From Corallococcus coralloides DSM 2259 (GTDB taxonomy: Bacteria; Myxococcota; Myxococcia; Myxococcales; Myxococcaceae): a stretch of 64,000 bases of DNA. Of this stretch, positions 1-64,000 are shown in pieces. A program made the translations under genes and the position numbers. The notes beneath the pieces are model-generated. The model had not been told where the DNA came from, ran no database searches, and saw only the letters and a list, made by a program, of their open reading frames with translations. How positions within the stretch are numbered: the first letter of the stretch is position 1; each line of letters starts with the position of its first letter. The DNA lies in assembly GCF_000255295.1 (NCBI RefSeq), contig NC_017030.1, positions 9,646,328-9,710,327 on the forward strand, given 5' to 3'.

Positions 1-305
1 TAGCCGTAGAGCCGAGTGGGCGAGTCCAGCGGGCCCAGGTCACTCAACAGCATGCTCTCGACCCGGCCCTCGTACAGCGTGACGGGTTCGACGTCGCCCT
101 GGTTCACATCGAACTCGACGAGCGCGCCGGCCCCCACTGGCAGCCTCAGATAGCGCATCGCCTCGAGCGCTTCTTCCGAGCACCGCTCGGGTCCTGGAGT
201 CCCGTCGGCTCGAAGCGACACCCGGCCCATCGTCGAGCCCGCGCATCCCGAGGCCAGCACCGACAAGGCAAGACCGCACACATGTTCGAACTTCCTGGAG
301 ACCAT
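1..305 (-). CDS. Partial lipoprotein, myxobacterial unknown (3' end outside window)
   Basis: The frame starts with ATG at 305 and runs off the left edge, so only about 101 N-terminal residues are visible. Residues 1-17 are a lipoprotein signal ending in a lipobox (LASGC), so the mature protein should be lipid-anchored. The mature part contains an acidic stretch (PERCSEEALEAMRYLRLPVG) and no catalytic motif that I recognise. It starts 10 bp after the stop of the DUF2381 gene on the same strand, so the two are probably co-transcribed. The function is unknown. A downstream ATG near 279 in another frame is not used, because that frame lacks the lipoprotein signal. Confidence 0.75.
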   Translation of the reverse strand, partial: MVSRKFEHVCGLALSVLASGCAGSTMGRVSLRADGTPGPERCSEEALEAMRYLRLPVGAGALVEFDVNQGDVEPVTLYEGRVESMLLSDLGPLDSPTRLYG

Positions 306-315
306 TGCCCGGCTC

Positions 316-1239
316 TTACTCACGCACCAACTGGGGGTCCAACAGCACAGCGGCCAGGAGACGCCCATCGTGCTGGTAGACCTCCAGCGCCAGCTCCTCG
401 AACTTTCCCTCCGGGTTGAGGAACGCGCCGCGGTCCACCACGAACGCGATGGCACCTGTCTGGCCCACGGCGATCGACTCGCGTTCGGCCCGGATGGCCA
501 CGGTCTTCGGCGCGCGACTGGATGACGCGAAGAGCTTCGTCTGGGACAGGCGCCAGGTCCGACTTTCACTCTGATTCGTCACGCTGAGCATGACCGCCGC
601 TTTACCCTTGCCCGAATAGACCGTCATCGAGAGCTGGGCATCCACGTCATATCCACGCCACGTGTGCCGCCGCTTGAACGGCGTCTGCGCTGCCGCCCCC
701 GACACCAGTAGCGCGGCCAGCGCGTGGTCCGCGGAGGTCTCCTCTTCACGCAGCCGCGCGTTCTCCTGCTCCAAATCATTCTTCGCTCTGAGCGTGCGCG
801 ACAGGACGGAGACCAGAGCCTGATAGCTCTCCCGGTCCTTGAAGACGTCTACCTGCTGATCCGCCCTTCCCAACTCCTCCACGGGAGGTCTCAGCAAGAA
901 CGACATCGAGGTCCCATCCGCGAGCGTCACGAGCAGGGGAACGCTCTCATCCGGCCCCAGGGCACGGAGGGGCTCGATCACCACCCGCTTTCCCGCGACC
1001 AGCAGCGGCTCGAAACGCCCCTCCCATCCGAGCAGCTTCGTCTTCAGCGGGTCGCAGGGTTGCTCGAACCGGAGCACCGTGACGATCTGCCCCGCCACGT
1101 GGATGCGATGGGCCGCGTCGTCCGGGTGCTCGGACAGCACCAGGGACCGGACCTGAGCCCTCTCACGCGGTCCCGCCAGGGCAGGCGTGGCCACGAGGAC
1201 GAACAGGACAACGAACCAGCCAGGTAGGGCGTTCGGCAT
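316..1239 (-). CDS. DUF2381 family protein
   Basis: 307 aa. A cleavable signal peptide is evident (hydrophobic stretch about residues 8-21, then ALAGP). The body matches my recollection of DUF2381 (TIGR02268), a family largely restricted to Myxococcaceae, with a short coiled-coil-like stretch near residues 150-170 (LEQENARLREEE). These genes often sit beside lipoprotein or Ser/Thr kinase genes, and here a lipoprotein follows 10 bp downstream. Location is predicted as periplasmic or exported. The biochemical role of the family is not known. The start is the ATG at 1239, the only one that gives a complete signal peptide. Confidence 0.85.
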   Translation of the reverse strand: MPNALPGWFVVLFVLVATPALAGPRERAQVRSLVLSEHPDDAAHRIHVAGQIVTVLRFEQPCDPLKTKLLGWEGRFEPLLVAGKRVVIEPLRALGPDESVPLLVTLADGTSMSFLLRPPVEELGRADQQVDVFKDRESYQALVSVLSRTLRAKNDLEQENARLREEETSADHALAALLVSGAAAQTPFKRRHTWRGYDVDAQLSMTVYSGKGKAAVMLSVTNQSESRTWRLSQTKLFASSSRAPKTVAIRAERESIAVGQTGAIAFVVDRGAFLNPEGKFEELALEVYQHDGRLLAAVLLDPQLVRE

Positions 1240-1392
1240 CGAACCTGCACCCTACCCAAGCCGCCCATTTCACGCCAATCTTCCGGGCCGGGCACATATG
1301 CACCGGGCGACGTCCACGAACATGCAGCATCTGCTGACGGAACGCTCCGTTCACCCCTTCCCCAATCCACCCGCAACGCCCGGGAAAAGACG

Positions 1393-1863
1393 ATGAGCGG
1401 TGGGGATGCATGGCGGGGCAACATCAAGGCACGCCTGTACGAACGAGTCCGCACGCGCGGCTACGACTCACTGACCGCCTTTGCCGAAGCACGCCCTACC
1501 GCCTCACTGGTGGCGTTGGCCGAGGAACTTGGGGCGGACGACGTCGCCGGGGTGCAGGTATTCAGCGGTTTGGTGGCGGAAGCGGAGCACAGCAAACAGC
1601 TCACACGACTGGTGCGCGGACAGTTCGTGCGCGAGCTGTATGCGTGTCTCCCCAACGGCTGGCCGTCCGTGTTGAATGACGATGCTCGGCTGGAGGTTGC
1701 CATCGCGCTCGGTCATTGGTTTGCCCACACCCCAGAAACGCACAAGGAGCGCGTTGACCGGGCCGGCGATGCGCTCCTCGCCCATCCGCCACCGCCCGGC
1801 TGGCAACCGCTCAGTCCCGACGACGAACTGCTCCGCACGCTCCTACCCGACGAGGAAGCCTGA
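1393..1863 (+). CDS. Hypothetical protein, 156 aa
   Basis: Soluble, predicted cytoplasmic protein starting at ATG 1393, divergent from the DUF2381 gene. The sequence is mainly alpha-helical and charged. Landmarks are an N-terminal WRGNIKARLYERVRTRGYDS and a C-terminal acidic tail (PDDELLRTLLPDEEA). No signal peptide, membrane segment, metal site or nucleotide-binding motif is visible. I do not recognise a characterised family. The regular codon use and absence of competing frames support it as a real gene, and it looks like a lineage-specific myxobacterial protein. It ends 42 bp before the stop of the convergent qorB-like gene. Confidence 0.75.
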   Translation: MSGGDAWRGNIKARLYERVRTRGYDSLTAFAEARPTASLVALAEELGADDVAGVQVFSGLVAEAEHSKQLTRLVRGQFVRELYACLPNGWPSVLNDDARLEVAIALGHWFAHTPETHKERVDRAGDALLAHPPPPGWQPLSPDDELLRTLLPDEEA

Positions 1864-1905
1864 CCCGCGAAGTAGCTTCGCGGGCCAGGGGGCGCCACCC
1901 GAACC

Positions 1906-2763
1906 TCACCCCTGCTTCAGCGCCGCGCCAATCGCGTTCCCGAACGGCGCCGTCGGCCGGCCGATAAGACGGCTCAGCGTGCGGCTGGTGTCGTTCAGCT
2001 CCCCGCGCGACAGGCCCGCGTCCGCGTCCGCCAGCGTGTCCGCGAAGGGCTTGGGCACGCCCACCCCCTGGAGCGCCGCGGAGAACTCCGCCACCGGCAG
2101 GTCCACGTACTTCACCGGCTTGCCCGACTGGCGCGACAGCTCCGCCACGTACTCCGGCAGGCTGAAGCTCGCGTCTCCCGCCAGCTCGTACACCTGGTTC
2201 TCGTGGCCCGTGCCCGTCAGCACCGCCACCGCCGCGTCCGCGTACTCCTGACGCGTCGCCGTGGCCACCCGGCCGTCCTTCGCGCTGCCCTGCACCACGC
2301 CGTACTGGAGCGCCGGCGCGATGTGCTCCGTGTAGTTCTCCACGTACCAACCATTGCGCAGGAACACGTACGGGATGCCCGAGGCGCGGATGGCCTCCTC
2401 CGTCGCCTTGTGCTCCCCTGCCAGCGACAGGCCGCTCTTGTCCGCGAACAGGATGCTCGTGTAGGCCAGCAGCTTCACGCCCGCCTTCTTCGCCGCCTCA
2501 ATCACCGCCGAGTGCTGCGGGAAGCGCTTCCCCACCTCGTTCGCGGAGATGAGCAGCACCGTGTCTCCCTTCCCGAACGCCCCGCTCAGCGTCTCCGGAC
2601 GGTCGTAGTCCACCTTGCGCACCTGCACGCCGCGCGCGGCCCAGGCCTTCGCCTTGTCCGGATTGCGCACCGCCACCGCCACCTGCTCCGCCGGCACCTT
2701 CTTCAGCAACCCCTCCACGACGAACTGGCCCAGCTTCCCCGAGGCTCCCGTGACCACGAACAT
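1906..2763 (-). CDS. NmrA-like SDR, NAD(P)H:quinone oxidoreductase type 2 (QorB/YtfG-like)
   Basis: 285 aa with an N-terminal Rossmann motif (VTGASGKLGQFV, about residues 4-15). The atypical-SDR/NmrA layout matches E. coli QorB (QOR2), including the LRNGWYVENY segment near residue 148, which in this family lies by the substrate/nicotinamide pocket. Predicted activity is two-electron reduction of quinones with NADPH, in the cytosol. It is transcribed divergently from an HxlR-type regulator (start-to-start 107 bp) across a region with a strong inverted repeat. The same pairing is known for QorA/QorR-type redox switches, which suggests control by that regulator. Length is normal for the family. 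The true substrate is not shown by sequence. Confidence 0.88.
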   Translation of the reverse strand: MFVVTGASGKLGQFVVEGLLKKVPAEQVAVAVRNPDKAKAWAARGVQVRKVDYDRPETLSGAFGKGDTVLLISANEVGKRFPQHSAVIEAAKKAGVKLLAYTSILFADKSGLSLAGEHKATEEAIRASGIPYVFLRNGWYVENYTEHIAPALQYGVVQGSAKDGRVATATRQEYADAAVAVLTGTGHENQVYELAGDASFSLPEYVAELSRQSGKPVKYVDLPVAEFSAALQGVGVPKPFADTLADADAGLSRGELNDTSRTLSRLIGRPTAPFGNAIGAALKQG

Positions 2764-2825
2764 GGCTCCGCCCTTTCCTTCCCGCGCTCCAGGCGCGAAA
2801 TCGAACTGGGCTTACCGTAACGGGG

Positions 2826-2846
2826 GTACTCACTTTTCGTAAGTAC
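2826..2846. promoter_or_regulatory. Candidate HxlR operator between qorB-like and hxlR-type genes
   Basis: A 21-bp inverted repeat with arms GTACTCAC and GTAAGTAC around TTTTC (7 of 8 positions symmetric). Related half-sites lie close by: TTACCGTAA at 2814-2822, itself a symmetric TTAC-N-GTAA, and GGTAAGTG at 2856-2863. The cluster fills the 107-bp divergent promoter region. HxlR-family repressors bind such symmetric sites next to their own gene, so autoregulation and control of the reductase gene is the natural inference. Confidence 0.65.
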
Positions 2847-2870
2847 GCACCTCATGGTAAGTGTCACGTC

Positions 2871-3281
2871 ATGAAGGCAAGCAAGGGCAGTCCATTGCTG
2901 GAGAAGGTGAAGCAGCGCGGGGACCTGTACGCGGCGGCGTGTCCCTCGCGCGGCGTCCTGGAGCACGTCACCAGCCAGTGGGGCGTGCTGGTGCTCGTCG
3001 CGCTCAAGGAGGAAGGCACCCACCGCTTCAGCGAGCTGCGCCGCAAGGTGGGCGGGGTCAGCGAGAAGATGCTCGCCCAGACACTCCAGGCCCTGGAACA
3101 GGACGGCTTCGTGCACCGGGAAGCCCACCCCGTGATTCCTCCCCACGTGGACTACAGCCTCACGCCCCTGGGCGAAGAGGTCGCCGTCCACGTGGAGGCG
3201 CTGACCACCTGGATCGAGGACAACGTGGCCCGCGTGATGTCCGCCCGCACCAAGGCCCCGCCCCGCAAGAAGGCCTCCTGA
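2871..3281 (+). CDS. HxlR family winged-helix transcriptional regulator
   Basis: 136 aa, a single HxlR (DUF24) winged-helix domain. The N-terminal Cys in ACPSRGVLEHVTSQWGVLVL is the conserved CP motif, which in QorR and HypR senses thiol-reactive compounds. The recognition part is FSELRRKVGGVSEKMLAQTL, and the wing carries the typical YSLTPLGEEV. The gene is divergent from the QorB-like reductase with a GTAC(C/T)TAC-type palindrome between them. A quinone/diamide-responsive repressor of the reductase is likely by analogy with QorR. The C-terminus ends in a basic tail (TKAPPRKKAS). The start at ATG 2871 fits the family length. Confidence 0.92.
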   Translation: MKASKGSPLLEKVKQRGDLYAAACPSRGVLEHVTSQWGVLVLVALKEEGTHRFSELRRKVGGVSEKMLAQTLQALEQDGFVHREAHPVIPPHVDYSLTPLGEEVAVHVEALTTWIEDNVARVMSARTKAPPRKKAS

Positions 3282-3375
3282 GCAGCCCCGGGGCAGCCCC
3301 GCGCCTCCTTGCCCGGGTGCCCTCCAGCGGGACGAACGGGAGCGAAGGGAACAGGCCCGCGTTAAGACTGCTCCC

Positions 3376-4566
3376 GTGCCCGCCGACACCCCGCTCAAGG
3401 TCCGCATTCTCGATACCATCCGCGATGTCCCGGCCGCCCAATGGGACGCCCTGGTCGCCGACGGCGCGCCCCCCTTCGTGCGCCACGCGTGGCTGTCCGC
3501 CATGGAGGAGAGCGGCAGCGCCACCGAGGACACCGGCTGGGCCCCGCACCACCTGACGCTGTGGCGGGGTAGGAAGCTCGTCGCCGCCGCGCCCGCCTAT
3601 CTCAAGTTCCACAGCATGGGCGAGTACATCTACGACTTCGGCTGGGCCAACGCCGCCGCCCAGCTGGGCGTGGAGTACTACCCGAAGCTGCTCGTGGGCG
3701 GCCCCCTGTCCCCCGCCACCGTGCCGCGCTTCCTCACCGCCCCCGGAGAGGACGCCGCGCTCTTGCGCCGAGCGCTCCTCCAGGCCGCCGTGGAGACCGC
3801 CCAGGCCCAGGACTGCTCCGGCGTGCACGTGCTCTACCCCACGGATGAAGAGGCGGACTTCCTGGAGGAGGCTGGGCTCGCGCGCCGGATCACCCTCCAG
3901 TTCCATTGGAAGAACCCGGGCTACCAGCGCTACGACGACTACCTGGCCCGCTTCGACTCCAAGCGCCGCAACCAGCTCAAGCGCGAGCGCGCCGCCGCGG
4001 CCACGCAGGGCATCCAGCTGCGCACCGTGCGCGGGGCGGACCTGACACAGGAGCACGCCCAGCGCGCGTACACCTTCTACACCTCCACCTGCGAGCGCCA
4101 CGCCTGGGGTCAGGTGCAGCTCACCCCGGGCTTCTTCGAGCGCGTCTTCCGCGACCTGCCCGACACCGTGGAGATGGTGGAGGCGGTGAAGGACGGGAAG
4201 GTCATCGCCGGGGCCTTCAACCTGGCCACGCCGGAGCGGCTCTACGGCCGCTACTGGGGCTGCACGGAGGAGCACCCCTTCCTGCACTTCAACGTCTGCC
4301 TGTATCACTCCGTGGACGACTGCATCCGTTCGGGCCGCAAGGTGTTCGAACCCGGCGCGGGCGGCGAGCACAAGGTGTCCCGCGGCTTCGAGCCCACCGC
4401 CGTGCACAGCGCCCACCTGATTTTCGACAAGCGCCTGGACAAGGCCGTGCGGAGCTTCCTGCGCATGGAGCACGCGCGGCTGGCACCCGCCGTGGAAGAG
4501 GCGGAGCGCATCTGCGGCCTCAAGCCGTGGGCCTCCAACCCGGCCCCTGGGTCCACCGGCACCTGA
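3376..4566 (+). CDS. COG3146 / DUF482 GNAT-like acyltransferase (peptidogalycan biosynthesis family)
   Basis: 396 aa, GTG start. The family is recognised from the double GNAT-like layout of COG3146 proteins: N-terminal WDALVADGAPPFVRHAWL, central FDSKRRNQLKRERAAA (about residues 195-210), and C-terminal GAFNLATPERLYGRYWGC followed by FNVCLYHSVDDCI and FEPGAGGEHKVSRGF. The fold resembles FemAB/GNAT N-acyltransferases. The substrate is unknown and the peptidogalycan name is historical. No signal peptide is present, so it is predicted cytoplasmic. It stands as a single gene between the regulator and the SUFU protein. Family assignment is firm and function is inferred. Confidence 0.88.
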   Translation: MPADTPLKVRILDTIRDVPAAQWDALVADGAPPFVRHAWLSAMEESGSATEDTGWAPHHLTLWRGRKLVAAAPAYLKFHSMGEYIYDFGWANAAAQLGVEYYPKLLVGGPLSPATVPRFLTAPGEDAALLRRALLQAAVETAQAQDCSGVHVLYPTDEEADFLEEAGLARRITLQFHWKNPGYQRYDDYLARFDSKRRNQLKRERAAAATQGIQLRTVRGADLTQEHAQRAYTFYTSTCERHAWGQVQLTPGFFERVFRDLPDTVEMVEAVKDGKVIAGAFNLATPERLYGRYWGCTEEHPFLHFNVCLYHSVDDCIRSGRKVFEPGAGGEHKVSRGFEPTAVHSAHLIFDKRLDKAVRSFLRMEHARLAPAVEEAERICGLKPWASNPAPGSTGT

Positions 4567-4661
4567 AAAACCTGAACGTCTGTCCGCCAGCCCACCGGAC
4601 AGTGGGCATCCGGGCTCGGTTCAAGTTGTGAAATCGGGGTGAACCTCTAGAGTCCGCCCTC

Positions 4662-5357
4662 ATGAAAGTCCCGGAGACAGAGGAAGACTTCATCCAGTGG
4701 TACGAAGACTGCTGGGCGGACCGCGACGAGGTGGAGTACCCGAAGCTGTTCGGTGCCATCCGCGAGGAGGTGGACCTCCTGGAGGGCACCGGCGTGCTGG
4801 AGGGGTGGCTGGAGAGCGAGCTGGCCCAGGGAACGGAGATGGATCCGAACTGGCTGCCCATGGGCGTGCGCGTGGCGCCTCCCAGCCCGGAGCACCCGTA
4901 CTGGACCTACGTGACCAGCGGCCTGTCCAACCCCTTCACGGTGGCCCCCGGCGAGGACCTGCCGGACGACGCCCGCAGCGGCCTGGGCTACGAGATGGTC
5001 ATCCACACGCCCGAGGAGGAGCGCTGGCCGATTCTGCGCCTCCTGGACATGATGGCCTACAACCTCGTGTGCGCGCGGCTGTTCGCCATGGGGCACCGCT
5101 ACCCGGTGGACGGCACGCTCACCGGCGGTGAGACGAAGCTCGCGGGCTTCGTGTTCGTGAAGGACGCCAACCGCCCCAGCCACTTCACCCTGCCCAGCGG
5201 CCAGGTGGAGCTGCTCACGCTGGTGGGCGTGACGAAGAACGAGATGGCCTTCGCGCGCTCCAACGGCATGGACAGCCTGCTGAAGAAGCTGGCCGACCCC
5301 GCGAACCCCACCACCGCGTACATCACGCGGCCGGAGCGCGACGAGGTGAAGCTGTAG
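4662..5357 (+). CDS. Suppressor-of-fused (SUFU) domain protein
   Basis: 231 aa. The C-terminal two thirds (from about residue 70) match the SUFU domain pattern (PYWTYVTSGLSNPF, GYEMVIHTPEEERWPILRLL, FTLPSGQVELLTLVGVTKNE). The N-terminal 60 residues are acidic and helical. Bacterial SUFU proteins are common in polymorphic-toxin immunity sets and as stand-alone cytosolic proteins. No toxin gene lies next to it here, so immunity is only a possibility. It has no signal peptide. ATG at 4662 is the only in-frame start with the full N-terminal extension. Confidence 0.82.
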   Translation: MKVPETEEDFIQWYEDCWADRDEVEYPKLFGAIREEVDLLEGTGVLEGWLESELAQGTEMDPNWLPMGVRVAPPSPEHPYWTYVTSGLSNPFTVAPGEDLPDDARSGLGYEMVIHTPEEERWPILRLLDMMAYNLVCARLFAMGHRYPVDGTLTGGETKLAGFVFVKDANRPSHFTLPSGQVELLTLVGVTKNEMAFARSNGMDSLLKKLADPANPTTAYITRPERDEVKL

Positions 5358-5382
5358 TTCCCACGCTCTCTCGCCGCCCGCG

Positions 5383-7368
5383 CTAACCGGCGCGCGGCGG
5401 CGAGGACTCCACCAGCGAGTGCAAGAGGCCCGGCTCGAAGGGCTTCTCGATGCGCGGCAGCGGCACGGCCTGGAGGAAGGCGCGGGCGCGCTCCGTGAAG
5501 CTGCCGCCCGTCATGAACACGAAGCGCGACAGGAGCTCCGGCCGGCGCCGCGACAGCTCCGCGTGCACGTCCATGCCGGTGAGGTCCGCCATCATCAGGT
5601 CGCAGAAGACGCGGTCGAAGGCGTCGTCCTGCTCCAGCAGCGCCAGCGCCTCCCGGCCGCTGTGCGCCACCACCACGTCATGCTGCCGGCCGAGGATGCG
5701 CCGGAGCACCGAGGTGAGCTGAGGCTCGTCGTCCACCACCAGCACGCGCTTGCGGCAAGGCCCGTCATCCGCGCGCACCGCGGGGACGACCGGGTGCACG
5801 ATGGGCTCCAAGACGGGCAGCCGCACCTGGAAGGTGCTGCCCAGACCGGGGATGCTGGTGGCCGTCAGTTCGCCGTGCATGCTGCGCACGAGCCCCAGGC
5901 AGATGGACAGCCCCAGGCCGCTGCCCTCCCCCACGGGACGCGTGGTGAAGAACGGCTCGAAGGCGCGCTGGAGCACCTCCGGCGTCATGCCCAGGCCGGT
6001 GTCGGACACCTCCGCCAGCACCCACGCGCCCTCGCGGCGGGTGGTGAGCGTCACGCGGTGCCGGTCGAAGGCGCCGGCGGGGATGGCGTGCGCGGCGTTG
6101 ATGAGCAGGTGGAGGAACACCTGTCCCAGGCGCGCCTCGTGCGCCAGCGCGGGCGGCACCTGGCCGAAGTGGCGCTCCACCTGGGCGCGGCTGCGCAGGT
6201 GGGTCATCGCCATGGAGATGCCGAACTCCAGCGCCGCGTGCACGTCCACGGGCCCCAGGCGCAGCTCGTCCGCGCGGGCGAAGGTCTGCAGGTCGCGCAC
6301 GATGACGCGAATGCGCTCCGCGCCCTCCTTCGCCTCGCGCAGCGCCTCCAGCGCCTCGCCCACCGCGTCCTGGAGCCCCGGGCGGCGGGCGAGCGGCGTG
6401 AGCTGCTCCACCGCGAACTGGAGGTTGCCGGCGACGTAGGACAGGGGGTTGTTGATTTCGTGGCCCACGCCCGCGGCCAGCTGGCCCGCCATGGCCAGCT
6501 TCTCCGACTGCATCAGCCGCTCGCGCGCGGCCATCAGCTCGTGCGTGCGGCGCTGGGCCAGGGCCTCCGCCTCCAGGCGGCCGGAGTGCTCGCGGGCGAG
6601 CAGCGCGTCGCGCTCCGCCTGCACGCGCTTCTTGTCGGTGATGTCGCGCGCGTAGGTGGAGATGTTCCGGCCGCTGGACCAGGCGTGCACCTCGTGCCAG
6701 CGGTCCCTGCCGGTGCGCACCTCGAAGAGGCGGTAGCTCTCCTCGGAGGCCACCTCGCGCATCATGCGCTCGAACGGGGTGCCGCACAGCTCCGGGCACG
6801 CCTCCCACAGCACGCGGCGGAAGAGCTCCTCCTGGGAGCGGTTGGTGAGCGCGGCCGCGTTGCGGTTCACGTAGGTGAGGCGCCAGTCCGTGTCCACGGT
6901 GAAGAAGGCGTCCGGCATGCTCTCCAGCACGTCGCGCACCCAGTCCAGCGTCTCGCGCAGCCCCTCCTCCACCCGCTGGGCGCTGGTGATGTCACGAAGG
7001 CGCAACAGCACCCCGTCCCGCAGCGGCACCGCCGTGCCCTGCAGCAGCACCTCCCCTTCGGTGAAGTGGTCCGCGTGCGGCCGGCCGGACTCCACCACCT
7101 GGCGCAGGAGGTCCAGGCGGCCGGCGATGCCCCCCTTCGAGGACACCTCGCCCAGGCGCCGGCCCCGCAGGTACTCCGGCCCCCGGCCCAGCGCGCGCGC
7201 CGCGGCGGGGTTCGCCCACAGCCACTCGAAGTCCAGGATGGCCCCGCCCGGAGAGCGCACGGCGCGCAGCACCATGCACGCCTCGGGGTGTTCGCGCTCG
7301 GCCTCCTCCAACGCGGCCAGGAACGCATCCGGGAGCGGAAGGGCCACGGTCGTATCGGTCGCGGACAT
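5383..7368 (-). CDS. Hybrid PAS histidine kinase with C-terminal receiver domain
   Basis: About 661 aa from ATG 7368, which is preceded by GAGGAGCC. An upstream in-frame ATG at 7443 would add 25 residues without a ribosome site. Order: PAS-like domain (about 25-125), second PAS (about 135-250), short coiled coil, HisKA with the phospho-acceptor in GVGHEINNPLSYVAGN, HATPase_c with the N box (LLINAAHAIPAG), G1 (DTGLGM), F box and G2 (GEGSGLGLSI), then a receiver (VLVVDDEP, acceptor Asp in FCDLMMADL). No membrane segments, so it is a cytosolic sensor. The kinase is of the NtrB-like GHEINNPL subtype. The signal is unknown. It ends 25 bp from the convergent SUFU gene. Confidence 0.93.
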   Translation of the reverse strand: MSATDTTVALPLPDAFLAALEEAEREHPEACMVLRAVRSPGGAILDFEWLWANPAAARALGRGPEYLRGRRLGEVSSKGGIAGRLDLLRQVVESGRPHADHFTEGEVLLQGTAVPLRDGVLLRLRDITSAQRVEEGLRETLDWVRDVLESMPDAFFTVDTDWRLTYVNRNAAALTNRSQEELFRRVLWEACPELCGTPFERMMREVASEESYRLFEVRTGRDRWHEVHAWSSGRNISTYARDITDKKRVQAERDALLAREHSGRLEAEALAQRRTHELMAARERLMQSEKLAMAGQLAAGVGHEINNPLSYVAGNLQFAVEQLTPLARRPGLQDAVGEALEALREAKEGAERIRVIVRDLQTFARADELRLGPVDVHAALEFGISMAMTHLRSRAQVERHFGQVPPALAHEARLGQVFLHLLINAAHAIPAGAFDRHRVTLTTRREGAWVLAEVSDTGLGMTPEVLQRAFEPFFTTRPVGEGSGLGLSICLGLVRSMHGELTATSIPGLGSTFQVRLPVLEPIVHPVVPAVRADDGPCRKRVLVVDDEPQLTSVLRRILGRQHDVVVAHSGREALALLEQDDAFDRVFCDLMMADLTGMDVHAELSRRRPELLSRFVFMTGGSFTERARAFLQAVPLPRIEKPFEPGLLHSLVESSPPRAG

Positions 7369-7565
7369 CCGGCTCCTCGCGGCCCAGGCACTGCCCAACC
7401 CCCGGGAAGCCCGTATGTCGCCACGAATCGCACGGCGGCTCAAGCCAGCCCCAGTCTTCGTATCTTTCTTAACCTTCTCGAATTACAGACGCGTGAGAGT
7501 GAAAGCCGGAAGGAAAGGAAAGACTCCCCTCCGGACCGGAACGTCGGCCACACTCGTGCCTGCCC

Positions 7566-8636
7566 ATGCGCTCTACCCTCATCACGCACGTCGCGTTCGA
7601 ACCGCTGCACCTGTCCCTGACGGAGCCCTTCGCCATCGCCACCGGCGCGCAGCTGGCGGCGGAGAACGTGCTCGTGCGCGTGACGCTCGCGGACGGCACC
7701 GTGGGGTTGGGCGAGGCGGCGCCCTTCACGGCGGTGAGCGGAGAGACGCAGGTCAGCACGCTCGCCTCCTTGGAGCCGGTGCGCGAGCTGCTCGTGGGCC
7801 GCGACGCCCAGGAGTGGCGGCCGGCGTCGGAGGCGCTGGGGGATGCGCTGGCGCTGGCGCCGGCCGCGCGGTGTGGCGTGGAGATCGCGCTCCTGGACGC
7901 GCTCACGCGGCACCACCGCATCCCCATGTACGCCTTCTTCGGCGGGGCGGGGACGTCGCTGGACATCGACATGACGGTCACGGCCGGAGACGTGACGCAC
8001 GCGGTGGCGTCGACGCGGGCCATCCTGGGGCGGGGCATCGACACGGTGAAGGTGAAGGTCGGCGCGCTGGACCCGGACGCGGACGCGGCGCGGCTCGTGG
8101 CCATCCACCAGGAGGCCCCGAAGGCGCGGCTCATCGCGGACGCGAACGGGGGCTATGACGTGGCGGAGGCGCTGGCGTTCCTCAAGGAGCTGGAGCGCGC
8201 GGAGGTGCCGCTGTCGCTGTTCGAGCAGCCGGTGGCCGACGTCGCGGGGCTCGCGGAGGTGACGCAACGCTCGCGGGTGTCGGTGTGCGCGGACGAGTCG
8301 GCGCGCTCGGTGAAGGACGTGCTGCGGCTCATCCGAGAGAACGCGTGCCACGGCATCAACATCAAGACGATGAAGTGCGGGATGGTGGACGCGGTGACGA
8401 TGTGGAGCCTGGCCCGCGCGGCGGGGCTGGAGCTGATGGTGGGCGGGATGGTGGAGAGCGTGCTCGCGATGACCGCGTCCGCGCACCTGGCCGCGGGGCT
8501 GGGCGGCTTCAGCTACGCGGACCTGGACACGCCGCTGTTCATCGCGAACCACCCGTTCCAGGGCGGCGGCCGGTACGAGGGCTCGCGGCTGACCCTGGAC
8601 CCGGACGCGCTGGGGCACGGCGTCACGCTGCGCTGA
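7566..8636 (+). CDS. Enolase-superfamily dipeptide epimerase / cycloisomerase
   Basis: 356 aa, muconate-lactonizing-enzyme subgroup. Visible catalytic features are the KVKVG lysine pair (about residue 160), three metal ligands in series (LIADANGGY Asp, FEQPV Glu, CADES Asp) and the distal lysines in NIKTMKCGM (about 265). The lid domain is N-terminal (TEPFAIATG). This pattern fits L-Ala-D/L-Glu (dipeptide) epimerases, which recycle murein peptides, but o-succinylbenzoate synthase or cycloisomerase relatives share it. The DxD specificity signature cannot be judged by eye. Cytosolic. Convergent with the S41 protease gene, 4 bp between stops. Confidence 0.87.
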   Translation: MRSTLITHVAFEPLHLSLTEPFAIATGAQLAAENVLVRVTLADGTVGLGEAAPFTAVSGETQVSTLASLEPVRELLVGRDAQEWRPASEALGDALALAPAARCGVEIALLDALTRHHRIPMYAFFGGAGTSLDIDMTVTAGDVTHAVASTRAILGRGIDTVKVKVGALDPDADAARLVAIHQEAPKARLIADANGGYDVAEALAFLKELERAEVPLSLFEQPVADVAGLAEVTQRSRVSVCADESARSVKDVLRLIRENACHGINIKTMKCGMVDAVTMWSLARAAGLELMVGGMVESVLAMTASAHLAAGLGGFSYADLDTPLFIANHPFQGGGRYEGSRLTLDPDALGHGVTLR

Positions 8637-8640
8637 GCCT

Positions 8641-9825
8641 TCAGCCCTTCACCTGGGAGGCGGCCACGTCCAGCGCCCTCTCCTTCTGCGGGTCCGCCCC
8701 GGCCGCGTACGGCAGCGCGTCCGGGACCTCCACGTCCACCGGGACGCCCACGCCCTCCAGCCGCTCGCCGTCCACGGTCACGTCCATGACGGCGAGGTAG
8801 AGCAGGTCCCCGTTGGCCAGCTTCTGCGGCCCGCCGGCCAGCACCGCGCCCGCGGTCCGCTCGCCCACGAGCGTCGCCAGCCGGTGGCGCTTCATCGCGA
8901 AGGCCACCAGCTCCTTGCCGCTGCGCGAGTTGCCGTTGACGAGCAGCACCACCGGCTTGCGCCAGGACAGCGCGTAGGGACGCGTCTTGCCATCGCGGCC
9001 GGTGTTGAGGAGGAGGGACACCTGGGGGTTGAAGAGGTTGATGAAGGCCGGGCTGCATCCGCCCCAGCCGTCGCGGAAGTCGATGACGAGCGCGTCCGCG
9101 TCCGCGAAGGTGTCCTGGAGCGCCTCCTCCAGGGCCCGCTGGTACTCCTCGCCCGCGCACGCGTAGACGTGCTGGTAGGCGACGCGGCGGCCCTGGCGCT
9201 CCACGACCTGCCCACTGGCCTTCTGGACCGCGAGCCACTCCTTGCGCGGGTTCATGCGACGGGGCGTGACGGTGAGTGACAGGGGCGCGGCGCCCTTCAC
9301 GCGCTCCACGGTGAGGCGCGTGGCCCGGCCCGCGCGGTTCGTGAAGGCGTGCCAAGGGTGGAAGGGCTTGCCCTCCACGGTGACCAGCCGGTCCCCGCGC
9401 AGCAGCCCCGCCTTCGCGCCGGGGCCGTCCGCGAAGACGTGGCGGACGAAGAAGCCGTCCGGAGTCTCCCGCACGTCCACGCCGATGCCGGTGGCCGCGA
9501 CGTTCTGCTTCTTGAGGAAGACCTCGAAGATGGAGGTCACCTCCGCGTGGCCGGGGCTCTCCTTCGGGTAGTAGGCCGTGTGGGAGGTCTTCAGCTCCGC
9601 GAGCGCCGCGTTCGTGCGCCGGGTGAAGTCCTCCACGTCCTTCGCGTCGGCGGCGTAGCCCTGGTGGGCGTCGGCCCAGGCGGCGCCCTTCGCCGCGTCG
9701 ACGTAGCGGGTGCGCACGAGGTCGACGATTTCATCGCCGCGCTTCGTGAAGGGGGACGTGGCGGCCTGGGCACTCGCCACGAAGAGCAGCCCCGCCACCC
9801 ACCACCGCGTCGTCCGAACCGTCAT
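8641..9825 (-). CDS. S41 family C-terminal-processing peptidase-like, exported
   Basis: 394 aa from ATG 9825, preceded by GGGAGGGG (an in-frame ATG at 9852 is less likely). Signal peptide: [23 protein letters not shown]-like domain spans about residues 100-180 ([23 protein letters not shown]). The S41 peptidase core follows, with [12 protein letters not shown] and the nucleophile/lysine region [17 protein letters not shown]. In CTP enzymes the catalytic Ser-Lys pair sits in this region, and here the serine is in SRSGKE. Predicted to be periplasmic. It forms a divergent pair with the LuxR-type regulator (123 bp apart). Confidence 0.86.
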
Positions 9826-9948
9826 TGCGTGCCCCTCCCGGGAGGACTTCACGATTCTTCACAGGGGCGCGGCCCAGAGGGAAGGAAAGGCGCTCTGGCG
9901 CCGTGCGGTGTGGCGAACGCGGCGGGCGCGGTTAGGGATGAGGGGCCC

Positions 9949-10578
9949 ATGTTGGATGCGCCCTCGTCATCGCCCAGGCTCGCGCTCGTGTCGGAGGACC
10001 CCCTGGCCCGGGGTGCGCTCGCACGGGCGCTGAGCGACCAGGCGGAGGCCTGGACGGTGGTGGCGGCGGGCACGCAGGAGGAGCTGGAGGCGGCGCGGGG
10101 CGAGCCACCCGACGTGGTGCTCTGGGACACGGGCCTGCGGCTGGAGGAGGGAGCGGCGCCGGACCTGGGCGCGCCGGTGCTGGCGCTGGTGGCGGACGAG
10201 GCGGCGGGGGAGCTGGCGCTGGGCGCGGGCGCGCGGGGCCTGCTGTTCCGCGACGTGGCCCCGGGGATGCTGGGCGCCGCGCTGCACGCGGTCGCGCGAG
10301 GCCTCACGGTGTTCGAGCCGGGCCTGTCCCACGTGCGCGCCGCGCCCAGGAGCACGGCGCCGTCGGGTGCTCCGGGCCCGGACACGCTGACGCCTCGCGA
10401 GCGCGAGGTGCTGGGGCTGCTGGCGGAGGGCCTGTCGAACAAGGCCATCGCGGACCGGCTGGCCATCAGCGAGCACACCGCCAAGTTCCACGTGAACGCG
10501 GTGCTGGCCAAGCTGGGCGTGCAGCGCCGCACGGAGGCCGTGGTGCGCGCGGCGCGGATGGGACTGGTGACGCTCTAG
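9949..10578 (+). CDS. LuxR/NarL-type response regulator with degenerate receiver
   Basis: 209 aa. The N-terminal receiver-like domain has an acidic pair (SED) and a possible acceptor Asp in VVLWDTG. The later conserved Ser/Thr and Lys positions are poorly preserved (LLFRD instead of a lysine-bearing motif), so phosphorylation is doubtful. The C-terminal GerE helix-turn-helix is canonical ([20 protein letters not shown], then [17 protein letters not shown]). It is divergent from the S41 protease gene, and both orphan kinases in this window are at a distance, so no partner is implied. ATG 9949 is chosen because upstream frame sequence is not receiver-like. Confidence 0.88.
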
Positions 10579-10582
10579 TTGC

Positions 10583-11872
10583 TCAGGGCGCGAGGAGCGA
10601 TTCCGCGAGCCGCTGTTCGTCGTACAGGCTCGCTTCCACCCACTCGCGTTGGAAGGTCGGGAGGGGCCACAGCTCGAACCGGAACTGGTGGAAGGCCATG
10701 ACCGCGTGCTCGTCGCGTTTGACCTCCGCCGCCGCCCACGCGCGTCCGGCTTCGTCTCCCTTCAGCTGGGCGCCCTGCTCCATCAACTCGGAGCCCTTCC
10801 AGACCTCCCAGGTCGTGGAGCCCTCCCGGTGGTGTCCGCCCAGCTTCCACAGCGCATGCCCCAGCCGGAGCCGCTCCTCGGGCGTCAGCCGCTCCTTCGT
10901 CACCTCCAGCCGTTCCAGCAGCAGCCTGGGACCGTGCAAGAGCCGCGTCCCCATGGCCGCCCAGTAGAACGGCCAATCGGGATAGCGGACCCCTTGCGAC
11001 TCCAGGCGCCACTGGGCGCTATCGCCCAGTCCGGCCATGCGCGTCGCCCGGTAGTGGGGCAGCTCCGCGATTCGCTCCAGCTCCCGCAGTTCGTCCTGCG
11101 TGAGCGGCTCCTGCCTGGAGGTCTCGCCCAACAGCAGCAACAGCGGCAGGTCGGAATGGTCCGACCGGGCAGCCAGCGCCACCATCTCCGACCGCAGGAG
11201 GTCCCGCCCCCGCTTGCGCGCCCGCACCACCGCATGTGGGCCGATGCGCTGGTGGAAGTATTCGAACGCGGCGAGCCTCAGGACCGGGCTCCGCAGTCCG
11301 GAGAGGTGGTCCATCATCCACTGTTCCTGCGCCTCGGACACCGAGCCCGTCAGCATGGCGATGAACCGGTCCTCCACGTCCTCGGTCCGCGCCCAGACGA
11401 TGGCGACGACGTTCTGCATCTCCGGGACGAGCTCCACGCGGTCGTTGTGGTGGTGGAGGCTGGGACGTCCCGAGTCGAACCACGCCTGGCGCATGGCCTC
11501 CAGCCAGCTCCCCTTCGGCTGAAGGCGGCGCTGGTCGATGAGGGCCGCGAGCACGCGCGGCTCCGGATCCTCGGGCGCCAGCTCACGCAAGCGCGCCACC
11601 ACCCGGGCCGCTGCATCCAGCTTCCCCTCTTCCAGGAACAGACAGGCCCGGACGATCCACGCCGACCGGTCCAGCGGCACATCCTCCAGGACTCGGTCGA
11701 GCTCCGCGTGTGCCAGGTCCGGCTTCTTTGCCCAGGCGTGGTCCACCGCCCGATGGAGCCGCACGTCGGTGGGCTCGTGCGGGGTGGCGGAGGATTTCGG
11801 CACGGACGCGCAGGCACACAGCCACCCGCCCAGGAACAGCGACGCCAGGAATCGCCAGGGAGCCCGCTTCAT
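10583..11872 (-). CDS. TPR-like lipoprotein, first of two tandem paralogues
   Basis: 429 aa with a lipoprotein signal (FLASLFLGGWLCACAS, lipobox CAC with Cys about residue 21). The N-terminal third is rich in paired helices with alternating hydrophobics (HAELDRVLEDVPLDRSAWIV, VLAALIDQRR), which suggests TPR-like repeats. The rest is helical without catalytic motifs. It aligns along its full length with the next gene on the same strand (shared blocks PLLLLLGETS...PLTQDEL and WPLPTFQREW). It stops 4 bp from the convergent LuxR-type gene. Probably inner- or outer-membrane anchored in the periplasm. Function unknown. Confidence 0.82.
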   Translation of the reverse strand: MKRAPWRFLASLFLGGWLCACASVPKSSATPHEPTDVRLHRAVDHAWAKKPDLAHAELDRVLEDVPLDRSAWIVRACLFLEEGKLDAAARVVARLRELAPEDPEPRVLAALIDQRRLQPKGSWLEAMRQAWFDSGRPSLHHHNDRVELVPEMQNVVAIVWARTEDVEDRFIAMLTGSVSEAQEQWMMDHLSGLRSPVLRLAAFEYFHQRIGPHAVVRARKRGRDLLRSEMVALAARSDHSDLPLLLLLGETSRQEPLTQDELRELERIAELPHYRATRMAGLGDSAQWRLESQGVRYPDWPFYWAAMGTRLLHGPRLLLERLEVTKERLTPEERLRLGHALWKLGGHHREGSTTWEVWKGSELMEQGAQLKGDEAGRAWAAAEVKRDEHAVMAFHQFRFELWPLPTFQREWVEASLYDEQRLAESLLAP

Positions 11873-11932
11873 CCCGTCATCCTAGCGGGTCTCCAGGCAG
11901 GCTCCGGCGGATGCTTGCCCGGTGATGGGTGC

Positions 11933-13213
11933 TCAGGGCGCGACGAGGTTGCTCAAGAAGGCCCACTCGTTCTGGACCAGGGCCTTCGCCCACTCGCGCT
12001 GGAGCGAGGGCAGGGGCCAGTTCTCAATCTGCACCTGCCGGGAGGATTGAATGACCGAACGAATCGACTCGTAGCCCTCGGCCACCTGGGCACGCATCTC
12101 CTCGTTTCCGACCAGGACCGCGCCCTGCTCCATCATGCGCAATCCCACGCTGCGCTCCACCAACGTGTTCCCCGCCTGGATGCGCGCTCCCAACGTGAGC
12201 AACGCCTTCCCCAGCCGGTCCTGGTCATCCGGGGCGAGCCGGTCCTTCGTCGCCGCGGCCCGCTTGGTGAGCACCGAGGCGGGGTCCAGGACCAGGTTCG
12301 CGACCGCCACCATGAAGGCCTTGTCGAAGCGCGAAGAAGCGCCCGCGGCCTCCAGGCGCCGCTCCGCATCCACATACCTCTGGGACAGCGGGGCGTTCCG
12401 GTAGTGCTTCAAGCTGGCGATGCGATCCAGCGCCACGATGTCTTCGTGGGTGAGCGGCGTCTCCTCCGAGGCATCCCCCATCAACAGGAGCAGCGGGATG
12501 CGGGACTCGTTCGTCCCGGCGCCGTGCGCCTCGAGCTTGAGCCGCACGGTCTCGCGCGCTTGCCGCCGCAGGTCCGCGGGCAGGCCGTCAGCGTCACTGA
12601 AGTACTCGTGGGCGGAGAGCAGCAGGTGCGAGTCCTCCAGCTCGGAGAGATGTTCCACGAGCCACCGCTGCTGGACCTCCGAGGCCTTGTGGTCCGCCAG
12701 GACGGCGACGAGGCGCGACTCCACGGACTCGGTCCGCTTCCACACGTCGGAGACGGCATTCTTCGCATCCATGGCGACCTCCGGATACCGGCTGGTGTCC
12801 CGGAGGGAGGGGCGGCCCGCGCTCTTCCACGCTTCGATCAACGCCTCGGTCCACCCGGGCCTGGGCGTCCGGCGCCGCTGCTCGACGAGCGCCATGAGCA
12901 TGATGGCGTCCGCTTTGTCGGGGGCCATCTCACGGAGGCGGATCGCGGTCCGGGCCGCGTCATCCTCGGCGCCCTGCTCCAGCTGCAGACAGGTCTGGAC
13001 CATCAGCGCTCCGGGATGCTGGGGCGCCTCCTTCAGGATGGCGGCGAGCTCCGTCTGGGCCTGGGCCCGCTGTCCCTCCCAGACCTGGTTCGCGGCCACA
13101 TGGACCCGAGCGTCGATCCGCTTCCGGAGGGCCTCCTGTTCCTCCGCTGAACGCTGGCAGGCCACGCTGGTGAGAAGCAGGCCCAGGGTCAGCAGGTATC
13201 CACGATGGAACAT
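11933..13213 (-). CDS. TPR-like lipoprotein, second of two tandem paralogues
   Basis: 426 aa, signal peptide with lipobox (LLLTSVACQ, Cys about residue 19). Homologous over its length to the protein encoded at 10583-11872: PLLLLMGDASEETPLTHEDI and WPLPSLQREWAKA match the corresponding blocks, and both have the same N-terminal repeat region (TELAAILKEAPQHPGALMVQ). The two genes are 60 bp apart in the same direction, so they arose by tandem duplication and are likely co-transcribed. No enzymatic motif. It starts 9 bp after the stop of the Fic-like gene on the same strand. Confidence 0.82.
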   Translation of the reverse strand: MFHRGYLLTLGLLLTSVACQRSAEEQEALRKRIDARVHVAANQVWEGQRAQAQTELAAILKEAPQHPGALMVQTCLQLEQGAEDDAARTAIRLREMAPDKADAIMLMALVEQRRRTPRPGWTEALIEAWKSAGRPSLRDTSRYPEVAMDAKNAVSDVWKRTESVESRLVAVLADHKASEVQQRWLVEHLSELEDSHLLLSAHEYFSDADGLPADLRRQARETVRLKLEAHGAGTNESRIPLLLLMGDASEETPLTHEDIVALDRIASLKHYRNAPLSQRYVDAERRLEAAGASSRFDKAFMVAVANLVLDPASVLTKRAAATKDRLAPDDQDRLGKALLTLGARIQAGNTLVERSVGLRMMEQGAVLVGNEEMRAQVAEGYESIRSVIQSSRQVQIENWPLPSLQREWAKALVQNEWAFLSNLVAP

Positions 13214-13222
13214 GCGCCCAGC

Positions 13223-13657
13223 CTACGCCTGTCCATCGCCGACGCGCAGCTCGCGCAGATGTTCGACCACCCAGAGGAACACCGGCTCCACGTCCTTGTA
13301 CTGGTTGTTGGAGATGGCCATCACCAGCGCCTCCGCTTCATCAATCGTGGCGTCCACCTCCAGGCCCATGCACGCCAGGGCCTCGCACATGGCGAGCCAG
13401 GAGATGCGCTTGTTCCCGTCCACGAAGACCTGCTTCGTCGCGATGTAGAAGAGCAGGTAGACGGCGAACATCAGCCCCGGGACCGCTTCCGGCGGAGCGC
13501 CGTACTCCTCCGCGGTCCAGGCCGCGCCCAGGGTCGCGCCAGGGCCCAGCGCATCGCGGACACCCACCCTTCCACCGTGCGCGGCGATGCCCTTGGCTTG
13601 CAGTTCCTGGAGCCGGGCCAGACCGCAGAACCGGTCATACGGCTGCGCGTCGCTCAT
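13223..13657 (-). CDS. Fic/Doc-family protein with catalytic His replaced by Gln
   Basis: 144 aa, one Fic/Doc domain. The core motif reads QVFVDGNKR where the family has HxFx(D/N)(G/A)NKR. The Gln codon CAG lies at 13431-13433. Doc-type proteins modify targets such as EF-Tu, and the missing His is the general base of AMPylation/phosphorylation, so activity is likely altered or lost. The rest of the fold (AVYLLFYIATK, ISWLAMCEALACMG) is intact, arguing against simple decay. It overlaps the upstream small gene by 4 bp (ATGA), the layout of a toxin-antitoxin pair. Predicted cytosolic. Confidence 0.85.
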   Translation of the reverse strand: MSDAQPYDRFCGLARLQELQAKGIAAHGGRVGVRDALGPGATLGAAWTAEEYGAPPEAVPGLMFAVYLLFYIATKQVFVDGNKRISWLAMCEALACMGLEVDATIDEAEALVMAISNNQYKDVEPVFLWVVEHLRELRVGDGQA

Positions 13658-13956
13658 TGAGCCAGCCTCCGCAGCAGCTCACTCCACTTGCGCAGGGCGT
13701 GCGCGTCACGCGCCTCGGCGCTGGGAACCGGTACGTCGGCGCCCTGCTGGCGGATCCAGATGAGCCGGGGCGTGGGGCCCATGACGACCATCGCGGAGGC
13801 TTCTCGCAGGTGAGCGGCCTGCGCCACCTGCTCCGCCGTGGCGGTCACCGTGAGAGTCCCGCCCTCCCGCGGGGCAAGCTGGATCGTCGGCGCGTTCGAC
13901 ACGCCAGGATCGATCCCTTCGATAGTGCCGTGAATCACTTCCAGGTGAGGCAGCAT
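13654..13956 (-). CDS. Putative antitoxin partner of the Fic/Doc-like protein
   Basis: 100 aa from ATG 13956, preceded by AAGGGGGACC. A longer frame begins at 13992 without a ribosome site. Two parts: a small beta-rich N-terminal half (MLPHLEVIHGTIEGID, APREGGTLTVTATAEQVAQA) and a helical C-terminus with basic residues (ALRKWSELLRRLAQ). I do not recognise a named family. Size, position and the 4-bp overlap with the Doc-like gene make an antitoxin role the simplest reading. A Doc-type antitoxin would normally carry an N-terminal DNA-binding AbrB or Phd fold, which I cannot confirm here. Confidence 0.7.
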   Translation of the reverse strand: MLPHLEVIHGTIEGIDPGVSNAPTIQLAPREGGTLTVTATAEQVAQAAHLREASAMVVMGPTPRLIWIRQQGADVPVPSAEARDAHALRKWSELLRRLAQ

Positions 13957-14082
13957 CCCGGGTCCCCCTTCTCGAACGCGTCCGCGTAGCACGCCTCCTG
14001 GAGCCTGGTCACCCCCCAGGGAGGGAGCCTGCGTCTCCGGGCACCGCGGCGGCCATCCGCGCTGCTACACTCCCGCTCCTCC

Positions 14083-15627
14083 ATGGCCAACCAGGATTGG
14101 GTCTCGCGCCTGCTCACCGGACGCGCGTCGGCGGACAAGGGCCTCAGCGTCCACCTCTCCGAGCGTGACGGCGGCAGTCTCCACGACAAGATGCGGCAGG
14201 CGTATTGGTGGATCACCAACAACGCCGTCATCTGCCCCTACTACGACATCGAGTTCGGCGGCACCGCCGCGCTCAAGAACACCGCCGGGGACGAGGTCCA
14301 CCTCCCGGAGGACATGAGCTACAGCTCCTTCGTCCTCATCCCGCTGCTCACCCTCTTCACCTGCCGCCGCGCCCTGCTCGTGGGCGGACCGGGACGCGGA
14401 AAGACCACCTCCGCCATCCTCATGGCCCTGCTCTCAGGCATGGGCCGCGAGGACGTCCACCGGGGCATCCAGCGCGGCCACCCGCAGCTGTCCATCGCGG
14501 ACCTGCTCGGCGCGCCCCTGCCCTCCGACATGCTCAAGGCGGAGGACCTGTCCGCGGTGAAGGTCAGCTGGCGCAAGTGGATCACCCAGCGCGTGAAGAT
14601 CGTCGACGAGTACAACCGCATCCCCACGAAGACCCAGTCCGCCCTGCTGTCGCTGTTGGGCGAGGGCTACGCGGAGATGATGGACCAGTACGTCTACACC
14701 GGCCGCTCGTCCTGGTTCCTCACCGCCAACGACGACCAGGGCGGCGGCACCTTCCAGGTCATCGAAGCGCTCAAGGACCGCCTGGACGTCGTCGTGCGCG
14801 CCGTGCCCTTCAACTCCGGCTTCGTGGACACGCTGCTCCAGCGCATCGAGTCCGACAAGTCCCCGGAGGAGCTGCTCCCCAAGGACATCGTCTTCACGCC
14901 CGGCGAGCTGGAGAAGGCCTACAACTCCATCCTCGCCGTGGAGGTGCCCAAGGGCGTGCTGGAGCGCGTGGCCTTCTTCCTGGGCCAGCTGGACTTCTGC
15001 CGCATGGCGTCCCCGCGCTTCGAGTTCAAGCACAAGGACACGCTGAAGCTCGCCGGACAGACCGTGTCCGCCGTATGCAACGAGCAGTGCCCGCTGGACA
15101 AGAAGGTGCACCTCTGCACGCAGACGGAGAACGGCACCAGCGTGCGCGCGTACCAGACCATCCTCCACTTCGCGAAGGCGCTCGCGTTCTTCCGGGGCCA
15201 CCGCGTGACGGAGCTGGAGGACTTCCGGCAGATCATCCCCTGGGTGCTGCACGAGAAGCTCACCCCCAACGCGCGCAGCCCCTTCTTCGAGGCCAAGGGC
15301 AACAAGCTGCTGCTCCAGGACCGCGTGGCGTGGATCCGCAACATGTTCGACATGGCCATGGCCCGCTACGGCACGCACGCGCCCGTGCGCCAGAAGGTCG
15401 CCGCCCTGCGCGCGGAGCTGGACCTGGGCCTGTCCGGCGTGGACCTGCGCACCACGGAGAAGCGCCTGTCCGCCGTCACCGTGCTGATGAACGACCTGAT
15501 GACCCGCCAGGAGTTGTCCGGCCCGGTGTACGAGGACCTCATCCACTTGAAGTCCCTCTACAGCCGCTACCGCAACTACGCGACGTGGCTGAAGGAGAAC
15601 CCGGGCGGTCAGGGGCAACAGCCATGA
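14083..15627 (+). CDS. MoxR-type AAA+ ATPase, first gene of a five-gene operon
   Basis: 514 aa. Walker A GGPGRGKT (about residues 101-108), Walker B/DExx in KIVDEYNRIP (about 170), a sensor-1 Asn in WFLTAND, and an Arg-rich segment after the insert (LKDRLDVVVRAVPFN). These fit the MoxR/RavA clade, whose members act with von Willebrand factor A proteins to remodel or insert metal cofactors into client proteins. The approximately 80-residue N-terminal region is not AAA+. The stop overlaps the next start by 4 bp. The next three junctions are also 4-bp overlaps, so translation is coupled along the operon. Cytosolic. Confidence 0.92.
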   Translation: MANQDWVSRLLTGRASADKGLSVHLSERDGGSLHDKMRQAYWWITNNAVICPYYDIEFGGTAALKNTAGDEVHLPEDMSYSSFVLIPLLTLFTCRRALLVGGPGRGKTTSAILMALLSGMGREDVHRGIQRGHPQLSIADLLGAPLPSDMLKAEDLSAVKVSWRKWITQRVKIVDEYNRIPTKTQSALLSLLGEGYAEMMDQYVYTGRSSWFLTANDDQGGGTFQVIEALKDRLDVVVRAVPFNSGFVDTLLQRIESDKSPEELLPKDIVFTPGELEKAYNSILAVEVPKGVLERVAFFLGQLDFCRMASPRFEFKHKDTLKLAGQTVSAVCNEQCPLDKKVHLCTQTENGTSVRAYQTILHFAKALAFFRGHRVTELEDFRQIIPWVLHEKLTPNARSPFFEAKGNKLLLQDRVAWIRNMFDMAMARYGTHAPVRQKVAALRAELDLGLSGVDLRTTEKRLSAVTVLMNDLMTRQELSGPVYEDLIHLKSLYSRYRNYATWLKENPGGQGQQP

Positions 15628-16451
15628 GCGAGTTCGTCGACGACCTGGAGAAGGAGGCGCGCGGCCGGTTCGTGCGCTGGGACCGCGCGCTGTGGAGCGC
15701 ATTCCTCAACGGCCCGGTGGTCCGCATGGGCCGGGGGCTCGCGAGCGGAGACGCCGCGGCGGGAGAGAAGCTCCTGCGCGACTACATGCGCCTGGGCGCG
15801 GAGGGCATCGGGCTGGGCTACATGTATCCGGGGTCCGCCGGGCGGGAGAACTTCTTCACGCTCGCGTGGCGGGACCTGCTCCCCAGCCTGTTGCCGGACC
15901 TGCGCCAGGAGGAGCAGGCCGCAGCGCTCGCGCGCGTGTGGAACCTCAGCGAGAACCTGGAGTCCGCGCCGCCCTGGGTGCAGCGGCTGTTCTGCCGCCT
16001 GGGCTCGAACCTGTCCTCGCTGGAGGACCTGGAGGGCCACCTGCACACCATCGCCAACGAGGCGATGGAGCCGCCGGACAAGGCGCTGGGCGACACCTCC
16101 ACCGCGCAGTGGGTGGACCTGTCCCAGGAGGACGCGCGCTTCATGCCCGGAGAGATGCACTTCCTGGCGCCCGCCGTCGTCTGCGTGCACGACAGGCACC
16201 GCGCCACCGCCGCCGGTGGACGTGACGCCGCCACGCAGGGCGTGTGGCTGGTGAAGAAGCCCGTGCTGCTGGGGCCCATGGGCTGCAACGAGCGGCTGGA
16301 GCCCGCGACGGGCAAGCCATCCAAGGCGCTCACCTCGCTGGCGCAGCGCGATCCTCGCGCGGGGGACTGGTACAGCACCCACCACAACGAATGGCGCGCG
16401 GTGGCCACGATGCACACGTCCCAGTGGCTGGCGGTCATCCTGCCGGCATGA
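15624..16451 (+). CDS. Unknown protein of the MoxR/vWA operon
   Basis: 275 aa, between the ATPase and the HEIGHH/vWA protein, overlapping both by 4 bp. No signal peptide or membrane segment. N-terminal half is helical (FVDDLEKEARGRFVRWDRALW, LVPDLRQEEQAAALARVWNLS-like), C-terminal half is beta-rich with Trp, Cys and His residues (MPGEMHFLAPAVVCVHDRHR, WYSTHHNEWRAVATMHTSQW). I recognise no family. Strict coupling with a MoxR ATPase suggests an adaptor or client protein of that machine. Confidence 0.8.
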   Translation: MSEFVDDLEKEARGRFVRWDRALWSAFLNGPVVRMGRGLASGDAAAGEKLLRDYMRLGAEGIGLGYMYPGSAGRENFFTLAWRDLLPSLLPDLRQEEQAAALARVWNLSENLESAPPWVQRLFCRLGSNLSSLEDLEGHLHTIANEAMEPPDKALGDTSTAQWVDLSQEDARFMPGEMHFLAPAVVCVHDRHRATAAGGRDAATQGVWLVKKPVLLGPMGCNERLEPATGKPSKALTSLAQRDPRAGDWYSTHHNEWRAVATMHTSQWLAVILPA

Positions 16452-18166
16452 GCGCGGGCGCGGCCTTCACCCCGGAGGAGGTGGAGCGGTGCTGGCGCGA
16501 CGCGCTGGCGCTGTGGGACGTGCACGTGCAGCTGAGCCCGCCCGAGCCGCACCAACCCTTCCGGCCCGGTGAGGCCGCGCCGGACGAACCGCTCGCGTAC
16601 ATCGACCTGGCGCGCCGGCAGGTGTTCGTCCACTTCGACCTGCTGGTCCGCATGGGCGCGCGCGACAGCCTCACCGCCGTGCTGGCCCATGAAATCGGCC
16701 ACCACGTGCGCTTCCCGCACACGCTGGGATGGGACGCGGAGCTGCGCGTGCTGGAGCAGCGCCTCCTCCCGGGCCTGGGCCAGTCGCTCACCAACCTGTT
16801 CTTCGACCTCCAGGTGAACGAGTTCGTGGGGCGCACCCACGCCGAAGCGCTGTGCCAGGTGTACCGGGGCTTCCTGCGCACGCCGGACGGGCGCAAGAAG
16901 AACAAGACCCGGAACAAGAAGAAGGAGGACGGCGACACGGGCACGAGCGGGCCGTCCCCGCTGTTCTGCTTCTACCTGGCCATCTACGAGGAGCTCTGGC
17001 GCCGCGAGCCCGGGCACCTGGTGCCCGAGGCCCTGCTGCCGAAGCTGGAGGAGGCCTACCCGGGCTTCCGCGCGCAGGCGCGCATGTTCGTGCAGACGTT
17101 CTACGCGCTGCCCGACCCGCGCCTGCAATTCCTCTACTTCTGCGCCGCGTTCATCCGCTTCATCGACATGCCCTCCGAAGTGGGCTTCTGCATCCCGCTC
17201 GCGGGCGACCTTGGCGCTCCGGACGAAGGCGACCTGGACGCGGCGGTACAGGCTGGCGGCCGGTGGCAGGACGCGCTGGACGAGGCGCGCGCCAACGGCT
17301 GGCTGGACGACTCGCACGACACGAAGGAGTCGGATCCGCTGGAGACCATCCGCCGCGCGACCGCGCACCGCCCCGGCGACGACGGCGGCAGGCTGCGGCG
17401 GGCGCTGGTGGGCCGGTACTACCGGCGGCTCGTGGACCAGTACATCCTCAAGCTGCCCGCTTCGCCCTCGAAGCCCGAGCCCTACCTGCGCACGATTCCG
17501 GAGGCGTGGGAGTACGGCGACGACCCGACCACCATCGACTGGACGCTCACGGTGATTGCTCAGGGCCACCTGGCCGCCGTGAACCCGCTGCGCCGCGAGC
17601 TGGAGGCGGACCTGCCGCCGCCGTCGGACCTGGGCGTGCCCGCGCTGGAAATCTACCTGGACACCAGCGGCTCCATGCCCAACCCGCAGCAGGACCTCAA
17701 CGCGATGACGCTGGCCGCGCAGGTGCTGTCCGCCTCCGCGCTGCGCAAGGGCGCCACGGTGCGCGGCATCATCTACTCCGCGGACAACCCCGTCGTGTCC
17801 CCGTGGATGTACGACGAGGAGACGGCGCGCGACTTCTTCCTGCACTACATCGGCGGGGGGACATGGTTCCCCGTGGAGGTCATGGAGCAGCTGTCCGAGG
17901 AGCGGCCGGACGCGCTGCGCGTCGTCATCTCGGACAGCGACTTCCTCTACAACATGCGGCAGGAGGGCGCGATGCCGCGGTTTGTCCGCGGGATGAACCG
18001 GTCGCGCCGGGTGGTGGCCTTCCTCGCGCTGCCGGACGACGTGTCCGCGCGGCAGGTGCTGGCGCCGGTGCTGGGCAGCCCGCGCTTCCGGCTGGCGACC
18101 GTGCAATGGATGTCTGACTTTGGCCGTGCCGCCGCGGCACTGGCCGATGCCCTGTTGGAGAAATGA
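16448..18166 (+). CDS. Zinc-protease-like protein with C-terminal vWA domain
   Basis: 572 aa from ATG 16448. The N-terminal part carries a zincin motif HEIGHH (residues 81-86) inside VLAHEIGHHVRFPHT. The central region is helical and has a basic Lys-rich loop (KKNKTRNKKKEDGD, about 150-163). The C-terminal vWA domain shows a MIDAS signature DTSGSM (about residue 407) followed by a possible Asp (ISDSD). MoxR partners often contain vWA, and COG3864-like proteins combine metalloprotease and vWA regions, so an ATPase-controlled protease is a reasonable model. No signal peptide. A third His/Glu zinc ligand is not identified by eye. Confidence 0.85.
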   Translation: MSAGAAFTPEEVERCWRDALALWDVHVQLSPPEPHQPFRPGEAAPDEPLAYIDLARRQVFVHFDLLVRMGARDSLTAVLAHEIGHHVRFPHTLGWDAELRVLEQRLLPGLGQSLTNLFFDLQVNEFVGRTHAEALCQVYRGFLRTPDGRKKNKTRNKKKEDGDTGTSGPSPLFCFYLAIYEELWRREPGHLVPEALLPKLEEAYPGFRAQARMFVQTFYALPDPRLQFLYFCAAFIRFIDMPSEVGFCIPLAGDLGAPDEGDLDAAVQAGGRWQDALDEARANGWLDDSHDTKESDPLETIRRATAHRPGDDGGRLRRALVGRYYRRLVDQYILKLPASPSKPEPYLRTIPEAWEYGDDPTTIDWTLTVIAQGHLAAVNPLRRELEADLPPPSDLGVPALEIYLDTSGSMPNPQQDLNAMTLAAQVLSASALRKGATVRGIIYSADNPVVSPWMYDEETARDFFLHYIGGGTWFPVEVMEQLSEERPDALRVVISDSDFLYNMRQEGAMPRFVRGMNRSRRVVAFLALPDDVSARQVLAPVLGSPRFRLATVQWMSDFGRAAAALADALLEK

Positions 18167-18729
18167 TGGCGGTCTCGATTCCCCTCCTCCGTGAGCAGCT
18201 GGCGGCCACGCCCATCGTGTCGCCGTATCCGCACGACCTGGCGGTGGCCATCGTCTGCGACACCTTCCGTCTGGCCAGCCAGCGGCCCCCATCCCAGGCC
18301 GAGTGGGCGAAGCTGGAGCAGCGCATGAAGAACCCGCTCTTCCAGGAGCAGGTGGGCATGCTCGCGCACGTGCTGGTGTCATCCGACCTGCGCAAGAAGA
18401 CGGCGCTCTACCTCACCGCGGACCGCACCCCGCAGGCGCGGCTCCAGCAGTTCTTCGAGGAGATCCATCCCCTCACCGCGGAGATGATCCGCTCCAACGC
18501 CTTCCGCCAGGAGGAGTTCCTGCGCAAGTGGCTGGCCGCCCTGGGCGCGGACATCGAAGGCGAGACGGAGGCCGAGTCGAAGCGTCACCTCAGGGAGCTG
18601 GACTACCGGCAGGCCGTGACGGACCTGCGCAAGGTGGAGGAGGCGCGCAGGAAGGAGGCGGACCGGCGCCAGGAGATGCTCCAGGAAGCCCAGCGCAAGG
18701 AAGCCGAGGCCCGGGGCTGGCGCGAGTGA
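18163..18729 (+). CDS. Unknown helical protein of the MoxR/vWA operon
   Basis: 188 aa. Tandem ATGs at 18163 and 18166; the first overlaps the vWA stop (ATGA). The C-terminal 50 residues are strongly charged and helical with a coiled-coil pattern (VEEARRKEADRRQEMLQEAQ). The N-terminal two thirds are globular-helical (RPPSQAEWAKLEQRMKNPLF). No enzymatic or membrane signature. Its stop overlaps the CapK-like start by 4 bp (GTGA). It is likely a structural or adaptor subunit of the same machine. No family recognised. Confidence 0.78.
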   Translation: MMAVSIPLLREQLAATPIVSPYPHDLAVAIVCDTFRLASQRPPSQAEWAKLEQRMKNPLFQEQVGMLAHVLVSSDLRKKTALYLTADRTPQARLQQFFEEIHPLTAEMIRSNAFRQEEFLRKWLAALGADIEGETEAESKRHLRELDYRQAVTDLRKVEEARRKEADRRQEMLQEAQRKEAEARGWRE

Positions 18730-20024
18730 CGCTCGGGGTCGCGCCCAGGGCCCGCATCCGCCGCGACAGCCACACGCAGCGCCCGCACCTGCCGTGGGCG
18801 CTGGACGTGGCGGCGGGGCTCGCGCGTGGCACGACCACGGTGGACGAAGCCTCTGCCCGCGCGGAGCTGGAAGCGCGCCTGCCCGCCTTCCGCGAAGCGC
18901 TCCTGGGCTCGCCCTACTACGTGCGCGTGCTGCGCGAGTCGGGCCTGCACCCGGGCGACCTGCGCCGTCTGGAGGACCTGCGGCACTTCCCCGCGCTGGA
19001 CCGCGCCACGCTCGCGCGCCACTGGGAGGACGTGCCCACGCTGCCCGCCGCGTCCGACGAGTGCGTGGTGGTGAAGAGCTCCGGCACCACGGGCGACCCG
19101 GTGAACGTGCTGCGCGACCGGCGCGACTGCCTGCTCATGTGGGCCGTGCTGCGCTTCTTCACCGAGCGCACCCGCACCGTGCCCCCGCCGCGTCCGCGCG
19201 TGGTGCTGCTGGACGCGCTGCCGGGCGGGCTGGAGTACTCGGTGCGCCTGCCGCTGTTCCACGACGGCGCCCTGCACCGCGTCTCCGTGCTGCGCGACGA
19301 CGCGGTGGCGCGCCTGCGACGGGTGAAGGCCTCCGTCGTCTTCTCCGACCCGGAAGGGCTGCGCTGGCTGCTCGCGCATCCGGAGGTGCCGTCCCCCCGG
19401 CTGGTGCTCACCTCCGCGCAGCACCTGCCGCACGCGCTGCGCGACGCCTGGAAGCAGGAGCGCGGCGTGCCGATCCTCAACTACTACGCCGCCACGGAGA
19501 CGGGGCCGCTCGCATGGGAGTGCCTGGAGGACGCGAACCGGGGCCGCTTCCACGTGCTCACCCCGGACGTCTGGCTGGAACCGGACGGGGACGAAGTCGT
19601 GGTGACACGGCTGCGCCCCAGCGTGCTGCCGCTGCTGCGCTACCGGCCCGGGGACACGGGCACCGTGCGGCGCGACGCCTGCGCCTGCGGCTTCCACGGC
19701 TGGACGCTGACGGGCTTCGGCGGACGCGGGGCCTGCGCGTTCCACACGCCTTCCGGTCGCGCGGTGGATGCGTGGTCGCTGGCGTGGGTGTTCAAGCACC
19801 ACCCGCTGCGCGCGTTCCGGCTGACGCAGGTGACACGGGAGCGCTTCACGCTGGAGCTCTCAGGCGCGCCCGGGGACAGCGTGGCGGCGCTGTGCGAGCG
19901 GCTCACCGCGGCGCTGCGCAACCTGGGCTGGACGTCTCTGGTCGTGGAGGCGCGCGGGGCGGAAGGACTGGTACCGGCCGCCAAGCCGCTCCCCTTCCGT
20001 TGCGAGCTGCCGCTCCCTAGATGA
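18726..20024 (+). CDS. Adenylate-forming enzyme, phenylacetate-CoA ligase/CapK-like
   Basis: 432 aa, GTG start at 18726 overlapping the previous stop. ANL-superfamily motifs: P-loop [10 protein letters not shown] (about residue 118), a motif [12 protein letters not shown] (about residue 255) and [10 protein letters not shown] (about 300). The C-terminal small domain is short. The layout matches PaaK/CapK proteins, which activate carboxylates as adenylates, often transferring to CoA or a carrier. [18 protein letters not shown] segment contains two Cys typical of the PaaK group. It closes the overlapping five-gene operon, and no carrier-protein gene lies nearby. Substrate unknown. Confidence 0.86.
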
Positions 20025-20110
20025 GCCAGGCCTTCGCCCGGTCGTTTGCCCTGGATTCCCGCGCCTCGCGTGAAGATTCTCCCAGGGAGGTGCACCCGCA
20101 CGGAGGACAC

Positions 20111-21121
20111 ATGGAGACTCGGAAGCTGGGCAGGCAGGGCCTCACCGTTTCGGCGCTGGGCCTGGGCTGCATGGGCATGTCGGACTTCTACGCGGGCCGG
20201 GACGACGCGGAGTCGGAGGCCACGCTGCTCCACGCGCTGGACCGGGGCATCACGTTCTTCGACACGGCGGACGCCTACGGCCCTGGCCGCAACGAGGAGC
20301 TGGTGGGCCGCGTGCTGGGCCCCCACCGCCAGAAGATCGTCCTGGCCACGAAGTTCGGCCTGGTGCGGGACCCGGCGAATCCCCAGTCGCGCGGCGTCAA
20401 CGGCCGGCCGGAGTACGTGAAGCAGGCGTGCGACGCGAGCCTGAAGCGGCTGGGAATGGACGTCATCGACCTCTACTACCTGCACCGGGTGGACCCGAAG
20501 ACGCCCATCGAGGACACCGTGGGCGCGATGGCGGAGCTGGTGAAGGCCGGCAAGGTGCGCTTCCTGGGGCTGTCGGAGGTGAACTCGGAGACGCTGCGCC
20601 GCGCGTGCGCCGTGCATCCCATCGCCGCGCTCCAGTCGGAATACTCGCTGTGGAGCCGGGACCCGGAGGACGGCGTGCTCCAGACGTGCCGCGAGCTGGG
20701 CGTGGGCTTCGTCCCCTACAGCCCGCTGGGCCGGGGTTTCCTCACCGGTCAGTTCAAGCGCTTCGAGGACCTGCCGGAAGACGACTACCGCCGCCACTCG
20801 CCCCGCTTCCAGGGGGAGAACTTCCAGCGCAACCTCAAGCTGGTGGAGCACATCGACCGGCTCGCGGGACAGAAGCAGTGCACGCCCGCGCAGCTGGCGC
20901 TCGCCTGGGTGCTGTCGCGTGGGCAGGACGTGGTCCCCATCCCCGGCACCAAGCGCCGCAAGTTCCTGGACGACAACCTGGGTGCCCTGGACGTGAAGCT
21001 GACGAAGGAGGACCTGGCGGCCATCGAGTCCATCGCGCCGCCGGGCGTGGCCGCGGGCGAGCGCTACCCCACCGCCATGCAGGGGTTCCTCCAGACCGAC
21101 GCACGGAAGGAGACACGCTGA
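20111..21121 (+). CDS. Aldo/keto reductase
   Basis: 336 aa from ATG 20111, preceded by GGAGG. Upstream in-frame sequence to 20021 is not AKR-like. Catalytic tetrad visible: Asp and Tyr in [15 protein letters not shown], Lys in VLATKFGL, His in [14 protein letters not shown]-binding loop near [10 protein letters not shown] (about residue 280). It belongs to the AKR11/13-like group of general stress aldehyde and ketone reductases. Cytosolic monomer or dimer. It lies 86 bp after the CapK-like gene and 33 bp before the sensor kinase, in the same direction, so co-transcription is possible. Confidence 0.93.
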
Positions 21122-21154
21122 CGGCCGGCCCCAGGCCCGTCCGCCCGCGCATCC

Positions 21155-23308
21155 ATGACCGCGCCCGCTCCGTCCCGCCCGCCGCATCCGCCGGTGCCCC
21201 CCTCCTCCCCGTCTCCGCGCGCTCCGGAGTCGTTCCAGAAGGAAGAGGGCTCCGCGCTGCTGAACTACGGGCTGGCGGCTGCGGGCGTCCTGGTGGCGTT
21301 CCTCGCCCAGCGGCTGCTGTGGCCCTACATGTCCAGCGGCCCTTTCCTGGCCTTCTTCGCCGCCGTCGCGTTCGCGGGCTGGCGGGGAGGCTGGGGGCCG
21401 GGGCTGGTGGCGACGGCGCTCTCGCTGGTGATGGTGGACTACTTCTTCCTGTCGCCCCTGGGGGACTGGCTCATCCATCCCGGCAACTTCATCGCGCTGG
21501 CCTTCTTCCTGGCGCTGTCGCTGTTCGTGACGCTGCTCAACGTGCGCCTTCGCCGGGCCAACGCGGAGCGCGCGGACCTGCTGGAGCGCGAGCGCGCCTC
21601 CCGCGCCGCCGCCGAGTACGAACGCGCGCGCCTGCACGAGCTGTTCATGCACGCGCCCGCGCACCTGGTCATCTTCCGCGGGCCCCAGCACGTCTTCGAG
21701 CTGTCCAACCCCCTCAACTCCGCGATGCTGGGCAACCCTCCTCAGCTGCTGGGCCTGCCCGCGCGCGAGGTGGGGCCGAAGGAGGAAGCCGAGCGCGTGG
21801 CACGCATCCTCGACCACGTCTACGCGACGGGCGAACCCTTCGAGGGCCGGGAGGTGTCCCTCAAGCTGCCACAGCCGGATGGCACCCTCCGGGAGTTCAT
21901 CTTCGATGTCACGTACACGCCCACGCACGACGCGCACGGGCAGGTGGACGGCATCGCGGGCTTCGGCTTCGACGTGACGGACGTGGTGCGTGCCCGCTCC
22001 CGGGCGGAGCGGCTGGCGCGCGAGCTGTCGCACAACGAGGAGCACCTGCGGCTGCTGGCCGGGGCCAGCTCCTTCCTGGCCACGTCGCTGGACGACAAGG
22101 CCACGCTGCGCAACGTGGTGCGCCTGGCGGTCCCCACGCTGGCAGACTGGTGCCTCATCGACAGCGCACTGGAGGACGGCACCTTCCAGCGCATGGAGGT
22201 GGAGCACGCGACCACGGAGCCGGAGTCGCTCGCGGAGCCGCTGCGGGCCCGCACGACGTACGTGTCGGGCCTCCCCAAGCTGGCCGGCACCGAGCCGCGT
22301 CATCACGGGCAGCCCCTCTTCATCGAGAACTTCACCGACGACGTCCTCCCGCTGTTCACGAAGGACCCGGAGCGCATCGCGCTGCTGAAGGAGCTGCGCG
22401 TCCGCTCGCTGGTGGTGGTGCCGCTGGTGGCCGGGGAGCGTTCGCTGGGGCTGCTCAGCTTCGTCACCACGCACCGCTCCGGACGGCGCTACACGACCGC
22501 GGACCTGCCCTTCCTCCAGGAGCTGGCCAACCGCGCCGCGCTCTCCATGGAGAACGCGAGGCTGTACCGCGAGGCGCGTGAAGCGGTGCGCCTGCGCGAC
22601 GAGTTCCTCTCCATCGCGAGCCACGAGCTGAAGACGCCGCTCACGCCGCTCAACCTCAAGCTCCAGGCGCTGCGGCGCGAGCTGGACCGCCACCCGGGCC
22701 CGGTGCCGCGCGAGCTGGTGGAGCGCTACCTGGACGTGGGCTCGCGGCAGATGAAGAAGCTGGCGGAGCTGGTGAACGACCTGCTGGACGTGTCGCGCAT
22801 CGCCGCGGGACGGCTGTCGCTGGAGTGCGTGCCCATGGACCTGGCGGAGCTGGTGCGCGACGTGGTCGCCGCCTACGAGGGCCCCGCCGCGCGCACCGGC
22901 TCCGTGCTCCAGCTGGAGTGCACGGACACCGTGACGATGGGCGTGTGGGACCGGCCGCGGCTGGAGCAGGTGGTGGTGAACCTGGTGGACAACGCCATCA
23001 AGTACGGCCAGGGGCGCCCCATCCAGGTCCGGCTGGAGACGCGCGACGGCAAGGCGGCGCTGACGGTGCGGGACCAGGGCATCGGCATCTCGGAGGAGTC
23101 CCTGCCGCGCCTCTTCGGCCGCTTCGAGCGCGCGGTGAGCGACCGGCACTACGGCGGCCTGGGCCTGGGCCTCTACATCACCCGCACGCTGGTGGAGGCC
23201 ATGGGCGGCACGGTGCGCGTGGAGAGCCGCCTGGGCCAGGGCTCCGTCTTCACGGTGGAGCTGCCGCTGCCCGCGGCGTCGGCGGACGTGGGAGCTCCAG
23301 CGCCCTGA
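21155..23308 (+). CDS. Membrane sensor histidine kinase with DUF4118, PAS and GAF domains
   Basis: 717 aa. The N-terminus carries a hydrophobic block of several membrane segments (about 40-125) in a DUF4118/KdpD-like pattern (WPYMSSGPFLAFFAAVAFAG). A PAS domain follows (about 160-280, LHELFMHAPAHLVIFRGPQH), then GAF (about 300-465), HisKA with the acceptor in SIASHELKTPLTPLNL, and HATPase_c (NLVDNAIKYGQG, RDQGIGIS, GGLGLGLYI). No receiver domain or adjacent response regulator, so it is an orphan kinase. Predicted to sense an intracellular ligand through PAS or GAF. Its stop codon directly abuts the stop of the convergent radical SAM gene. Confidence 0.93.
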   Translation: MTAPAPSRPPHPPVPPSSPSPRAPESFQKEEGSALLNYGLAAAGVLVAFLAQRLLWPYMSSGPFLAFFAAVAFAGWRGGWGPGLVATALSLVMVDYFFLSPLGDWLIHPGNFIALAFFLALSLFVTLLNVRLRRANAERADLLERERASRAAAEYERARLHELFMHAPAHLVIFRGPQHVFELSNPLNSAMLGNPPQLLGLPAREVGPKEEAERVARILDHVYATGEPFEGREVSLKLPQPDGTLREFIFDVTYTPTHDAHGQVDGIAGFGFDVTDVVRARSRAERLARELSHNEEHLRLLAGASSFLATSLDDKATLRNVVRLAVPTLADWCLIDSALEDGTFQRMEVEHATTEPESLAEPLRARTTYVSGLPKLAGTEPRHHGQPLFIENFTDDVLPLFTKDPERIALLKELRVRSLVVVPLVAGERSLGLLSFVTTHRSGRRYTTADLPFLQELANRAALSMENARLYREAREAVRLRDEFLSIASHELKTPLTPLNLKLQALRRELDRHPGPVPRELVERYLDVGSRQMKKLAELVNDLLDVSRIAAGRLSLECVPMDLAELVRDVVAAYEGPAARTGSVLQLECTDTVTMGVWDRPRLEQVVVNLVDNAIKYGQGRPIQVRLETRDGKAALTVRDQGIGISEESLPRLFGRFERAVSDRHYGGLGLGLYITRTLVEAMGGTVRVESRLGQGSVFTVELPLPAASADVGAPAP

Positions 23309-24103
23309 TCAGGGAGCGGCGCGGGCGCGCGGCAGCTGCGCGTGGGGTTCCCAGGGACCGCTGGAGCCCAGGCAATGGCGGCAGGTGGCGAGCGGCGTGT
23401 CCCGTTCCAGGTAGCCCAGCAGGCGCGTGAGCAGGTCCGGGTCATCGAGCAGCACGCCGTCGTGTTCGGCGAGCGCGGGCAGGTGCGGATGCTCCGCGGC
23501 GAAGACGGTGGCGACGTGGGGCGGCCGGGTGCAGGTGAAGAAGCGGCCCTGGTGGACCAGGTGGCAGCGCTGCTTGAGCCAGCACTTGTTGAAGACGTCC
23601 TGTATCTCCGCGTCGGACGTGAGGGGCGCATCCGGGGTGATGCGCTGGAAGCGGTCGATGGCCTTCACCGTGAGGTGGACGCCGTGCTGGTCGCAGCGCT
23701 CGGTGATGCGGGTGATGGAGCGTTCGGGCAGGGGCGCGGACGTGTAGAACGACAGCGTCATCCGGTCGAGCCGTTCGTACACGGCGTCGGGAGCGCTCTG
23801 GGCGAGGAAGCCGTTGGTGGTGACGGACACCTGTTCGGTGAGCCCGGAGGTGCGCACCACGTCCAGCACGGCGGGCAGGTCCGGATGGAGGAAGGGCTCG
23901 CCGCCGGTGAGCTTGAAGACGTTGGGCTTGAGCACGCGCGAGAGGCGGCGCAGGTCCTCGGCCAATGCCTGGGGAGACACGGCCCACGCGGGCAGGTGCG
24001 GCGACAGCGGGCAACACTGTGCACAGCGCAGGTTGCAGTGCGTGGTGACGTGCGTCTCCAGGGACCAGGTGAGGACGCGGCTGTCGTGAAGCTCGTAGCG
24101 CAC
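23309..24103 (-). CDS. Radical SAM protein with extra C-terminal cysteines
   Basis: 264 aa from a GTG at 24103; another in-frame GTG at 24157 would add 18 poor residues. The cluster motif CNLRCAQC (CxxxCxxC) lies about residue 24, followed by the SAM motif LTGGEPFLHP. C-terminal cysteines (KCWLKQRCHLV, FFTCTRP, CRHCLG) look like a partial SPASM-type auxiliary-cluster region. Such proteins modify peptides or other macromolecules or mature enzymes. No precursor peptide is visible beside it. It is divergent from the subtilisin-like protease gene (80 bp). Substrate unknown. Confidence 0.85.
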   Translation of the reverse strand: MRYELHDSRVLTWSLETHVTTHCNLRCAQCCPLSPHLPAWAVSPQALAEDLRRLSRVLKPNVFKLTGGEPFLHPDLPAVLDVVRTSGLTEQVSVTTNGFLAQSAPDAVYERLDRMTLSFYTSAPLPERSITRITERCDQHGVHLTVKAIDRFQRITPDAPLTSDAEIQDVFNKCWLKQRCHLVHQGRFFTCTRPPHVATVFAAEHPHLPALAEHDGVLLDDPDLLTRLLGYLERDTPLATCRHCLGSSGPWEPHAQLPRARAAP

Positions 24104-24183
24104 GGCGCGGGAGTCTAACCGACACACCCACCGCCCTGGGGGTCCGTATCCCTCCACGAAGCCCGAGGGTTACAGGTGCGCCC

Positions 24184-25776
24184 ATGGCGCCGCCCGAGCA
24201 ATTCGAGTCCTCGAAGCTCCGCACCCTCGACGTCCTCCTCCGTGAGGGGTTCGACCGGGCCACCCTGGAGAAGAGCGTGGCCGCGCTGGTCGGGACGGAG
24301 CGGTGGATCATCCGCCCTGTGCCGTTCGACCCCACCGGCCGCTCGTTCGACCTCCTCCCTCCCGGCACCATCGAGCCGGCACAAGCGTGGGAGCTGGCGC
24401 GCCGCCTCCAGACGGACCCGAGCGTGGAGGATGCGGATCCGGCTTTCGAGGCGGTCTACGCGGAACACACCTCCGTCACGGACACGGCGCCCACGCTCCT
24501 CAAGGCGCAGCGCGCGGAGCCCGGGCCTGAGACATTCAACGAGAACGATTGCGACTGGAGCCCGCGCTTCGTGAAGGCGGGTGAAGCGTGGAAGCTGCCC
24601 GGCGGCGTGAGCCAGGGCGAGGGCATCCTCATCGGACATCCGGACAGCGGCTACCTGCCCCACCCCGAGCTGGGGCCGAACTTCACGCCGCGCTTGGGCT
24701 GGGACTTCATCGACGATGACCCCACGACGGAGAACCCGGGCGGAGGCCACGGGCTGGGCACCGCGAGCGTCATGGCGAGCCCCTCCGACCGTCCGAGCGT
24801 GGACGGAGCGAAGCTGTTCGTGGATGGAGTCGCGCCGAAGGCCGAGGTCGTCCCGCTGCGCGTCGCGAAGCCCACGCTCTTCGTCCCCTCGCCGGTGCTG
24901 TTCAACGTGGGCGTCGACCGGCTGCGCGACTCCATCGGGTTCGCCATCCAGCGGCGGGTCCATGTCATCAGCATCAGCCTCGGGTGGCTGCCCAACGCGG
25001 GACTGCACCGGATCATCCAACAGGCGGTGCGCGAGAACATCATCGTCATCGCCGCCGCGGGCAACTACACGGGCCCCGTCGTCGTCTGGCCGGGCGCGTA
25101 TGACGAAGTCGTCGCGATGGCCGCGTGCAACGCGAGCGCGCAGCCCTGGGCCTTCTCCGCCTGGGGCAAGGCGGTCGACGCCACCGGTCCGGGCGAGGAC
25201 GTCTGGGTGGCGCAGCCCGGCGACAAGGTCGGGCAGAGCAGCGGCACCTCGTATGCGACCGCGACTGTCGCGGGGATCGCCGCGCTCTGGCTGGCACACC
25301 ATGGCCGGGACAACCTGCTCGCGAAGTACCAGGGAGGACCAACGCTGGCGCAGGTCTTCCGCCATGTGCTCCGCGCCACCTGTGACAGCTGGCCCCAGAG
25401 CCAGCTCGCGTGGGGCGCGGGCCTCGTCAACGCGAAGGCGTGCCTCGAGTCCCCGCTCCCGGACGTGACGGCGCTGGAGTCGTTCACCACGAGGGCGCTC
25501 CTCCATGAGTCCTCGGACACCGTGGCCTCCACCTTCAGCGGCCTCCCGGAAGCCGACGTCCTGAAAAACCTTGCGACCACGCTCGGGGTCGATGAACAGA
25601 AGGCGTCGCGGCTCGACTCGGAGTTCGGGCGCGAGCTGCGGTTCTGGGCGCTCACCCATGCCCCCTTCCGGCACGCGCTCCAGGAAGGCGCGGGCAGGGA
25701 CCGTCAGGCGCTCAAGGCGCGTACTCAAGCCGCCCTGCCACCCTTCTCACCGAGCCTGCGGGCCGCGATCGGTTAG
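24184..25776 (+). CDS. Subtilisin-like S8 serine protease, no signal peptide seen
   Basis: 530 aa. The catalytic triad is complete: Asp in IGHPDSGYLP (about residue 157), His in GGGHGLGTAS (about 192), Ser in SGTSYATATVAG (about 352), with the oxyanion Asn in AAAGNYTG (about 295). The N-terminal 130 residues look like an inhibitor/propeptide-like region, but there is no secretion signal at the first ATG, so it could be cytosolic or exported by a route not evident here. The C-terminal 110 residues are a separate helical region. It lies in a divergent pair with the radical SAM gene and overlaps the convergent recQ stop by 4 bp. Confidence 0.9.
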   Translation: MAPPEQFESSKLRTLDVLLREGFDRATLEKSVAALVGTERWIIRPVPFDPTGRSFDLLPPGTIEPAQAWELARRLQTDPSVEDADPAFEAVYAEHTSVTDTAPTLLKAQRAEPGPETFNENDCDWSPRFVKAGEAWKLPGGVSQGEGILIGHPDSGYLPHPELGPNFTPRLGWDFIDDDPTTENPGGGHGLGTASVMASPSDRPSVDGAKLFVDGVAPKAEVVPLRVAKPTLFVPSPVLFNVGVDRLRDSIGFAIQRRVHVISISLGWLPNAGLHRIIQQAVRENIIVIAAAGNYTGPVVVWPGAYDEVVAMAACNASAQPWAFSAWGKAVDATGPGEDVWVAQPGDKVGQSSGTSYATATVAGIAALWLAHHGRDNLLAKYQGGPTLAQVFRHVLRATCDSWPQSQLAWGAGLVNAKACLESPLPDVTALESFTTRALLHESSDTVASTFSGLPEADVLKNLATTLGVDEQKASRLDSEFGRELRFWALTHAPFRHALQEGAGRDRQALKARTQAALPPFSPSLRAAIG

Positions 25777-27701
25777 CACGCCTCACAGAACGCCAGCACC
25801 TGGGCGAACGGCCACTCCGCCACGGTGCCGAAGAGCTTGTGATTGCCGAGCTTCGCCTTGGAGAGCGCGGGGCTGCTCAGGCCGCAGAGGAAGCGCGCCG
25901 CCTGCCGGGGATGGCCCAGCGCCTCCGGGTGCCTCGCCACGAGCGACTGGAACGTGGGCGCGTCCAGCTGTTCGCGCAGGTCCGGCCGTGGATGCGGCGG
26001 CGGCAGCACGCGCGCCGCGCCCGTGCGGCAGAAGGTGCAGTGGCCGCACGGTGCTTCGCGCTGCTCGCCGAAGTGGGCCACCAGCGCATTGCTCTGGCAA
26101 CCGTCGTGCGTGACCAGCCGGAGCACGTCGCGCACCCGCGACACCTCCTGGACCTCCCGCTTCTGGAAGCGCTCCTGCAACAGGGCCACGAGCGCCTTCG
26201 CGTCCTCGCGCTCGCGCAGCCGCGTGTAGCGCTGACGCGGCTCCGCCACCTGCACCTCCGCGTAGCCCTGCTCCTGGAAGTAGTCGAGCGCCTTCACCAC
26301 CCGGTCTCGCGGCTGGTCCAACGCCTTTGCGACTTCGGCGGGGTCGAACGTGTACCAGGTGCGTCCCTTCTTCGCGTGCGCGAACAGCTCCTTCACGAAG
26401 CGCGCGCGCTCCCCCTGGAACCTGCCCACGAGCGCGTCTACAGAGCCCGCCGGCTGCACCTTGTAGCCCGCGTAGAACGGCGTGCCCTGGCGCAGCACGC
26501 CCTCCAATTCCAGGTACGTCAGCGCCGTGCGCAGCACCAGGGGCCGCAGGTCGTGGCGGTTGCCCAGCGCGTACATGTCCAGGTGCAGCTCCGGTCCCGA
26601 GGACAACAGCTCGTTCACCAGCGCCGTCAGCGCCTCCGGCAGCGGCGTGTCTCCGAGCGCGAAGTTCTCCAGCGTGGGCACGTCGTCCGGGCACGCGAGC
26701 AGCTCCACGACGGACGGCCTGCCATCACGGCCCGCGCGGCCAATCTCCTGGCTGTAGCTCTCCAGGCCCTTGGGCAGGTTGTAGTGATACACGGCGCGCA
26801 CGTCCGCCTTGTCGATGCCCATCCCGAACGCGATGGTCGCCACGACGATGCCCTTCGCGGAGTGGGTCCACGCCTCCTGCACCCGCTCGCGCTCCTCGGC
26901 TTCCAGGCCCGCGTGGTAGGCGCTCGCGGGCAGGCCCTCCGCGCTCAAGAGCGCCGCCACGCGCTCCGCGGTCTTCTGCAACGTGACGTAGACGATGGTG
27001 GTGCCGGGCGGGCGCGACTTGAGCCGCTCCACCAGCAGGGCATCGCGCGCCTCCGGGCCCGTGGGTGTGGTCTCCAGCGTGAGGTTGTTCCGGTAGAAGC
27101 CGGTGACGACCGCGTGCGACTCCGGGATGCCGAAGCCCTGACAGATGTCGTGCACCACCTGCGGCGTGGCCGTGGCGGTGAGCGCCAGGATGCGCTCGGC
27201 CTGGAGCGTGCGGGCCGCCTGCGCGAGCTTGAGGTAGTCCGGCCGGAAGTTGTGGCCCCATTCGGAGACGCAGTGCGCTTCGTCTACCGCGAAGAGGGAG
27301 ATTTGGAGCTCGCTCAAGAGCCCCATGAAGCGCTCGTTGTTGAAGCGCTCGGGGGCCACGTAGAGGAGCTTCAGCGTTCCGTCGCGCAGGGACTCCGTCA
27401 CTTCACGCGACTCCTCCAGCGACAGGGAGGAGTCCAACCGCGCGGCGCGGATTCCCTTCCGCTCCAGCGCGTCGATCTGATCCTTCATCAACGCGATGAG
27501 CGGTGACACCACCACCGTGAGCCCTTCGAGCAGCAGCGCGGGCAACTGGTAGCACAGCGACTTGCCGCCGCCAGTGGGGAACACGGCGAGCGCGGAGCCC
27601 TGGGGCTCGAGCAGCTTCGTGAGCACCTCGCGCTGTCCGGGCCGGAAGGACTCCAGCCCGAAGCGCTCTCGCAACACGACGTCCACCGCATCGTCCCGCA
27701 T
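25773..27701 (-). CDS. recQ: ATP-dependent DNA helicase RecQ-like
   Basis: 642 aa. SF2 motifs are clear: Walker A FPTGGGKSLCYQ (motif I), the DEAH box AVDEAHCVSEWGH (motif II), SAT-like ALTATATP and motif VI QEIGRAGRDG. The RQC zinc region shows CQSN...CGHCTFC cysteines (about residues 555-578). The remaining C-terminus is short, so a full HRDC domain may be absent. RecQ unwinds 3'-tailed DNA in recombinational repair. Convergent with the S8 protease gene with overlapping stops. The gene is unremarkable in composition, so it is ordinary core-like coding sequence. Confidence 0.95.
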   Translation of the reverse strand: MRDDAVDVVLRERFGLESFRPGQREVLTKLLEPQGSALAVFPTGGGKSLCYQLPALLLEGLTVVVSPLIALMKDQIDALERKGIRAARLDSSLSLEESREVTESLRDGTLKLLYVAPERFNNERFMGLLSELQISLFAVDEAHCVSEWGHNFRPDYLKLAQAARTLQAERILALTATATPQVVHDICQGFGIPESHAVVTGFYRNNLTLETTPTGPEARDALLVERLKSRPPGTTIVYVTLQKTAERVAALLSAEGLPASAYHAGLEAEERERVQEAWTHSAKGIVVATIAFGMGIDKADVRAVYHYNLPKGLESYSQEIGRAGRDGRPSVVELLACPDDVPTLENFALGDTPLPEALTALVNELLSSGPELHLDMYALGNRHDLRPLVLRTALTYLELEGVLRQGTPFYAGYKVQPAGSVDALVGRFQGERARFVKELFAHAKKGRTWYTFDPAEVAKALDQPRDRVVKALDYFQEQGYAEVQVAEPRQRYTRLREREDAKALVALLQERFQKREVQEVSRVRDVLRLVTHDGCQSNALVAHFGEQREAPCGHCTFCRTGAARVLPPPHPRPDLREQLDAPTFQSLVARHPEALGHPRQAARFLCGLSSPALSKAKLGNHKLFGTVAEWPFAQVLAFCEAC

Positions 27702-27893
27702 GTCCCGCCCTTCCCTGTTCGCGTTGTCTTGGGGGGTTATCGCACCCTCCTGGAGGTCGCGGAGGGATGAAACAGGCCGACGGCCTGGCGACGCTTGTCG
27801 TGGCGCCGCCTCGGTCGAACGCCCCCGCTTCCTGAGCGGGCAGACACGATCGATACGGGTGCGCGCGGAGACGAACTCTATGATGCGGACCGC

Positions 27894-29399
27894 ATGCCGA
27901 CCCGCGCTCCCAAGGTGTCCCCTGCAGGAAAGGCTCCCTCGCGCGGCCTGTCACCTCGTGCGGTAGGCGACCTGCTGTTCCATGCCCGAGCATCCAACGC
28001 GGACTTGCAGTTGGAGGCGGTGCCCCTCGGCGTGACGCTGCCGCGAGTCCTCCGGGAAGCGGAGGCTCGGGACGAAGAAGAGCTCGCGGCGCGGCTGTTG
28101 TCCGCCTGGTCCGACACCGTGCGGGCACATGTCGAAGCGGGCACGCACGACGTGAGCCTGAGCGGCGGCGTGGACAGCGCGGCCCTGTGCGCGATGGCCG
28201 CGCGGCATGCACCGCAGAAGGTGCGTGCGTGGACGATGGACGTGCACTTCGCGGACGCGGTGGAGCGGAGCAACGCGCGGCGGATGGCGAAGGTGACGGG
28301 CGCGGAGCTGGTGGACGTGCTCATCCCGGACTCCGTGCTCCCGGACCTGTTCGAGCACGCGGTCCTCGCCAACCAGACCGTCATCCTCAACGCCCGGGCC
28401 GTGGCCAGCTACGTGTTCTATCTGGAGGCCCAGCGGCAGGGCGCGGGCCCCGTCCTCCTGAGCGGCGCGGGAGCGGACGAAGTGCTCCAGGGCACCCCGG
28501 GCGTGCTCGCCGCCGCGAAGGCCCGCGTGGACGAAGACCGGACGTTGGCCGTGCGGGCCCTGGGCTTCGAAGCCATGGCGGCTGTGGACAACTTGCGGGC
28601 GCCGTTCCGAGCCGGCTCGCGCGATCATGAAGAGCCCCCCGGAGCGGCACGGGGGGCTGTGGACAACTCGGGAAGCCCTCTGGACGGGGCCCCGCACGGC
28701 GATCAGGAATCAAAGCCATCCACGGGGCATTTCCCCTCTGGAAACGGCGGTTCCGATCAAGCCTTGGGACGCCGTGAAGACTCCACACCTGTGGACAACT
28801 TGAGGACTGTTTCCGAGGGCTGGAACAGCGATCACGTCTCGCGAGGCCCCCCTGTGGACAACCTGGGGACCGGGCTCGCCGCGCCGTGGGAGCTGCCTCA
28901 GGAGGAGGCGCTCCCCTCCGAGGAGCTGCGGTACGCGAAGTGGGTGCTGGCCGAGCTCATCCTTCCCCCCGAGCTGCGGGGCGCCCGGGCCCATGGGCTC
29001 ACGGTCCGCACGCCATACCTGGACGAAGGCTTCGCGCGGGTGGCGCTGGCGCTGCCGGAGTCCGTGCTGCAAAGGGACGGGTTCGGCAAGTGGCTGTTCC
29101 GGCATGCGGTGCGGTCCCTGGTGCCGGACGAGGTCCGCCTCGCGCGCAAGACGCCCCGGTATGGACACACCGCCCTCTCCAGCCCGGTGCGGTCGCGCTG
29201 GCTGGAGCTGTATCGCGCCTGGCTCTCTCCCGCGCGGCTGGACTCCCTCCAGGTCATCAACACACAAGGGGTGCTGGGATTGATGGAGCGCTACTTCCGG
29301 CTGCCGCCCGACGACGCGCAGGCCGGACCGATGGATCGGTTGTTGATGCGCCTCATGTCCCTGGCCATGCTCCAGGCCCACACCAAGGCGCCCCCCTGA
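27894..29399 (+). CDS. Asparagine-synthase-like ATP-dependent amidating/ligating enzyme, no glutaminase domain, with repeat insert
   Basis: 501 aa from ATG 27894. The N-terminal glutaminase domain (catalytic Cys2) is missing. The synthetase part begins at about residue 60: PP-loop SLSGGVDSAALC (about residue 90), SGxGADE in LLSGAGADEVLQG (about 193), and C-terminal VRTPYLDEGFARVA plus LARKTPRYGHT. Residues 231-323 are a low-complexity insert unlike the family, coded by four near-identical repeats (28582-28867). ATP-dependent amide or peptide-bond formation on an unknown acceptor is likely, as in beta-lactam or lasso-peptide synthetases, which also lack or alter the glutaminase. The next gene begins immediately after the stop. 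Confidence 0.88.
   Translation: MPTRAPKVSPAGKAPSRGLSPRAVGDLLFHARASNADLQLEAVPLGVTLPRVLREAEARDEEELAARLLSAWSDTVRAHVEAGTHDVSLSGGVDSAALCAMAARHAPQKVRAWTMDVHFADAVERSNARRMAKVTGAELVDVLIPDSVLPDLFEHAVLANQTVILNARAVASYVFYLEAQRQGAGPVLLSGAGADEVLQGTPGVLAAAKARVDEDRTLAVRALGFEAMAAVDNLRAPFRAGSRDHEEPPGAARGAVDNSGSPLDGAPHGDQESKPSTGHFPSGNGGSDQALGRREDSTPVDNLRTVSEGWNSDHVSRGPPVDNLGTGLAAPWELPQEEALPSEELRYAKWVLAELILPPELRGARAHGLTVRTPYLDEGFARVALALPESVLQRDGFGKWLFRHAVRSLVPDEVRLARKTPRYGHTALSSPVRSRWLELYRAWLSPARLDSLQVINTQGVLGLMERYFRLPPDDAQAGPMDRLLMRLMSLAMLQAHTKAPP
28582..28867 (+). repeat. Four CTGTGGACAAC repeats (DnaA-box-like) inside the AsnB-like gene
   Basis: TGTGGACAA occurs at 28583-28591, 28658-28666, 28790-28798 and 28853-28861, always in the same orientation. 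The reverse complement, TTGTCCACA, is the DnaA-box form known in high-GC Gram-positive bacteria and differs by one base from TTATCCACA. Units 1 and 3 are similar beyond the box (CTTG, then TTCCGAG), and each interval contains a CGATCA, so the copies are degenerate direct repeats of about 64-130 bp spacing. At 28782-28795 TCCACA and TGTGGA form a back-to-back inverted pair. The region stays in frame. Confidence 0.9.
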
Positions 29400-30593
29400 A
29401 TGTCCCGAGTCCTCATCGCCACCTCGCCCGAAAAGGGCCACCTCAACCCGATGGTCGGCGTGGCCCAATGGCTGCGCCGCCTGGGGCACACCGTCGGCTG
29501 GTTGTGCATCCCCGAACCCGCGCCGCAGCTCGAGTCCCTGGGCGTGGAGGTGTTGAGCCTGCCGCACGTCGAAGCCGCGCCGCCGGGCATCGAGACGGGA
29601 GGCGAAGCGCTGGCGAAGCTGGTGCTCGATGACGTCGCGCTGGGGAAGTGGATCCGGGGATTGTTGCTGGATTCGGTCCCCACGATGCTGGAGCCGGTGC
29701 GCGAAGTGGTGCGCGCCTTCCGTCCCGACGTGATGGCGCTGGACGGGATGCAGTACGCGGCGGTGCTCGCGGCGCACACGGAAGGCATTCCCTGGGCGGG
29801 GGTGTCCTCCGCGCTGACGTTGCTGGAGCCGCGTCCGGAGATTCCCCTGCTGCGCAACGTGAGGGCGCTGAAGGACGACCGTCAGGCCCTGTTCCGCCGT
29901 CACGGCTTCGACGCGCGCTTCCGCACCTGCGAGTGCCTGTCGCCCCGGCTCAACCTCATCTTCGCCACCGAGGCCTTCCTGGGCCCGGACGCGGGAGTGC
30001 CCCCGGACACGCTGCTGGTGGGGCCCTCGATTCCGCCGGAAGCCCGGGGTGACGAGGTGCCCTTCCCCTGGGAGCGGCTGGGCGACAAGCCGGTGCTGTA
30101 CGTGTCCTTCGGCAGTCAGATTTCGTATCAGCCTGAGCTGTTCCGCCTCATCGCGGAGGCCGCGAAGCCCTTCGGCGTGACGCTGGTGTTGTGCGCGGGC
30201 GAGCTGGCGGACACGGACTTCCCGAGCACGCTGCCCGGTGACGTGGTGGCTGTGCGCTACACGCCGCAGCGGCAGGTGCTGGAGCGCGCGGCGGCGTTCA
30301 TCTCCCACGGTGGCGCCAACTCCGTGATGGAGGCGATGACGGCGGGAGTGCCGATGCTGCTGCTGCCGGTGTGCAACGACCAGCCCGTGCAGGCGCACTT
30401 CCTGGAGAAGTCCGGAGCAGGGCTCGCGAGGGACCCGAGGACCCTCACGGTGGAGTCGTGCCGTGAGGCCATCGCGCAATTGCTCGCACCGAAGTCAGCG
30501 ATGCGCGGCCGAGTGGCGGAGATCTCCCGTTCCTACCGCGCGCACGATGGCGCGAGGACCGCCGCTGAACGCATCGCCGGGCTCGTGGCATGA
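29400..30593 (+). CDS. GT1-family (UGT/macrolide-type) glycosyltransferase
   Basis: 397 aa. N-terminal Rossmann start PEKGHLNPMVGVAQWL matches the MGT/UGT opening. The C-terminal donor-binding region contains FISHGGANSVMEAMTAGVPM (about residues 302-321), including the catalytic HGG and a variable Gln/Asp pair (CNDQPVQA). GT1 enzymes move a sugar from a UDP- or dTDP-sugar to small molecules, often antibiotics or other natural products. It starts immediately after the AsnB-like stop and overlaps the ROK-like gene by 4 bp, so the three probably act in one pathway. Acceptor unknown. Confidence 0.9.
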   Translation: MSRVLIATSPEKGHLNPMVGVAQWLRRLGHTVGWLCIPEPAPQLESLGVEVLSLPHVEAAPPGIETGGEALAKLVLDDVALGKWIRGLLLDSVPTMLEPVREVVRAFRPDVMALDGMQYAAVLAAHTEGIPWAGVSSALTLLEPRPEIPLLRNVRALKDDRQALFRRHGFDARFRTCECLSPRLNLIFATEAFLGPDAGVPPDTLLVGPSIPPEARGDEVPFPWERLGDKPVLYVSFGSQISYQPELFRLIAEAAKPFGVTLVLCAGELADTDFPSTLPGDVVAVRYTPQRQVLERAAAFISHGGANSVMEAMTAGVPMLLLPVCNDQPVQAHFLEKSGAGLARDPRTLTVESCREAIAQLLAPKSAMRGRVAEISRSYRAHDGARTAAERIAGLVA

Positions 30594-31447
30594 GTGCCTC
30601 CAGGTGGAGTCCTCGACGGCATCACCCGGAGGGCATCACACCGTTGGAGGTGTGGAACCTGCCCGTGTTCGGCCGCGAGCTGTGGGAGCTGCTGGGCTCT
30701 CCGTGGGTGGAGGACGACCGGCGCGCGGGAGTCCCTGGAGCCACGCTCGCGGCCCGCATGATGCTTCCGCTGGCGGAGGCGCTCGCATTGCTGGTGAAGA
30801 AGCACGCGCCGGATGCGGCGTATCTGAGTGGAGGCCTGGCGGAGCTGGACGGCTTTCCCGCCGCGTTGCGAGCGGCAACAGCATCGCTGCGCCGCCCGGT
30901 GCACATCGCGCTGTCACCGCGCTTCGCCCCTGTGCGTGCGGGGCTGCGCATGCTGGAAGCCACGGGCGCGCGAAGTCCGCTCTGCGTGGACGTGGGCCAG
31001 ACGAGCATCAAGCTCGCGCGTGCCGGAGCGACACGCGTCGTTGAGCGGGACCTCACCACCCTGCCCCCGTTGTTCATCGGACAGCCGCGTCCCGCGGACG
31101 GCCATCACATCCGGGACACGGTGGCGTTCATCTCGGGAGCGCTGCGGACGTTCCTCGCGGAGGACAGCCGCGAGCCTCCGGACGCGCTGTGTCTGGCATT
31201 GCCGTGTCCGCTGGATGAGGCCCTGATGCCCGGAGGTTGCACCTACGGTTTCGAGGGCACGGCCTCCCTGGTCCCGGACATCCTCGCCCACGCGGGCCTG
31301 CCAGACACGGGAGGACCGGTGCTCGTGCTCAACGACGCGGAGCTGGCGGCCGAATCCGCGCGGCGGGCCCCCCAGGTGAAGGGGCGCCGCGTGCTGTGCC
31401 TGTCCCTGGGCTTCGGCCCGGGTGGAGCCCTGCTCGAACGGGGCTGA
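30590..31447 (+). CDS. ROK/hexokinase-like protein with circularly permuted domain order
   Basis: 285 aa. The order of ROK motifs is rotated. The block resembling the normal C-terminal half comes first (LPLAEALALLVKKHAPDAAY, LSGGLAEL, residues about 60-105). The Phosphate-1 loop VDVGQTSIKLAR is next (about residue 133). Then comes ALCLALPCPLDE (the normal GxxxPGP segment), LNDAELAAES with the catalytic Asp (about 247), and LSLGFGPGGALLERG (Phosphate-2) at the extreme C-terminus. All parts are present, so it is not simple truncation. A sugar- or small-molecule kinase role is inferred but not proven. Overlaps the GT1 gene by 4 bp. Confidence 0.75.
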   Translation: MSASRWSPRRHHPEGITPLEVWNLPVFGRELWELLGSPWVEDDRRAGVPGATLAARMMLPLAEALALLVKKHAPDAAYLSGGLAELDGFPAALRAATASLRRPVHIALSPRFAPVRAGLRMLEATGARSPLCVDVGQTSIKLARAGATRVVERDLTTLPPLFIGQPRPADGHHIRDTVAFISGALRTFLAEDSREPPDALCLALPCPLDEALMPGGCTYGFEGTASLVPDILAHAGLPDTGGPVLVLNDAELAAESARRAPQVKGRRVLCLSLGFGPGGALLERG

Positions 31448-31471
31448 GCCTGGTAACCTGGTCGTGGACCC

Positions 31472-32401
31472 GTGCCCACGCCCTCAGACAACGACCAGGC
31501 CATCCGGCTGGCGGCCTTCAATGCCTTGCAGGCGCTGGTGGAGCGGCACGGCGAAGTGCTGCCGTGGGAAATCATCGCGGACGGCTTCCAGCTCCACGGC
31601 GAGCAGCACCTGTTCGCCAACCGGACACGCGGCATCTTCTGGCCCCGGCAGATGCAGGAGACCGCGCTGTCCATCAAGACCACCGTGCCGCGAGGAACCC
31701 GCGTCGCCCGTTATGACGATGACAACATCGCCTCGGACGGAGCCTTCCTCTACAAGTTCCAGGGCACGGACGTGGAGGCACGGGACAACCGCCGGCTCGT
31801 GCGCGCGCAGCAACTGGATGCGCCTCTCATCTACCTCTACGGCATCGAGCCCGGTTTCTATCGGCCCCTGTGGCCCGTCTACATCTCCGACGTGGACCTC
31901 GCCTCGCACTCCTTCCACGTCACGGTGTCCGAGCCCGAGACGGTGAAGCAGCGCTTCGTGGCAGACGCGAAGCTGCTGTCCCTGGAGCGGCGTTACACGA
32001 CGGTACAGGCCAAGAAGCGACTGCATCAGGCGGCCTTCCGTCAGCATGTCCTGAACGCCTACGAACGCCGCTGCGCGGTCTGCGCGTTTCCTCGCATCGA
32101 GCTATTGGATGGCGCCCACATCCTCCCGGACCGCGATGAGCGCGGCCACGCGGAAGTCCCCAATGGACTGGCGCTCTGCCGGCTCCACCACGGCGCCTTC
32201 GATACGAACCTGATGGGCATCCGCCCTGACGGCGTCATCGAGTTGGCGCCCAGTCTGCTCGCCACCCAGGACGGCCCCACGTTGGAGCACGCGCTGAAGG
32301 GCTTCGTGGGCAAGACGCTCCACCTGCCGCGCGCGAAGGAGCTGCGCCCCAAGAAGCTCTACCTGGAAGAGCGCTACGAGCGCTTCCGCAAGGTGGGCTG
32401 A
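31472..32401 (+). CDS. HNH endonuclease (COG3440-like, predicted restriction type)
   Basis: 309 aa, GTG start. The N-terminal 190 residues form an uncharacterised domain (PLIYLYGIEPGFYRPLWPVY) resembling the N-terminus of COG3440 nucleases. The C-terminal HNH fold is clear: CAVCAF zinc-like pair, His in LLDGAHILPD, Asn in EVPNGLALCRLHHGAFD (His-His at the third ligand position). Predicted DNA cleavage in a defence role. No methyltransferase gene is adjacent, so it may target modified DNA. Starts 24 bp after the ROK-like stop in the same direction, though possible co-transcription has no obvious functional reason. Confidence 0.87.
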   Translation: MPTPSDNDQAIRLAAFNALQALVERHGEVLPWEIIADGFQLHGEQHLFANRTRGIFWPRQMQETALSIKTTVPRGTRVARYDDDNIASDGAFLYKFQGTDVEARDNRRLVRAQQLDAPLIYLYGIEPGFYRPLWPVYISDVDLASHSFHVTVSEPETVKQRFVADAKLLSLERRYTTVQAKKRLHQAAFRQHVLNAYERRCAVCAFPRIELLDGAHILPDRDERGHAEVPNGLALCRLHHGAFDTNLMGIRPDGVIELAPSLLATQDGPTLEHALKGFVGKTLHLPRAKELRPKKLYLEERYERFRKVG

Positions 32402-32499
32402 AGCACCCTGCCCGAAGCACCGGGATCCTGACCGGAAGGAGAGGCTTCCTGCCTGAATGGGTAGGTCGCCGTCCTGCCCGGTCCGCCGATGTGGCGCGA

Positions 32500-32528
32500 T
32501 TTCGAGCCCTTTAGTTTCAGGCTCGAAA
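32500..32528 (+). promoter_or_regulatory. Inverted repeat (TTTCGAGCC/GGCTCGAAA) over the SD of the first HtrA-like gene
   Basis: Perfect 9-bp arms separated by 11 bp. The right arm ends at 32528 and its AAA is the start of the AAAGGA ribosome site before ATG 32539. As RNA it would form a hairpin that partly includes the Shine-Dalgarno, and as DNA it could be an operator. Either could make these proteases stress-responsive. It is not the CIRCE sequence. Confidence 0.6.
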
Positions 32529-32538
32529 GGAACACGCC

Positions 32539-33429
32539 ATGTCCACCGACGCCCTCCAGTCCCTCTCGCAGTCCATCTCCACCGTCGTCGAGCGCATCGC
32601 TCCCTCCCTCGTCCGCGTCGAGGCCCGCCGTCGCCGGGGCGCCAGCGGTGTCATCTGGGATGCCGACGGTCACATCCTCACCACCAGCCACGCCGTCGAA
32701 CACGAGGGCTCCATCCAGGTGGGCCTCGCGGACGGCCGCTCGGTGTCCGCCGAGCTCGTCGGCCGCGACCCGAGCACCGACCTCGCGCTCCTCAAGGCCG
32801 ACGCCCGTGGACTTACCGCGCTCGCGCCCGCGCCGCTCGATGACGTGAAGGTGGGCAACATCGTGCTGGCCCTCGGCCGGCCGGGGCGTACGGCGCGGGC
32901 CACGCTGGGCATCGTCAGCGCGTTCGGCGGCGACTGGCGCACGCACGCGGGCGGACAGGTGGACCGCTACCTGGAGACCGACGCGGACCTGCCTCCGGGC
33001 TTCTCCGGCGGCGCGCTGGTGGACGCGCAGGGCCGCTTCCTGGGCATCCCCACGGCGGCCTTCTCCCGCACCGCCGCGGTCGTGCTCCCCGGCGGCACGC
33101 TGACGCGCGTGGCGAACTCACTCCGCGAACACGGAGGCATCCGCCGCGGCTACCTGGGCGTGGGCGCCTACCCGGTGCGCCTGCCGCGTGAAATCGAAGG
33201 CACGAAGGCGGGCCTCATCCTGCTCTCCGTGGATCCGGACGGGCCGGCGCAGAAGGCCGGGCTGCTGCTGGGCGACGTGCTGGTGAGCCTGGGCGGTCAG
33301 TCGCTGCACGGCGTGGAGGACCTGCTGGGCTACCTGGGCGACGAGAAGGTGGGCGCGTCCATCCAGGCGAAGGTGTTGCGCGCGGGCGAACTGCGCGAGG
33401 TGCCCATCACCGTGGGCAAGCGTTCTTGA
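32539..33429 (+). CDS. HtrA-like trypsin-like serine protease with PDZ, no signal peptide
   Basis: 296 aa. Triad: His in LTTSHAVEHE (about residue 53), Asp in STDLALLK (about 82), Ser in GFSGGALVD (about 155; the usual Asn of GNSGG is Phe). PDZ domain follows (GYLGVGAYPVRLPREIE, SVDPDGPAQKAGLLLGDVL). No signal peptide or transmembrane anchor, so cytosolic. First of two tandem paralogues (12 bp to the next). The Phe substitution lies near the oxyanion site but leaves the serine. Start follows AAAGGA that overlaps an inverted-repeat hairpin. Confidence 0.86.
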   Translation: MSTDALQSLSQSISTVVERIAPSLVRVEARRRRGASGVIWDADGHILTTSHAVEHEGSIQVGLADGRSVSAELVGRDPSTDLALLKADARGLTALAPAPLDDVKVGNIVLALGRPGRTARATLGIVSAFGGDWRTHAGGQVDRYLETDADLPPGFSGGALVDAQGRFLGIPTAAFSRTAAVVLPGGTLTRVANSLREHGGIRRGYLGVGAYPVRLPREIEGTKAGLILLSVDPDGPAQKAGLLLGDVLVSLGGQSLHGVEDLLGYLGDEKVGASIQAKVLRAGELREVPITVGKRS

Positions 33430-33441
33430 AAGGAGCCGGCG

Positions 33442-34356
33442 ATGAAACTGTTGCAGCAACTCTCGGATGACCTGGAAGGACTCGTGGCCGGCGCGGCTCC
33501 GGCCGTGGTGGGCGTGGAGCACGCGCGCGGCCACGGCACCGGCCTGTTCCTCACGCCGGATGGCTACGTGCTCACCAACCGGCACGTGGTGATGCGCACG
33601 CCCAAGCGCCTCACCGTGCAGCTCCACAACGGCGAGGAGCGCAGGGCCACGCTGGTGGGTGCGGATGCTCCCACGGACCTCGCGGTGGTGCGCGCGGAAG
33701 GGGATGACTTCCCCACGCTGCCGCTCGCGGATCCGGAGACGGTAAGGGTGGGGCAGCTGGTGATGGCCATTGGCAATCCCTTCCGCCTGGAGCAGTCGGT
33801 GTCGCTGGGCGTGGTGAGCGCCATCAACCGCAGCATCACCCTGCCCGACGGCGTCATCCTGGAGGGGATGCTCCAGACGGACGCGGCCATCAACCCGGGC
33901 AACTCCGGCGGGCCGTTGCTCGACACGCGAGGGCGCGTGGTGGGGCTCAACACGTTGGTCCTGCCGTTCGCGCAGGGGATTGGTTTCGCGGTGAGCGCCA
34001 CCACGGCGGCCTGGGTCGCGAGCCTGCTCATCCAGCGCGGCCGGGTGGACCGGAAGTTCCTGGGCATCGCCGCCACGGCGGTGAACCTGGAGCCCGCGCT
34101 CGCGAAGGACACCGGCCAGCCGCGAGCCGTACGCGTGTTGAAGGTGCAGGAGGGCACGCCCGCGGACGACGCGGGTCTCCAGCCGGACGACCTGCTGCTC
34201 GGCATCAACAGCCGGCCGGTCAACAGCGTGGACGACCTGCAGCGGTTGATGGCGCTCGCCTCCGAGGAAGAGGTGCACCTGGACGTGCTGCGAAAGGGCC
34301 GCCGCAAGGACGTCTCCGCCCGGGCCCGCCACCGCCGCGAGCCGGTGGCGGCCTGA
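33442..34356 (+). CDS. HtrA/DegP-like serine protease with PDZ, tandem paralogue
   Basis: 304 aa. Complete catalytic triad: His in LTNRHVVMRT (about residue 50), Asp in PTDLAVVRA (about 80), Ser in NPGNSGGPLLD (about 154). A PDZ domain occupies about 205-290 (EGTPADDAGLQPDDLLLGIN). No signal peptide, so a cytosolic location is predicted. Separated by 12 bp from the preceding HtrA-like gene, with a separate ribosome site (AAAGGAGCC). The pair resembles a duplicated protein-quality-control module. The basic C-terminus (GRRKDVSARARHRRE) is unusual for DegP. Confidence 0.9.
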   Translation: MKLLQQLSDDLEGLVAGAAPAVVGVEHARGHGTGLFLTPDGYVLTNRHVVMRTPKRLTVQLHNGEERRATLVGADAPTDLAVVRAEGDDFPTLPLADPETVRVGQLVMAIGNPFRLEQSVSLGVVSAINRSITLPDGVILEGMLQTDAAINPGNSGGPLLDTRGRVVGLNTLVLPFAQGIGFAVSATTAAWVASLLIQRGRVDRKFLGIAATAVNLEPALAKDTGQPRAVRVLKVQEGTPADDAGLQPDDLLLGINSRPVNSVDDLQRLMALASEEEVHLDVLRKGRRKDVSARARHRREPVAA

Positions 34357-34380
34357 GCCACCGCTATACTGCGCCTCACG

Positions 34381-35112
34381 ATGTCCTCATCGAAGGCGCA
34401 TGACATGGCTTCGGAGGAACTGCCCGCGCGCATCGAGCGCGAGGGCTTCGCCATCCTCCCGCGCGGAATCACGCCCGCCACCGCGGACGCCCTGCTCCAG
34501 GCCCTGCGTCCCGTGAAGGAAGAAGCCTCGACCGCCCAGCGGCGAGGCGGCGTGCGCAACCTGCTGGAGAACGTGCCCGCCGTCCGTGAGCTGGCCCGTT
34601 CAGGCCCGGTGCGCGAAGCCGCCGGGTCCATCCTGGGCCCGCACTGCTTCGCGGTGCGCGGCCTGCTGTTCGACAAGACGCCAGACGCGAACTGGAAGGT
34701 CATCTGGCACCAGGACCTCACCGTCGCCGTGCGCGAGCGCCGCGACGTGCCCGGCTTCGGTCCCTGGTCGGAGAAGGCCGGTGTGCCCTGCGTGCAGCCG
34801 CCCACGTCCGTCCTGGAGGACATGGTCGCGGTGCGCGTCCACCTGGACGACTGCGGAGAGGACAACGGCCCCGTGCGCGTGCTCGCGGGTTCACACCGTG
34901 AAGGCCGTCTGTCCTCTTCGAGCATCCCTGACTGGCTCGAACGAAGTGCGCCCGTGGACTGCCTCGTGCCCCGCTGCGGCCTGCTGGTGATGCGGCCCCT
35001 GCTGCTGCACGCCTCGTCACCGGCACGCGTCCCCGCGCACCGCCGGGTCATCCACCTGGAGTTCGCGGCACGGCCCCTGTCCGGCGGGCTCGAATGGCAC
35101 GCGCGCGTCTGA
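34381..35112 (+). CDS. Phytanoyl-CoA dioxygenase (PhyH)-family protein
   Basis: 243 aa. Fe(II)/2-oxoglutarate dioxygenase motif HxD in WHQDLTVAV (about residue 108) with a distal His in LLLHASSPARVPAHRR (about 206; Arg next to it is a 2OG contact candidate). The length and motif spacing fit PhyH. Substrate in the family ranges from fatty acyl-CoA to natural-product intermediates and cannot be guessed here. A second ATG at 34405 is possible. Located 24 bp after the second HtrA-like gene, so it may be in the same transcript. Stop codon nearly touches the convergent membrane-protein gene. Confidence 0.85.
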   Translation: MSSSKAHDMASEELPARIEREGFAILPRGITPATADALLQALRPVKEEASTAQRRGGVRNLLENVPAVRELARSGPVREAAGSILGPHCFAVRGLLFDKTPDANWKVIWHQDLTVAVRERRDVPGFGPWSEKAGVPCVQPPTSVLEDMVAVRVHLDDCGEDNGPVRVLAGSHREGRLSSSSIPDWLERSAPVDCLVPRCGLLVMRPLLLHASSPARVPAHRRVIHLEFAARPLSGGLEWHARV

Positions 35113-35115
35113 GGC

Positions 35116-35730
35116 TCACGGCCACGTCAGCATCAAGCCCACGCCGTCCGGCGCGGGCACCAGACGCGCCGTGAGCTGCCCGTTCAGCTTCGCGTTGAGG
35201 AACGTCAGCACGCCGTCGAACACCAACAAGAACGCGCCCTGCATGAGCACGCTCTTGCCCCAGCCTCGCAGGCGCTCCGAGTCCTTGCGCATTCCGCGCT
35301 CCCACAGGAACCCGCCGAAGGCGATGTAGCCCACGTCCAGGCCTGCGTTGAAGAGCAGCAGCTTCTCCATCCGCTGGCCTTCAGCCAGGCTGCGCGCCAG
35401 GTCCCACGAGGCCGGATCCGCCGTCGCCTGTCCGTGATAGCCGAGCCCCGCGATGACCAGGTTCACCACGTTCCAGGCCGCGTTCGCCTGGAAGAAGGCC
35501 CGCGTCTCGCCCTCGCTCGCGAAATGCCCCGCGACGCCCGTGCCGATGTTCAGCACCGCCCAACCGAACAGGATGCCCATCGCGGTCTGGTTCACTCGCA
35601 CCGCTTCCGCATTGTGCTCCGCGAGCCACGCCTTCGCGTCTGGAGCTGACGTCTCCTGCGCCACTCCTGGCATCGCGAAGAACAACAGCACCAGGACACA
35701 GCAGGAACGCACGAGGCGGGCGGAGGCCAT
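35116..35730 (-). CDS. Putative membrane protein (resembles DUF6992)
   Basis: 204 aa with a signal peptide (VLVLLFFAMPGVAQ) and three or four further hydrophobic segments (AMGILFGWAVLNIGTGVAGH, NVVNLVIAGLGYHG, VGYIAFGGFLWERG, FLLVFDGVLTFLNA). The layout resembles a small exported membrane protein of the DUF6992 type, a label I give with limited certainty. No catalytic or binding signature. Starts at ATG 35730. Upstream lies a perfect 27-bp palindrome (35789-35815). Confidence 0.7.
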   Translation of the reverse strand: MASARLVRSCCVLVLLFFAMPGVAQETSAPDAKAWLAEHNAEAVRVNQTAMGILFGWAVLNIGTGVAGHFASEGETRAFFQANAAWNVVNLVIAGLGYHGQATADPASWDLARSLAEGQRMEKLLLFNAGLDVGYIAFGGFLWERGMRKDSERLRGWGKSVLMQGAFLLVFDGVLTFLNAKLNGQLTARLVPAPDGVGLMLTWP

Positions 35731-35788
35731 GGCGGCACTCTAGGCCCCAGACCTCCAGGACGCGCACCTCCCGCCCGGCGCGGTCACA

Positions 35789-35815
35789 AAACCTGTCCGA
35801 CTGTCGGACAGGTTT
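35789..35815. repeat. Perfect 27-bp palindrome, copy 1
   Basis: Arms AAACCTGTCCGAC and GTCGGACAGGTTT around a single T, a 13-bp perfect stem with a one-base centre. A close relative sits at 42178-42204 with arms AACCTGTCCGAC/GTCCGACAGGTT. It lies between the starts/ends of two minus-strand genes and could be an RNA hairpin or protein-binding site. Two copies in one window suggest a dispersed small element. Confidence 0.8.
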
Positions 35816-35863
35816 CCAGGGCCCGGCTCCCCGGCGCCCCCGCTTGCCGCGCGACGGGCAGCG

Positions 35864-36100
35864 CTACCGTTCGCCATCGTCGCTGAGTGGCGGCGCCTCC
35901 CTCGCGGGCTCCGTGCCCTTCTGTGCACCGTAGCCGCCAATGCCTTTCTGGAGGATGCGGTCCTCGCCGACGTCCTCGTCCGTCACGTCGCCCCGTTCGG
36001 TGCCCGGGCGCTGGTGCCTGGCTTGGCGCTCCAGTTCCTCCGCGCTCTGGGTATCCGTGCGCTCGGGCCCCTTCACCGGCGGCCCCTTGTTACTGGCCAT
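35864..36100 (-). CDS. Small hydrophilic hypothetical protein, 78 aa
   Basis: 78 aa from ATG 36100, preceded by CAGGAG. Highly charged and Gly/Gln-rich with no hydrophobic core (KGPPVKGPERTDTQSAEELE, KGTEPAREAPPLSDDGER), so probably intrinsically disordered. An upstream in-frame extension to 36202 lacks a ribosome site. Short acidic disordered proteins of this type are common in stress-response sets, but function is unknown. Confidence 0.6.
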   Translation of the reverse strand: MASNKGPPVKGPERTDTQSAEELERQARHQRPGTERGDVTDEDVGEDRILQKGIGGYGAQKGTEPAREAPPLSDDGER

Positions 36101-36264
36101 GGTCGCGTCTCCTGTCTGATGTCCTGCCCTCCAGGACAAGGTCCGGCGCGTCCCATCCCCCGACAAGGCCACTGCATGCGACACACGGGGCGGCAGGGGC
36201 ACGGCATGCCGTCGTGGAGCGGGGTAGCATCGCCAGTCGCCTTGCTTCCCGGAGCCGCCCAGCC

Positions 36265-37233
36265 ATGACCCACCCGGCCGACGCTGTCCCCTCCAGCTGT
36301 CCCTTCAGCGGCACGGGAAAGCCATCCGCCGCTCGCGTGCCCGGCCCGGTCTACCGGAAGCCGTTCTGGCGAGCACGTCTGCCCGAAGTGAGCCGGGAGA
36401 TCGCCTCCCTGGATGCACGGCGAGACTGCCAGCGCATCGTGCACCTGCTGACCAACTACGAGTTCCCCTTCGACATTGTGCGGTCCACGGAGATCGCCCT
36501 CTTCCACACCTACGGCAGCCGCTCCGTCTCACGCCTCCTGGACCGCACGGGTGAGTTCACCAAGCGAGGCCAGAAGCGCTACGACGACACGCGGCTGCTC
36601 ATCGCACGGTTCATGGAGTGCGGCTGGGATGGAGCGGATGGGCGCCGTTCGCTGGAGCAGATGAACCACATCCATTCCTTCTTCCGCATCCCGAACGAGG
36701 ACTTCCTCTTCGTGCTGTGGACGTTCATCGACTTCCCCATCCAGTGGATGCAGGAGTTCGGCTGGCGTCCCTTCACCCAGCACGAGCAGGAGGCCTGGTT
36801 CCATTACTGGTGCGAGATCGGGCGCCGCATGGGCCTGAAGGACATCCCCGAAAGCAAGCCCGCCTACGACGCCTTCATCCGAGACTACGAGGCGCGAGAG
36901 TTCGTCCCCAACGAGGCCAGCCACCGCGTGGCTCAGTCCACCGTGGACATCCTCGCCGGCTGGGTGCCACGCCCGCTGCGTCCGCTGGTGGCCCCCATCA
37001 GCCTCAGCCTGGTGCCACCGCGCCTGCTACCCGCCATCCAATTCGAATCCCCACCTGCCTGGGTGGGAGGCCTGGTCCGAGGCGCCCTCAAGCTACGCAA
37101 GCGCGTCAAACGCCACGTCTCGCTGGAGCGCTACCCGTCGACCCTGGAGACGACGCTCAACCGCACCTACCCCGGCAACGCCTACCGCATCGAAGGCCTG
37201 GGCCCGGACTACGCCCACCGCGACGCGGAATGA
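36265..37233 (+). CDS. Oxygenase MpaB-type (DUF2236) protein
   Basis: 322 aa from ATG 36265. The MpaB/rubber-oxygenase (latex-clearing-like) family is recognised from MNHIHSFFRIPNEDFLFVLW (about residue 133) and the FHTYGSRSVSRLLDRTGEF segment (about 78). Family members bind b-type heme in a helical bundle. Two or three hydrophobic helices are present but no signal peptide. It is monocistronic, followed by a bidirectional-looking terminator. The substrate in bacteria is generally unknown. Confidence 0.85.
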   Translation: MTHPADAVPSSCPFSGTGKPSAARVPGPVYRKPFWRARLPEVSREIASLDARRDCQRIVHLLTNYEFPFDIVRSTEIALFHTYGSRSVSRLLDRTGEFTKRGQKRYDDTRLLIARFMECGWDGADGRRSLEQMNHIHSFFRIPNEDFLFVLWTFIDFPIQWMQEFGWRPFTQHEQEAWFHYWCEIGRRMGLKDIPESKPAYDAFIRDYEAREFVPNEASHRVAQSTVDILAGWVPRPLRPLVAPISLSLVPPRLLPAIQFESPPAWVGGLVRGALKLRKRVKRHVSLERYPSTLETTLNRTYPGNAYRIEGLGPDYAHRDAE

Positions 37234-37269
37234 AAAGGCCCGCGTCCCTTCGCTGGGACACGGGCCTTT
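37234..37269 (+). terminator. Strong hairpin terminator between convergent genes
   Basis: A stem of AAAGGCCCGCGTCCC and GGGACACGGGCCTTT with loop TTCGCT and one G-T wobble. A-tract at the 5' end and T-tract at the 3' end, so it can serve the MpaB gene (+) and the redoxin gene (-). It starts right after the MpaB stop at 37233. Confidence 0.85.
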
Positions 37270-37291
37270 GAACCTCACGACGGACAGTCGC

Positions 37292-37879
37292 TCAGCTCTT
37301 GTACTTCACGGAGCAGCCGTACGGCTCGGAGGTCGGGGTCGCCACCTGCTTGCCGTTGAGGAGCGCGTCCACCGCCGTCTGCACGTAGTTCACCTTGGTG
37401 GCTTCCTTGCCGCGCGGGTCGTTGTCGATGGCGCCCGCGTAGCGGACCACGCCCTCACCGTCGATGACGTACATGTGCGGCGTCGTCTTCGCCGCGTAGC
37501 TCTTGCCCACCGTGCCGTCCGTGTCCAGCAGCACCGGCTGGCTGAAGCCCTCCTTCTTCTTCCAGTCCGCGGCGCTCTTCGCGTTGTGCGTGGAGGACGA
37601 GTCCACCGTCAGCCACACCACCTTCTTCGCGTCGAAGCCCTTCTGCGTGTTCTGCATCGTCTTGGCCTCGTAGTGCCGCTTCACGAACGGGCACTCCGGG
37701 TTCGTCCACTCGAGCACCACCACCTTGCCCTTGTACTCGGACAGAGAGTGGGCCTTGCCCGCCTCGTCCTTCAGCGTGAACGCCGGAGCGGGCTTGCCCA
37801 CCTCCGCGGTGTCAGCCGCGAAGACGGGAGCGGAAACGAAAGCCGCGGTGAGAGCGAGAGCCTTGAAGACCTGCTTCAT
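37292..37879 (-). CDS. Exported redoxin, AhpC/TSA-like with one active-site Cys
   Basis: 195 aa from ATG 37879 (GGAGG upstream). Signal peptide (MKQVFKALALTAAFVSAPVFA). Redoxin fold with GKVVVLEWTNPECPFVKRHY: in the position of a CxxC thioredoxin the second cysteine is missing (CPFV). Peroxiredoxin-like FTLKDEAGKAHSLSEYKG opening. A further Cys is at the C-terminus (PYGCSVKYKS). Lies 56 bp downstream of the DsbD-like gene on the same strand, so an electron-accepting periplasmic partner of that protein is a natural guess. Confidence 0.87.
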   Translation of the reverse strand: MKQVFKALALTAAFVSAPVFAADTAEVGKPAPAFTLKDEAGKAHSLSEYKGKVVVLEWTNPECPFVKRHYEAKTMQNTQKGFDAKKVVWLTVDSSSTHNAKSAADWKKKEGFSQPVLLDTDGTVGKSYAAKTTPHMYVIDGEGVVRYAGAIDNDPRGKEATKVNYVQTAVDALLNGKQVATPTSEPYGCSVKYKS

Positions 37880-37935
37880 GACGGAACCTCCAATGAGTTG
37901 AACGCCGCGCAACGAACCGCCACTTCACTCCCGGC

Positions 37936-40257
37936 TCAAGGCCGGGCACACACCACCGAGCCACCCTTCAGCGGCGACCCACACTCCGCCGCGCGCTGCA
38001 CCGCCTGGATGACGCTGTCCGCGGTGAGCAGCTCGTTCAGCACCTCCGGCTTGTCCGGCGCACCCGGGCTCAGCACCAGGTACATGGGCACGCCCGCGCG
38101 GCCATGCTCCGCCAGCTTCGTGGTGATGCGCGCGTCCCGCCGCGTCCAGTCCGCCACGAAGAACGCCACGTTGTGCTTCAGGAACGCCTGCCGCACGTCG
38201 TCGCGCGACAGCACGGTGCGCTCGTTGAACTTGCACGTGAGACACCAGTCCGCCGTGAAGTCCACGAACACCGGCTGACCCGCCGCCAGCGCCGCCGTCA
38301 CCGCCGCCTCGTCCCAAGGCTGCGCGCCACCGTGCGACGCCACCGCCGCTCCGCGCGTCTCCAGCGACGCCTGCGCCTCCTCGAAGCGCAGCGCCACCGC
38401 GCCCGCGCCCACCAGCACGAGCACCGCCAGCGCCACCGTCACGCCCCGGCGCCCGCCCTCCAGGCTCTGCGACTGGCCGTACAGCCACGTGACCAGGCCC
38501 ACCGCGATGAGGAACGCGAGCAGCCGCGCCATGCCGTCCACGCCGGCCAGCCCGCCCATCACCCACACCAGCCACACCGTCGTGCCCAACAGCGCGAAGC
38601 CCAGGAACTGCTTGCCGCGCTCCATCCACATGCCCGGCTTGGGCAGCCGCTTCGCCAGCCCCGGCACCAGCACCAGCAGGCAGAAGGGCAGCGCCAATCC
38701 CAGCCCCAACGCCATGAACACCGCCACCACCGTGGCCGGGCCCGCCGCGAACGCGAAGCCCACCGCCGTGCCCAACAGCGGCGCCGAACACGGCGTCGCC
38801 AGCACCACCGCGAGCACACCTTCTCCCGCGCTGCGCATCAGGCCGTGGCTCTGGTCCACCTTGCCCGCCAGCGCCGTGCCGTCCGCGCCCAGCGTGTAGA
38901 CGCCGAAGAGGTTGAGCGCGAACGCCACCAGCACCGCGCTCACGCCCGCGACGAACAGCGGCTCCTGGAACTGGAAGCCCCAGCCCACGCTGGCACCGCC
39001 CGCGCGCACCGCCAGCACCGCGCCCGCGAGCAGCAGCATCGTCGCCAGGATGCCGCCCGCGTACGCCGCCGCGTGCGGCGCTACCTTGCCCTTCTCCTCC
39101 TGCACCATCCGCGTGAAGCCGTACGCCTTGACAGCCAGCACCGGGAACACGCACGGCATCAGGTTGAGCAGCGCGCCGCCCAGGAACGCGAACAGGAGCG
39201 CGACGCCCAGCCCCAGCGGTGACTCGCCCGACGCCGCCGGCGCCGCAGCCGCGGGCTGCACCTTGCCCACCGCGTCCTTCACCGACGGAACCTTCAGGGG
39301 CGCGGGGCCCGCCGCCGCGCCAGCCGCCGCCACCATCGGCGCGAGCGCCGTGTCCACGTCCACCGCCGTGAAGCCCGTGGCCTGCGTGCCCAGGCGCAGC
39401 GCGCCCGTGAGCCGGGGCTCGCCCTTGGGCACCACCGACGACGCCTGGCCCTCCAGCGCGAACGTCCCCGGCGCCGTCTGCTTCAGCTTCACGCTGTCCA
39501 CGCCCAGGATGCGGCCGGGCACGAAGAAGTCACCCTCCACGCCGCCCGCGAACGGCTTGCCGTCCGCCGCCGTCACCGTGAGCTTTCCGGTGAACGGCTT
39601 GCCCGCCGTCAGCGTCGTGCCATCCAGCGCCAGGGCCACGCGCGGCGCGCCCTCCGCCCCCACCGGCGCCGGCACCTGGGCCTGCGCGGCGTCGAACTGC
39701 GGCGCGAACTCCGGATCCAACACCGTCTCCGGCCCCACCGGCACCGTGCGCGTCAGCACCAGCTGCGCGGGGATGCAGTGCACCTTGCACGCGAGCGCGT
39801 CCACCGCCGCCGACACGTTCAGCGTGCCGCTGGCGTTCTGCGCCACGTGCGCGGGCGCGAACAGCAGCACCTCGTCGTGGTAGCCGTGCGTGGTGATGAA
39901 GCCGTCCGGCGTGCGGAACGTGCTGGGGAAGGGCCAGCGCAAATCCCCCACCGTGACGCCCGGCACATCCCACGACACGTCCGTGGCCAGGCCGGAGTCG
40001 CCCGGGTTCTTCCAGTAGACGTGCCACTCCGGGTCCATCTTGAGGCGCACGCCCACGCGGAAGTCGCCGCCCGCCTTCACCTGCGTGGCATCCAGGAGCA
40101 GCGCACCCTCCAGGCGCGGGTCGCCCTCGTCCGGCGCGGTGCTGCCCACGGCGGTGGGCGGCAGCGCGGCCTGGGCCCACGTCGCCAACAGCAACGCGCC
40201 CACCGCGCCCAGCCCACCGAGCCGGCTTCCAGACCTCTTGCTCCACGGATGCGTCAT
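37936..40257 (-). CDS. DsbD/ScsB-like thiol:disulfide interchange membrane protein
   Basis: 773 aa. N-terminal periplasmic domain (about 30-330) with a Cys pair in ALACKVHCIPAQL; central eight-TM CcdA/DsbD domain starting LLNLMPCVFPVLAVKAY, with a second Cys motif LATPCSAPLLGTAVG; C-terminal thioredoxin domain with VDFTADWCLTCKFNERT. So all three modules carry their redox cysteines and electrons would flow from cytosolic thioredoxin to periplasmic proteins. Ordering fits the ScsB/DsbD group. Upstream of the redoxin gene in the same operon. Signal peptide present. Confidence 0.93.
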   Translation of the reverse strand: MTHPWSKRSGSRLGGLGAVGALLLATWAQAALPPTAVGSTAPDEGDPRLEGALLLDATQVKAGGDFRVGVRLKMDPEWHVYWKNPGDSGLATDVSWDVPGVTVGDLRWPFPSTFRTPDGFITTHGYHDEVLLFAPAHVAQNASGTLNVSAAVDALACKVHCIPAQLVLTRTVPVGPETVLDPEFAPQFDAAQAQVPAPVGAEGAPRVALALDGTTLTAGKPFTGKLTVTAADGKPFAGGVEGDFFVPGRILGVDSVKLKQTAPGTFALEGQASSVVPKGEPRLTGALRLGTQATGFTAVDVDTALAPMVAAAGAAAGPAPLKVPSVKDAVGKVQPAAAAPAASGESPLGLGVALLFAFLGGALLNLMPCVFPVLAVKAYGFTRMVQEEKGKVAPHAAAYAGGILATMLLLAGAVLAVRAGGASVGWGFQFQEPLFVAGVSAVLVAFALNLFGVYTLGADGTALAGKVDQSHGLMRSAGEGVLAVVLATPCSAPLLGTAVGFAFAAGPATVVAVFMALGLGLALPFCLLVLVPGLAKRLPKPGMWMERGKQFLGFALLGTTVWLVWVMGGLAGVDGMARLLAFLIAVGLVTWLYGQSQSLEGGRRGVTVALAVLVLVGAGAVALRFEEAQASLETRGAAVASHGGAQPWDEAAVTAALAAGQPVFVDFTADWCLTCKFNERTVLSRDDVRQAFLKHNVAFFVADWTRRDARITTKLAEHGRAGVPMYLVLSPGAPDKPEVLNELLTADSVIQAVQRAAECGSPLKGGSVVCARP

Positions 40258-40423
40258 GCGACTCCCGTTAATCCACCTGGAAACGCCGTGCTACCTGGGA
40301 TGCGTCCCCACAGGATGCACTCAACCTTCCGGGCAGCCGGGCATTCCGCATGCCCGCACGCCCGGCGTCAGGGACCACCTTCTGGTCCCGCGCCTTCCCC
40401 ATACGCTCAAGGAGTCCGGGCGG

Positions 40424-41767
40424 TTACGGCTCGGTGTTGCCCGTCTTCCAGGGCAGCAGCGCCGCGCCATCCAGCGTGCCCCCAGGCGCGCCGCCGTTCG
40501 CCGGAGCGGGCAGGGCCGGCCGCGGGGGCGGACCCACATTCACCGCGGCCGGAAGCGCCGGCCCGATGCGGCTCATGGTGATGCGCGACACCTCCGACTG
40601 CGCCCGGCGCACGCCCAGGGCGGACGGCTGGGCCGCACGGCGCTCCACCGCGCGGCGCAGGTCCGCCAGACGGTCCACGTGGCGCTGCGCGGGGACCTCC
40701 GCGGAGCCCAGGCGGGCCAGCTTGTAGAGCCCCTTGTCCGCCCCCTCGAGCGCCCGCTCGGCCGCGTCCTGCTGACGGCGGGAGAGCGCCTTCCAGGCGG
40801 CGGCCTCGTAGGAGACCAGCTCCAGCTCCGCGGACACCGCGCGCACGAAGCGGCCCTCGTCGCTGTCCGGCAACAGGCGCGTCACCGGCACGGACACCCG
40901 CCGGGTGTCGCCGTGCTCCGTGTACGAAGTGCTGACGGTGAGGTTCCAGTCGCCCTTCTCCAGCACGCCCGCGAAGAGGACGCGGCGCGGGAACGCGTGC
41001 GACACCGCCCCCAGCGCGGCGCTCATCGCGTCACCCTCCACGCGCGACGGGTAGCGGTGACGGCAGCGCAGGTCCGCGAAGCCCGTGGGCAGCACGTACA
41101 CGCGCGCGTCCGCCACCACCTCGCCGAACAGCTCCGCGCCCAGCGCGCCCACCGCCAGCGGCAGGCCCTCCGCGTCGTCCACGTGCGTGAAGCCCGTGCC
41201 GGACGGGCCGGTGAGGGCCTCCAAAATCTCCGGCAGGTAGTGCTTGCCCAGTCCCAGCGCGTGCAGCGCCACGCCGGAGTCGTGCACCCGCTGGCCCAGC
41301 ACCTTGAACTCGCCCAGCGCGGTGGGCCCCACGGAGGGCTCGCCGTCCGTGAGCATGAGCAACTGCGGCCGGGCGCCCGGCACCAGCACGCGCCGCACGG
41401 CCTCCGCGCCGTTCTCCACGGCCTCGTGCAGCGCGGTGCCTTCACCGGAGTCCAGACGGGACAGCGTCTTCAGGAAGGCCGACTTCGCGCCCGACTCCAT
41501 CGCGCGCACGGGCAGCACCTGCTCCGCGTCCGCGTCGAAGGTGAGCAGCCCCACGTAGTCCTTGGGACCCGCCCGCTCCACCAGCGCGCGCGCCGCCTCC
41601 ACCGCCGCCGCCAGCGGCGCGCCCCGCATGGACGCGCTGCGGTCGATGACCAGGTTCACCGCCACCGGGGCCCGAGGCGTCTCCGCTTCGGCCTCCAGGG
41701 TCACCAGCAGCAGCACTTCGCGGCCGCCCTCCGCGTCGCGCTCCACTGCCCAGGCCGTCTGCTTCAT
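40424..41767 (-). CDS. vWA-domain protein (VIT-like C-terminal region)
   Basis: 447 aa from ATG 41767, preceded by GGGAG. N-terminal vWA domain with an intact MIDAS: DRSASM (DxSxS, about residue 42), a Thr in GEGTALHEA, and Asp in MLTDGEPSVG. The C-terminal 250 residues are beta-rich (RRVLFAGVLEKGDWNLTVST) and end in a Pro-rich, low-complexity tail. No signal peptide. Not linked to a MoxR gene, and separated from the DsbD start by 166 bp on the same strand. Protein-protein interaction role by analogy; partner unknown. Confidence 0.87.
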   Translation of the reverse strand: MKQTAWAVERDAEGGREVLLLVTLEAEAETPRAPVAVNLVIDRSASMRGAPLAAAVEAARALVERAGPKDYVGLLTFDADAEQVLPVRAMESGAKSAFLKTLSRLDSGEGTALHEAVENGAEAVRRVLVPGARPQLLMLTDGEPSVGPTALGEFKVLGQRVHDSGVALHALGLGKHYLPEILEALTGPSGTGFTHVDDAEGLPLAVGALGAELFGEVVADARVYVLPTGFADLRCRHRYPSRVEGDAMSAALGAVSHAFPRRVLFAGVLEKGDWNLTVSTSYTEHGDTRRVSVPVTRLLPDSDEGRFVRAVSAELELVSYEAAAWKALSRRQQDAAERALEGADKGLYKLARLGSAEVPAQRHVDRLADLRRAVERRAAQPSALGVRRAQSEVSRITMSRIGPALPAAVNVGPPPRPALPAPANGGAPGGTLDGAALLPWKTGNTEP

Positions 41768-42177
41768 CCGCACTCCCGCATGGTGGGTGGGCCCCATCCC
41801 GCTCATTCGACGCGATCGCCGTCGCGACGACCTCCTGGCCCCGGACGCCCCTGCACGGGCCCGCGTCCGCCCGAAAGTCCTGTCGCTGTTCCCCAAAGGA
41901 TGTCGGGTTTCCGGTCGTGAAAGCAACGTGTCCGGCCCGACCAACCCCTGGTCCCCGGAGCACCTGCGATCACCCTCCCGGCGCGCCTCGGGACGCCCTG
42001 CGTCACCTACAGACACGCGGATTTCGGCAGCTTCGTTCAGCGCTTTACGGATTTACTTTTTGACGGTCCGGCACCGGTCAGTCCGGGGACCACGCCGCGG
42101 GGCTCGACCCGGCCTTGGGCGGGGAGCGTCACGGCGTCCAGCGCACTGCGGCAGCGTCCGGGAGTGCCAGTCCCGCC
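41768..42177. other. Non-coding stretch upstream of the vWA gene
   Basis: No convincing gene on either strand. It contains the likely promoter of the vWA gene (minus strand) and an A/T-richer patch near 42038-42062 (GCGCTTTACGGATTTACTTTTT). A somewhat similar CGCTT...GATTTACG patch occurs near 42525-42545, which is suggestive but short. Nothing else is seen. Confidence 0.5.
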
Positions 42178-42204
42178 AAACCTGTCCGACAGTCCGACAG
42201 GTTC
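42178..42204. repeat. Near-palindrome, copy 2 of the AACCTGTCCGAC element
   Basis: Arms AACCTGTCCGAC and GTCCGACAGGTT around a single A, with one mismatched arm position. It matches the element at 35789-35815 in 11 of 12 arm bases. It lies downstream of the small gene at 42251-42412 (minus strand), so it could act as that gene's terminator hairpin. Confidence 0.8.
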
Positions 42205-42250
42205 GACAACGAAGGCCCCCGCGCAGGCCACGAGCCGCGGGGGCAGGGCG

Positions 42251-42412
42251 TCACTCCGCCACGTGCCAGCCGCCCCAGGCCTCTTCATCCAGGTGGCCCC
42301 AGCGCCGGTCGTCCGTGGGGTCCAGCGGAACCGAACGGCCGTGTTCACCCGTCGCGGACAGCTCCAGGTCTTCCAACCCCTCGTCCAGGTACGTGCTCTC
42401 GTCGTGGCTCAT
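42251..42412 (-). CDS. Small acidic hypothetical protein, 53 aa
   Basis: 53 aa starting at ATG 42412 after a strong GAGGAGCC ribosome site 4-8 bp upstream. Acidic and Trp-rich toward its end (STYLDEGLEDLELSATGE, RRWGHLDEEAWGGWHVAE). No membrane or metal motif. The good ribosome site, normal codon positions and the palindrome following the stop support reality; too short to classify. Function unknown. Confidence 0.6.
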   Translation of the reverse strand: MSHDESTYLDEGLEDLELSATGEHGRSVPLDPTDDRRWGHLDEEAWGGWHVAE

Positions 42413-42761
42413 GTCCGGCTCCTCGGCGCTCCATTCACGGGGTGTACGGCCTGTGATGGCTCGCGTCCCCTTGGACGCCCTGCGTCGGTCACCGGGCCCG
42501 CCCCATGCGGGTCCCTTTACAAGCGCTTCTTGACCGATTTACGAGCATGTTGGGAGCCCGGCCCTGTTTTGTAAAGCCCTCGGGACAGCAAAGTTCTGCG
42601 ATCGTCCGGCGAATCACGCCCGGCCGCCTGCCTTCCGGCACGCCAGGCGTGGGGGTTTCGCGCACGGCAGGTCCGGGGTGGAGGGTGGGTAGGCACCACC
42701 CTGGAGGGCGGTCTGGAAGCGGTGGAGGGAACGCTGCGGGACACGGCCCCCGCACGGTGCT

Positions 42762-42775
42762 TGATTCGCGAATCA
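42762..42775. promoter_or_regulatory. Palindrome TGATTCGCGAATCA upstream of the EtfD-like gene
   Basis: A perfect 14-bp palindrome with a TTGACA at 42788-42793 just downstream, which could be a -35 element, about 90 bp before ATG 42865. A CGAATCA half-site also occurs near 42611. It could be an operator for a TetR/GntR-type fatty-acid regulator. The rest of 42413-42864 is otherwise non-coding on both strands. Confidence 0.45.
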
Positions 42776-42864
42776 CCCCTGCTAGGGTTGACAATCACTC
42801 CAGAATTGCCGCGCCGCAGCAACGGGCGTTGCCGTCGTGCGGCCCCAGAGGGTCCCGAGGTTCC

Positions 42865-45075
42865 ATGAACCCCATCATCACCGGCCTGCTGCTGGCAGGC
42901 GCAGTCTCACTCTTCATCATCACGATGTCCGGCCGCGTGGGCGTGCTGCTCGCGATGAAGAAGGAGAACCGGCTGGACCACATCCCCTACCGCGTGGCGC
43001 AGTTGGTGCGCTTCGGGTTGGGCCAGAAGCGCATGGTGGATCCGGAGGAGTTCACGCCGGGCCTGTTCCACATCTTCATCTACGCGGCGTTCATGGTGCT
43101 GGCGGTGCGCACCATCATGCTGTTCGTGATGGGCTTTTCGTCCACCGCGCTGGACGTGCTCACCGACCTCTCCCACCCGGCGTGGGACGTGGCGCCTCCG
43201 CTCCTGGGCCTCTACAAGGTCTACCTGCTGGTGAAGGACATCGTCGCGGCGCTGGCGCTCGCGGGCGTGGCCTACTTCGTGTGGACGCGCTGGAAGGTGA
43301 AGCCGGACCGCATGTCCCAGTCCTGGGAGGCCTACCTCATCCTGGGCTTCATCGCGGGCCTGATGATCACCGAGTTCATGTTCGGCGGCAGCCACATGGT
43401 GGCCGCGCACGCCGCCGCGCAGCAGGTGCCGGTGGGCGCCACGCAGGTGCCGGCGGCGCCTTCCGCGATGGTCTGGTGGGAGCCCGTCACCAGCCTGATG
43501 GGCCTGGCGATGATGCCCCTGGGCGTGACGGCGTCGCACGTGCTGGGCGTGGTGGGCTTCTTCATCCACCTGACCATCATCCTGGCGTTCCTGAACTTCC
43601 TGCCGCTGGGCAAGCACTTCCACATCATCACGGGCCTGCCCAACGTCTTCTTCCAGCGCACGCACTCCACCGGCAAGCTGCCCACGCCCAACCTGGAGAA
43701 GGAGGAGTTCGGCACCGCCACGGTGAAGGACCTCACCTGGAAGAACGGCCTGGACCTCTACTCCTGTACGGAGTGCGGCCGGTGCCAGACGCACTGTCCC
43801 ACGTACATCACGGGCAAGCCGCTCACGCACAAGGCCGTGAACCAGGACCTGAAGCACTGGCTCTGGGACAACGAGCGCTGGGTGGAGGAGGGCTACGGCC
43901 CCAACGGCGTGAAGGAGCCCCTGCCTGAGATTATCGGCAGCGCGCTGAAGGCGGAGACGGTGTGGGCGTGCACGAGCTGCGGCTGGTGCGAGCAGGCCTG
44001 CCCGGTGTTCATCGAGAACGTCCCGCGCCTCATCGACATGCGCCGCTACCAGGTGCAGGTGAAGGCGGAGTTCCCGCCGGAAATCCAGCGAGTGTTCGAG
44101 GGCATGGAGCGCCAGGGCAACCCCTGGGGCCTGGGCCAGGACCGGCGCGACGAGTGGGCGGAGGACCTGGCGCTGCCCACCTGGGGCGACGGCGGCGAGT
44201 ACGAGTACCTGTTCTTCGTGGGCTGCGCGGGCAGCTACGACGACAAGCAGAAGAAGGTGAGCCGCGCGCTGGTCAAGATCATGCGCGAGGCGGGCGTGTC
44301 CTTCGCGACGCTCTCCAAGCAGGAGATGTGCAACGGCGACTCCGCGCGCCGCATGGGCAACGAGTACCTGTACCAGACGCTGGCCAAGACGAACGTCGAG
44401 TCCTGGAACGCGATGGGCGTGAAGGCGGTCATCACCCAGTGCCCGCACTGCTTCAACACCATCAAGAACGAGTACCCGGAGTTCGGCGGCGAGTACCGCG
44501 TCATCAACCACACGCAGCTCATCAACGAGCTGCTCAAGGACAAGCGCATCAAGCTGTCCTCGGTGATGAACGCCGGAACGAAGCTGACCTACCACGACCC
44601 CTGCTACCTGGGCCGTCACAACGGCGTGTACGACGCGCCCCGTGAAGTGCTCAAGAGCATCCCGGGCCTGGAAGTGGTGGAGATGCAGCGCAGCCAGCGC
44701 GAGGGCTTCTGCTGCGGCGCCGGTGGCGGCCGGATGTGGATGGAGGAGCACATCGGCACGCGCATCAACCACAACCGCATGAACGAGGCGGCCCTCACGC
44801 TCAAGCACGCGGAGGACCCGAACACGCCCTACCCCGACGCCGCGGACAAGAAGAAGCCGGGCATGGTGGGCGACTACAAGGAGCCGGGCGGCAAGGGCAT
44901 CGTCGCGGTGGCCTGCCCGTTCTGCTCCACGATGCTCAACGACGCGAAGAACGACACCGGTCGTGAGCAGATCCAGATCAAGGACATCACCGAGCTGGTC
45001 GCGGACTCCATGGAGACGAGCAACAAGGGCGGCACCGTGAGCCCCAGCCCCGTGGTGAGCGCCAAGCCGGAGTAG
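42865..45075 (+). CDS. EtfD-like membrane Fe-S oxidoreductase (ETF:quinone)
   Basis: 736 aa from ATG 42865; an upstream reading frame to 42505 is not conserved-looking. N-terminal membrane helices (about 1-260, heme-binding nitrate-reductase-gamma-like), then two CxxCxxCxxxCP 4Fe-4S motifs ([17 protein letters not shown] and [15 protein letters not shown]) and two CCG domains (FVGCAGSYD...TQCPHC; DPCYLG...[13 protein letters not shown]...VACPFC). This architecture is that of EtfD (EMO2), which passes electrons from ETF to menaquinone in fatty-acid beta-oxidation. Monocistronic with a downstream terminator. Confidence 0.9.
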
Positions 45076-45099
45076 CGGTTCCCGGCGGCTGATGTGACG

Positions 45100-45156
45100 A
45101 GGGCCCGGTGGCTCCCCGAAATGGGAGCGGCCGGGCCCTTCGCCTTTTCGAAGGCG
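45100..45156 (+). terminator. Double hairpin terminator between convergent genes
   Basis: First hairpin: GGGCCCGGTGGCTCCC and GGGAGCGGCCGGGCCC, loop CGAAAT. Second: CGCCTTTTCGAAGGCG at 45141-45156, a 6-bp stem with a TTCG tetraloop. Together they separate the EtfD-like gene (+) from the ankyrin gene (-), so each can end one transcript. Confidence 0.75.
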
Positions 45157-45162
45157 GGGAGA

Positions 45163-45651
45163 CTACTTGCGGCCCTTGGGCGCGTTGCCCTCCGAGCGCA
45201 GCACGCGCTCCAGGCGCTTGGTGGCGCCGGCGTCACCCAGCTTGCCCGCGACGTAGGCGCCCGCGGAGGCGAGCTTGCGGCGGAAGTCGTCGGGCGAGAC
45301 CTCGGACGCGCGCGAGGGACGCGCGGGAATCTCGTCGATGCCCTGGTTCTTGAGCAGCGTGCGCGCCATGTCCTTCTCGTCCGCGGTGGCGTGCGGGGAC
45401 AAGAGCGCGCAGACCCGGAGGTGGCCATAGGCCGCGGCGGCGACGAAGGGTGTCTCGCCCACGGAGTCCGGCAGCGTGGGGTCCGCGCCGGCCTCCAGGA
45501 GCACCTGCACCAGGTCGTCCTGGCCCGAGCGCGCGGCCATCATCAGCGGCGTACGGCCCTCGTCGTCGAAGGGGTTGGGGTCCGCGCCCGCGTCGAGCTG
45601 GGCGCTCAGGGCGGCGCGGTCACCCGCGGCGACGGCATCGAACAGGGACAC
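45163..45651 (-). CDS. Ankyrin-repeat protein
   Basis: 162 aa from GTG 45651 (GGAGG 8 bp upstream); a longer frame to 45753 lacks repeat homology. At least two ankyrin repeats: GADPNPFDDEGRTPLMMAAR and GADPTLPDSVGETPFVAAAA, plus a partial one. The C-terminal region (VSPDDFRRKLASAGAYVAGK) is helical. Cytosolic protein-protein interaction role. Partner not evident. A terminator structure (45100-45156) precedes its stop. Confidence 0.82.
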   Translation of the reverse strand: MSLFDAVAAGDRAALSAQLDAGADPNPFDDEGRTPLMMAARSGQDDLVQVLLEAGADPTLPDSVGETPFVAAAAYGHLRVCALLSPHATADEKDMARTLLKNQGIDEIPARPSRASEVSPDDFRRKLASAGAYVAGKLGDAGATKRLERVLRSEGNAPKGRK

Positions 45652-45805
45652 GGTGCGTACCTCCGGACAGGACGCGCGGGAGCATGGCGGTTCGGCGGAC
45701 GCGACGCCAGGGAGGGCCCACGCGCTGGCTCTACGGCGGGGCGTGGAGGGCATTGCCGTTTCGCGTCGCCGGGTGCCCGCTTAAAGGGCGGGCAGGAGGC
45801 ACGGC

Positions 45806-46276
45806 GTGGCTCTCTTCGCGGCTCGGGTCCTGGGTGCGACGTTCGTGGTGCTGGGCGCGTCCCTGCTGGTGATGACCTGGGGGTCGTACCGGCGGGACAT
45901 GGGCATCCTGGCGGAGGGGCTGCACGCGGAAGGCACGGTGGTGAAGAAGGAGTTCCTCGCCGCCTCGGACGACAGCGACTACATCCTCGCCTACGCCTTC
46001 ACGCCCCAGGGCGGTGAGCGCCAGGAGCACCGGCGGCACGTCTCCTCGGAGCTGTGGAAGCGGCTGCGCCCCGGGGACCGCATCCAGGTGCAATACAGCC
46101 AGGGCGACCCGCGCCGCAGCTTCCCGGAGGGCCATGGGGTGATGTCGCTGGGGCTCGCCCTCTTCCTCAGCTTCGTGGAGGTGTGCCTCTTCCTCATGGG
46201 GCTGGTGGCACTGCTGGGGAGGGCGGTGCCGGAGTCCCCCCAGGTTGCCTCCGCTTCCCCAACCCCGTCATCCTGA
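45806..46276 (+). CDS. DUF3592-like membrane protein, first of three
   Basis: 156 aa, GTG start after AGGAGG. Two TM segments (residues about 5-25, ARVLGATFVVLGASLLVMTW, and about 105-130) bracket an exposed domain (EGTVVKKEFLAASDDSDYIL, FTPQGGERQEHRRHVSS, RIQVQYSQGDPRRSF), the DUF3592 layout. Followed closely by two related genes. Inner-membrane protein of unknown role. Not as similar to the next two as they are to each other. Confidence 0.72.
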   Translation: MALFAARVLGATFVVLGASLLVMTWGSYRRDMGILAEGLHAEGTVVKKEFLAASDDSDYILAYAFTPQGGERQEHRRHVSSELWKRLRPGDRIQVQYSQGDPRRSFPEGHGVMSLGLALFLSFVEVCLFLMGLVALLGRAVPESPQVASASPTPSS

Positions 46277-46283
46277 GGCGGCC

Positions 46284-46823
46284 ATGCCCCTGAACGCGGT
46301 CTTGATCCTGGTGCTCCTCATTGGAACGCCCTTGGTGATGATGGTGCAGCTGTGGCGCCAGCATCAGCTCACCGTGGAGCTGGAGGAGAAGGGAGTGCAC
46401 GCCTGGGCCGAGGTGGTCGGCACCCGCACGAGCTGGCTGAACGCGAAGTACCGCATCGTGGAGTACGTCTTCCCCCTGCCGGACGGTTCGTTGGTCCACG
46501 GCGAGTTCAAGCAGTCCCGGGGCGGGTTCTGGTCCCGGGGCACGGTCGAGGGCGAGCAGATTGAACTCCACTACCTGCCGGACAACCCCCACCGGCACCA
46601 GCGCGTGGGCACGGAGGTCGGGTTGCTGGCCGTCCTGAGCCTGGGGTTCGGCACGGTGGTCTTCATGTCCCTGGCCATCATCGTGATGATGAACGCGCCT
46701 TCGAAGAAGGCCCCGGCGCCGCACGGGTCCACGCCCTCGAGCAGGCTGCGGACCTACGACGAGCCGCCTCCGCGCGGAAAGGGGCGGGTCACCGGGCCGC
46801 TGAACCGGAACGAGGACTACTAG
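46284..46823 (+). CDS. DUF3592-like membrane protein, second of three
   Basis: 179 aa from ATG 46284 (GAGGCGG upstream). Two TM segments (about 5-23 and 110-135) flank a domain with VHAWAEVVGTRTSWLNAKYR and HYLPDNPHRHQRVGTEVG. The C-terminal LRTYDEPPP tail matches LRTYEAPLP in the next gene. The gene arose by tandem duplication. Function unknown. Confidence 0.72.
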   Translation: MPLNAVLILVLLIGTPLVMMVQLWRQHQLTVELEEKGVHAWAEVVGTRTSWLNAKYRIVEYVFPLPDGSLVHGEFKQSRGGFWSRGTVEGEQIELHYLPDNPHRHQRVGTEVGLLAVLSLGFGTVVFMSLAIIVMMNAPSKKAPAPHGSTPSSRLRTYDEPPPRGKGRVTGPLNRNEDY

Positions 46824-46854
46824 CCGCGCCGTCCCCCGTCACACCGAGGCCGCC

Positions 46855-47355
46855 ATGCCCCTGATGGATCCGATGATGGTGGTGATCTTCGTGGTGGGTC
46901 TCTTTGGGGTGCTGGTGTGGCTGCTGCTCCAGCGCGACCTCACCCTGAAGCTCCGGGAGGAGGGACTGCACGCCCATGGAGAGGTGGTCCACGTGGGCTG
47001 GGATTCCGACCACGAGCACCTCATCGTGAAGTACGTCCTCCACCTGCAGGACGGCACGGACCTCCACGACCAGTACACCCTGCAGAACGCGAGGCAGAAG
47101 GCCCCCCCAGCCGTGGGAGACGCGGTGGAGGCCCTCTACCTCCCGCACAAGCCCCGCCGGCACCAGCGCGTGGGCACGGAGATAGGGACAGGCCGGTTGC
47201 TGTTCAGGCTGGGGGCGCTGGTGCTGCTCATGGTCGTCCTCGTGGCCCTGGGACTGATCAGCGCCAGGCCGCGAGGCTCCTCGCCCCCGGCAAAACTCCG
47301 GACGTACGAAGCGCCGCTTCCCGCCGGGGAGAAGCGGCAGCAGAGCGAGTACTAG
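46855..47355 (+). CDS. DUF3592-like membrane protein, third of three
   Basis: 166 aa. TM segments at about 6-24 and 120-140 with domain LHAHGEVVHVGWDSDHEHLI and YLPHKPRRHQRVGTEIG, closely like the preceding gene (HQRVGTE and LRTYxAP). Convergent with the beta-propeller lipoprotein gene; stops overlap. Function unknown. Confidence 0.72.
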   Translation: MPLMDPMMVVIFVVGLFGVLVWLLLQRDLTLKLREEGLHAHGEVVHVGWDSDHEHLIVKYVLHLQDGTDLHDQYTLQNARQKAPPAVGDAVEALYLPHKPRRHQRVGTEIGTGRLLFRLGALVLLMVVLVALGLISARPRGSSPPAKLRTYEAPLPAGEKRQQSEY

Positions 47356-48314
47356 TTGGGCCCGTAGAAGGGCTCGTTCGCGGCGGGCACCGCGAGCGTC
47401 ACGGAGCTGGCCGTGGAGGACACCGGGGCGCGGTAGATGCTCGGGTCACCGCCGGAGTCGTTGAAGAGGAAGCCCAGCTCCGTGCTGCTCGTCCAGCTGG
47501 GGAAGCTCTCCTCCACGGTGCTCGCCGTGTAGTCCGTCAGCCGCCGCAGGGCGCCGCTGAGGCCGTTGGTCGTCACGTTGCCCACGAAGATGCGCGTGCT
47601 GCCATTGGACTGCCGCCCGTCCAGCGCCACCTGCCGCCCATCCGGGGACACCACCGCGCGGTTCGCGATGGCCAGCACGTCACCGCTCATGAACACGAAC
47701 TGCGTGACCCCTCCGCCCACCGGCACGAACGCGAGCTGGTTGTAGAAGGAGGCATTGTTGCCCGCGGGCGCCACCACCGTGTTGCCAGTGGGGAAGAAGG
47801 ACGGCGACCCGAAGGCGATGCCCGCGTTGGGCGTCAGCTCCACGAAGCCGCTGCCATCCACCCCGATGCGCGCCAGCGAGCTCAGCGCCCCCGACGTCCG
47901 CTCGAACGCGAAGACGATGAAGCGGCCGTCCGGGCTGAACGTGGGCCCGCGGAAGCCGGTGCAGCTGCCACAGGCCGCGTCGTTGGTGCTCAGCAGCGTG
48001 GCCACCGGCCCGCCCGTGGTGGGCACGGTCTGCAGGGAGTACGTGTTGCCCGAGCGCTGCACGAACACGATGCTGTTGCCATTCTTGGAGATGGACGGCG
48101 TGTACGCGCCGCCGGCCGTCGTCAGCCGCTGCGGGCTGTTGGGGTCACCGTCGTCGTCCACCACGTAGATGTTCCGGTCGCCGCGCACGAAGGCGAAGCC
48201 CCGGTCGAAGAGGACGTCACCCGTGGTGCCGCCACCGCCAAACTCCGTGGGCTCGCACGCCCCCAACAACCCCACCGCCACCACACCGCCGAGCCATCGC
48301 CGCATGCCCATCAT
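47352..48314 (-). CDS. Exported beta-propeller (TolB/PD40-like) lipoprotein
   Basis: 320 aa from ATG 48314; ATG 48305 is an alternative. Signal ends in lipobox GLLGACEP. The mature protein has repeated beta-propeller blades of the PD40 type (SPDGRFIVFAFERTSG, SPDGRQVALDGRQSNG, YTPSISKNGNSIVFVQ). Such proteins serve as scaffolds in the periplasm or on the outer membrane. No catalytic motif. Convergent with the DUF3592-like genes; 133 bp downstream of the archaemetzincin-like gene. Confidence 0.82.
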   Translation of the reverse strand: MMGMRRWLGGVVAVGLLGACEPTEFGGGGTTGDVLFDRGFAFVRGDRNIYVVDDDGDPNSPQRLTTAGGAYTPSISKNGNSIVFVQRSGNTYSLQTVPTTGGPVATLLSTNDAACGSCTGFRGPTFSPDGRFIVFAFERTSGALSSLARIGVDGSGFVELTPNAGIAFGSPSFFPTGNTVVAPAGNNASFYNQLAFVPVGGGVTQFVFMSGDVLAIANRAVVSPDGRQVALDGRQSNGSTRIFVGNVTTNGLSGALRRLTDYTASTVEESFPSWTSSTELGFLFNDSGGDPSIYRAPVSSTASSVTLAVPAANEPFYGPN

Positions 48315-48447
48315 CGCTGTCTCTCCCGCCGTGCCGGCCCTGTCACACGCGCTTCGCGCCCGAACACTACAGGGCGCGCGGGACAGGACGTCAACGCGCA
48401 CGGAGGCATTCACGCGCGCCCGTGTCCGGGAGCGCGCAAGGGCCTTT

Positions 48448-48978
48448 TCAGCGGTTGAGGCGGTTCAGTTCGTTGCGGCAGACGTTGCAGGGGCCCAGCG
48501 ACTTGCGGTCGATGTCCTGCGGGGACTGTGGGAGGAACATCACGCAGCGCGAGTCCTCGCAGTACGACAGGCCGATGAGGTGCCCGGCCTGGTGCACCGC
48601 CTCCACCTGCACGCGGCGGCGCAGCGTTTCGCCCTCCGCGCCCTGGCGCAGCCGGTACAGGCTCATCACCGCGACCTTGGACTCCCGGTCCGCCTGCCCG
48701 AAGACGAAGGGCGAGTCCGGTTCGAAGAGGTCCGCGTCCGTCACGCCCATCACCAGGTCCTGCGGCGACTCATCCAGCACCGTGCCCAACCGGCGCATGA
48801 TGGCGTTGCAGTGGTACTGGCCGCGGTCCTTGTTGAAGGCGTAGGCCGGCGACGACAGCGCCATCCGGCTCACGACCGTGCTGACGCCCAGATGGGTCGC
48901 CAGCGGATCCTGCAAGGCATTCACGAGCGCGGACGGTGGACTGCCCACGGTGACCAGCAGGAGCGTCTTCTGCGGCAT
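48448..48978 (-). CDS. Archaemetzincin-like protein with catalytic Glu replaced by Gln
   Basis: 176 aa. C-terminal motif AVHQAGHLIGLSYCEDSRCVMF, with CNVC 21 residues later, equals the archaemetzincin signature HExxHxxGxxxCx4CxM...CxxC, but the general-base Glu is Gln (codon CAG at 48589-48591). Zinc ligands and the structural Cys4 site remain. So it is a zinc-binding but probably non-proteolytic member. The adjacent tRNA-Gln and rtcB genes lie on the same strand. No signal peptide; cytosolic. Confidence 0.88.
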   Translation of the reverse strand: MPQKTLLLVTVGSPPSALVNALQDPLATHLGVSTVVSRMALSSPAYAFNKDRGQYHCNAIMRRLGTVLDESPQDLVMGVTDADLFEPDSPFVFGQADRESKVAVMSLYRLRQGAEGETLRRRVQVEAVHQAGHLIGLSYCEDSRCVMFLPQSPQDIDRKSLGPCNVCRNELNRLNR

Positions 48979-49035
48979 CAGCCCACCGCCTTTGCTTCCG
49001 GACGGACGACGTTACCGCGTCCCCCCGGAGCGGAG

Positions 49036-49109
49036 TGGCTGGGGCGCAAGGATTCGAACCTTGATAATCAGAGTCAAAGTCTGACGTCCTGCCATTAGAC
49101 GACGCCCCA
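49036..49109 (-). tRNA. tRNA-Gln (anticodon TTG)
   Basis: On the minus strand: acceptor stem TGGGGCG/CGCCCCA, D arm TAATGGCA loop, anticodon stem TCAGA/TCTGA with loop CTTTGAC (anticodon TTG), T arm CAAGG/CCTTG with TTCGAAT. Discriminator G and encoded CCA end (49038-49036). 74 nt with CCA. No integrase nearby, so no sign that it is an attachment site. Confidence 0.96.
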
Positions 49110-49196
49110 GCAGGTTCGCACGCGTACTCGTGGGCCGATACTACGGCACTTTGACGGGCGCGGGAACCCACTCTGACGCTGGACCCTTCCATCCAT

Positions 49197-49232
49197 GGCG
49201 TGCGGGGGGGTGGATCACTCCCCCCGGACGCC
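49197..49232 (-). terminator. Candidate terminator hairpin after rtcB
   Basis: GGCGTGCGGGGGG pairs with CCCCCCGGACGCC around a 10-nt loop (12 of 13 bp). It lies 57 bp downstream of the rtcB stop, between it and tRNA-Gln. It lacks a T-tract, so it could be a Rho-independent-like attenuator or merely a 3'-end stabiliser. Confidence 0.5.
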
Positions 49233-49288
49233 ACTCGGGAGGCTGGTGGGGGGCCGGGCTGTCATCCACCCGACAGGTGCGGCCCCCT

Positions 49289-50446
49289 TCAGCCCTTCAG
49301 CACGGCCAGGGGCGTGAGCCGGACGCGGGGCGTCACGAGGTCCTCCTCGTCCTCCAGCACCTCGGTGAGGTCCCGGTAGGCGGCAGGGGCCTCCTCCACC
49401 AGGGCGTGCGTCCGGCCCGGGTCGAACACCACGCGGCGCAGGGCGTGGACCAGGGCGTCCGGGCGGATGCGGGCGCGGGCCTCCGTGCGGGTGAGCACGC
49501 GGCCCGCGCCGTGCGAGCAGGAGCGGAAGGCGCGGGGCTCCCCCCGCCCTTCGACGACGTAGGAGGCCGTGCCCATGGAGCCGGGGATGAGCCCCCGGGC
49601 TCCGGCATCCAGCCCCACCGCGCCCTTGCGGTGGACCCAGAGCGCGCGGCCGAAGTGCGTCTCGGAGGCGACGTGGTTGTGGTGCACGTCCACGGTGCGG
49701 TCCGGATCCGGGGCCACGCCCAGCACGTCCGCCAGCACCGCCAGGGCCCGGACGGCGAGCTGGTCGCGGTTCGCACGGGCGAAGCGGCACGCCAGGTCCA
49801 GGTCATTCACGCAGGCCCGGCCCGCTTCGGTGCCGGTGTCGAGCGCGGGCGGCGTGCCCTGGCCGAGCGCCTGGGCCACGCGCTGGTGGTGCTCCCCCAC
49901 GGCGCCCCCCACGCCCCGTGAGCCGGAGTGGATGAGCAGCCACAGGTCCCCTGCCCCATCGCGATCCAGCTCCAGGAAGTGGTTGCCTCCGCCGAGCGTG
50001 CCCAGGTGGCGCGGCGCCAGCCGCTCCCAGGCATGCGCGAGCTTCTGGGTGGACAGTGGTGGAGCTTCGAGCCCCGGCGGCAGGGGCAGACCCCGTCCCC
50101 GGTGCACCGCGTCCCCCACCGGGATGACCCGGGCGAGCTGGGACAGGAGCCGCTCCAGGTCCGCGCGCGAGAGCGAAGCGGCGGGGAAGGCGAAGCGGTG
50201 CGCGCTCACGCCGCACCCCAGGTCGTTGCCCAGCGCGCCGGGGACGACGTGGGCTTGCGTGGCGAAGACGGTGCCCACCGCCACGCCCGACGCGAGGTGC
50301 ACGTCCGGCATCACCGCCACGTGCTCCGTGACGTAGGGCTGCGCGGCGAGATGCTGGAGCTGCTTCAGGGCCGCGGGGGGCACCGTGCGTGCCCACGCAA
50401 GGAGGGGCACCGCGCCCGGTGGGACTTCGAGGACGCGGGGCATCAT
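49289..50446 (-). CDS. rtcB: RtcB-family RNA ligase
   Basis: 385 aa. Metal-site motifs are in order: ALGNDLGCGV (Asp/Cys ligands), LGTLGGGNHFLELD, HSGSRGVGG, VDVHHNHV, WVHRKGAVG, and the guanylate-linked His region RSCSHGAGRV (about residue 311). RtcB seals 2',3'-cyclic phosphate and 5'-OH RNA ends using GTP. The family includes enzymes for tRNA and rRNA repair. Tandem ATGs at 50446 and 50443; the upstream RbfA-like stop overlaps them. No archease gene is beside it. Confidence 0.94.
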   Translation of the reverse strand: MMPRVLEVPPGAVPLLAWARTVPPAALKQLQHLAAQPYVTEHVAVMPDVHLASGVAVGTVFATQAHVVPGALGNDLGCGVSAHRFAFPAASLSRADLERLLSQLARVIPVGDAVHRGRGLPLPPGLEAPPLSTQKLAHAWERLAPRHLGTLGGGNHFLELDRDGAGDLWLLIHSGSRGVGGAVGEHHQRVAQALGQGTPPALDTGTEAGRACVNDLDLACRFARANRDQLAVRALAVLADVLGVAPDPDRTVDVHHNHVASETHFGRALWVHRKGAVGLDAGARGLIPGSMGTASYVVEGRGEPRAFRSCSHGAGRVLTRTEARARIRPDALVHALRRVVFDPGRTHALVEEAPAAYRDLTEVLEDEEDLVTPRVRLTPLAVLKG

Positions 50447-50841
50447 GCGTCACCCCCGTCCTCTGCTTCGGTGCGTGGGGCGGTGCCCACGAGGACGAAG
50501 CGCAGGTGCGGGGTGCGCTTGAGGTTCAGGTGCTGCGCGAGCCGCGAGCGCAGGAAGCCCTCCGCCCGGGCGAGGGCCTCCTTCACGGCGGCGGGGTCCG
50601 CGTCGTGCGGCAGCGAGTAGCCGATGCGCACGGTGCGGCCTTCCGGGGACAGCTCGCACGACGTCAGCGTGACGCCTTCGAGCCTGGGGTCGGACAGCTC
50701 ACTCCGGAAGAGCAGCGAGACGTCCTCGGAGAGGGTGGACTGGACGCGCAGGTGACGCGCGGACGGAGCTTCGGCATGGAACAGCGAGGAGCCCGAGCGC
50801 CGGATGGACGCGCGGGTACGGCGATGCTTGGAAGAGGACAT
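50443..50841 (-). CDS. RbfA-like ribosome-binding factor
   Basis: 132 aa. KH-like RbfA signature: DPRLEGVTLTSCELSPEGRT and an AxG-type helix kink in ALARAEGFLRSRLAQ, then LKRTPHLRFVLVG. RbfA binds 16S rRNA near the 3' minor domain (helix 44/45) in 30S maturation. The basic N-terminal tail (SSSKHRRTRASIRRSG) is longer than usual. Normally rbfA sits in nusA-infB operons, while here it overlaps rtcB by 4 bp. Whether another copy exists elsewhere cannot be seen. Ribosome site weak (CAGGAA 16 nt upstream). Confidence 0.85.
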   Translation of the reverse strand: MSSSKHRRTRASIRRSGSSLFHAEAPSARHLRVQSTLSEDVSLLFRSELSDPRLEGVTLTSCELSPEGRTVRIGYSLPHDADPAAVKEALARAEGFLRSRLAQHLNLKRTPHLRFVLVGTAPRTEAEDGGDA

Positions 50842-50862
50842 GAACGAAGACGGATTCCTGCG

Positions 50863-50882
50863 GGCCGTGCCGGAGCACGGCC
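50863..50882 (-). promoter_or_regulatory. Hairpin upstream of the rbfA-like start
   Basis: GGCCGTGC and GCACGGCC with a 4-nt loop, an 8-bp GC-only stem ending about 20 nt before ATG 50841 on the minus strand. It lies just upstream of the CAGGAA ribosome site and could influence translation of the rbfA-like/rtcB pair. Confidence 0.4.
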
Positions 50883-51009
50883 GGGGTGTGCACGCGAACG
50901 ACACCGCGCGGACACGCCGTCTGGACCTCACGGCAATGGCGTCCTCCACGGCCGCGACAGCGCTCGGACGGCGCTGCCTTCGGACGGGCGCTGGACGCCG
51001 CCGGTGACG

Positions 51010-51063
51010 CTAGAAGCGCGACCCCGCGGAGCGGACCGAGACCACCTTGGCGACACGTCCCAT
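51010..51063 (-). CDS. Tiny ORF, possible 17-aa leader peptide
   Basis: MGRVAKVVSVRSAGSRF from ATG 51063, after a strong GGGAGGT ribosome site 5 bp upstream. Points toward the rbfA-like/rtcB pair (169 bp away). No homology recognised. In a 435-bp region (50842-51277) that otherwise has no gene, it could be a leader peptide or chance. The plus-strand half of this region is the promoter area of the Lpd-like gene. Confidence 0.35.
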   Translation of the reverse strand: MGRVAKVVSVRSAGSRF

Positions 51064-51277
51064 GGCACACCTCCCGCCGCGCGAATCACCGTGCGGACCG
51101 TCCACGGACGCGGGGAACACACGCATCCGTCCGCGCCCTGACGCGGGGGCCTTCCAGGTCCTGACAAAAGGCGGTGCTGTCCTCTGGTGACCAGCCGTTC
51201 CATCCACCATCCGACGCGCGGCGCCAGTCGGATTGGCGGGACGGCCGACCCCGGGCAAGCAGGGGGCGGGAGGGGTC

Positions 51278-52669
51278 ATGGCCGAGACTTTCGACGTGGT
51301 GGTGATTGGAGCGGGTCCCGCGGGGGAAAACGCGGGCGCGCGCGCGGCGGCGGGAGGGTTGAAGGTCGCGCTGGTGGAGCACGAGCTCCTGGGCGGCGAG
51401 TGCTCCTACTGGGCCTGCATGCCCAGCAAGGCGCTCCTGCACCCCAGCGAGACGCTGTGGCTCGCGAAGCACACGCCCGGCGTGCGCGAGCTCATCCAGG
51501 GCCCGCTCAAGGCGGACGCCGTGCTCAAGCACCGCGACCAGATGGTGTCCGGCTACGACGACAGGTCCCAGGTGAAGTGGGCGGAGGGCGCGAAGCTCAC
51601 CGTCATGCGCGGCCACGGCCGGCTCACCGGTCCTCGCAAGGTGGCCGTCACGGGCAAGGACGGCACGGTGCACGAGCTGGAGGCGAAGCAGGCCGTCGTC
51701 GTCGCCACGGGCAGCAAGCCGCGCCTGCCGGACATCCCGGGCCTCAAGGACTCCAAGCCGTGGGACAACCGCGAGGGCACCGGCGCCAAGGCCGTGCCGG
51801 GCCGGCTGGTGGTGCTGGGCGGCGGCGTGGAGGCGGTGGAGCTGGCGCAGGCGTGGCGCGAGCTGGGCTCGGAGGTGACGCTGGTGCAGCGCGGGCCCCG
51901 CGTGCTCAAGCGCTTCGAGCCCTTCGTGGGCGAGCAGGTGGCCGAGGCGCTGCGCGACTCCGGCGTGCGCGTGCTGCTGGAGACGCAGGCCACCAAGGTG
52001 CAGCGCTCCGGCGCCCAGGGCGAATACACCATCACGCTGACCGGCGGGGACACGCTGCGCGCGGACGCGCTGCTCGTCGCCATGGGCCGCACCGCGCGCA
52101 CGGACGACCTGGGCCTGGACACGGTGGGGCTCAAGCCAGGCGCGACCATCGAAGTGGATGATCAGCTCCGCGCCACGGGCGTGGACGGCGGCTGGCTGTA
52201 CGCGTGCGGCGACGCGAACGGCCGCAACCTGCTCACGCACATGGGCAAGTACCAGGCACGGCTGCTGGGCGACGTCCTCCTGGGCAAGCCCGCGAAGGCG
52301 TGGGCGGACGCGAAGGCCACGCCGCAGGTCATCTTCACGCACCCGCAGGTGGGCAGCGTGGGCCTCACCGAGGACAAGGCGCGCAAGGCGGGCGTGCCGG
52401 TGAAGACCGTGCAGTACGAGCTGGGCAACGTGGCCGGCGCGTCCGTCATGGGCAAGGACCTGAAGGGCACGGCGAAGCTGGTGGTGGACGAGCAGCGCCG
52501 GGTCATCGTGGGCGCCACGTTCACCGGGCCGGGCGTGGGCGAGATGCTCCACGCGGCCACCATCGCCGTCGCGGGCGAGGTGCCACTGGACACGCTCTGG
52601 CACGCGGTGCCGTCGTACCCCACCGTGAGCGAGGTGTGGCTGCGGCTCCTGGAAGCCTACGGGCTGTGA
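51278..52669 (+). CDS. Dihydrolipoyl-dehydrogenase-family FAD/NAD oxidoreductase with His-to-Tyr change
   Basis: 463 aa from ATG 51278 (GGGAGGGG). FAD-binding VVVIGAGPAGENAGARAA, redox-active disulfide GGECSYWACMPSK (C-x4-C, about residue 43), NAD(P) motif VVLGGGVEAVELA (about 189), and ACGDANGR. At the C-terminus the usual HxHPTxSE catalytic motif reads SYPTVSE, with Tyr in place of the proton-relay His. Members with Tyr there are mercuric-reductase-like or other flavin disulfide reductases, so a true lipoamide role is doubtful. Confidence 0.88.
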   Translation: MAETFDVVVIGAGPAGENAGARAAAGGLKVALVEHELLGGECSYWACMPSKALLHPSETLWLAKHTPGVRELIQGPLKADAVLKHRDQMVSGYDDRSQVKWAEGAKLTVMRGHGRLTGPRKVAVTGKDGTVHELEAKQAVVVATGSKPRLPDIPGLKDSKPWDNREGTGAKAVPGRLVVLGGGVEAVELAQAWRELGSEVTLVQRGPRVLKRFEPFVGEQVAEALRDSGVRVLLETQATKVQRSGAQGEYTITLTGGDTLRADALLVAMGRTARTDDLGLDTVGLKPGATIEVDDQLRATGVDGGWLYACGDANGRNLLTHMGKYQARLLGDVLLGKPAKAWADAKATPQVIFTHPQVGSVGLTEDKARKAGVPVKTVQYELGNVAGASVMGKDLKGTAKLVVDEQRRVIVGATFTGPGVGEMLHAATIAVAGEVPLDTLWHAVPSYPTVSEVWLRLLEAYGL

Positions 52670-52727
52670 TTGCGGCGGGGCGCTCCCGCGTGGAATGGTG
52701 CGCGCCCCACCGTGTCCCCGTCCGTGA

Positions 52728-53945
52728 ATGAGCACCGCTGAGCCCGCCCGCCACCGCGCGTCCCTGAAGGTGGAGTGGGCGCTGTTGCTGGTGCTCGCCG
52801 TGGCGGCCGTGGCGGTGGGGCAGCATCCCCGGCGCGGCGCGGACTTCCGCGTCTACCTCACCGCCGCCGAGCGCTTCCGCGAGGGCACGGACCTCTACCG
52901 CGCCGAGGACGGCACCATGCCGTTCAAGTACGCACCCGTCACCGCGCCCCTGTTCCTGCCCTTCACCGCCCTGCCGCCGCGCGCGGCCGTGGCGCTGTGG
53001 AACCTGGGCTCCGTGCTCGCGCTCGGCGCCGTGTCCGTGCTCACGCGCCGCGCGATGCCCAAGACTGGAGAGGCCACGCCGTGGCCGTGGGCTCCGGTGC
53101 TCGCCACCGCCGCGCTCCTGCCCGCGTTCTCCTTCGAGATCTTCTACGGCCAGGTGGACGCCGTGCTGCTGTGGCTGCTGGTGCTCGCGGCCGTGGGTGC
53201 CGAGCGGGGCCGCGCGTGGGGTCCCGGCGCGGCCTTCGCCGTGGCGTGCCTGCTCAAGCCTCCGGCCGCGCTCCTGGGACTGTTCTTCCTGGCGCGCCGG
53301 CACTGGCGCGTGGTGGGGACCACCGCCCTCTTCGGCGTCCTGCTGGTGCTGCCCACGCTGGGCCGCTACGGCTGGGCGGGCACGTTGTCACAGCTGCGTG
53401 ACTGGACGGAGATCCTCGCGCGCACCACGCCGCCGTGGGCGCTGGGCCACAACCCGCAGGGCCTGCCCACGCTGCTGCTGTCGCTGGTGCTGCCCGCGGA
53501 GTCGATACCTCCCGCGGGCTCGATGACCGGGGCGCAGGTCGTGGCGCTGGGGCTGTTCATCGGCGCGCTCGTGTGGGCGCGGCCCGGTCCGGTGGAGCTG
53601 CTCGCGTTCTGCTGCCTGGGCGTCACACTTCTGTCACCGTTGGCGTGGCGCGCGAACTACCTGCTCGCGTGGCCGGTGATCCGCGCGGCGCTGGAAGGGC
53701 GCTCGCGGCTGGGGCAGGCGTGCGTGGCCTCAGTGGCCCTCATTGGCATGGCCGTGTCCGACGCGGTGTTGGGCGCGGAGTGGGCCCGGCGCGTGTTGCT
53801 CTTCCGGCCGTTCGCGGTGGCGTACACCGTGCTGCTGATCGCGCTGTTGTGGCAGACGCGGCGCCATGGAACGCCCACGGCGGTGATTTCCGACAAGACC
53901 GTGACTCACCTGCCGCGCGGATTTTTGAACGCTCGCGGTTCGTGA
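52728..53945 (+). CDS. GT87/DUF2029-family membrane glycosyltransferase
   Basis: 405 aa with 9-11 hydrophobic helices. The hallmark acidic loop after the first helix is GADFRVYLTAA, and a second motif is FKYAPVTAPLFLPF (about residue 65). Family members are polyprenyl-phosphate mannosyl- or arabinosyltransferases of cell-envelope glycans. Follows the Lpd-like gene by 58 bp in the same direction. Acceptor unknown. Confidence 0.85.
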   Translation: MSTAEPARHRASLKVEWALLLVLAVAAVAVGQHPRRGADFRVYLTAAERFREGTDLYRAEDGTMPFKYAPVTAPLFLPFTALPPRAAVALWNLGSVLALGAVSVLTRRAMPKTGEATPWPWAPVLATAALLPAFSFEIFYGQVDAVLLWLLVLAAVGAERGRAWGPGAAFAVACLLKPPAALLGLFFLARRHWRVVGTTALFGVLLVLPTLGRYGWAGTLSQLRDWTEILARTTPPWALGHNPQGLPTLLLSLVLPAESIPPAGSMTGAQVVALGLFIGALVWARPGPVELLAFCCLGVTLLSPLAWRANYLLAWPVIRAALEGRSRLGQACVASVALIGMAVSDAVLGAEWARRVLLFRPFAVAYTVLLIALLWQTRRHGTPTAVISDKTVTHLPRGFLNARGS

Positions 53946-53972
53946 CCCAATCGAAACAAGGCCGGGGTCAAA

Positions 53973-54001
53973 GTGTCACGGAGCCTGAACCTTCGTGACA
54001 C
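53973..54001. promoter_or_regulatory. Inverted repeat GTGTCACG-N13-CGTGACAC upstream of tonB
   Basis: Perfect 8-bp arms, 13-bp spacer, followed at 54011 by TATATG (possible -10), 27 bp before the tonB start. A TTCGTGAC half-site also occurs at 53939-53946 and 56475-56482 (the latter upstream of the receptor gene). It is a plausible operator for a regulator of both transport machinery and receptor. Confidence 0.6.
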
Positions 54002-54027
54002 ACGGTGTCGCTATATGCGTCCCCGTC

Positions 54028-54804
54028 ATGTTCGAAACGTTCGACAGCGCTTCCAGCGCCCCCGCCGCCCGGCGGTTCGCGCTCTCCACCACCGCGTCGG
54101 TCGCCGTCTTCGGACTCATCGCCGTGGCGGCGATGACCGCGGCCAACACGGTGAAGGAAGTCATCAAGGAGAAGAAGGTGGACGTCGTCTTCCGTCCCCC
54201 TCCGCCTCCGCCACCTCCCGTCGTGGAGGTGAAGCCGCCGCCCCCGCCTCCTCCCCCTGTCGCGAAGCCTCCGCCTCGCGCCGCGCCGCCTGTCGCCAAG
54301 GCCGCGCCTCCGCCCGCGGCGGTGCCCACCGTCGCTCCCGCGCCGCTGAAGGCCCCGGACGCGGTGCCGCTCGACAAGCCGCCCGAGGCTGAGAAGGAAG
54401 TCGTCGCCGCGGCGCCCATGGCCGTCGGTGGCACGGGCACGCTCGTCCCTGGCGGTGTGGTGGGTGGCACCGGCAGCGGCGAGGGCATGGCCATCGGTGG
54501 TGGCCGCGCGCAGCCCATCAACCTCCCGGAGACGGGGACGCCGCCGGAGCCGCTGGCCGCGAACCTCATCCCCGAATACCCGTCCGACGCCCGCTCCAAG
54601 GGGCTGGAGGGGCTGGTCATCCTCAAGGGCGTCGTCGAGGTCGACGGCCGCGTCACCGGTCTCAAGGTGATGCGCGGCGATGAGCCCTTCGCCAGCGCCG
54701 CGCTGGCCGCCGTTCGCACGTGGCGCTTCAAGCCCGCCGTCGTGTCCGGTCAGCCGACCGCTGTCTTCCGCATCTTCAAGGTCCCGTTCCGCCTCAAGTC
54801 CTGA
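54028..54804 (+). CDS. TonB-family energy transducer
   Basis: 258 aa from ATG 54028. One N-terminal TM segment (about residues 20-42), a Pro/Lys-rich periplasmic linker (VVFRPPPPPPPPVVEVKPPP onward, about 60-115), and a C-terminal TonB domain with YPSDARSKGLEGLVILKGVV and WRFKPAV. It would span the periplasm and couple the proton-motive force of ExbB/ExbD to the receptor. First gene of the transport locus. Confidence 0.9.
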   Translation: MFETFDSASSAPAARRFALSTTASVAVFGLIAVAAMTAANTVKEVIKEKKVDVVFRPPPPPPPPVVEVKPPPPPPPPVAKPPPRAAPPVAKAAPPPAAVPTVAPAPLKAPDAVPLDKPPEAEKEVVAAAPMAVGGTGTLVPGGVVGGTGSGEGMAIGGGRAQPINLPETGTPPEPLAANLIPEYPSDARSKGLEGLVILKGVVEVDGRVTGLKVMRGDEPFASAALAAVRTWRFKPAVVSGQPTAVFRIFKVPFRLKS

Positions 54805-54835
54805 CGCCTTCCTCTCCCTTCGGAAAGCCACAGCC

Positions 54836-55591
54836 ATGAACTTCAATCTCAAGGAAATCTACGCGCACATGGGCGTCTTCGCCCTGGGCATCGCCTGGAC
54901 GCTGATCGCCTTCGCGGTCGCGTCGCTGGCGGTGTTCTTCGAGCGCCTGTTCGTCTTCTTCCGCTCGCGCGCCGCGTCCCGCCAGTTCGCGGGCCGCGCC
55001 GGTCCGTTGCTCGCGCAGCAGCAGCACGACGCGCTGGTGAAGGAGGCGGACGGCAACAAGAGCAGCCACCTGGCGATGATGCTCGGCGGCGGCATGAAGA
55101 CGTTCCTCGCCAGGTCCCGCGCTCCCGCCGGGAAGCTGGGCCCGGTGGAGCTCACGCGGCGCGATCTGGTGCGCATCAACGAGCGCATCACCGCGGACGT
55201 GCGCCGGGGCATGTCGGTGCTGGCCACGGTGGGTTCGGTGGCGCCGTTCGTCGGTCTGCTCGGCACGGTGGTGGGCATCATCGAGGCCTTCGCCGGCATC
55301 GCGAAGGAGGGCTCCGGCGGCCTGGGCGCGGTGTCCGCCGGTATCGCGGAGGCGCTCGTCGTCACGGCGCTGGGCCTGTTGGTCGCCATCCCCGCGGTGC
55401 TGATGTTCAACTTCCTGTCCACCCGCGCGGACGCGCTGCTGCTCTCCCTGGAGCAGGCCCGCAGCGAGTTCATGGACCACCTGGAGGACATGGCCGGCGA
55501 CAAGCGCGCGGTGGCGGCCCACGGCGGCTCGCACGGCGCCACGGACGTCGTCTCCACGCGGACCGAGGCGGGCGATGTCGGCCACGCGTAG
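54836..55591 (+). CDS. MotA/TolQ/ExbB proton-channel protein
   Basis: 251 aa from ATG 54836. Three hydrophobic segments (FALGIAWTLIAFAVASLAVF about 15-35; MSVLATVGSVAPFVGLLGTV about 125-150; ALVVTALGLLVAIPAVLMFN about 175-195). The GLLGTVVGI and AEALVVTALGLLVAIPAV signatures are typical of ExbB. Overlaps the next exbD by 17 bp. Confidence 0.92.
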   Translation: MNFNLKEIYAHMGVFALGIAWTLIAFAVASLAVFFERLFVFFRSRAASRQFAGRAGPLLAQQQHDALVKEADGNKSSHLAMMLGGGMKTFLARSRAPAGKLGPVELTRRDLVRINERITADVRRGMSVLATVGSVAPFVGLLGTVVGIIEAFAGIAKEGSGGLGAVSAGIAEALVVTALGLLVAIPAVLMFNFLSTRADALLLSLEQARSEFMDHLEDMAGDKRAVAAHGGSHGATDVVSTRTEAGDVGHA

Positions 55592-55985
55592 GAGCAGCCT
55601 CACGCCGGAGATGAACGTGACGCCGCTGGTGGACGTGGTGCTCGTCCTCCTGATCATCTTCATGGTCGTCACGCCGCAGCTGGAGGCCGGCGCCGCGGTG
55701 GACCTGCCCGCGGCGATGAACCCGGACGCGGAGAACAAGAACCTGGAGCCCACCACGGTGAGCCTGGCGTCCAACGGGTCGTTCTACCTGGACCGCAAGC
55801 AGCTGACCCGGGACGCGCTGGTGGTGGAGCTGAAGGCGCTGCACCAGGCGAAGCCGGACGCGCCCGTGGTGCTCAAGGCGGACAAGGGCGTGGCGTACGC
55901 GCAGGTGCGCGGCGTGTTCAAGGCGATGCAGGACATCGGGTTCCCGGGCATCAGTCTCCAGGTCATCGACCGGAAGAAGAACTGA
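55575..55985 (+). CDS. ExbD/TolR-family protein, first copy
   Basis: 136 aa. N-terminal TM with the proton-channel Asp in MNVTPLVDVVLVLLIIFMVV (about residue 20), then a periplasmic domain. Overlaps exbB by 17 bp. Pairs with the second ExbD 16 bp downstream. Plays the stator role with ExbB. Confidence 0.92.
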   Translation: MSATRRSSLTPEMNVTPLVDVVLVLLIIFMVVTPQLEAGAAVDLPAAMNPDAENKNLEPTTVSLASNGSFYLDRKQLTRDALVVELKALHQAKPDAPVVLKADKGVAYAQVRGVFKAMQDIGFPGISLQVIDRKKN

Positions 55986-56001
55986 AGGGGAGGCACGCGC
56001 C

Positions 56002-56433
56002 ATGGCTTTCGACGTCGGTGGCAACAAGGGCGGCGGCGTCCGCCCCACGATGAACGTGACGCCCCTGGTGGACGTGGTGTTGGTCCTCCTCATCATCTTC
56101 ATGGTCGTCACGCCGCTGATGACCAAGAACCTGTGGATGAACGTGCCCGCGAAGCCGGACAAGAAGGAGGAGGCCACGCCTCCGCCTCCGGACGCGAAGC
56201 CGCCGGTGGTGCTCACGGTGGACAAGGCCGGCACGCTGCGCATCAACCGCGAAGAGGTTCCGCGCGACCAGGTGGTGGCCCGCCTGCAGCGCATGTTGAA
56301 CGCGCGCGCGGACAAGATCGTCTTCTTCGACGCGAGCGACGCGGTGCCGTACGGAAGTGCCATGGAAGTGCTGGACCTGGCGCGGGGCGGGAACATCACC
56401 GTCGCCGTGCTGCCGGAACGACTGGCGGACTGA
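56002..56433 (+). CDS. ExbD/TolR-family protein, second copy
   Basis: 143 aa. Same N-terminal signature (MNVTPLVDVVLVLLIIFMVV) and a different periplasmic region with a Pro-rich insert (EEATPPPPDAKPP). Two exbD genes in one locus imply a hetero-oligomeric stator. Followed by a strong hairpin (56445-56474). Confidence 0.92.
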   Translation: MAFDVGGNKGGGVRPTMNVTPLVDVVLVLLIIFMVVTPLMTKNLWMNVPAKPDKKEEATPPPPDAKPPVVLTVDKAGTLRINREEVPRDQVVARLQRMLNARADKIVFFDASDAVPYGSAMEVLDLARGGNITVAVLPERLAD

Positions 56434-56444
56434 CTCCAGGCGCC

Positions 56445-56474
56445 CCGCGCGCGGCTTCGTGAAGCCGCGCGCGG
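56445..56474 (+). terminator. GC-rich hairpin between exbD2 and the receptor gene
   Basis: CCGCGCGCGGCTTC and GAAGCCGCGCGCGG, a 14-bp perfect stem with a GT loop. No U-tract follows, so partial termination or mRNA-stability boundary rather than a full stop is likely, allowing different expression of machinery and receptor. Confidence 0.6.
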
Positions 56475-56579
56475 TTCGTGACGCCGAGTTTTCCCGCCAC
56501 CGCCACAGACGTCACAAACCCTTCATCCCAATGCCACGGGCGTCGCGTTGAGTGCGCGTCGCTGTCGGCAAGGAGAGCC

Positions 56580-59500
56580 GTGTTGTCTCGTACAAGCTTC
56601 GTGCGCGCCTGCGTGGCGTCACTCGTGCTCATCACCCTGCCTGCCTTCGCGCAGGCGCCCGGCGCGGAGTCCTCCGCGCCCGCCGCGCCTTCGCCTTCCG
56701 CGTCTCCCGGCCAGCAGCCGGCCGGAGAGATTCCCCCTCCGCCGGGCAGCACGCCCGCGACTTCCGCTCCGTCGCAACCGGACGGAGCGCTGCCCACCAG
56801 CCCCGCGCCGTCCCTGGGCACGCAGCCCGGCAGCGCCGCGAATCCGCTGCCCGCGGATCCGGCCGCCGCGCAGTCCGAGACGCCGGCCGACGGTGCCACG
56901 CCTTCCGACGAGGCCACTGCTTCCGATGAAGCGGCCATGGGCGATGAGGCCCTGGCCGAGTCCGCCACGCCGCCCCCGGGCTTCACCGGCATCTACGGCC
57001 GGCTGACGGACGAGGCCAACGGTGAAGGCCTCATCGAGGCCACCGTGAAGGTCGTGACGGGCGCCGACAAGCAGGCCCTCACCGACCTGGACGGCAACTA
57101 CCGGCTCGCGCTGCCGCCGGGCAAATACGACCTGCGCGCCTTCTACGACGTGTACCAGGGCCGCCGCATCACGGGCGTCGTCGTCACCCAGGGCAAGGCC
57201 ACGAAGCTGGACGTCGCGCTCAGCGCGGACGTGGGCGCGGTGCAGGAGGTCGTCGTCGAGGCCCGCTCCGACCGCCGCGCGGAAGGCGCCCTGCTCCAGG
57301 ACCGCAAGAAGGCCGCCGCCGTCTCCGACGCCATCAGCGCGCAGGAGATTGCCCGCACGCCGGACTCCAGCGCCGGTGACGCCGTGAAGCGCGTGGTCAG
57401 CGCCACGGTGGTGGATGGCCGCTACGTGCTCCTGCGCGGCCTGGGTGGCCGCTACGCCACCACGCTCCTCAACGGCGCGCTCTTGCCCAGTCCGGAGCCG
57501 GACGAGCCCAGCGTGCCGCTGGACCTGTTCCCTACCAGCCTGCTCGCCAACCTCAACGTGGTGAAGAGCTACACGCCGGACCTGCCGGGCACCTTCGGCG
57601 GCGGCACGCTGCTCATCGAGACCAACACCTACCCCTCCCAGTTCGAGTTCAAGCCGCGCCTCACCCTGGGCGGCGACACCGTCACCACCTTCCGCGAGCG
57701 CAACTCGCAGGCGCAGGGCGGCTTCGGCGAGACGCTGGGCTTCGCCTCCTCCGACCGTGCCCTGCCGGACGCGCTCCCCCGCGACCACCGCCTGGGCGCG
57801 GGCGGCGAATCCGCGCAGCAGCTGGAGGGCCAGTGGGAGAGCTTCACCAACGTCTGGGAGAAGCGCACCACGCGCGCCGTCCCCAACCTGGGCCTGGGCG
57901 CGTCCCTGGGCGACACGCTGCGCTTCGGCAACCAGCGCCTGGGCTACCTGGCCACCATCAACTACGGCCACCGCGACGGCGTGCAGACGGGCGACTTCGC
58001 CCGAGCGGCCCGCGACGAGTCCGGCAGCCTCATCTCCCAGGACGTCGCGCGCACCACGCAGGGCTTCTCCACCGCGAACCTCAGCGGCCTGGCCAGCGTG
58101 GGCTACCAGTTCGACCGCGACAACGAGCTGACCCTCTTCAGCCTCTACACGCGCGGCACCGACACGCGCACGTACACCGCCAACGGCAACAACAACGTAC
58201 GCGGTGACACCTACGCCAGCACCCGCCTCCAGTTCATCACCCGCGCGCTGTCCTTCACGCAGCTGCGCGGCTTCCACCGCCTGGGGCTGCTGGGCGACTC
58301 CGAGGTGGACTGGCAGGCCAACATCTCCCGCGTGGACCGCGACGAGCCCGACACGCGCGACACGCTCTACAGCGCCGCCCTCAACAACCCGGACGCGCAG
58401 CTGTCCTTCCCCAACCAGCCCAACAGCGGCGAGCGCTTCTTCGCGGAGCTGGGCGAGACGTCCACCGGCGGCAGCCTCAACCTCACCCTGCCCTTCACCT
58501 CCGACCTGCGCGTGAAGGTGGGCGGCCTCACCCAGGTGTCCTTCCGGAACTTCAACGCGCGCCGCTTCCGCTACCTGCTCACCGACGAGCCGGTGGACCG
58601 CACCCAGTCCCCCGAGCAGCTCTTCTCGCCGGGCAACGTGGGCACCTCCATCAGCGTGCGCGAGACGACGCGCGCGGATGACGCCTACAGCGCCTTCCTG
58701 GGCATCTACGCCGGCTACGTGTCCGCGGACTACAAGCCTGTGGAGCCGCTGCGCCTGGTGGGTGGCGTGCGTCTGGAGGCGTCCCACCAGCAGCTGACGC
58801 TCAAGGACCCGTTCACCGGCGTGGAGAGCGACTCCGGCGGCGCGGACCAGAACTACCTGGACGTGCTGCCGTCGCTCAACGCGACCTACGCGCTGTCCCC
58901 GGAGGTGAACCTGCGCGCGGGCTACAGCTACACGCTGGCGCGGCCCACCTTCCGCGAGCTGGCGCCCTTCATCTTCTTCGACTTCGTGCGCCGCCGGAAC
59001 GTGTCCGGCAACCCCGACCTCCTGGAGACGCGCATCCACAACGTGGACGTGCGCGCCGAGTGGTTCGTGGGCGAGAACGACGTGCTGGCCGCGAGCGCCT
59101 TCTACAAGCGCTTCCAGAACCCCATCGAGCGCGTCATCCGCAACCCGGACTCGGGCGACCTGGGCTTCGAGAACGCCGCGGGCGCGGACAGCTACGGCGT
59201 GGAGCTGGAGGCGCGCACGTCGCTGGCGCGCTTCAGCCCCGCGCTGCGTCCGGTGCGCGTGGGCGCGAACCTGACGCTCATCCAGTCCGAGGTGGACCTG
59301 GGTGACTCCGCGCTGGGCGCGCAGACGAACAAGGACCGTCCGCTGCAGGGCCAGTCCCCCTACGTGGTCAACGTGAACGTGGGCTACGAGCGTCCGGAGA
59401 GCGGCACGGAAGTGGCCGTGCTCTACAACGTGTACGGCCAGCGCATCAGCGAGGTCGGCGTGCAGGGCCTGCCGGACGTGTACGAGCGGCCCTTCCACCG

Positions 59501-59660
59501 CGTGGACATCAGCCTCACCCAGAAGCTCGGCGCGACGCAGCTGAAGCTGACCGCCGCGAACCTCCTCAACGCGTCCGTCACCCTCCGCCAGGGGGACGTG
59601 ACGGTGCAGACGTACAAGCCCGGCGTGGCGTTCACCGCGTCGCTCGGCTGGGCCCTGTAG
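56580..59660 (+). CDS. TonB-dependent outer-membrane receptor with N-terminal carboxypeptidase-regulatory-like domain
   Basis: 1026 aa from GTG 56580 (AAGGAG just upstream; TTG 56583 is equally possible). Signal peptide (LSRTSFVRACVASLVLITLP). Residues about 25-120 are an Ala/Pro/Ser-rich low-complexity linker. A CarboxypepD_reg-like domain is about 133-215 (GIYGRLTDEANGEGLIEATV). A plug domain begins near 250 with GDAVKRVVSATVVDGRYVLL, and the C-terminal barrel ends with FTASLGWAL. Shares architecture with M. xanthus Oar-type receptors. Ligand unknown. Confidence 0.93.
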   Translation: MLSRTSFVRACVASLVLITLPAFAQAPGAESSAPAAPSPSASPGQQPAGEIPPPPGSTPATSAPSQPDGALPTSPAPSLGTQPGSAANPLPADPAAAQSETPADGATPSDEATASDEAAMGDEALAESATPPPGFTGIYGRLTDEANGEGLIEATVKVVTGADKQALTDLDGNYRLALPPGKYDLRAFYDVYQGRRITGVVVTQGKATKLDVALSADVGAVQEVVVEARSDRRAEGALLQDRKKAAAVSDAISAQEIARTPDSSAGDAVKRVVSATVVDGRYVLLRGLGGRYATTLLNGALLPSPEPDEPSVPLDLFPTSLLANLNVVKSYTPDLPGTFGGGTLLIETNTYPSQFEFKPRLTLGGDTVTTFRERNSQAQGGFGETLGFASSDRALPDALPRDHRLGAGGESAQQLEGQWESFTNVWEKRTTRAVPNLGLGASLGDTLRFGNQRLGYLATINYGHRDGVQTGDFARAARDESGSLISQDVARTTQGFSTANLSGLASVGYQFDRDNELTLFSLYTRGTDTRTYTANGNNNVRGDTYASTRLQFITRALSFTQLRGFHRLGLLGDSEVDWQANISRVDRDEPDTRDTLYSAALNNPDAQLSFPNQPNSGERFFAELGETSTGGSLNLTLPFTSDLRVKVGGLTQVSFRNFNARRFRYLLTDEPVDRTQSPEQLFSPGNVGTSISVRETTRADDAYSAFLGIYAGYVSADYKPVEPLRLVGGVRLEASHQQLTLKDPFTGVESDSGGADQNYLDVLPSLNATYALSPEVNLRAGYSYTLARPTFRELAPFIFFDFVRRRNVSGNPDLLETRIHNVDVRAEWFVGENDVLAASAFYKRFQNPIERVIRNPDSGDLGFENAAGADSYGVELEARTSLARFSPALRPVRVGANLTLIQSEVDLGDSALGAQTNKDRPLQGQSPYVVNVNVGYERPESGTEVAVLYNVYGQRISEVGVQGLPDVYERPFHRVDISLTQKLGATQLKLTAANLLNASVTLRQGDVTVQTYKPGVAFTASLGWAL

Positions 59661-59692
59661 CTCCTCCCATTCCCCTGAAAGGACGCACCGAC

Positions 59693-61072
59693 ATGAAGAG
59701 CCTCTTTGCCTCCGTCCTCACTCTCTCCAGCCTCGCGCTGCTCTCCGGCTGCGGCGACGACGAGCCCAACAAGACCCCGGACGGCGGTGACCCGCAGGCC
59801 ACCGAGCAGGACGTGAAGGGCAGCATCAAGGGCGACACGACCTGGAAGGCCGGCACGACGTACACCCTGAAGGACTACGTGTTCGTGGAGAGCGGCACGC
59901 TCACCATCGAGCCGGGCGTCACCGTCAAGGGCGACATGGGCAGCGCGCTGGTCATCACCCGTGAAGCGAAGATCAACGCGGTGGGCACGGCGGAGAAGCC
60001 CATCGTCTTCACCAGCTCCAAGGCGGTGGGCACGCGCGATCCCGGTGACTGGGGCGGCGTGGTGCTGCTGGGCAAGGCGAGCATCAACGTGGCCGGCGGC
60101 GAGAACACCATCGAGGGCTTCTTCGCCACCAGCGGTGACACGCGCACGAAGTACGGCGGCGGCGCCAACTCCGACGACGCGCACGACTGCGGCAAGCTGA
60201 AGTACGCGCGCATCGAGTTCGCGGGCTACGAGCTTGCCGAGGACAACGAGCTCAACGGCCTGACGACGGGCGCGTGCGGCACCGCGACGGACATCGACTA
60301 CGTGCAGGTGCACAAGGGCGCGGACGACGGTGTGGAGATGTTCGGCGGCACGGCGGGCCTGAAGCACATCGTCATCAGCCAGCCGGACGACGACGGCCTG
60401 GACTACGACCTGGGCTGGCGCGGCAAGGTGCAGTTCCTGGTGGTGCAGCAGAACGCCATCGTGGGCAACCGCGCCATCGAGGCGTCCGGCAACAAGAACG
60501 ACAACGGCGCGCAGCCGCACACGGTGCCGGAGATCTGGAACGCGACGTTCATCGGCTCCGGCCGCGCGGCGGGCACGACGCCGGCGCAGGAGGGCCTGGT
60601 GTTCAACACGGGCGCGGGCGGCCTCTTGCGCAACGTCATCGTGGCGAACTTCGCGGACTCGGCAGTCGACGTGGACGGCACGGCCTCTGCGGCGCTGTGG
60701 AACGCGGCCACTCCGGAGCTCTCCATCCAGAACGCGCTCTTCTGGAACAACAAGGGTGACTCCGTCTCCATCCCGAACGCGCCGAACCCGAAGAAGGACG
60801 CGGCGGGCACGGTGACGGATCCGGACGTGAGCAAGTTCGCGGAGGCGGAGAAGGTGCTGGCCACGGGCCTGAACAACAAGGTCCTGGACGCGCAGCTGAC
60901 GGCGGCGACGAACCTGGACGCCCCGGACTTCACCCCGGCGACGGGCTCCCCGGCGCTGAACCCGGACAACGCGGCCACGCCGGGCGCGGGCTTCGACACC
61001 AGCGCGCGCTTCATCGGCGCGGTGGGCTCCACCAACTGGCTGGCCGGCTGGACTGCGTTCCCGAAGGACTAG
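59693..61072 (+). CDS. Surface lipoprotein with beta-helix-like repeats, partner of the receptor
   Basis: 459 aa. Lipobox LLSGCGDD. The mature protein contains repeated beta-strand units typical of right-handed beta-helix proteins ([60 protein letters not shown]). Located 33 bp downstream of the receptor gene, so it probably forms a complex with it on the cell surface, like SusD-type partners in function though not homologous. Substrate unknown. Confidence 0.87.
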
Positions 61073-61088
61073 CCCTTCGGTGGACATG

Positions 61089-61136
61089 GACCGCGTGCTC
61101 CCGGCAGCGCCGTACGGGGGCACGCGGTCTTCTTCT
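61089..61136 (+). terminator. Rho-independent terminator at the end of the TonB locus
   Basis: GACCGCGTGC and GCACGCGGTC (10-bp stem with an internal extension TCCC/GGG) followed by TCTTCTTCTT. It ends the beta-helix lipoprotein transcript 17 bp after its stop. The convergent AT-hook gene stops at 61143. Confidence 0.85.
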
Positions 61137-61142
61137 TGCGGG

Positions 61143-61640
61143 CTACGACTGAAGGCTCGCGGGGGCTTCGTCCTGCCCACCGTCCGCGCCGTTGCCGCCG
61201 TCCGTGAAGAGGTTGGCCACCGGGCGCAGCTTGGGGGGACGGCCGCGGCGGCGCGGGGCGTTGTCGTCGTTGCCCGGCGCCGCACCCACCGGATCCACCG
61301 GGGCCTGGCCGCCCTTGCGCACCGGACGCGGCAGGTGGATGGCCTCCAGCTTCGCGCCCAGGTCCGCGTCGTCCTCCGCGAACACCTTCGCGTACGCCAG
61401 CGCGCGCTGCCCCTTCTGGAGCAGCGACTCCTGGCTCTCGTTCAGCGCCAGCCTCGCCGCGTCCAGCGCCGCCTGCGCCCGGGCCACCGCCTCCGCCTTC
61501 TCACGCACGTGCGCCGCGGACTCGCCCAGCACCGCCGTGTCCACGTCCGGGAACTTCACGTCCGCCAGGTCCGTGGCGAACAGCTCGAGCAGCGCGCGCA
61601 GCGCGGGGGAGATGGAATCGTTCTCGGGGGTTTCGAACAT
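61143..61640 (-). CDS. Coiled-coil protein with C-terminal AT-hook
   Basis: 165 aa. N-terminal helical part (ESAAHVREKAEAVARAQAAL, coiled-coil-like, about residues 40-80) and a C-terminal basic AT-hook core RRRGRPPKLRP (about 128-138). AT-hooks bind the minor groove of A/T tracts and are known in myxobacterial CarD. Likely a nucleoid-associated or transcription-linked protein, cytosolic. Function unknown. Confidence 0.75.
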   Translation of the reverse strand: MFETPENDSISPALRALLELFATDLADVKFPDVDTAVLGESAAHVREKAEAVARAQAALDAARLALNESQESLLQKGQRALAYAKVFAEDDADLGAKLEAIHLPRPVRKGGQAPVDPVGAAPGNDDNAPRRRGRPPKLRPVANLFTDGGNGADGGQDEAPASLQS

Positions 61641-61764
61641 GGACAGGCCTCCTCACAAGGCGTTTGAACGGCGCCTATCTGCCCAGATGTTCAGTGCCCT
61701 TTCAAGGGGGTCGTCTAACAGGCCGGAAAGTCGGCCCCGCGTTCGCCGTCAAGGCCGCCGCTGA

Positions 61765-62886
61765 TCAATCCACCCGCACCAGGCCGACCTCTCGCACACC
61801 GGCCGACGGATCCACGTCCACCGCCAGGAAGTGCCGGCCCACCCCGTCGAAACGCTCCGGGATCGCTCCGCCCCCTCCGGAGATGTACGCCGGGATGCCC
61901 GCGTTGGAGAACGAATAGTAGCTGTGGATGTGGCCGTAGAGCGTCAGGTCCACCCCCGCGCGCGCCATCTTCCCCACCAGCCCCGCCGCCTCGTTGCGCA
62001 CCGCGAAGCCTCCGCCCCGGACGCCAATCGGATCCAACGGCGGGATGTGCATCGCCACGATGTGCACCGCGTCGCGCGCCTCCTCCAGCCAGCCGTCCAG
62101 CTCCTCCTCCACCATCGGATCCACCGTGCTGCTGCCGGAATCCACCAGGCTGAAGTGCACGCCATGGAAGGTGAAGTGCTGGCTGCCCCGGCCCACCAGC
62201 CGCTGGTACTCGCGCGCGTCGTCCGTGAAGGTCTCGTGGTTGCCCAGCGTCGCGTACAGCGGGATGCGCGAGTCCGCCTCCAGCCGCTGCTGGAACTCCT
62301 CCAGCTGCTCGCGCGTCCCGTACTCCGTCAGGTCGCCCGCGAAGAAGATGAAGCGCAAGCTGGGGTCCTCATTCAGCTTCGCGTAGACGTCCCCCACCTT
62401 CGACAGCGCCTCCTGCACGTCCGCCAGCGCCGCGAAGCGGAACGGCTCGCGCGTGTCCCAGTCCGGCGGCGCCACCGTCAGCCGCATCGTCGTCCCCGGC
62501 CGCAGGGCCACGCGCCACGCCTTCACCGTCGGGTGCGCGTCCGGCATCGCCACCACCGTCAGCGGCGTGCCCGCTTCGTCCACGGCGTCCAGCACTGCGT
62601 CCGGCATCGCGTTGTGCACCATGAACAGCCAGTCCGTCCGCGCATCCGCGCTCGCGGTGACCTTCGTGGTGAACACCGGCGCCTGGCCCCACAGCTCCAG
62701 CGTCCCCGACGCCAGCGTCCGCACCGACGCGAGCCCGCCCTCCACCTCCACCGTCAGCGCGTCCGCTTCCGCCTTCCCCACGCGCGTGTCCCGCACCGCG
62801 CGGTCCTCGCTGGGGCGCATGCAGCCCGGGGACAGCAGCGCCGCCGTCAGGCCCAGCGCGCCCAGTGCACGAAATCCGCCGCTCAC
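61765..62886 (-). CDS. Metallophosphoesterase lipoprotein
   Basis: 373 aa, GTG start (GTGA overlap with the upstream gene). Lipobox LLSPGCM. Calcineurin-like motifs: FAALADVQ (DxQ in place of DxH), FFAGDLTEYG, LYATLGNHE (GNHE), a His in AMHIPPLDP, and LYGHIHSYYS (GHxH). DxQ in the first block is a known variation that may change metal binding. Secreted to the periplasm and lipid-anchored. Substrate unknown. Confidence 0.88.
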   Translation of the reverse strand: MSGGFRALGALGLTAALLSPGCMRPSEDRAVRDTRVGKAEADALTVEVEGGLASVRTLASGTLELWGQAPVFTTKVTASADARTDWLFMVHNAMPDAVLDAVDEAGTPLTVVAMPDAHPTVKAWRVALRPGTTMRLTVAPPDWDTREPFRFAALADVQEALSKVGDVYAKLNEDPSLRFIFFAGDLTEYGTREQLEEFQQRLEADSRIPLYATLGNHETFTDDAREYQRLVGRGSQHFTFHGVHFSLVDSGSSTVDPMVEEELDGWLEEARDAVHIVAMHIPPLDPIGVRGGGFAVRNEAAGLVGKMARAGVDLTLYGHIHSYYSFSNAGIPAYISGGGGAIPERFDGVGRHFLAVDVDPSAGVREVGLVRVD

Positions 62887-64000
62887 GTGTCACCTCCCAC
62901 CGCGTACACCAGCGACAGCCGCCCCATCAGCGCGCCACCCGCCTGCGCCTCCGCCGCCACACCCCAGTGCTCCGTCAGCAGCACGCGCCCCTTCAGACCG
63001 AACGAACCCACCATGCCGCCGCCCCGGCCCCGCAGCCCTCCCACCAGCCCGTCCTTGCGGTGGTCGTAGAAGAGCACCGCATCGCCCCGCAGCGCCCCGC
63101 CCCGCCCCAGCCACACGCCGTAGCCGAACGTGTAGAGCAGCTGGCCGTACAGGTTGTCGTCCTCCACGCGCCCCGGGTAGCTGTAGGCCTGCGCGGACAG
63201 CCCCACGCCGCCCTCCACGAACGAGCCCGCGAAGCGCGGCCCGAAGCGCTCCATCGCGTAGCGGCCCTTGAGCCCCACCTCTCCGCCTCCCAGCGTGAAG
63301 CCCTCCGTCGGGTAGCGGTGGTACGTCGCGAAGCCCTCCACGTCCAACCACGTCCCGTCCCCCAGCCCCGGCGTCCGCTCCGGCGCGCCCCACAGCCGGT
63401 ACGCCGCGCCCGCGCGGATCAACGTGTTGCCCTCGTCCGGCGCCAGCCTCGCGGACGCCTGGAGCCGCACCTTCGACAGGCGCGCCACCGCGCCCAGCGC
63501 GAAGAAGTTCCGGTACTCCGCCGTCGCGTCGTGCACGTACTGGTAGCCCAGGTCCAGCTCCAGCGGCGGCAGCGTGTCCGGCACCCGCCCCGGGTCGAAC
63601 GCCGGCGACGTCACCGCGTACAGGTTCGCCAGCATCGACAGCGAGAACACCCCCGCCCCCGTCAGCGTCACCGCGTACAGCGGCCCGATGGTCTTTCGCG
63701 ACGCACCCGTCAACGCGATGGGCACCAGCCCCGCGGCGATGAGACCCAGCCCCGTCGCCTCCGCCGCGAACAGGCCCCGCGCCGTCACGGAGTCCCCCGC
63801 CGTCCATGCCCCCAGCCCGTGCAGCAGCAACCCCGGCACCACCGCGACCGCCACCGGCAGCGCCTTGAAGGGCGGCCTCGGCGCGTCGTCCGTCAGACGC
63901 ACGCGGGGCTCCGACACCCGGCCGCCTTCCGGCGCGCCCTGCTCCGGCCCAACCACCGGGCCTGCCTCCGCCGCGGACGCCGTGGGCACCGGCCGGGGCC
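62883..64000 (-). CDS. Outer-membrane-like beta-rich protein, partial (5' end outside window)
   Basis: At least 369 visible residues; the frame is open to the right edge. Two or three hydrophobic helices (AVAVVPGLLLHGLGAW, AATGLGLIAAGLVPIALTG) precede a beta-rich C-terminus with alternating aromatic strands (LDLGYQYVHDATAEYRNFFA, GLSAQAYSYPGRVEDDNLYG). Ends with 4-bp overlap on the metallophosphoesterase. Suggests a membrane-associated partner of that lipoprotein. No family recognised. Confidence 0.7.
   Translation of the reverse strand, partial: PRPVPTASAAEAGPVVGPEQGAPEGGRVSEPRVRLTDDAPRPPFKALPVAVAVVPGLLLHGLGAWTAGDSVTARGLFAAEATGLGLIAAGLVPIALTGASRKTIGPLYAVTLTGAGVFSLSMLANLYAVTSPAFDPGRVPDTLPPLELDLGYQYVHDATAEYRNFFALGAVARLSKVRLQASARLAPDEGNTLIRAGAAYRLWGAPERTPGLGDGTWLDVEGFATYHRYPTEGFTLGGGEVGLKGRYAMERFGPRFAGSFVEGGVGLSAQAYSYPGRVEDDNLYGQLLYTFGYGVWLGRGGALRGDAVLFYDHRKDGLVGGLRGRGGGMVGSFGLKGRVLLTEHWGVAAEAQAGGALMGRLSLVYAVGGDT

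Follow-up and report, generated by a model that had tools for sequence, protein, structure and literature searches.

The locus analysed here raises the question of what a gene for an RbfA-like protein does directly ahead of, and overlapping with, the gene of the RNA ligase RtcB in Corallococcus coralloides DSM 2259, whose genome is one contig of 10.08 Mb. The two genes lie in a window of 64,000 nucleotides (by which we mean the whole stretch of DNA that was analysed), and the following features were read in and around them:

50443..50841, minus strand: rbfA2, gene of a second, divergent RbfA-like protein of 132 aa with a basic N-terminal tail and a KH-type core (ATG start, ORF reading, PF02033)
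49289..50446, minus strand: rtcB of the RbfA-linked clade, 385 aa, presumed catalytic residues retained (PF01139, model, tree)
50443..50446, minus strand: ATGA, the 4-bp overlap of rbfA2 and rtcB (start codon at the same offset in 27 of 31 family loci with both genes)
51010..51063, minus strand: leader ORF MGRVAKVVSVRSAGSRF including the stop, preceded by GGAGGTG (similar ORF in 28 of 29 family loci)
50849..50859, minus strand: motif AGGAATCCGTC (window copy) immediately 5' of the rbfA2 start, GGGAACCGTT in most relatives (25 of 29 loci)
50863..50882, minus strand: hairpin 5' of the rbfA2 start (identical sequence in same-genus loci only)
49036..49109, minus strand: tRNA-Gln(TTG), flank of the operon
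48448..48978, minus strand: archaemetzincin-like gene (NF033824, "non-proteolytic"), flank of the operon

The original prediction had claimed a 4-bp overlap of the two genes, and we indeed find both ORFs, with the ATGA in the stop region of the 132-codon rbfA2 ORF also providing the start of rtcB on the minus strand. The RbfA signature that it had ascribed to the upstream protein is recognised by PF02033 (E 1.2e-17, 64.5 bits against a cut-off of 34.7). Whether this was the only rbfA of the genome had been left for checking: a profile search of the genome located a canonical rbfA at position 7,596,319 (107.7 bits), flanked by truB on one side and by a DUF503-like gene and infB on the other (gene names from ORF reading), which rules out the window gene as the sole copy; the place in the infB operon is taken by that other copy (L001). 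The window protein is thus a second, divergent RbfA, here called RbfA2. Like canonical RbfA, it has a KH-type core matching PF02033 with an A-x-G stretch, but it is encoded at another locus, carries an extra basic N-terminus, matches the profile only as far as position 91 of 105, with the last part missing, and reaches 42 bits against the RbfA equivalog TIGR00082, below the cut-off of 51.15.

For an alignment of RbfA2 we started from 32 loci and left out five (L039, without an adjoining RtcB; L044, with an in-frame stop; L049, a near-duplicate; L057, without a clear start; and L063, with a broken frame). All 27 members of the alignment match PF02033, with E up to 0.001, and K108, P111, L113 and F115 are invariant in these relatives. 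The long basic N-terminus pointed out earlier is real, conservation at R7 and R8 reaching 90% or more across the 27 aligned relatives, some of which have only a short tail. The structural model of RbfA2 is of middling confidence (pLDDT 75.3, pTM 0.60), the basic N-terminus being a low-confidence part; its best Foldseek matches are RbfA entries (1jos, E 3.1e-6), with TM-scores to RbfA of 0.43-0.57, and the protein models as an RbfA-type KH fold.

Among the family genomes sampled, a strong RbfA match (at least 103 bits) is present in 59 of 59, and was taken as the canonical copy, the operon context having been read in the window genome only; a second, weaker match occurs in 32 of the 59 (partial in G053). 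Directly 3' of RbfA2 and on the same strand, an RtcB of the linked kind was found in 31 of the 32 fetched loci, the exception being L039, and 27 of these 31 have a start codon at offset -4 relative to the end of the RbfA2 stop; the remaining four are L044, with an in-frame stop, L055 and L063, with broken frames, and L058, with the start at -13. At L064 (G020) the RbfA-like gene is absent. Across the order, we read searches with the RbfA2 profile and with the window RtcB on the same 145 genomes, and among the matches listed 69 genomes have both genes, four have an RbfA2-like gene only (G005, G071, G072, G077), none has the linked RtcB only and 72 have neither; the RtcBs listed fall on two sides of an identity gap (at least 56% on one, at most 42% on the other). 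Fisher's test gives p of about 5e-37 for this co-occurrence, a value that overstates independence since the genomes are related. In the 69 genomes with both genes, the matches share contig and strand and are separated by no more than about 160 bases, with RtcB continuing on another contig in G105 and G111. The pairing is far beyond chance, among genomes that are related, and the conservation of the rtcB neighbourhood in relatives, on which the original prediction had made itself depend, holds across genera, families and phyla.

Some copies show signs of decay. The RbfA2-like genes of L098, L099 and L101 (G071, G072 and G077) have no adjoining RtcB of the linked kind and could be relics; that of L098 has lost K108 and the R of an LKR motif. 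An apparent frame break with the partner gene intact was seen in RbfA2 of L107 (G106) and in RtcB of L055 (G017), and could in both cases be an assembly error.

Losses of the whole pair can be followed between its flanks, as the archaemetzincin-like gene and the tRNA-Gln gene stay put in genomes without the operon. In G031, which belongs to the same genus, 35 residues of the RtcB end are left between tRNA-Gln and an FAD oxidoreductase gene, and neither RbfA2 nor the leader has a match between the two flanks, both of which are intact; one deletion removed RbfA2 and most of RtcB. G053 retains remnants of both genes, G113 has the flanks without the pair, and the 7 kb read in G015, G038 and G046 yielded no more than the M54-like gene and tRNA-Gln. 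The pair is dispensable and tends to be lost as a unit, the lone RbfA2-like genes of G071, G072, G077 and G005, of which the first and the last were read, being the exceptions. The tRNA-Gln gene itself is ruled out as a member of the module, since it stays where the operon is lost.

These losses bear on the idea that the pair works not in repair but in normal 16S maturation, at an assembly step needing both proteins. To our knowledge 16S maturation has no ligation step, which counts against this idea, as do the patchy occurrence of the pair, its loss within a genus (G031) and the canonical-type RbfA found in every family genome sampled. On its side stands the description of RbfA proteins as assembly factors in the available text of PMC8201178, and we consider such a role very unlikely.

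The linkage extends beyond the order. When public genomes were scanned using the RtcB alignment, 80 of 589 relatives were examined, and five of the 80 have an RbfA-like ORF directly upstream: four are Myxococcota bins (the copy in L115 being broken) and one is a Planctomycetaceae bin (L157), whose genome also carries a canonical-type RbfA. Sorangium cellulosum So ce26 likewise has a second RbfA-like gene overlapping an RtcB gene. A sample of 294 genomes of the phylum of L157 (Planctomycetota) gave an RtcB match in 84; among the best 30 of these loci, an RbfA-like ORF immediately precedes RtcB in the top 12 (44-100% identity), with the -4 start in 11 of them, and in none of the other 18 (at most 43%). 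In 282 genomes of the Sorangium phylum, 14 RtcB matches were obtained at a stricter limit, 13 of them with an RbfA-like ORF and nine of these with the -4 start; the unlinked one, L252, holds only part of an RtcB, close to the end of its contig. None of the 14 RtcB matches in 347 genomes of the Acidobacteriota sample has an RbfA-like ORF. Beyond these groups, coverage consisted of the list of 80 loci and five plasmid loci.

Of eight divergent linked RbfA-like proteins, four exceed the Pfam cut-off and four score between 19.4 and 32.1 bits, and judged by their sequences the linked proteins of the divergent loci are weak but recognisable RbfAs. An N-terminal stretch D-D-G-x-D-P-R occurs in those of L203, L204, L206-L209, L245 and L249, with near forms in L157, L205 and L250, and is a possible docking peptide in the Planctomycetota and the Sorangium group. 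Closer to the window, too, RbfA2 evolves faster than its partner RtcB (for example 62 versus 75%, and 36 versus 61%, identity to the window proteins). With its score below the equivalog cut-off and the last part of the profile missing, its binding to the 30S subunit may have changed.

Archease is the activating partner of other RtcBs, and RbfA2 might similarly be a general RNA-binding or activating partner that guides RtcB to different RNAs, for example tRNA or mRNA fragments. The divergence of RbfA2, its sub-equivalog score and its faster evolution would fit such a role, RbfA scores drop to 19.4 and 21.2 bits in the most distant linked proteins, and a basic tail would bind many RNAs. The conserved part is, however, the RbfA core, and the small subunit is where characterised proteins of this fold act; the adjoining tRNA-Gln gene stays behind when the operon is lost. 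We regard a general partner as doubtful, while giving it serious consideration.

The RtcB protein of the window is a clear family member (PF01139, E 4.9e-84, 283.4 bits against a cut-off of 27), and its model (pLDDT 92.6) has as best structure match 4dwq, an RtcB fold. The RtcB alignment omits the same five loci as that of RbfA2 as well as L055, with its broken RtcB. D75, C78, N155, H156, H173, H256, H312 and K384 are invariant in eight aligned RtcBs; after solved RtcBs, we take these to be the metal-binding residues and the GMP-accepting histidine. It is one of seven RtcB matches (PF01139) in the window genome; Maughan and Shuman have reportedly characterised RtcB1-3 of Myxococcus xanthus. 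In a FastTree phylogeny of 160 RtcBs, the 43 linked RtcBs together with the truncated L252 form one exclusive clade (support 0.987), which indicates that linkage to rbfA is a property of one old RtcB lineage. Of the six other RtcBs in the window genome three were included, and these fall outside the clade, as do the RtcBs of Acidobacteriota, the unlinked ones of Planctomycetota and one PrfH-linked RtcB2 of E. coli (L240). A tree of RbfA proteins (58 linked, 40 canonical, two orphans) did not resolve into clean separate clades; it includes one and the same locus twice (L200 and L241), and two sequences extracted as canonical (L016, L027) have oddly long branches, perhaps owing to faulty extraction.

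We favour, with roughly balanced confidence, the explanation that the two genes form an RNA-repair operon in which RbfA2 would guide its partner RtcB to 30S subunits with cut 16S rRNA, because an RbfA paralog is tied here to an RtcB of its own. The KH fold of RbfA, which RbfA2 keeps, is known to bind 30S subunits in the region of the decoding-centre end of 16S rRNA. RbfA2 would then be a dedicated docking and remodelling subunit that delivers RtcB to damaged 30S particles, with 16S rRNA cut near the decoding centre or the 3' end, leaving 2',3'-cyclic phosphate and 5'-OH ends, as the substrate; RtcB would seal the break and RbfA2 would aid the re-docking of helix 44. What the analysis itself establishes is the module: an RtcB with its expected active-site residues, the RbfA fold, the coupled genes, their linkage across phyla, an exclusive RtcB clade and joint loss. 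The contact between RbfA2 and RtcB, the rRNA substrate and the source of the damage (ribotoxins, MazF or other stress) are parts of this explanation that we infer. Both halves of it have parallels in the available text of published work. RbfA is needed to position helix 44 in the decoding centre (PMC8201178), and human RBFA recruits METTL15, an enzyme acting on helix 44 (PMC10828496). The activity of E. coli RtcB on MazF-cut 16S rRNA, invoked in the original prediction, is reported as such, and RtcB2 with PrfH shields E. coli against a toxin whose cut in 16S rRNA falls between A1493 and G1494 (PMC9223846); PrfH/RFH-RtcB pairs have been interpreted as ribosome rescue coupled to RNA repair (PMC6514570). 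Against guided 16S repair we count that, according to the same partial source, a high dose of rtcB2 alone, without its partner, also protects E. coli (PMC9223846), and further the divergence of RbfA2, its middling model, its apparent lack of the C-terminal helix through which METTL15 recognises human RBFA, the four lone RbfA2-like genes and the dispensability of the pair.

The closest analogue is the RtcB2-PrfH operon of the E. coli ATCC 25922 type, which also combines a specialised RtcB with the gene of a ribosome-acting partner and which, as far as the available text goes, acts on cut 16S rRNA (PMC9223846), an activity that is only proposed for RbfA2-RtcB. There, however, the partner is a release-factor homologue encoded after rtcB, whereas in the window an RbfA precedes rtcB. 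That the window RtcB might itself be a PrfH-linked RtcB2 is ruled out by its scores below the cut-offs of TIGR03073 (142 versus 271.8 bits) and PRK09588 (175 versus 407 bits), by the tree (with a single E. coli RtcB2, L240, outside the clade) and by the absence of PrfH, for which no match above the cut-off was found in the window genome (best 97.1 versus 166.65 bits). In the human RBFA-METTL15 couple an RbfA-family protein likewise brings an enzyme to helix 44 of the small subunit, but the enzyme is a mitochondrial methyltransferase bound via the C-terminal helix of RBFA (available text of PMC10828496), a helix that RbfA2 apparently does not have. RtcA-RtcB operons and RtcB-archease pairs also give RtcB a dedicated partner gene (PMC10630183, in its accessible part), yet that partner is an end-processing cyclase or an activator and not a ribosome-binding protein. 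A known anti-phage system was ruled out, PADLOC giving no match.

We did not find the pair described in the literature searched, whose coverage stopped short of most subscription papers and of the main catalogue of RtcB neighbourhoods. If guided 16S repair is true, the pair would be a second, unrelated pairing of RtcB with a homologue of a ribosome factor beside RtcB2-PrfH, so that ribosome repair would have several designs; a function would be assigned to one RtcB out of the seven in the window genome, and RbfA proteins could be adaptors that bring enzymes to helix 44, like human RBFA. With two small proteins, the question is directly testable.

Upstream of the pair, the 17-aa ORF that the original prediction had singled out exists (51063..51010), and a similar short ORF was found in 28 of 29 family loci by a scan that required a Shine-Dalgarno-like site, with candidates picked by eye and without a random control. 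It lies 113-288 nt upstream of RbfA2, has 17 codons in 17 of the 28 loci, a strong Shine-Dalgarno site and a core like MGxVxNGVSGxS, and starts with ATG, GTG or TTG in 25, two and one cases, respectively. Codons 6 and 7 read N-G in 22 of 28 (K-V in the window copy), and the variation at their third positions is what a translated ORF would show. In codon 3, by contrast, the third position is T in all 28 and the first two vary, a hint that the RNA or DNA itself is under constraint.

Just before the RbfA2 start, a GGGAACCGTT-like motif occurs at 25 of 29 loci, as counted on the same loci on which it was defined, with 10 other matches in 723,956 bases (both strands). The motif presumably has GGGAACC in common with the loop of 16S rRNA helix 45, which may be chance. 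Pairing between the motif and the leader ORF is predicted to be possible in many loci, with duplex energies at a mean z of -1.7 against shuffled leaders; the window copy does not outdo shuffled leaders (z +0.6). Full folds give the pairing as dominant (mean motif probability above 0.5) in only 7 of 28 loci, and swaps of leader and start region among 14 representatives gave p 0.07, or 0.25 and 0.08 with some loci left out.

A leader ORF with a ribosome-sensing role ahead of the operon is, on these sequence features, possible. A far-reaching version would have RbfA2 as the 30S-homing subunit of its own RtcB branch, found in at least two phyla, and would place the Myxococcaceae operon under the switch of a leader ORF acting as a gauge of ribosome health: damaged ribosomes would be loaded at its strong ribosome-binding site and then stall, and the stalling would expose the RbfA2 start region, so that broken ribosomes would turn on their own repair. 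We consider this version unlikely. The leader ORF and the conserved start-region motif also suggest shared control, as would befit two merely co-expressed stress proteins, RtcB acting alone (for example in capping RNA or DNA ends) and RbfA2 aiding assembly under stress; the RtcB paralogs of M. xanthus do differ in their activities, capping included, according to the accessible part of PMC10630183. But the link has outlasted the divergence of phyla in the same order and mostly with the same overlap, and a linked RtcB without RbfA2 was found in none of the 145 genomes, so that mere co-expression appears quite improbable to us.

The strong hairpin that had been noted before the rbfA-like start does exist (50882..50863), but the 96-nt fold is only mildly better than shuffled sequences (z -1.74, 12 of 200 as good). 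As a conserved control element it is ruled out, for among 29 upstream stretches compared by eye its sequence occurs in four loci only, all of the same genus (the window, L033, L036 and L043).
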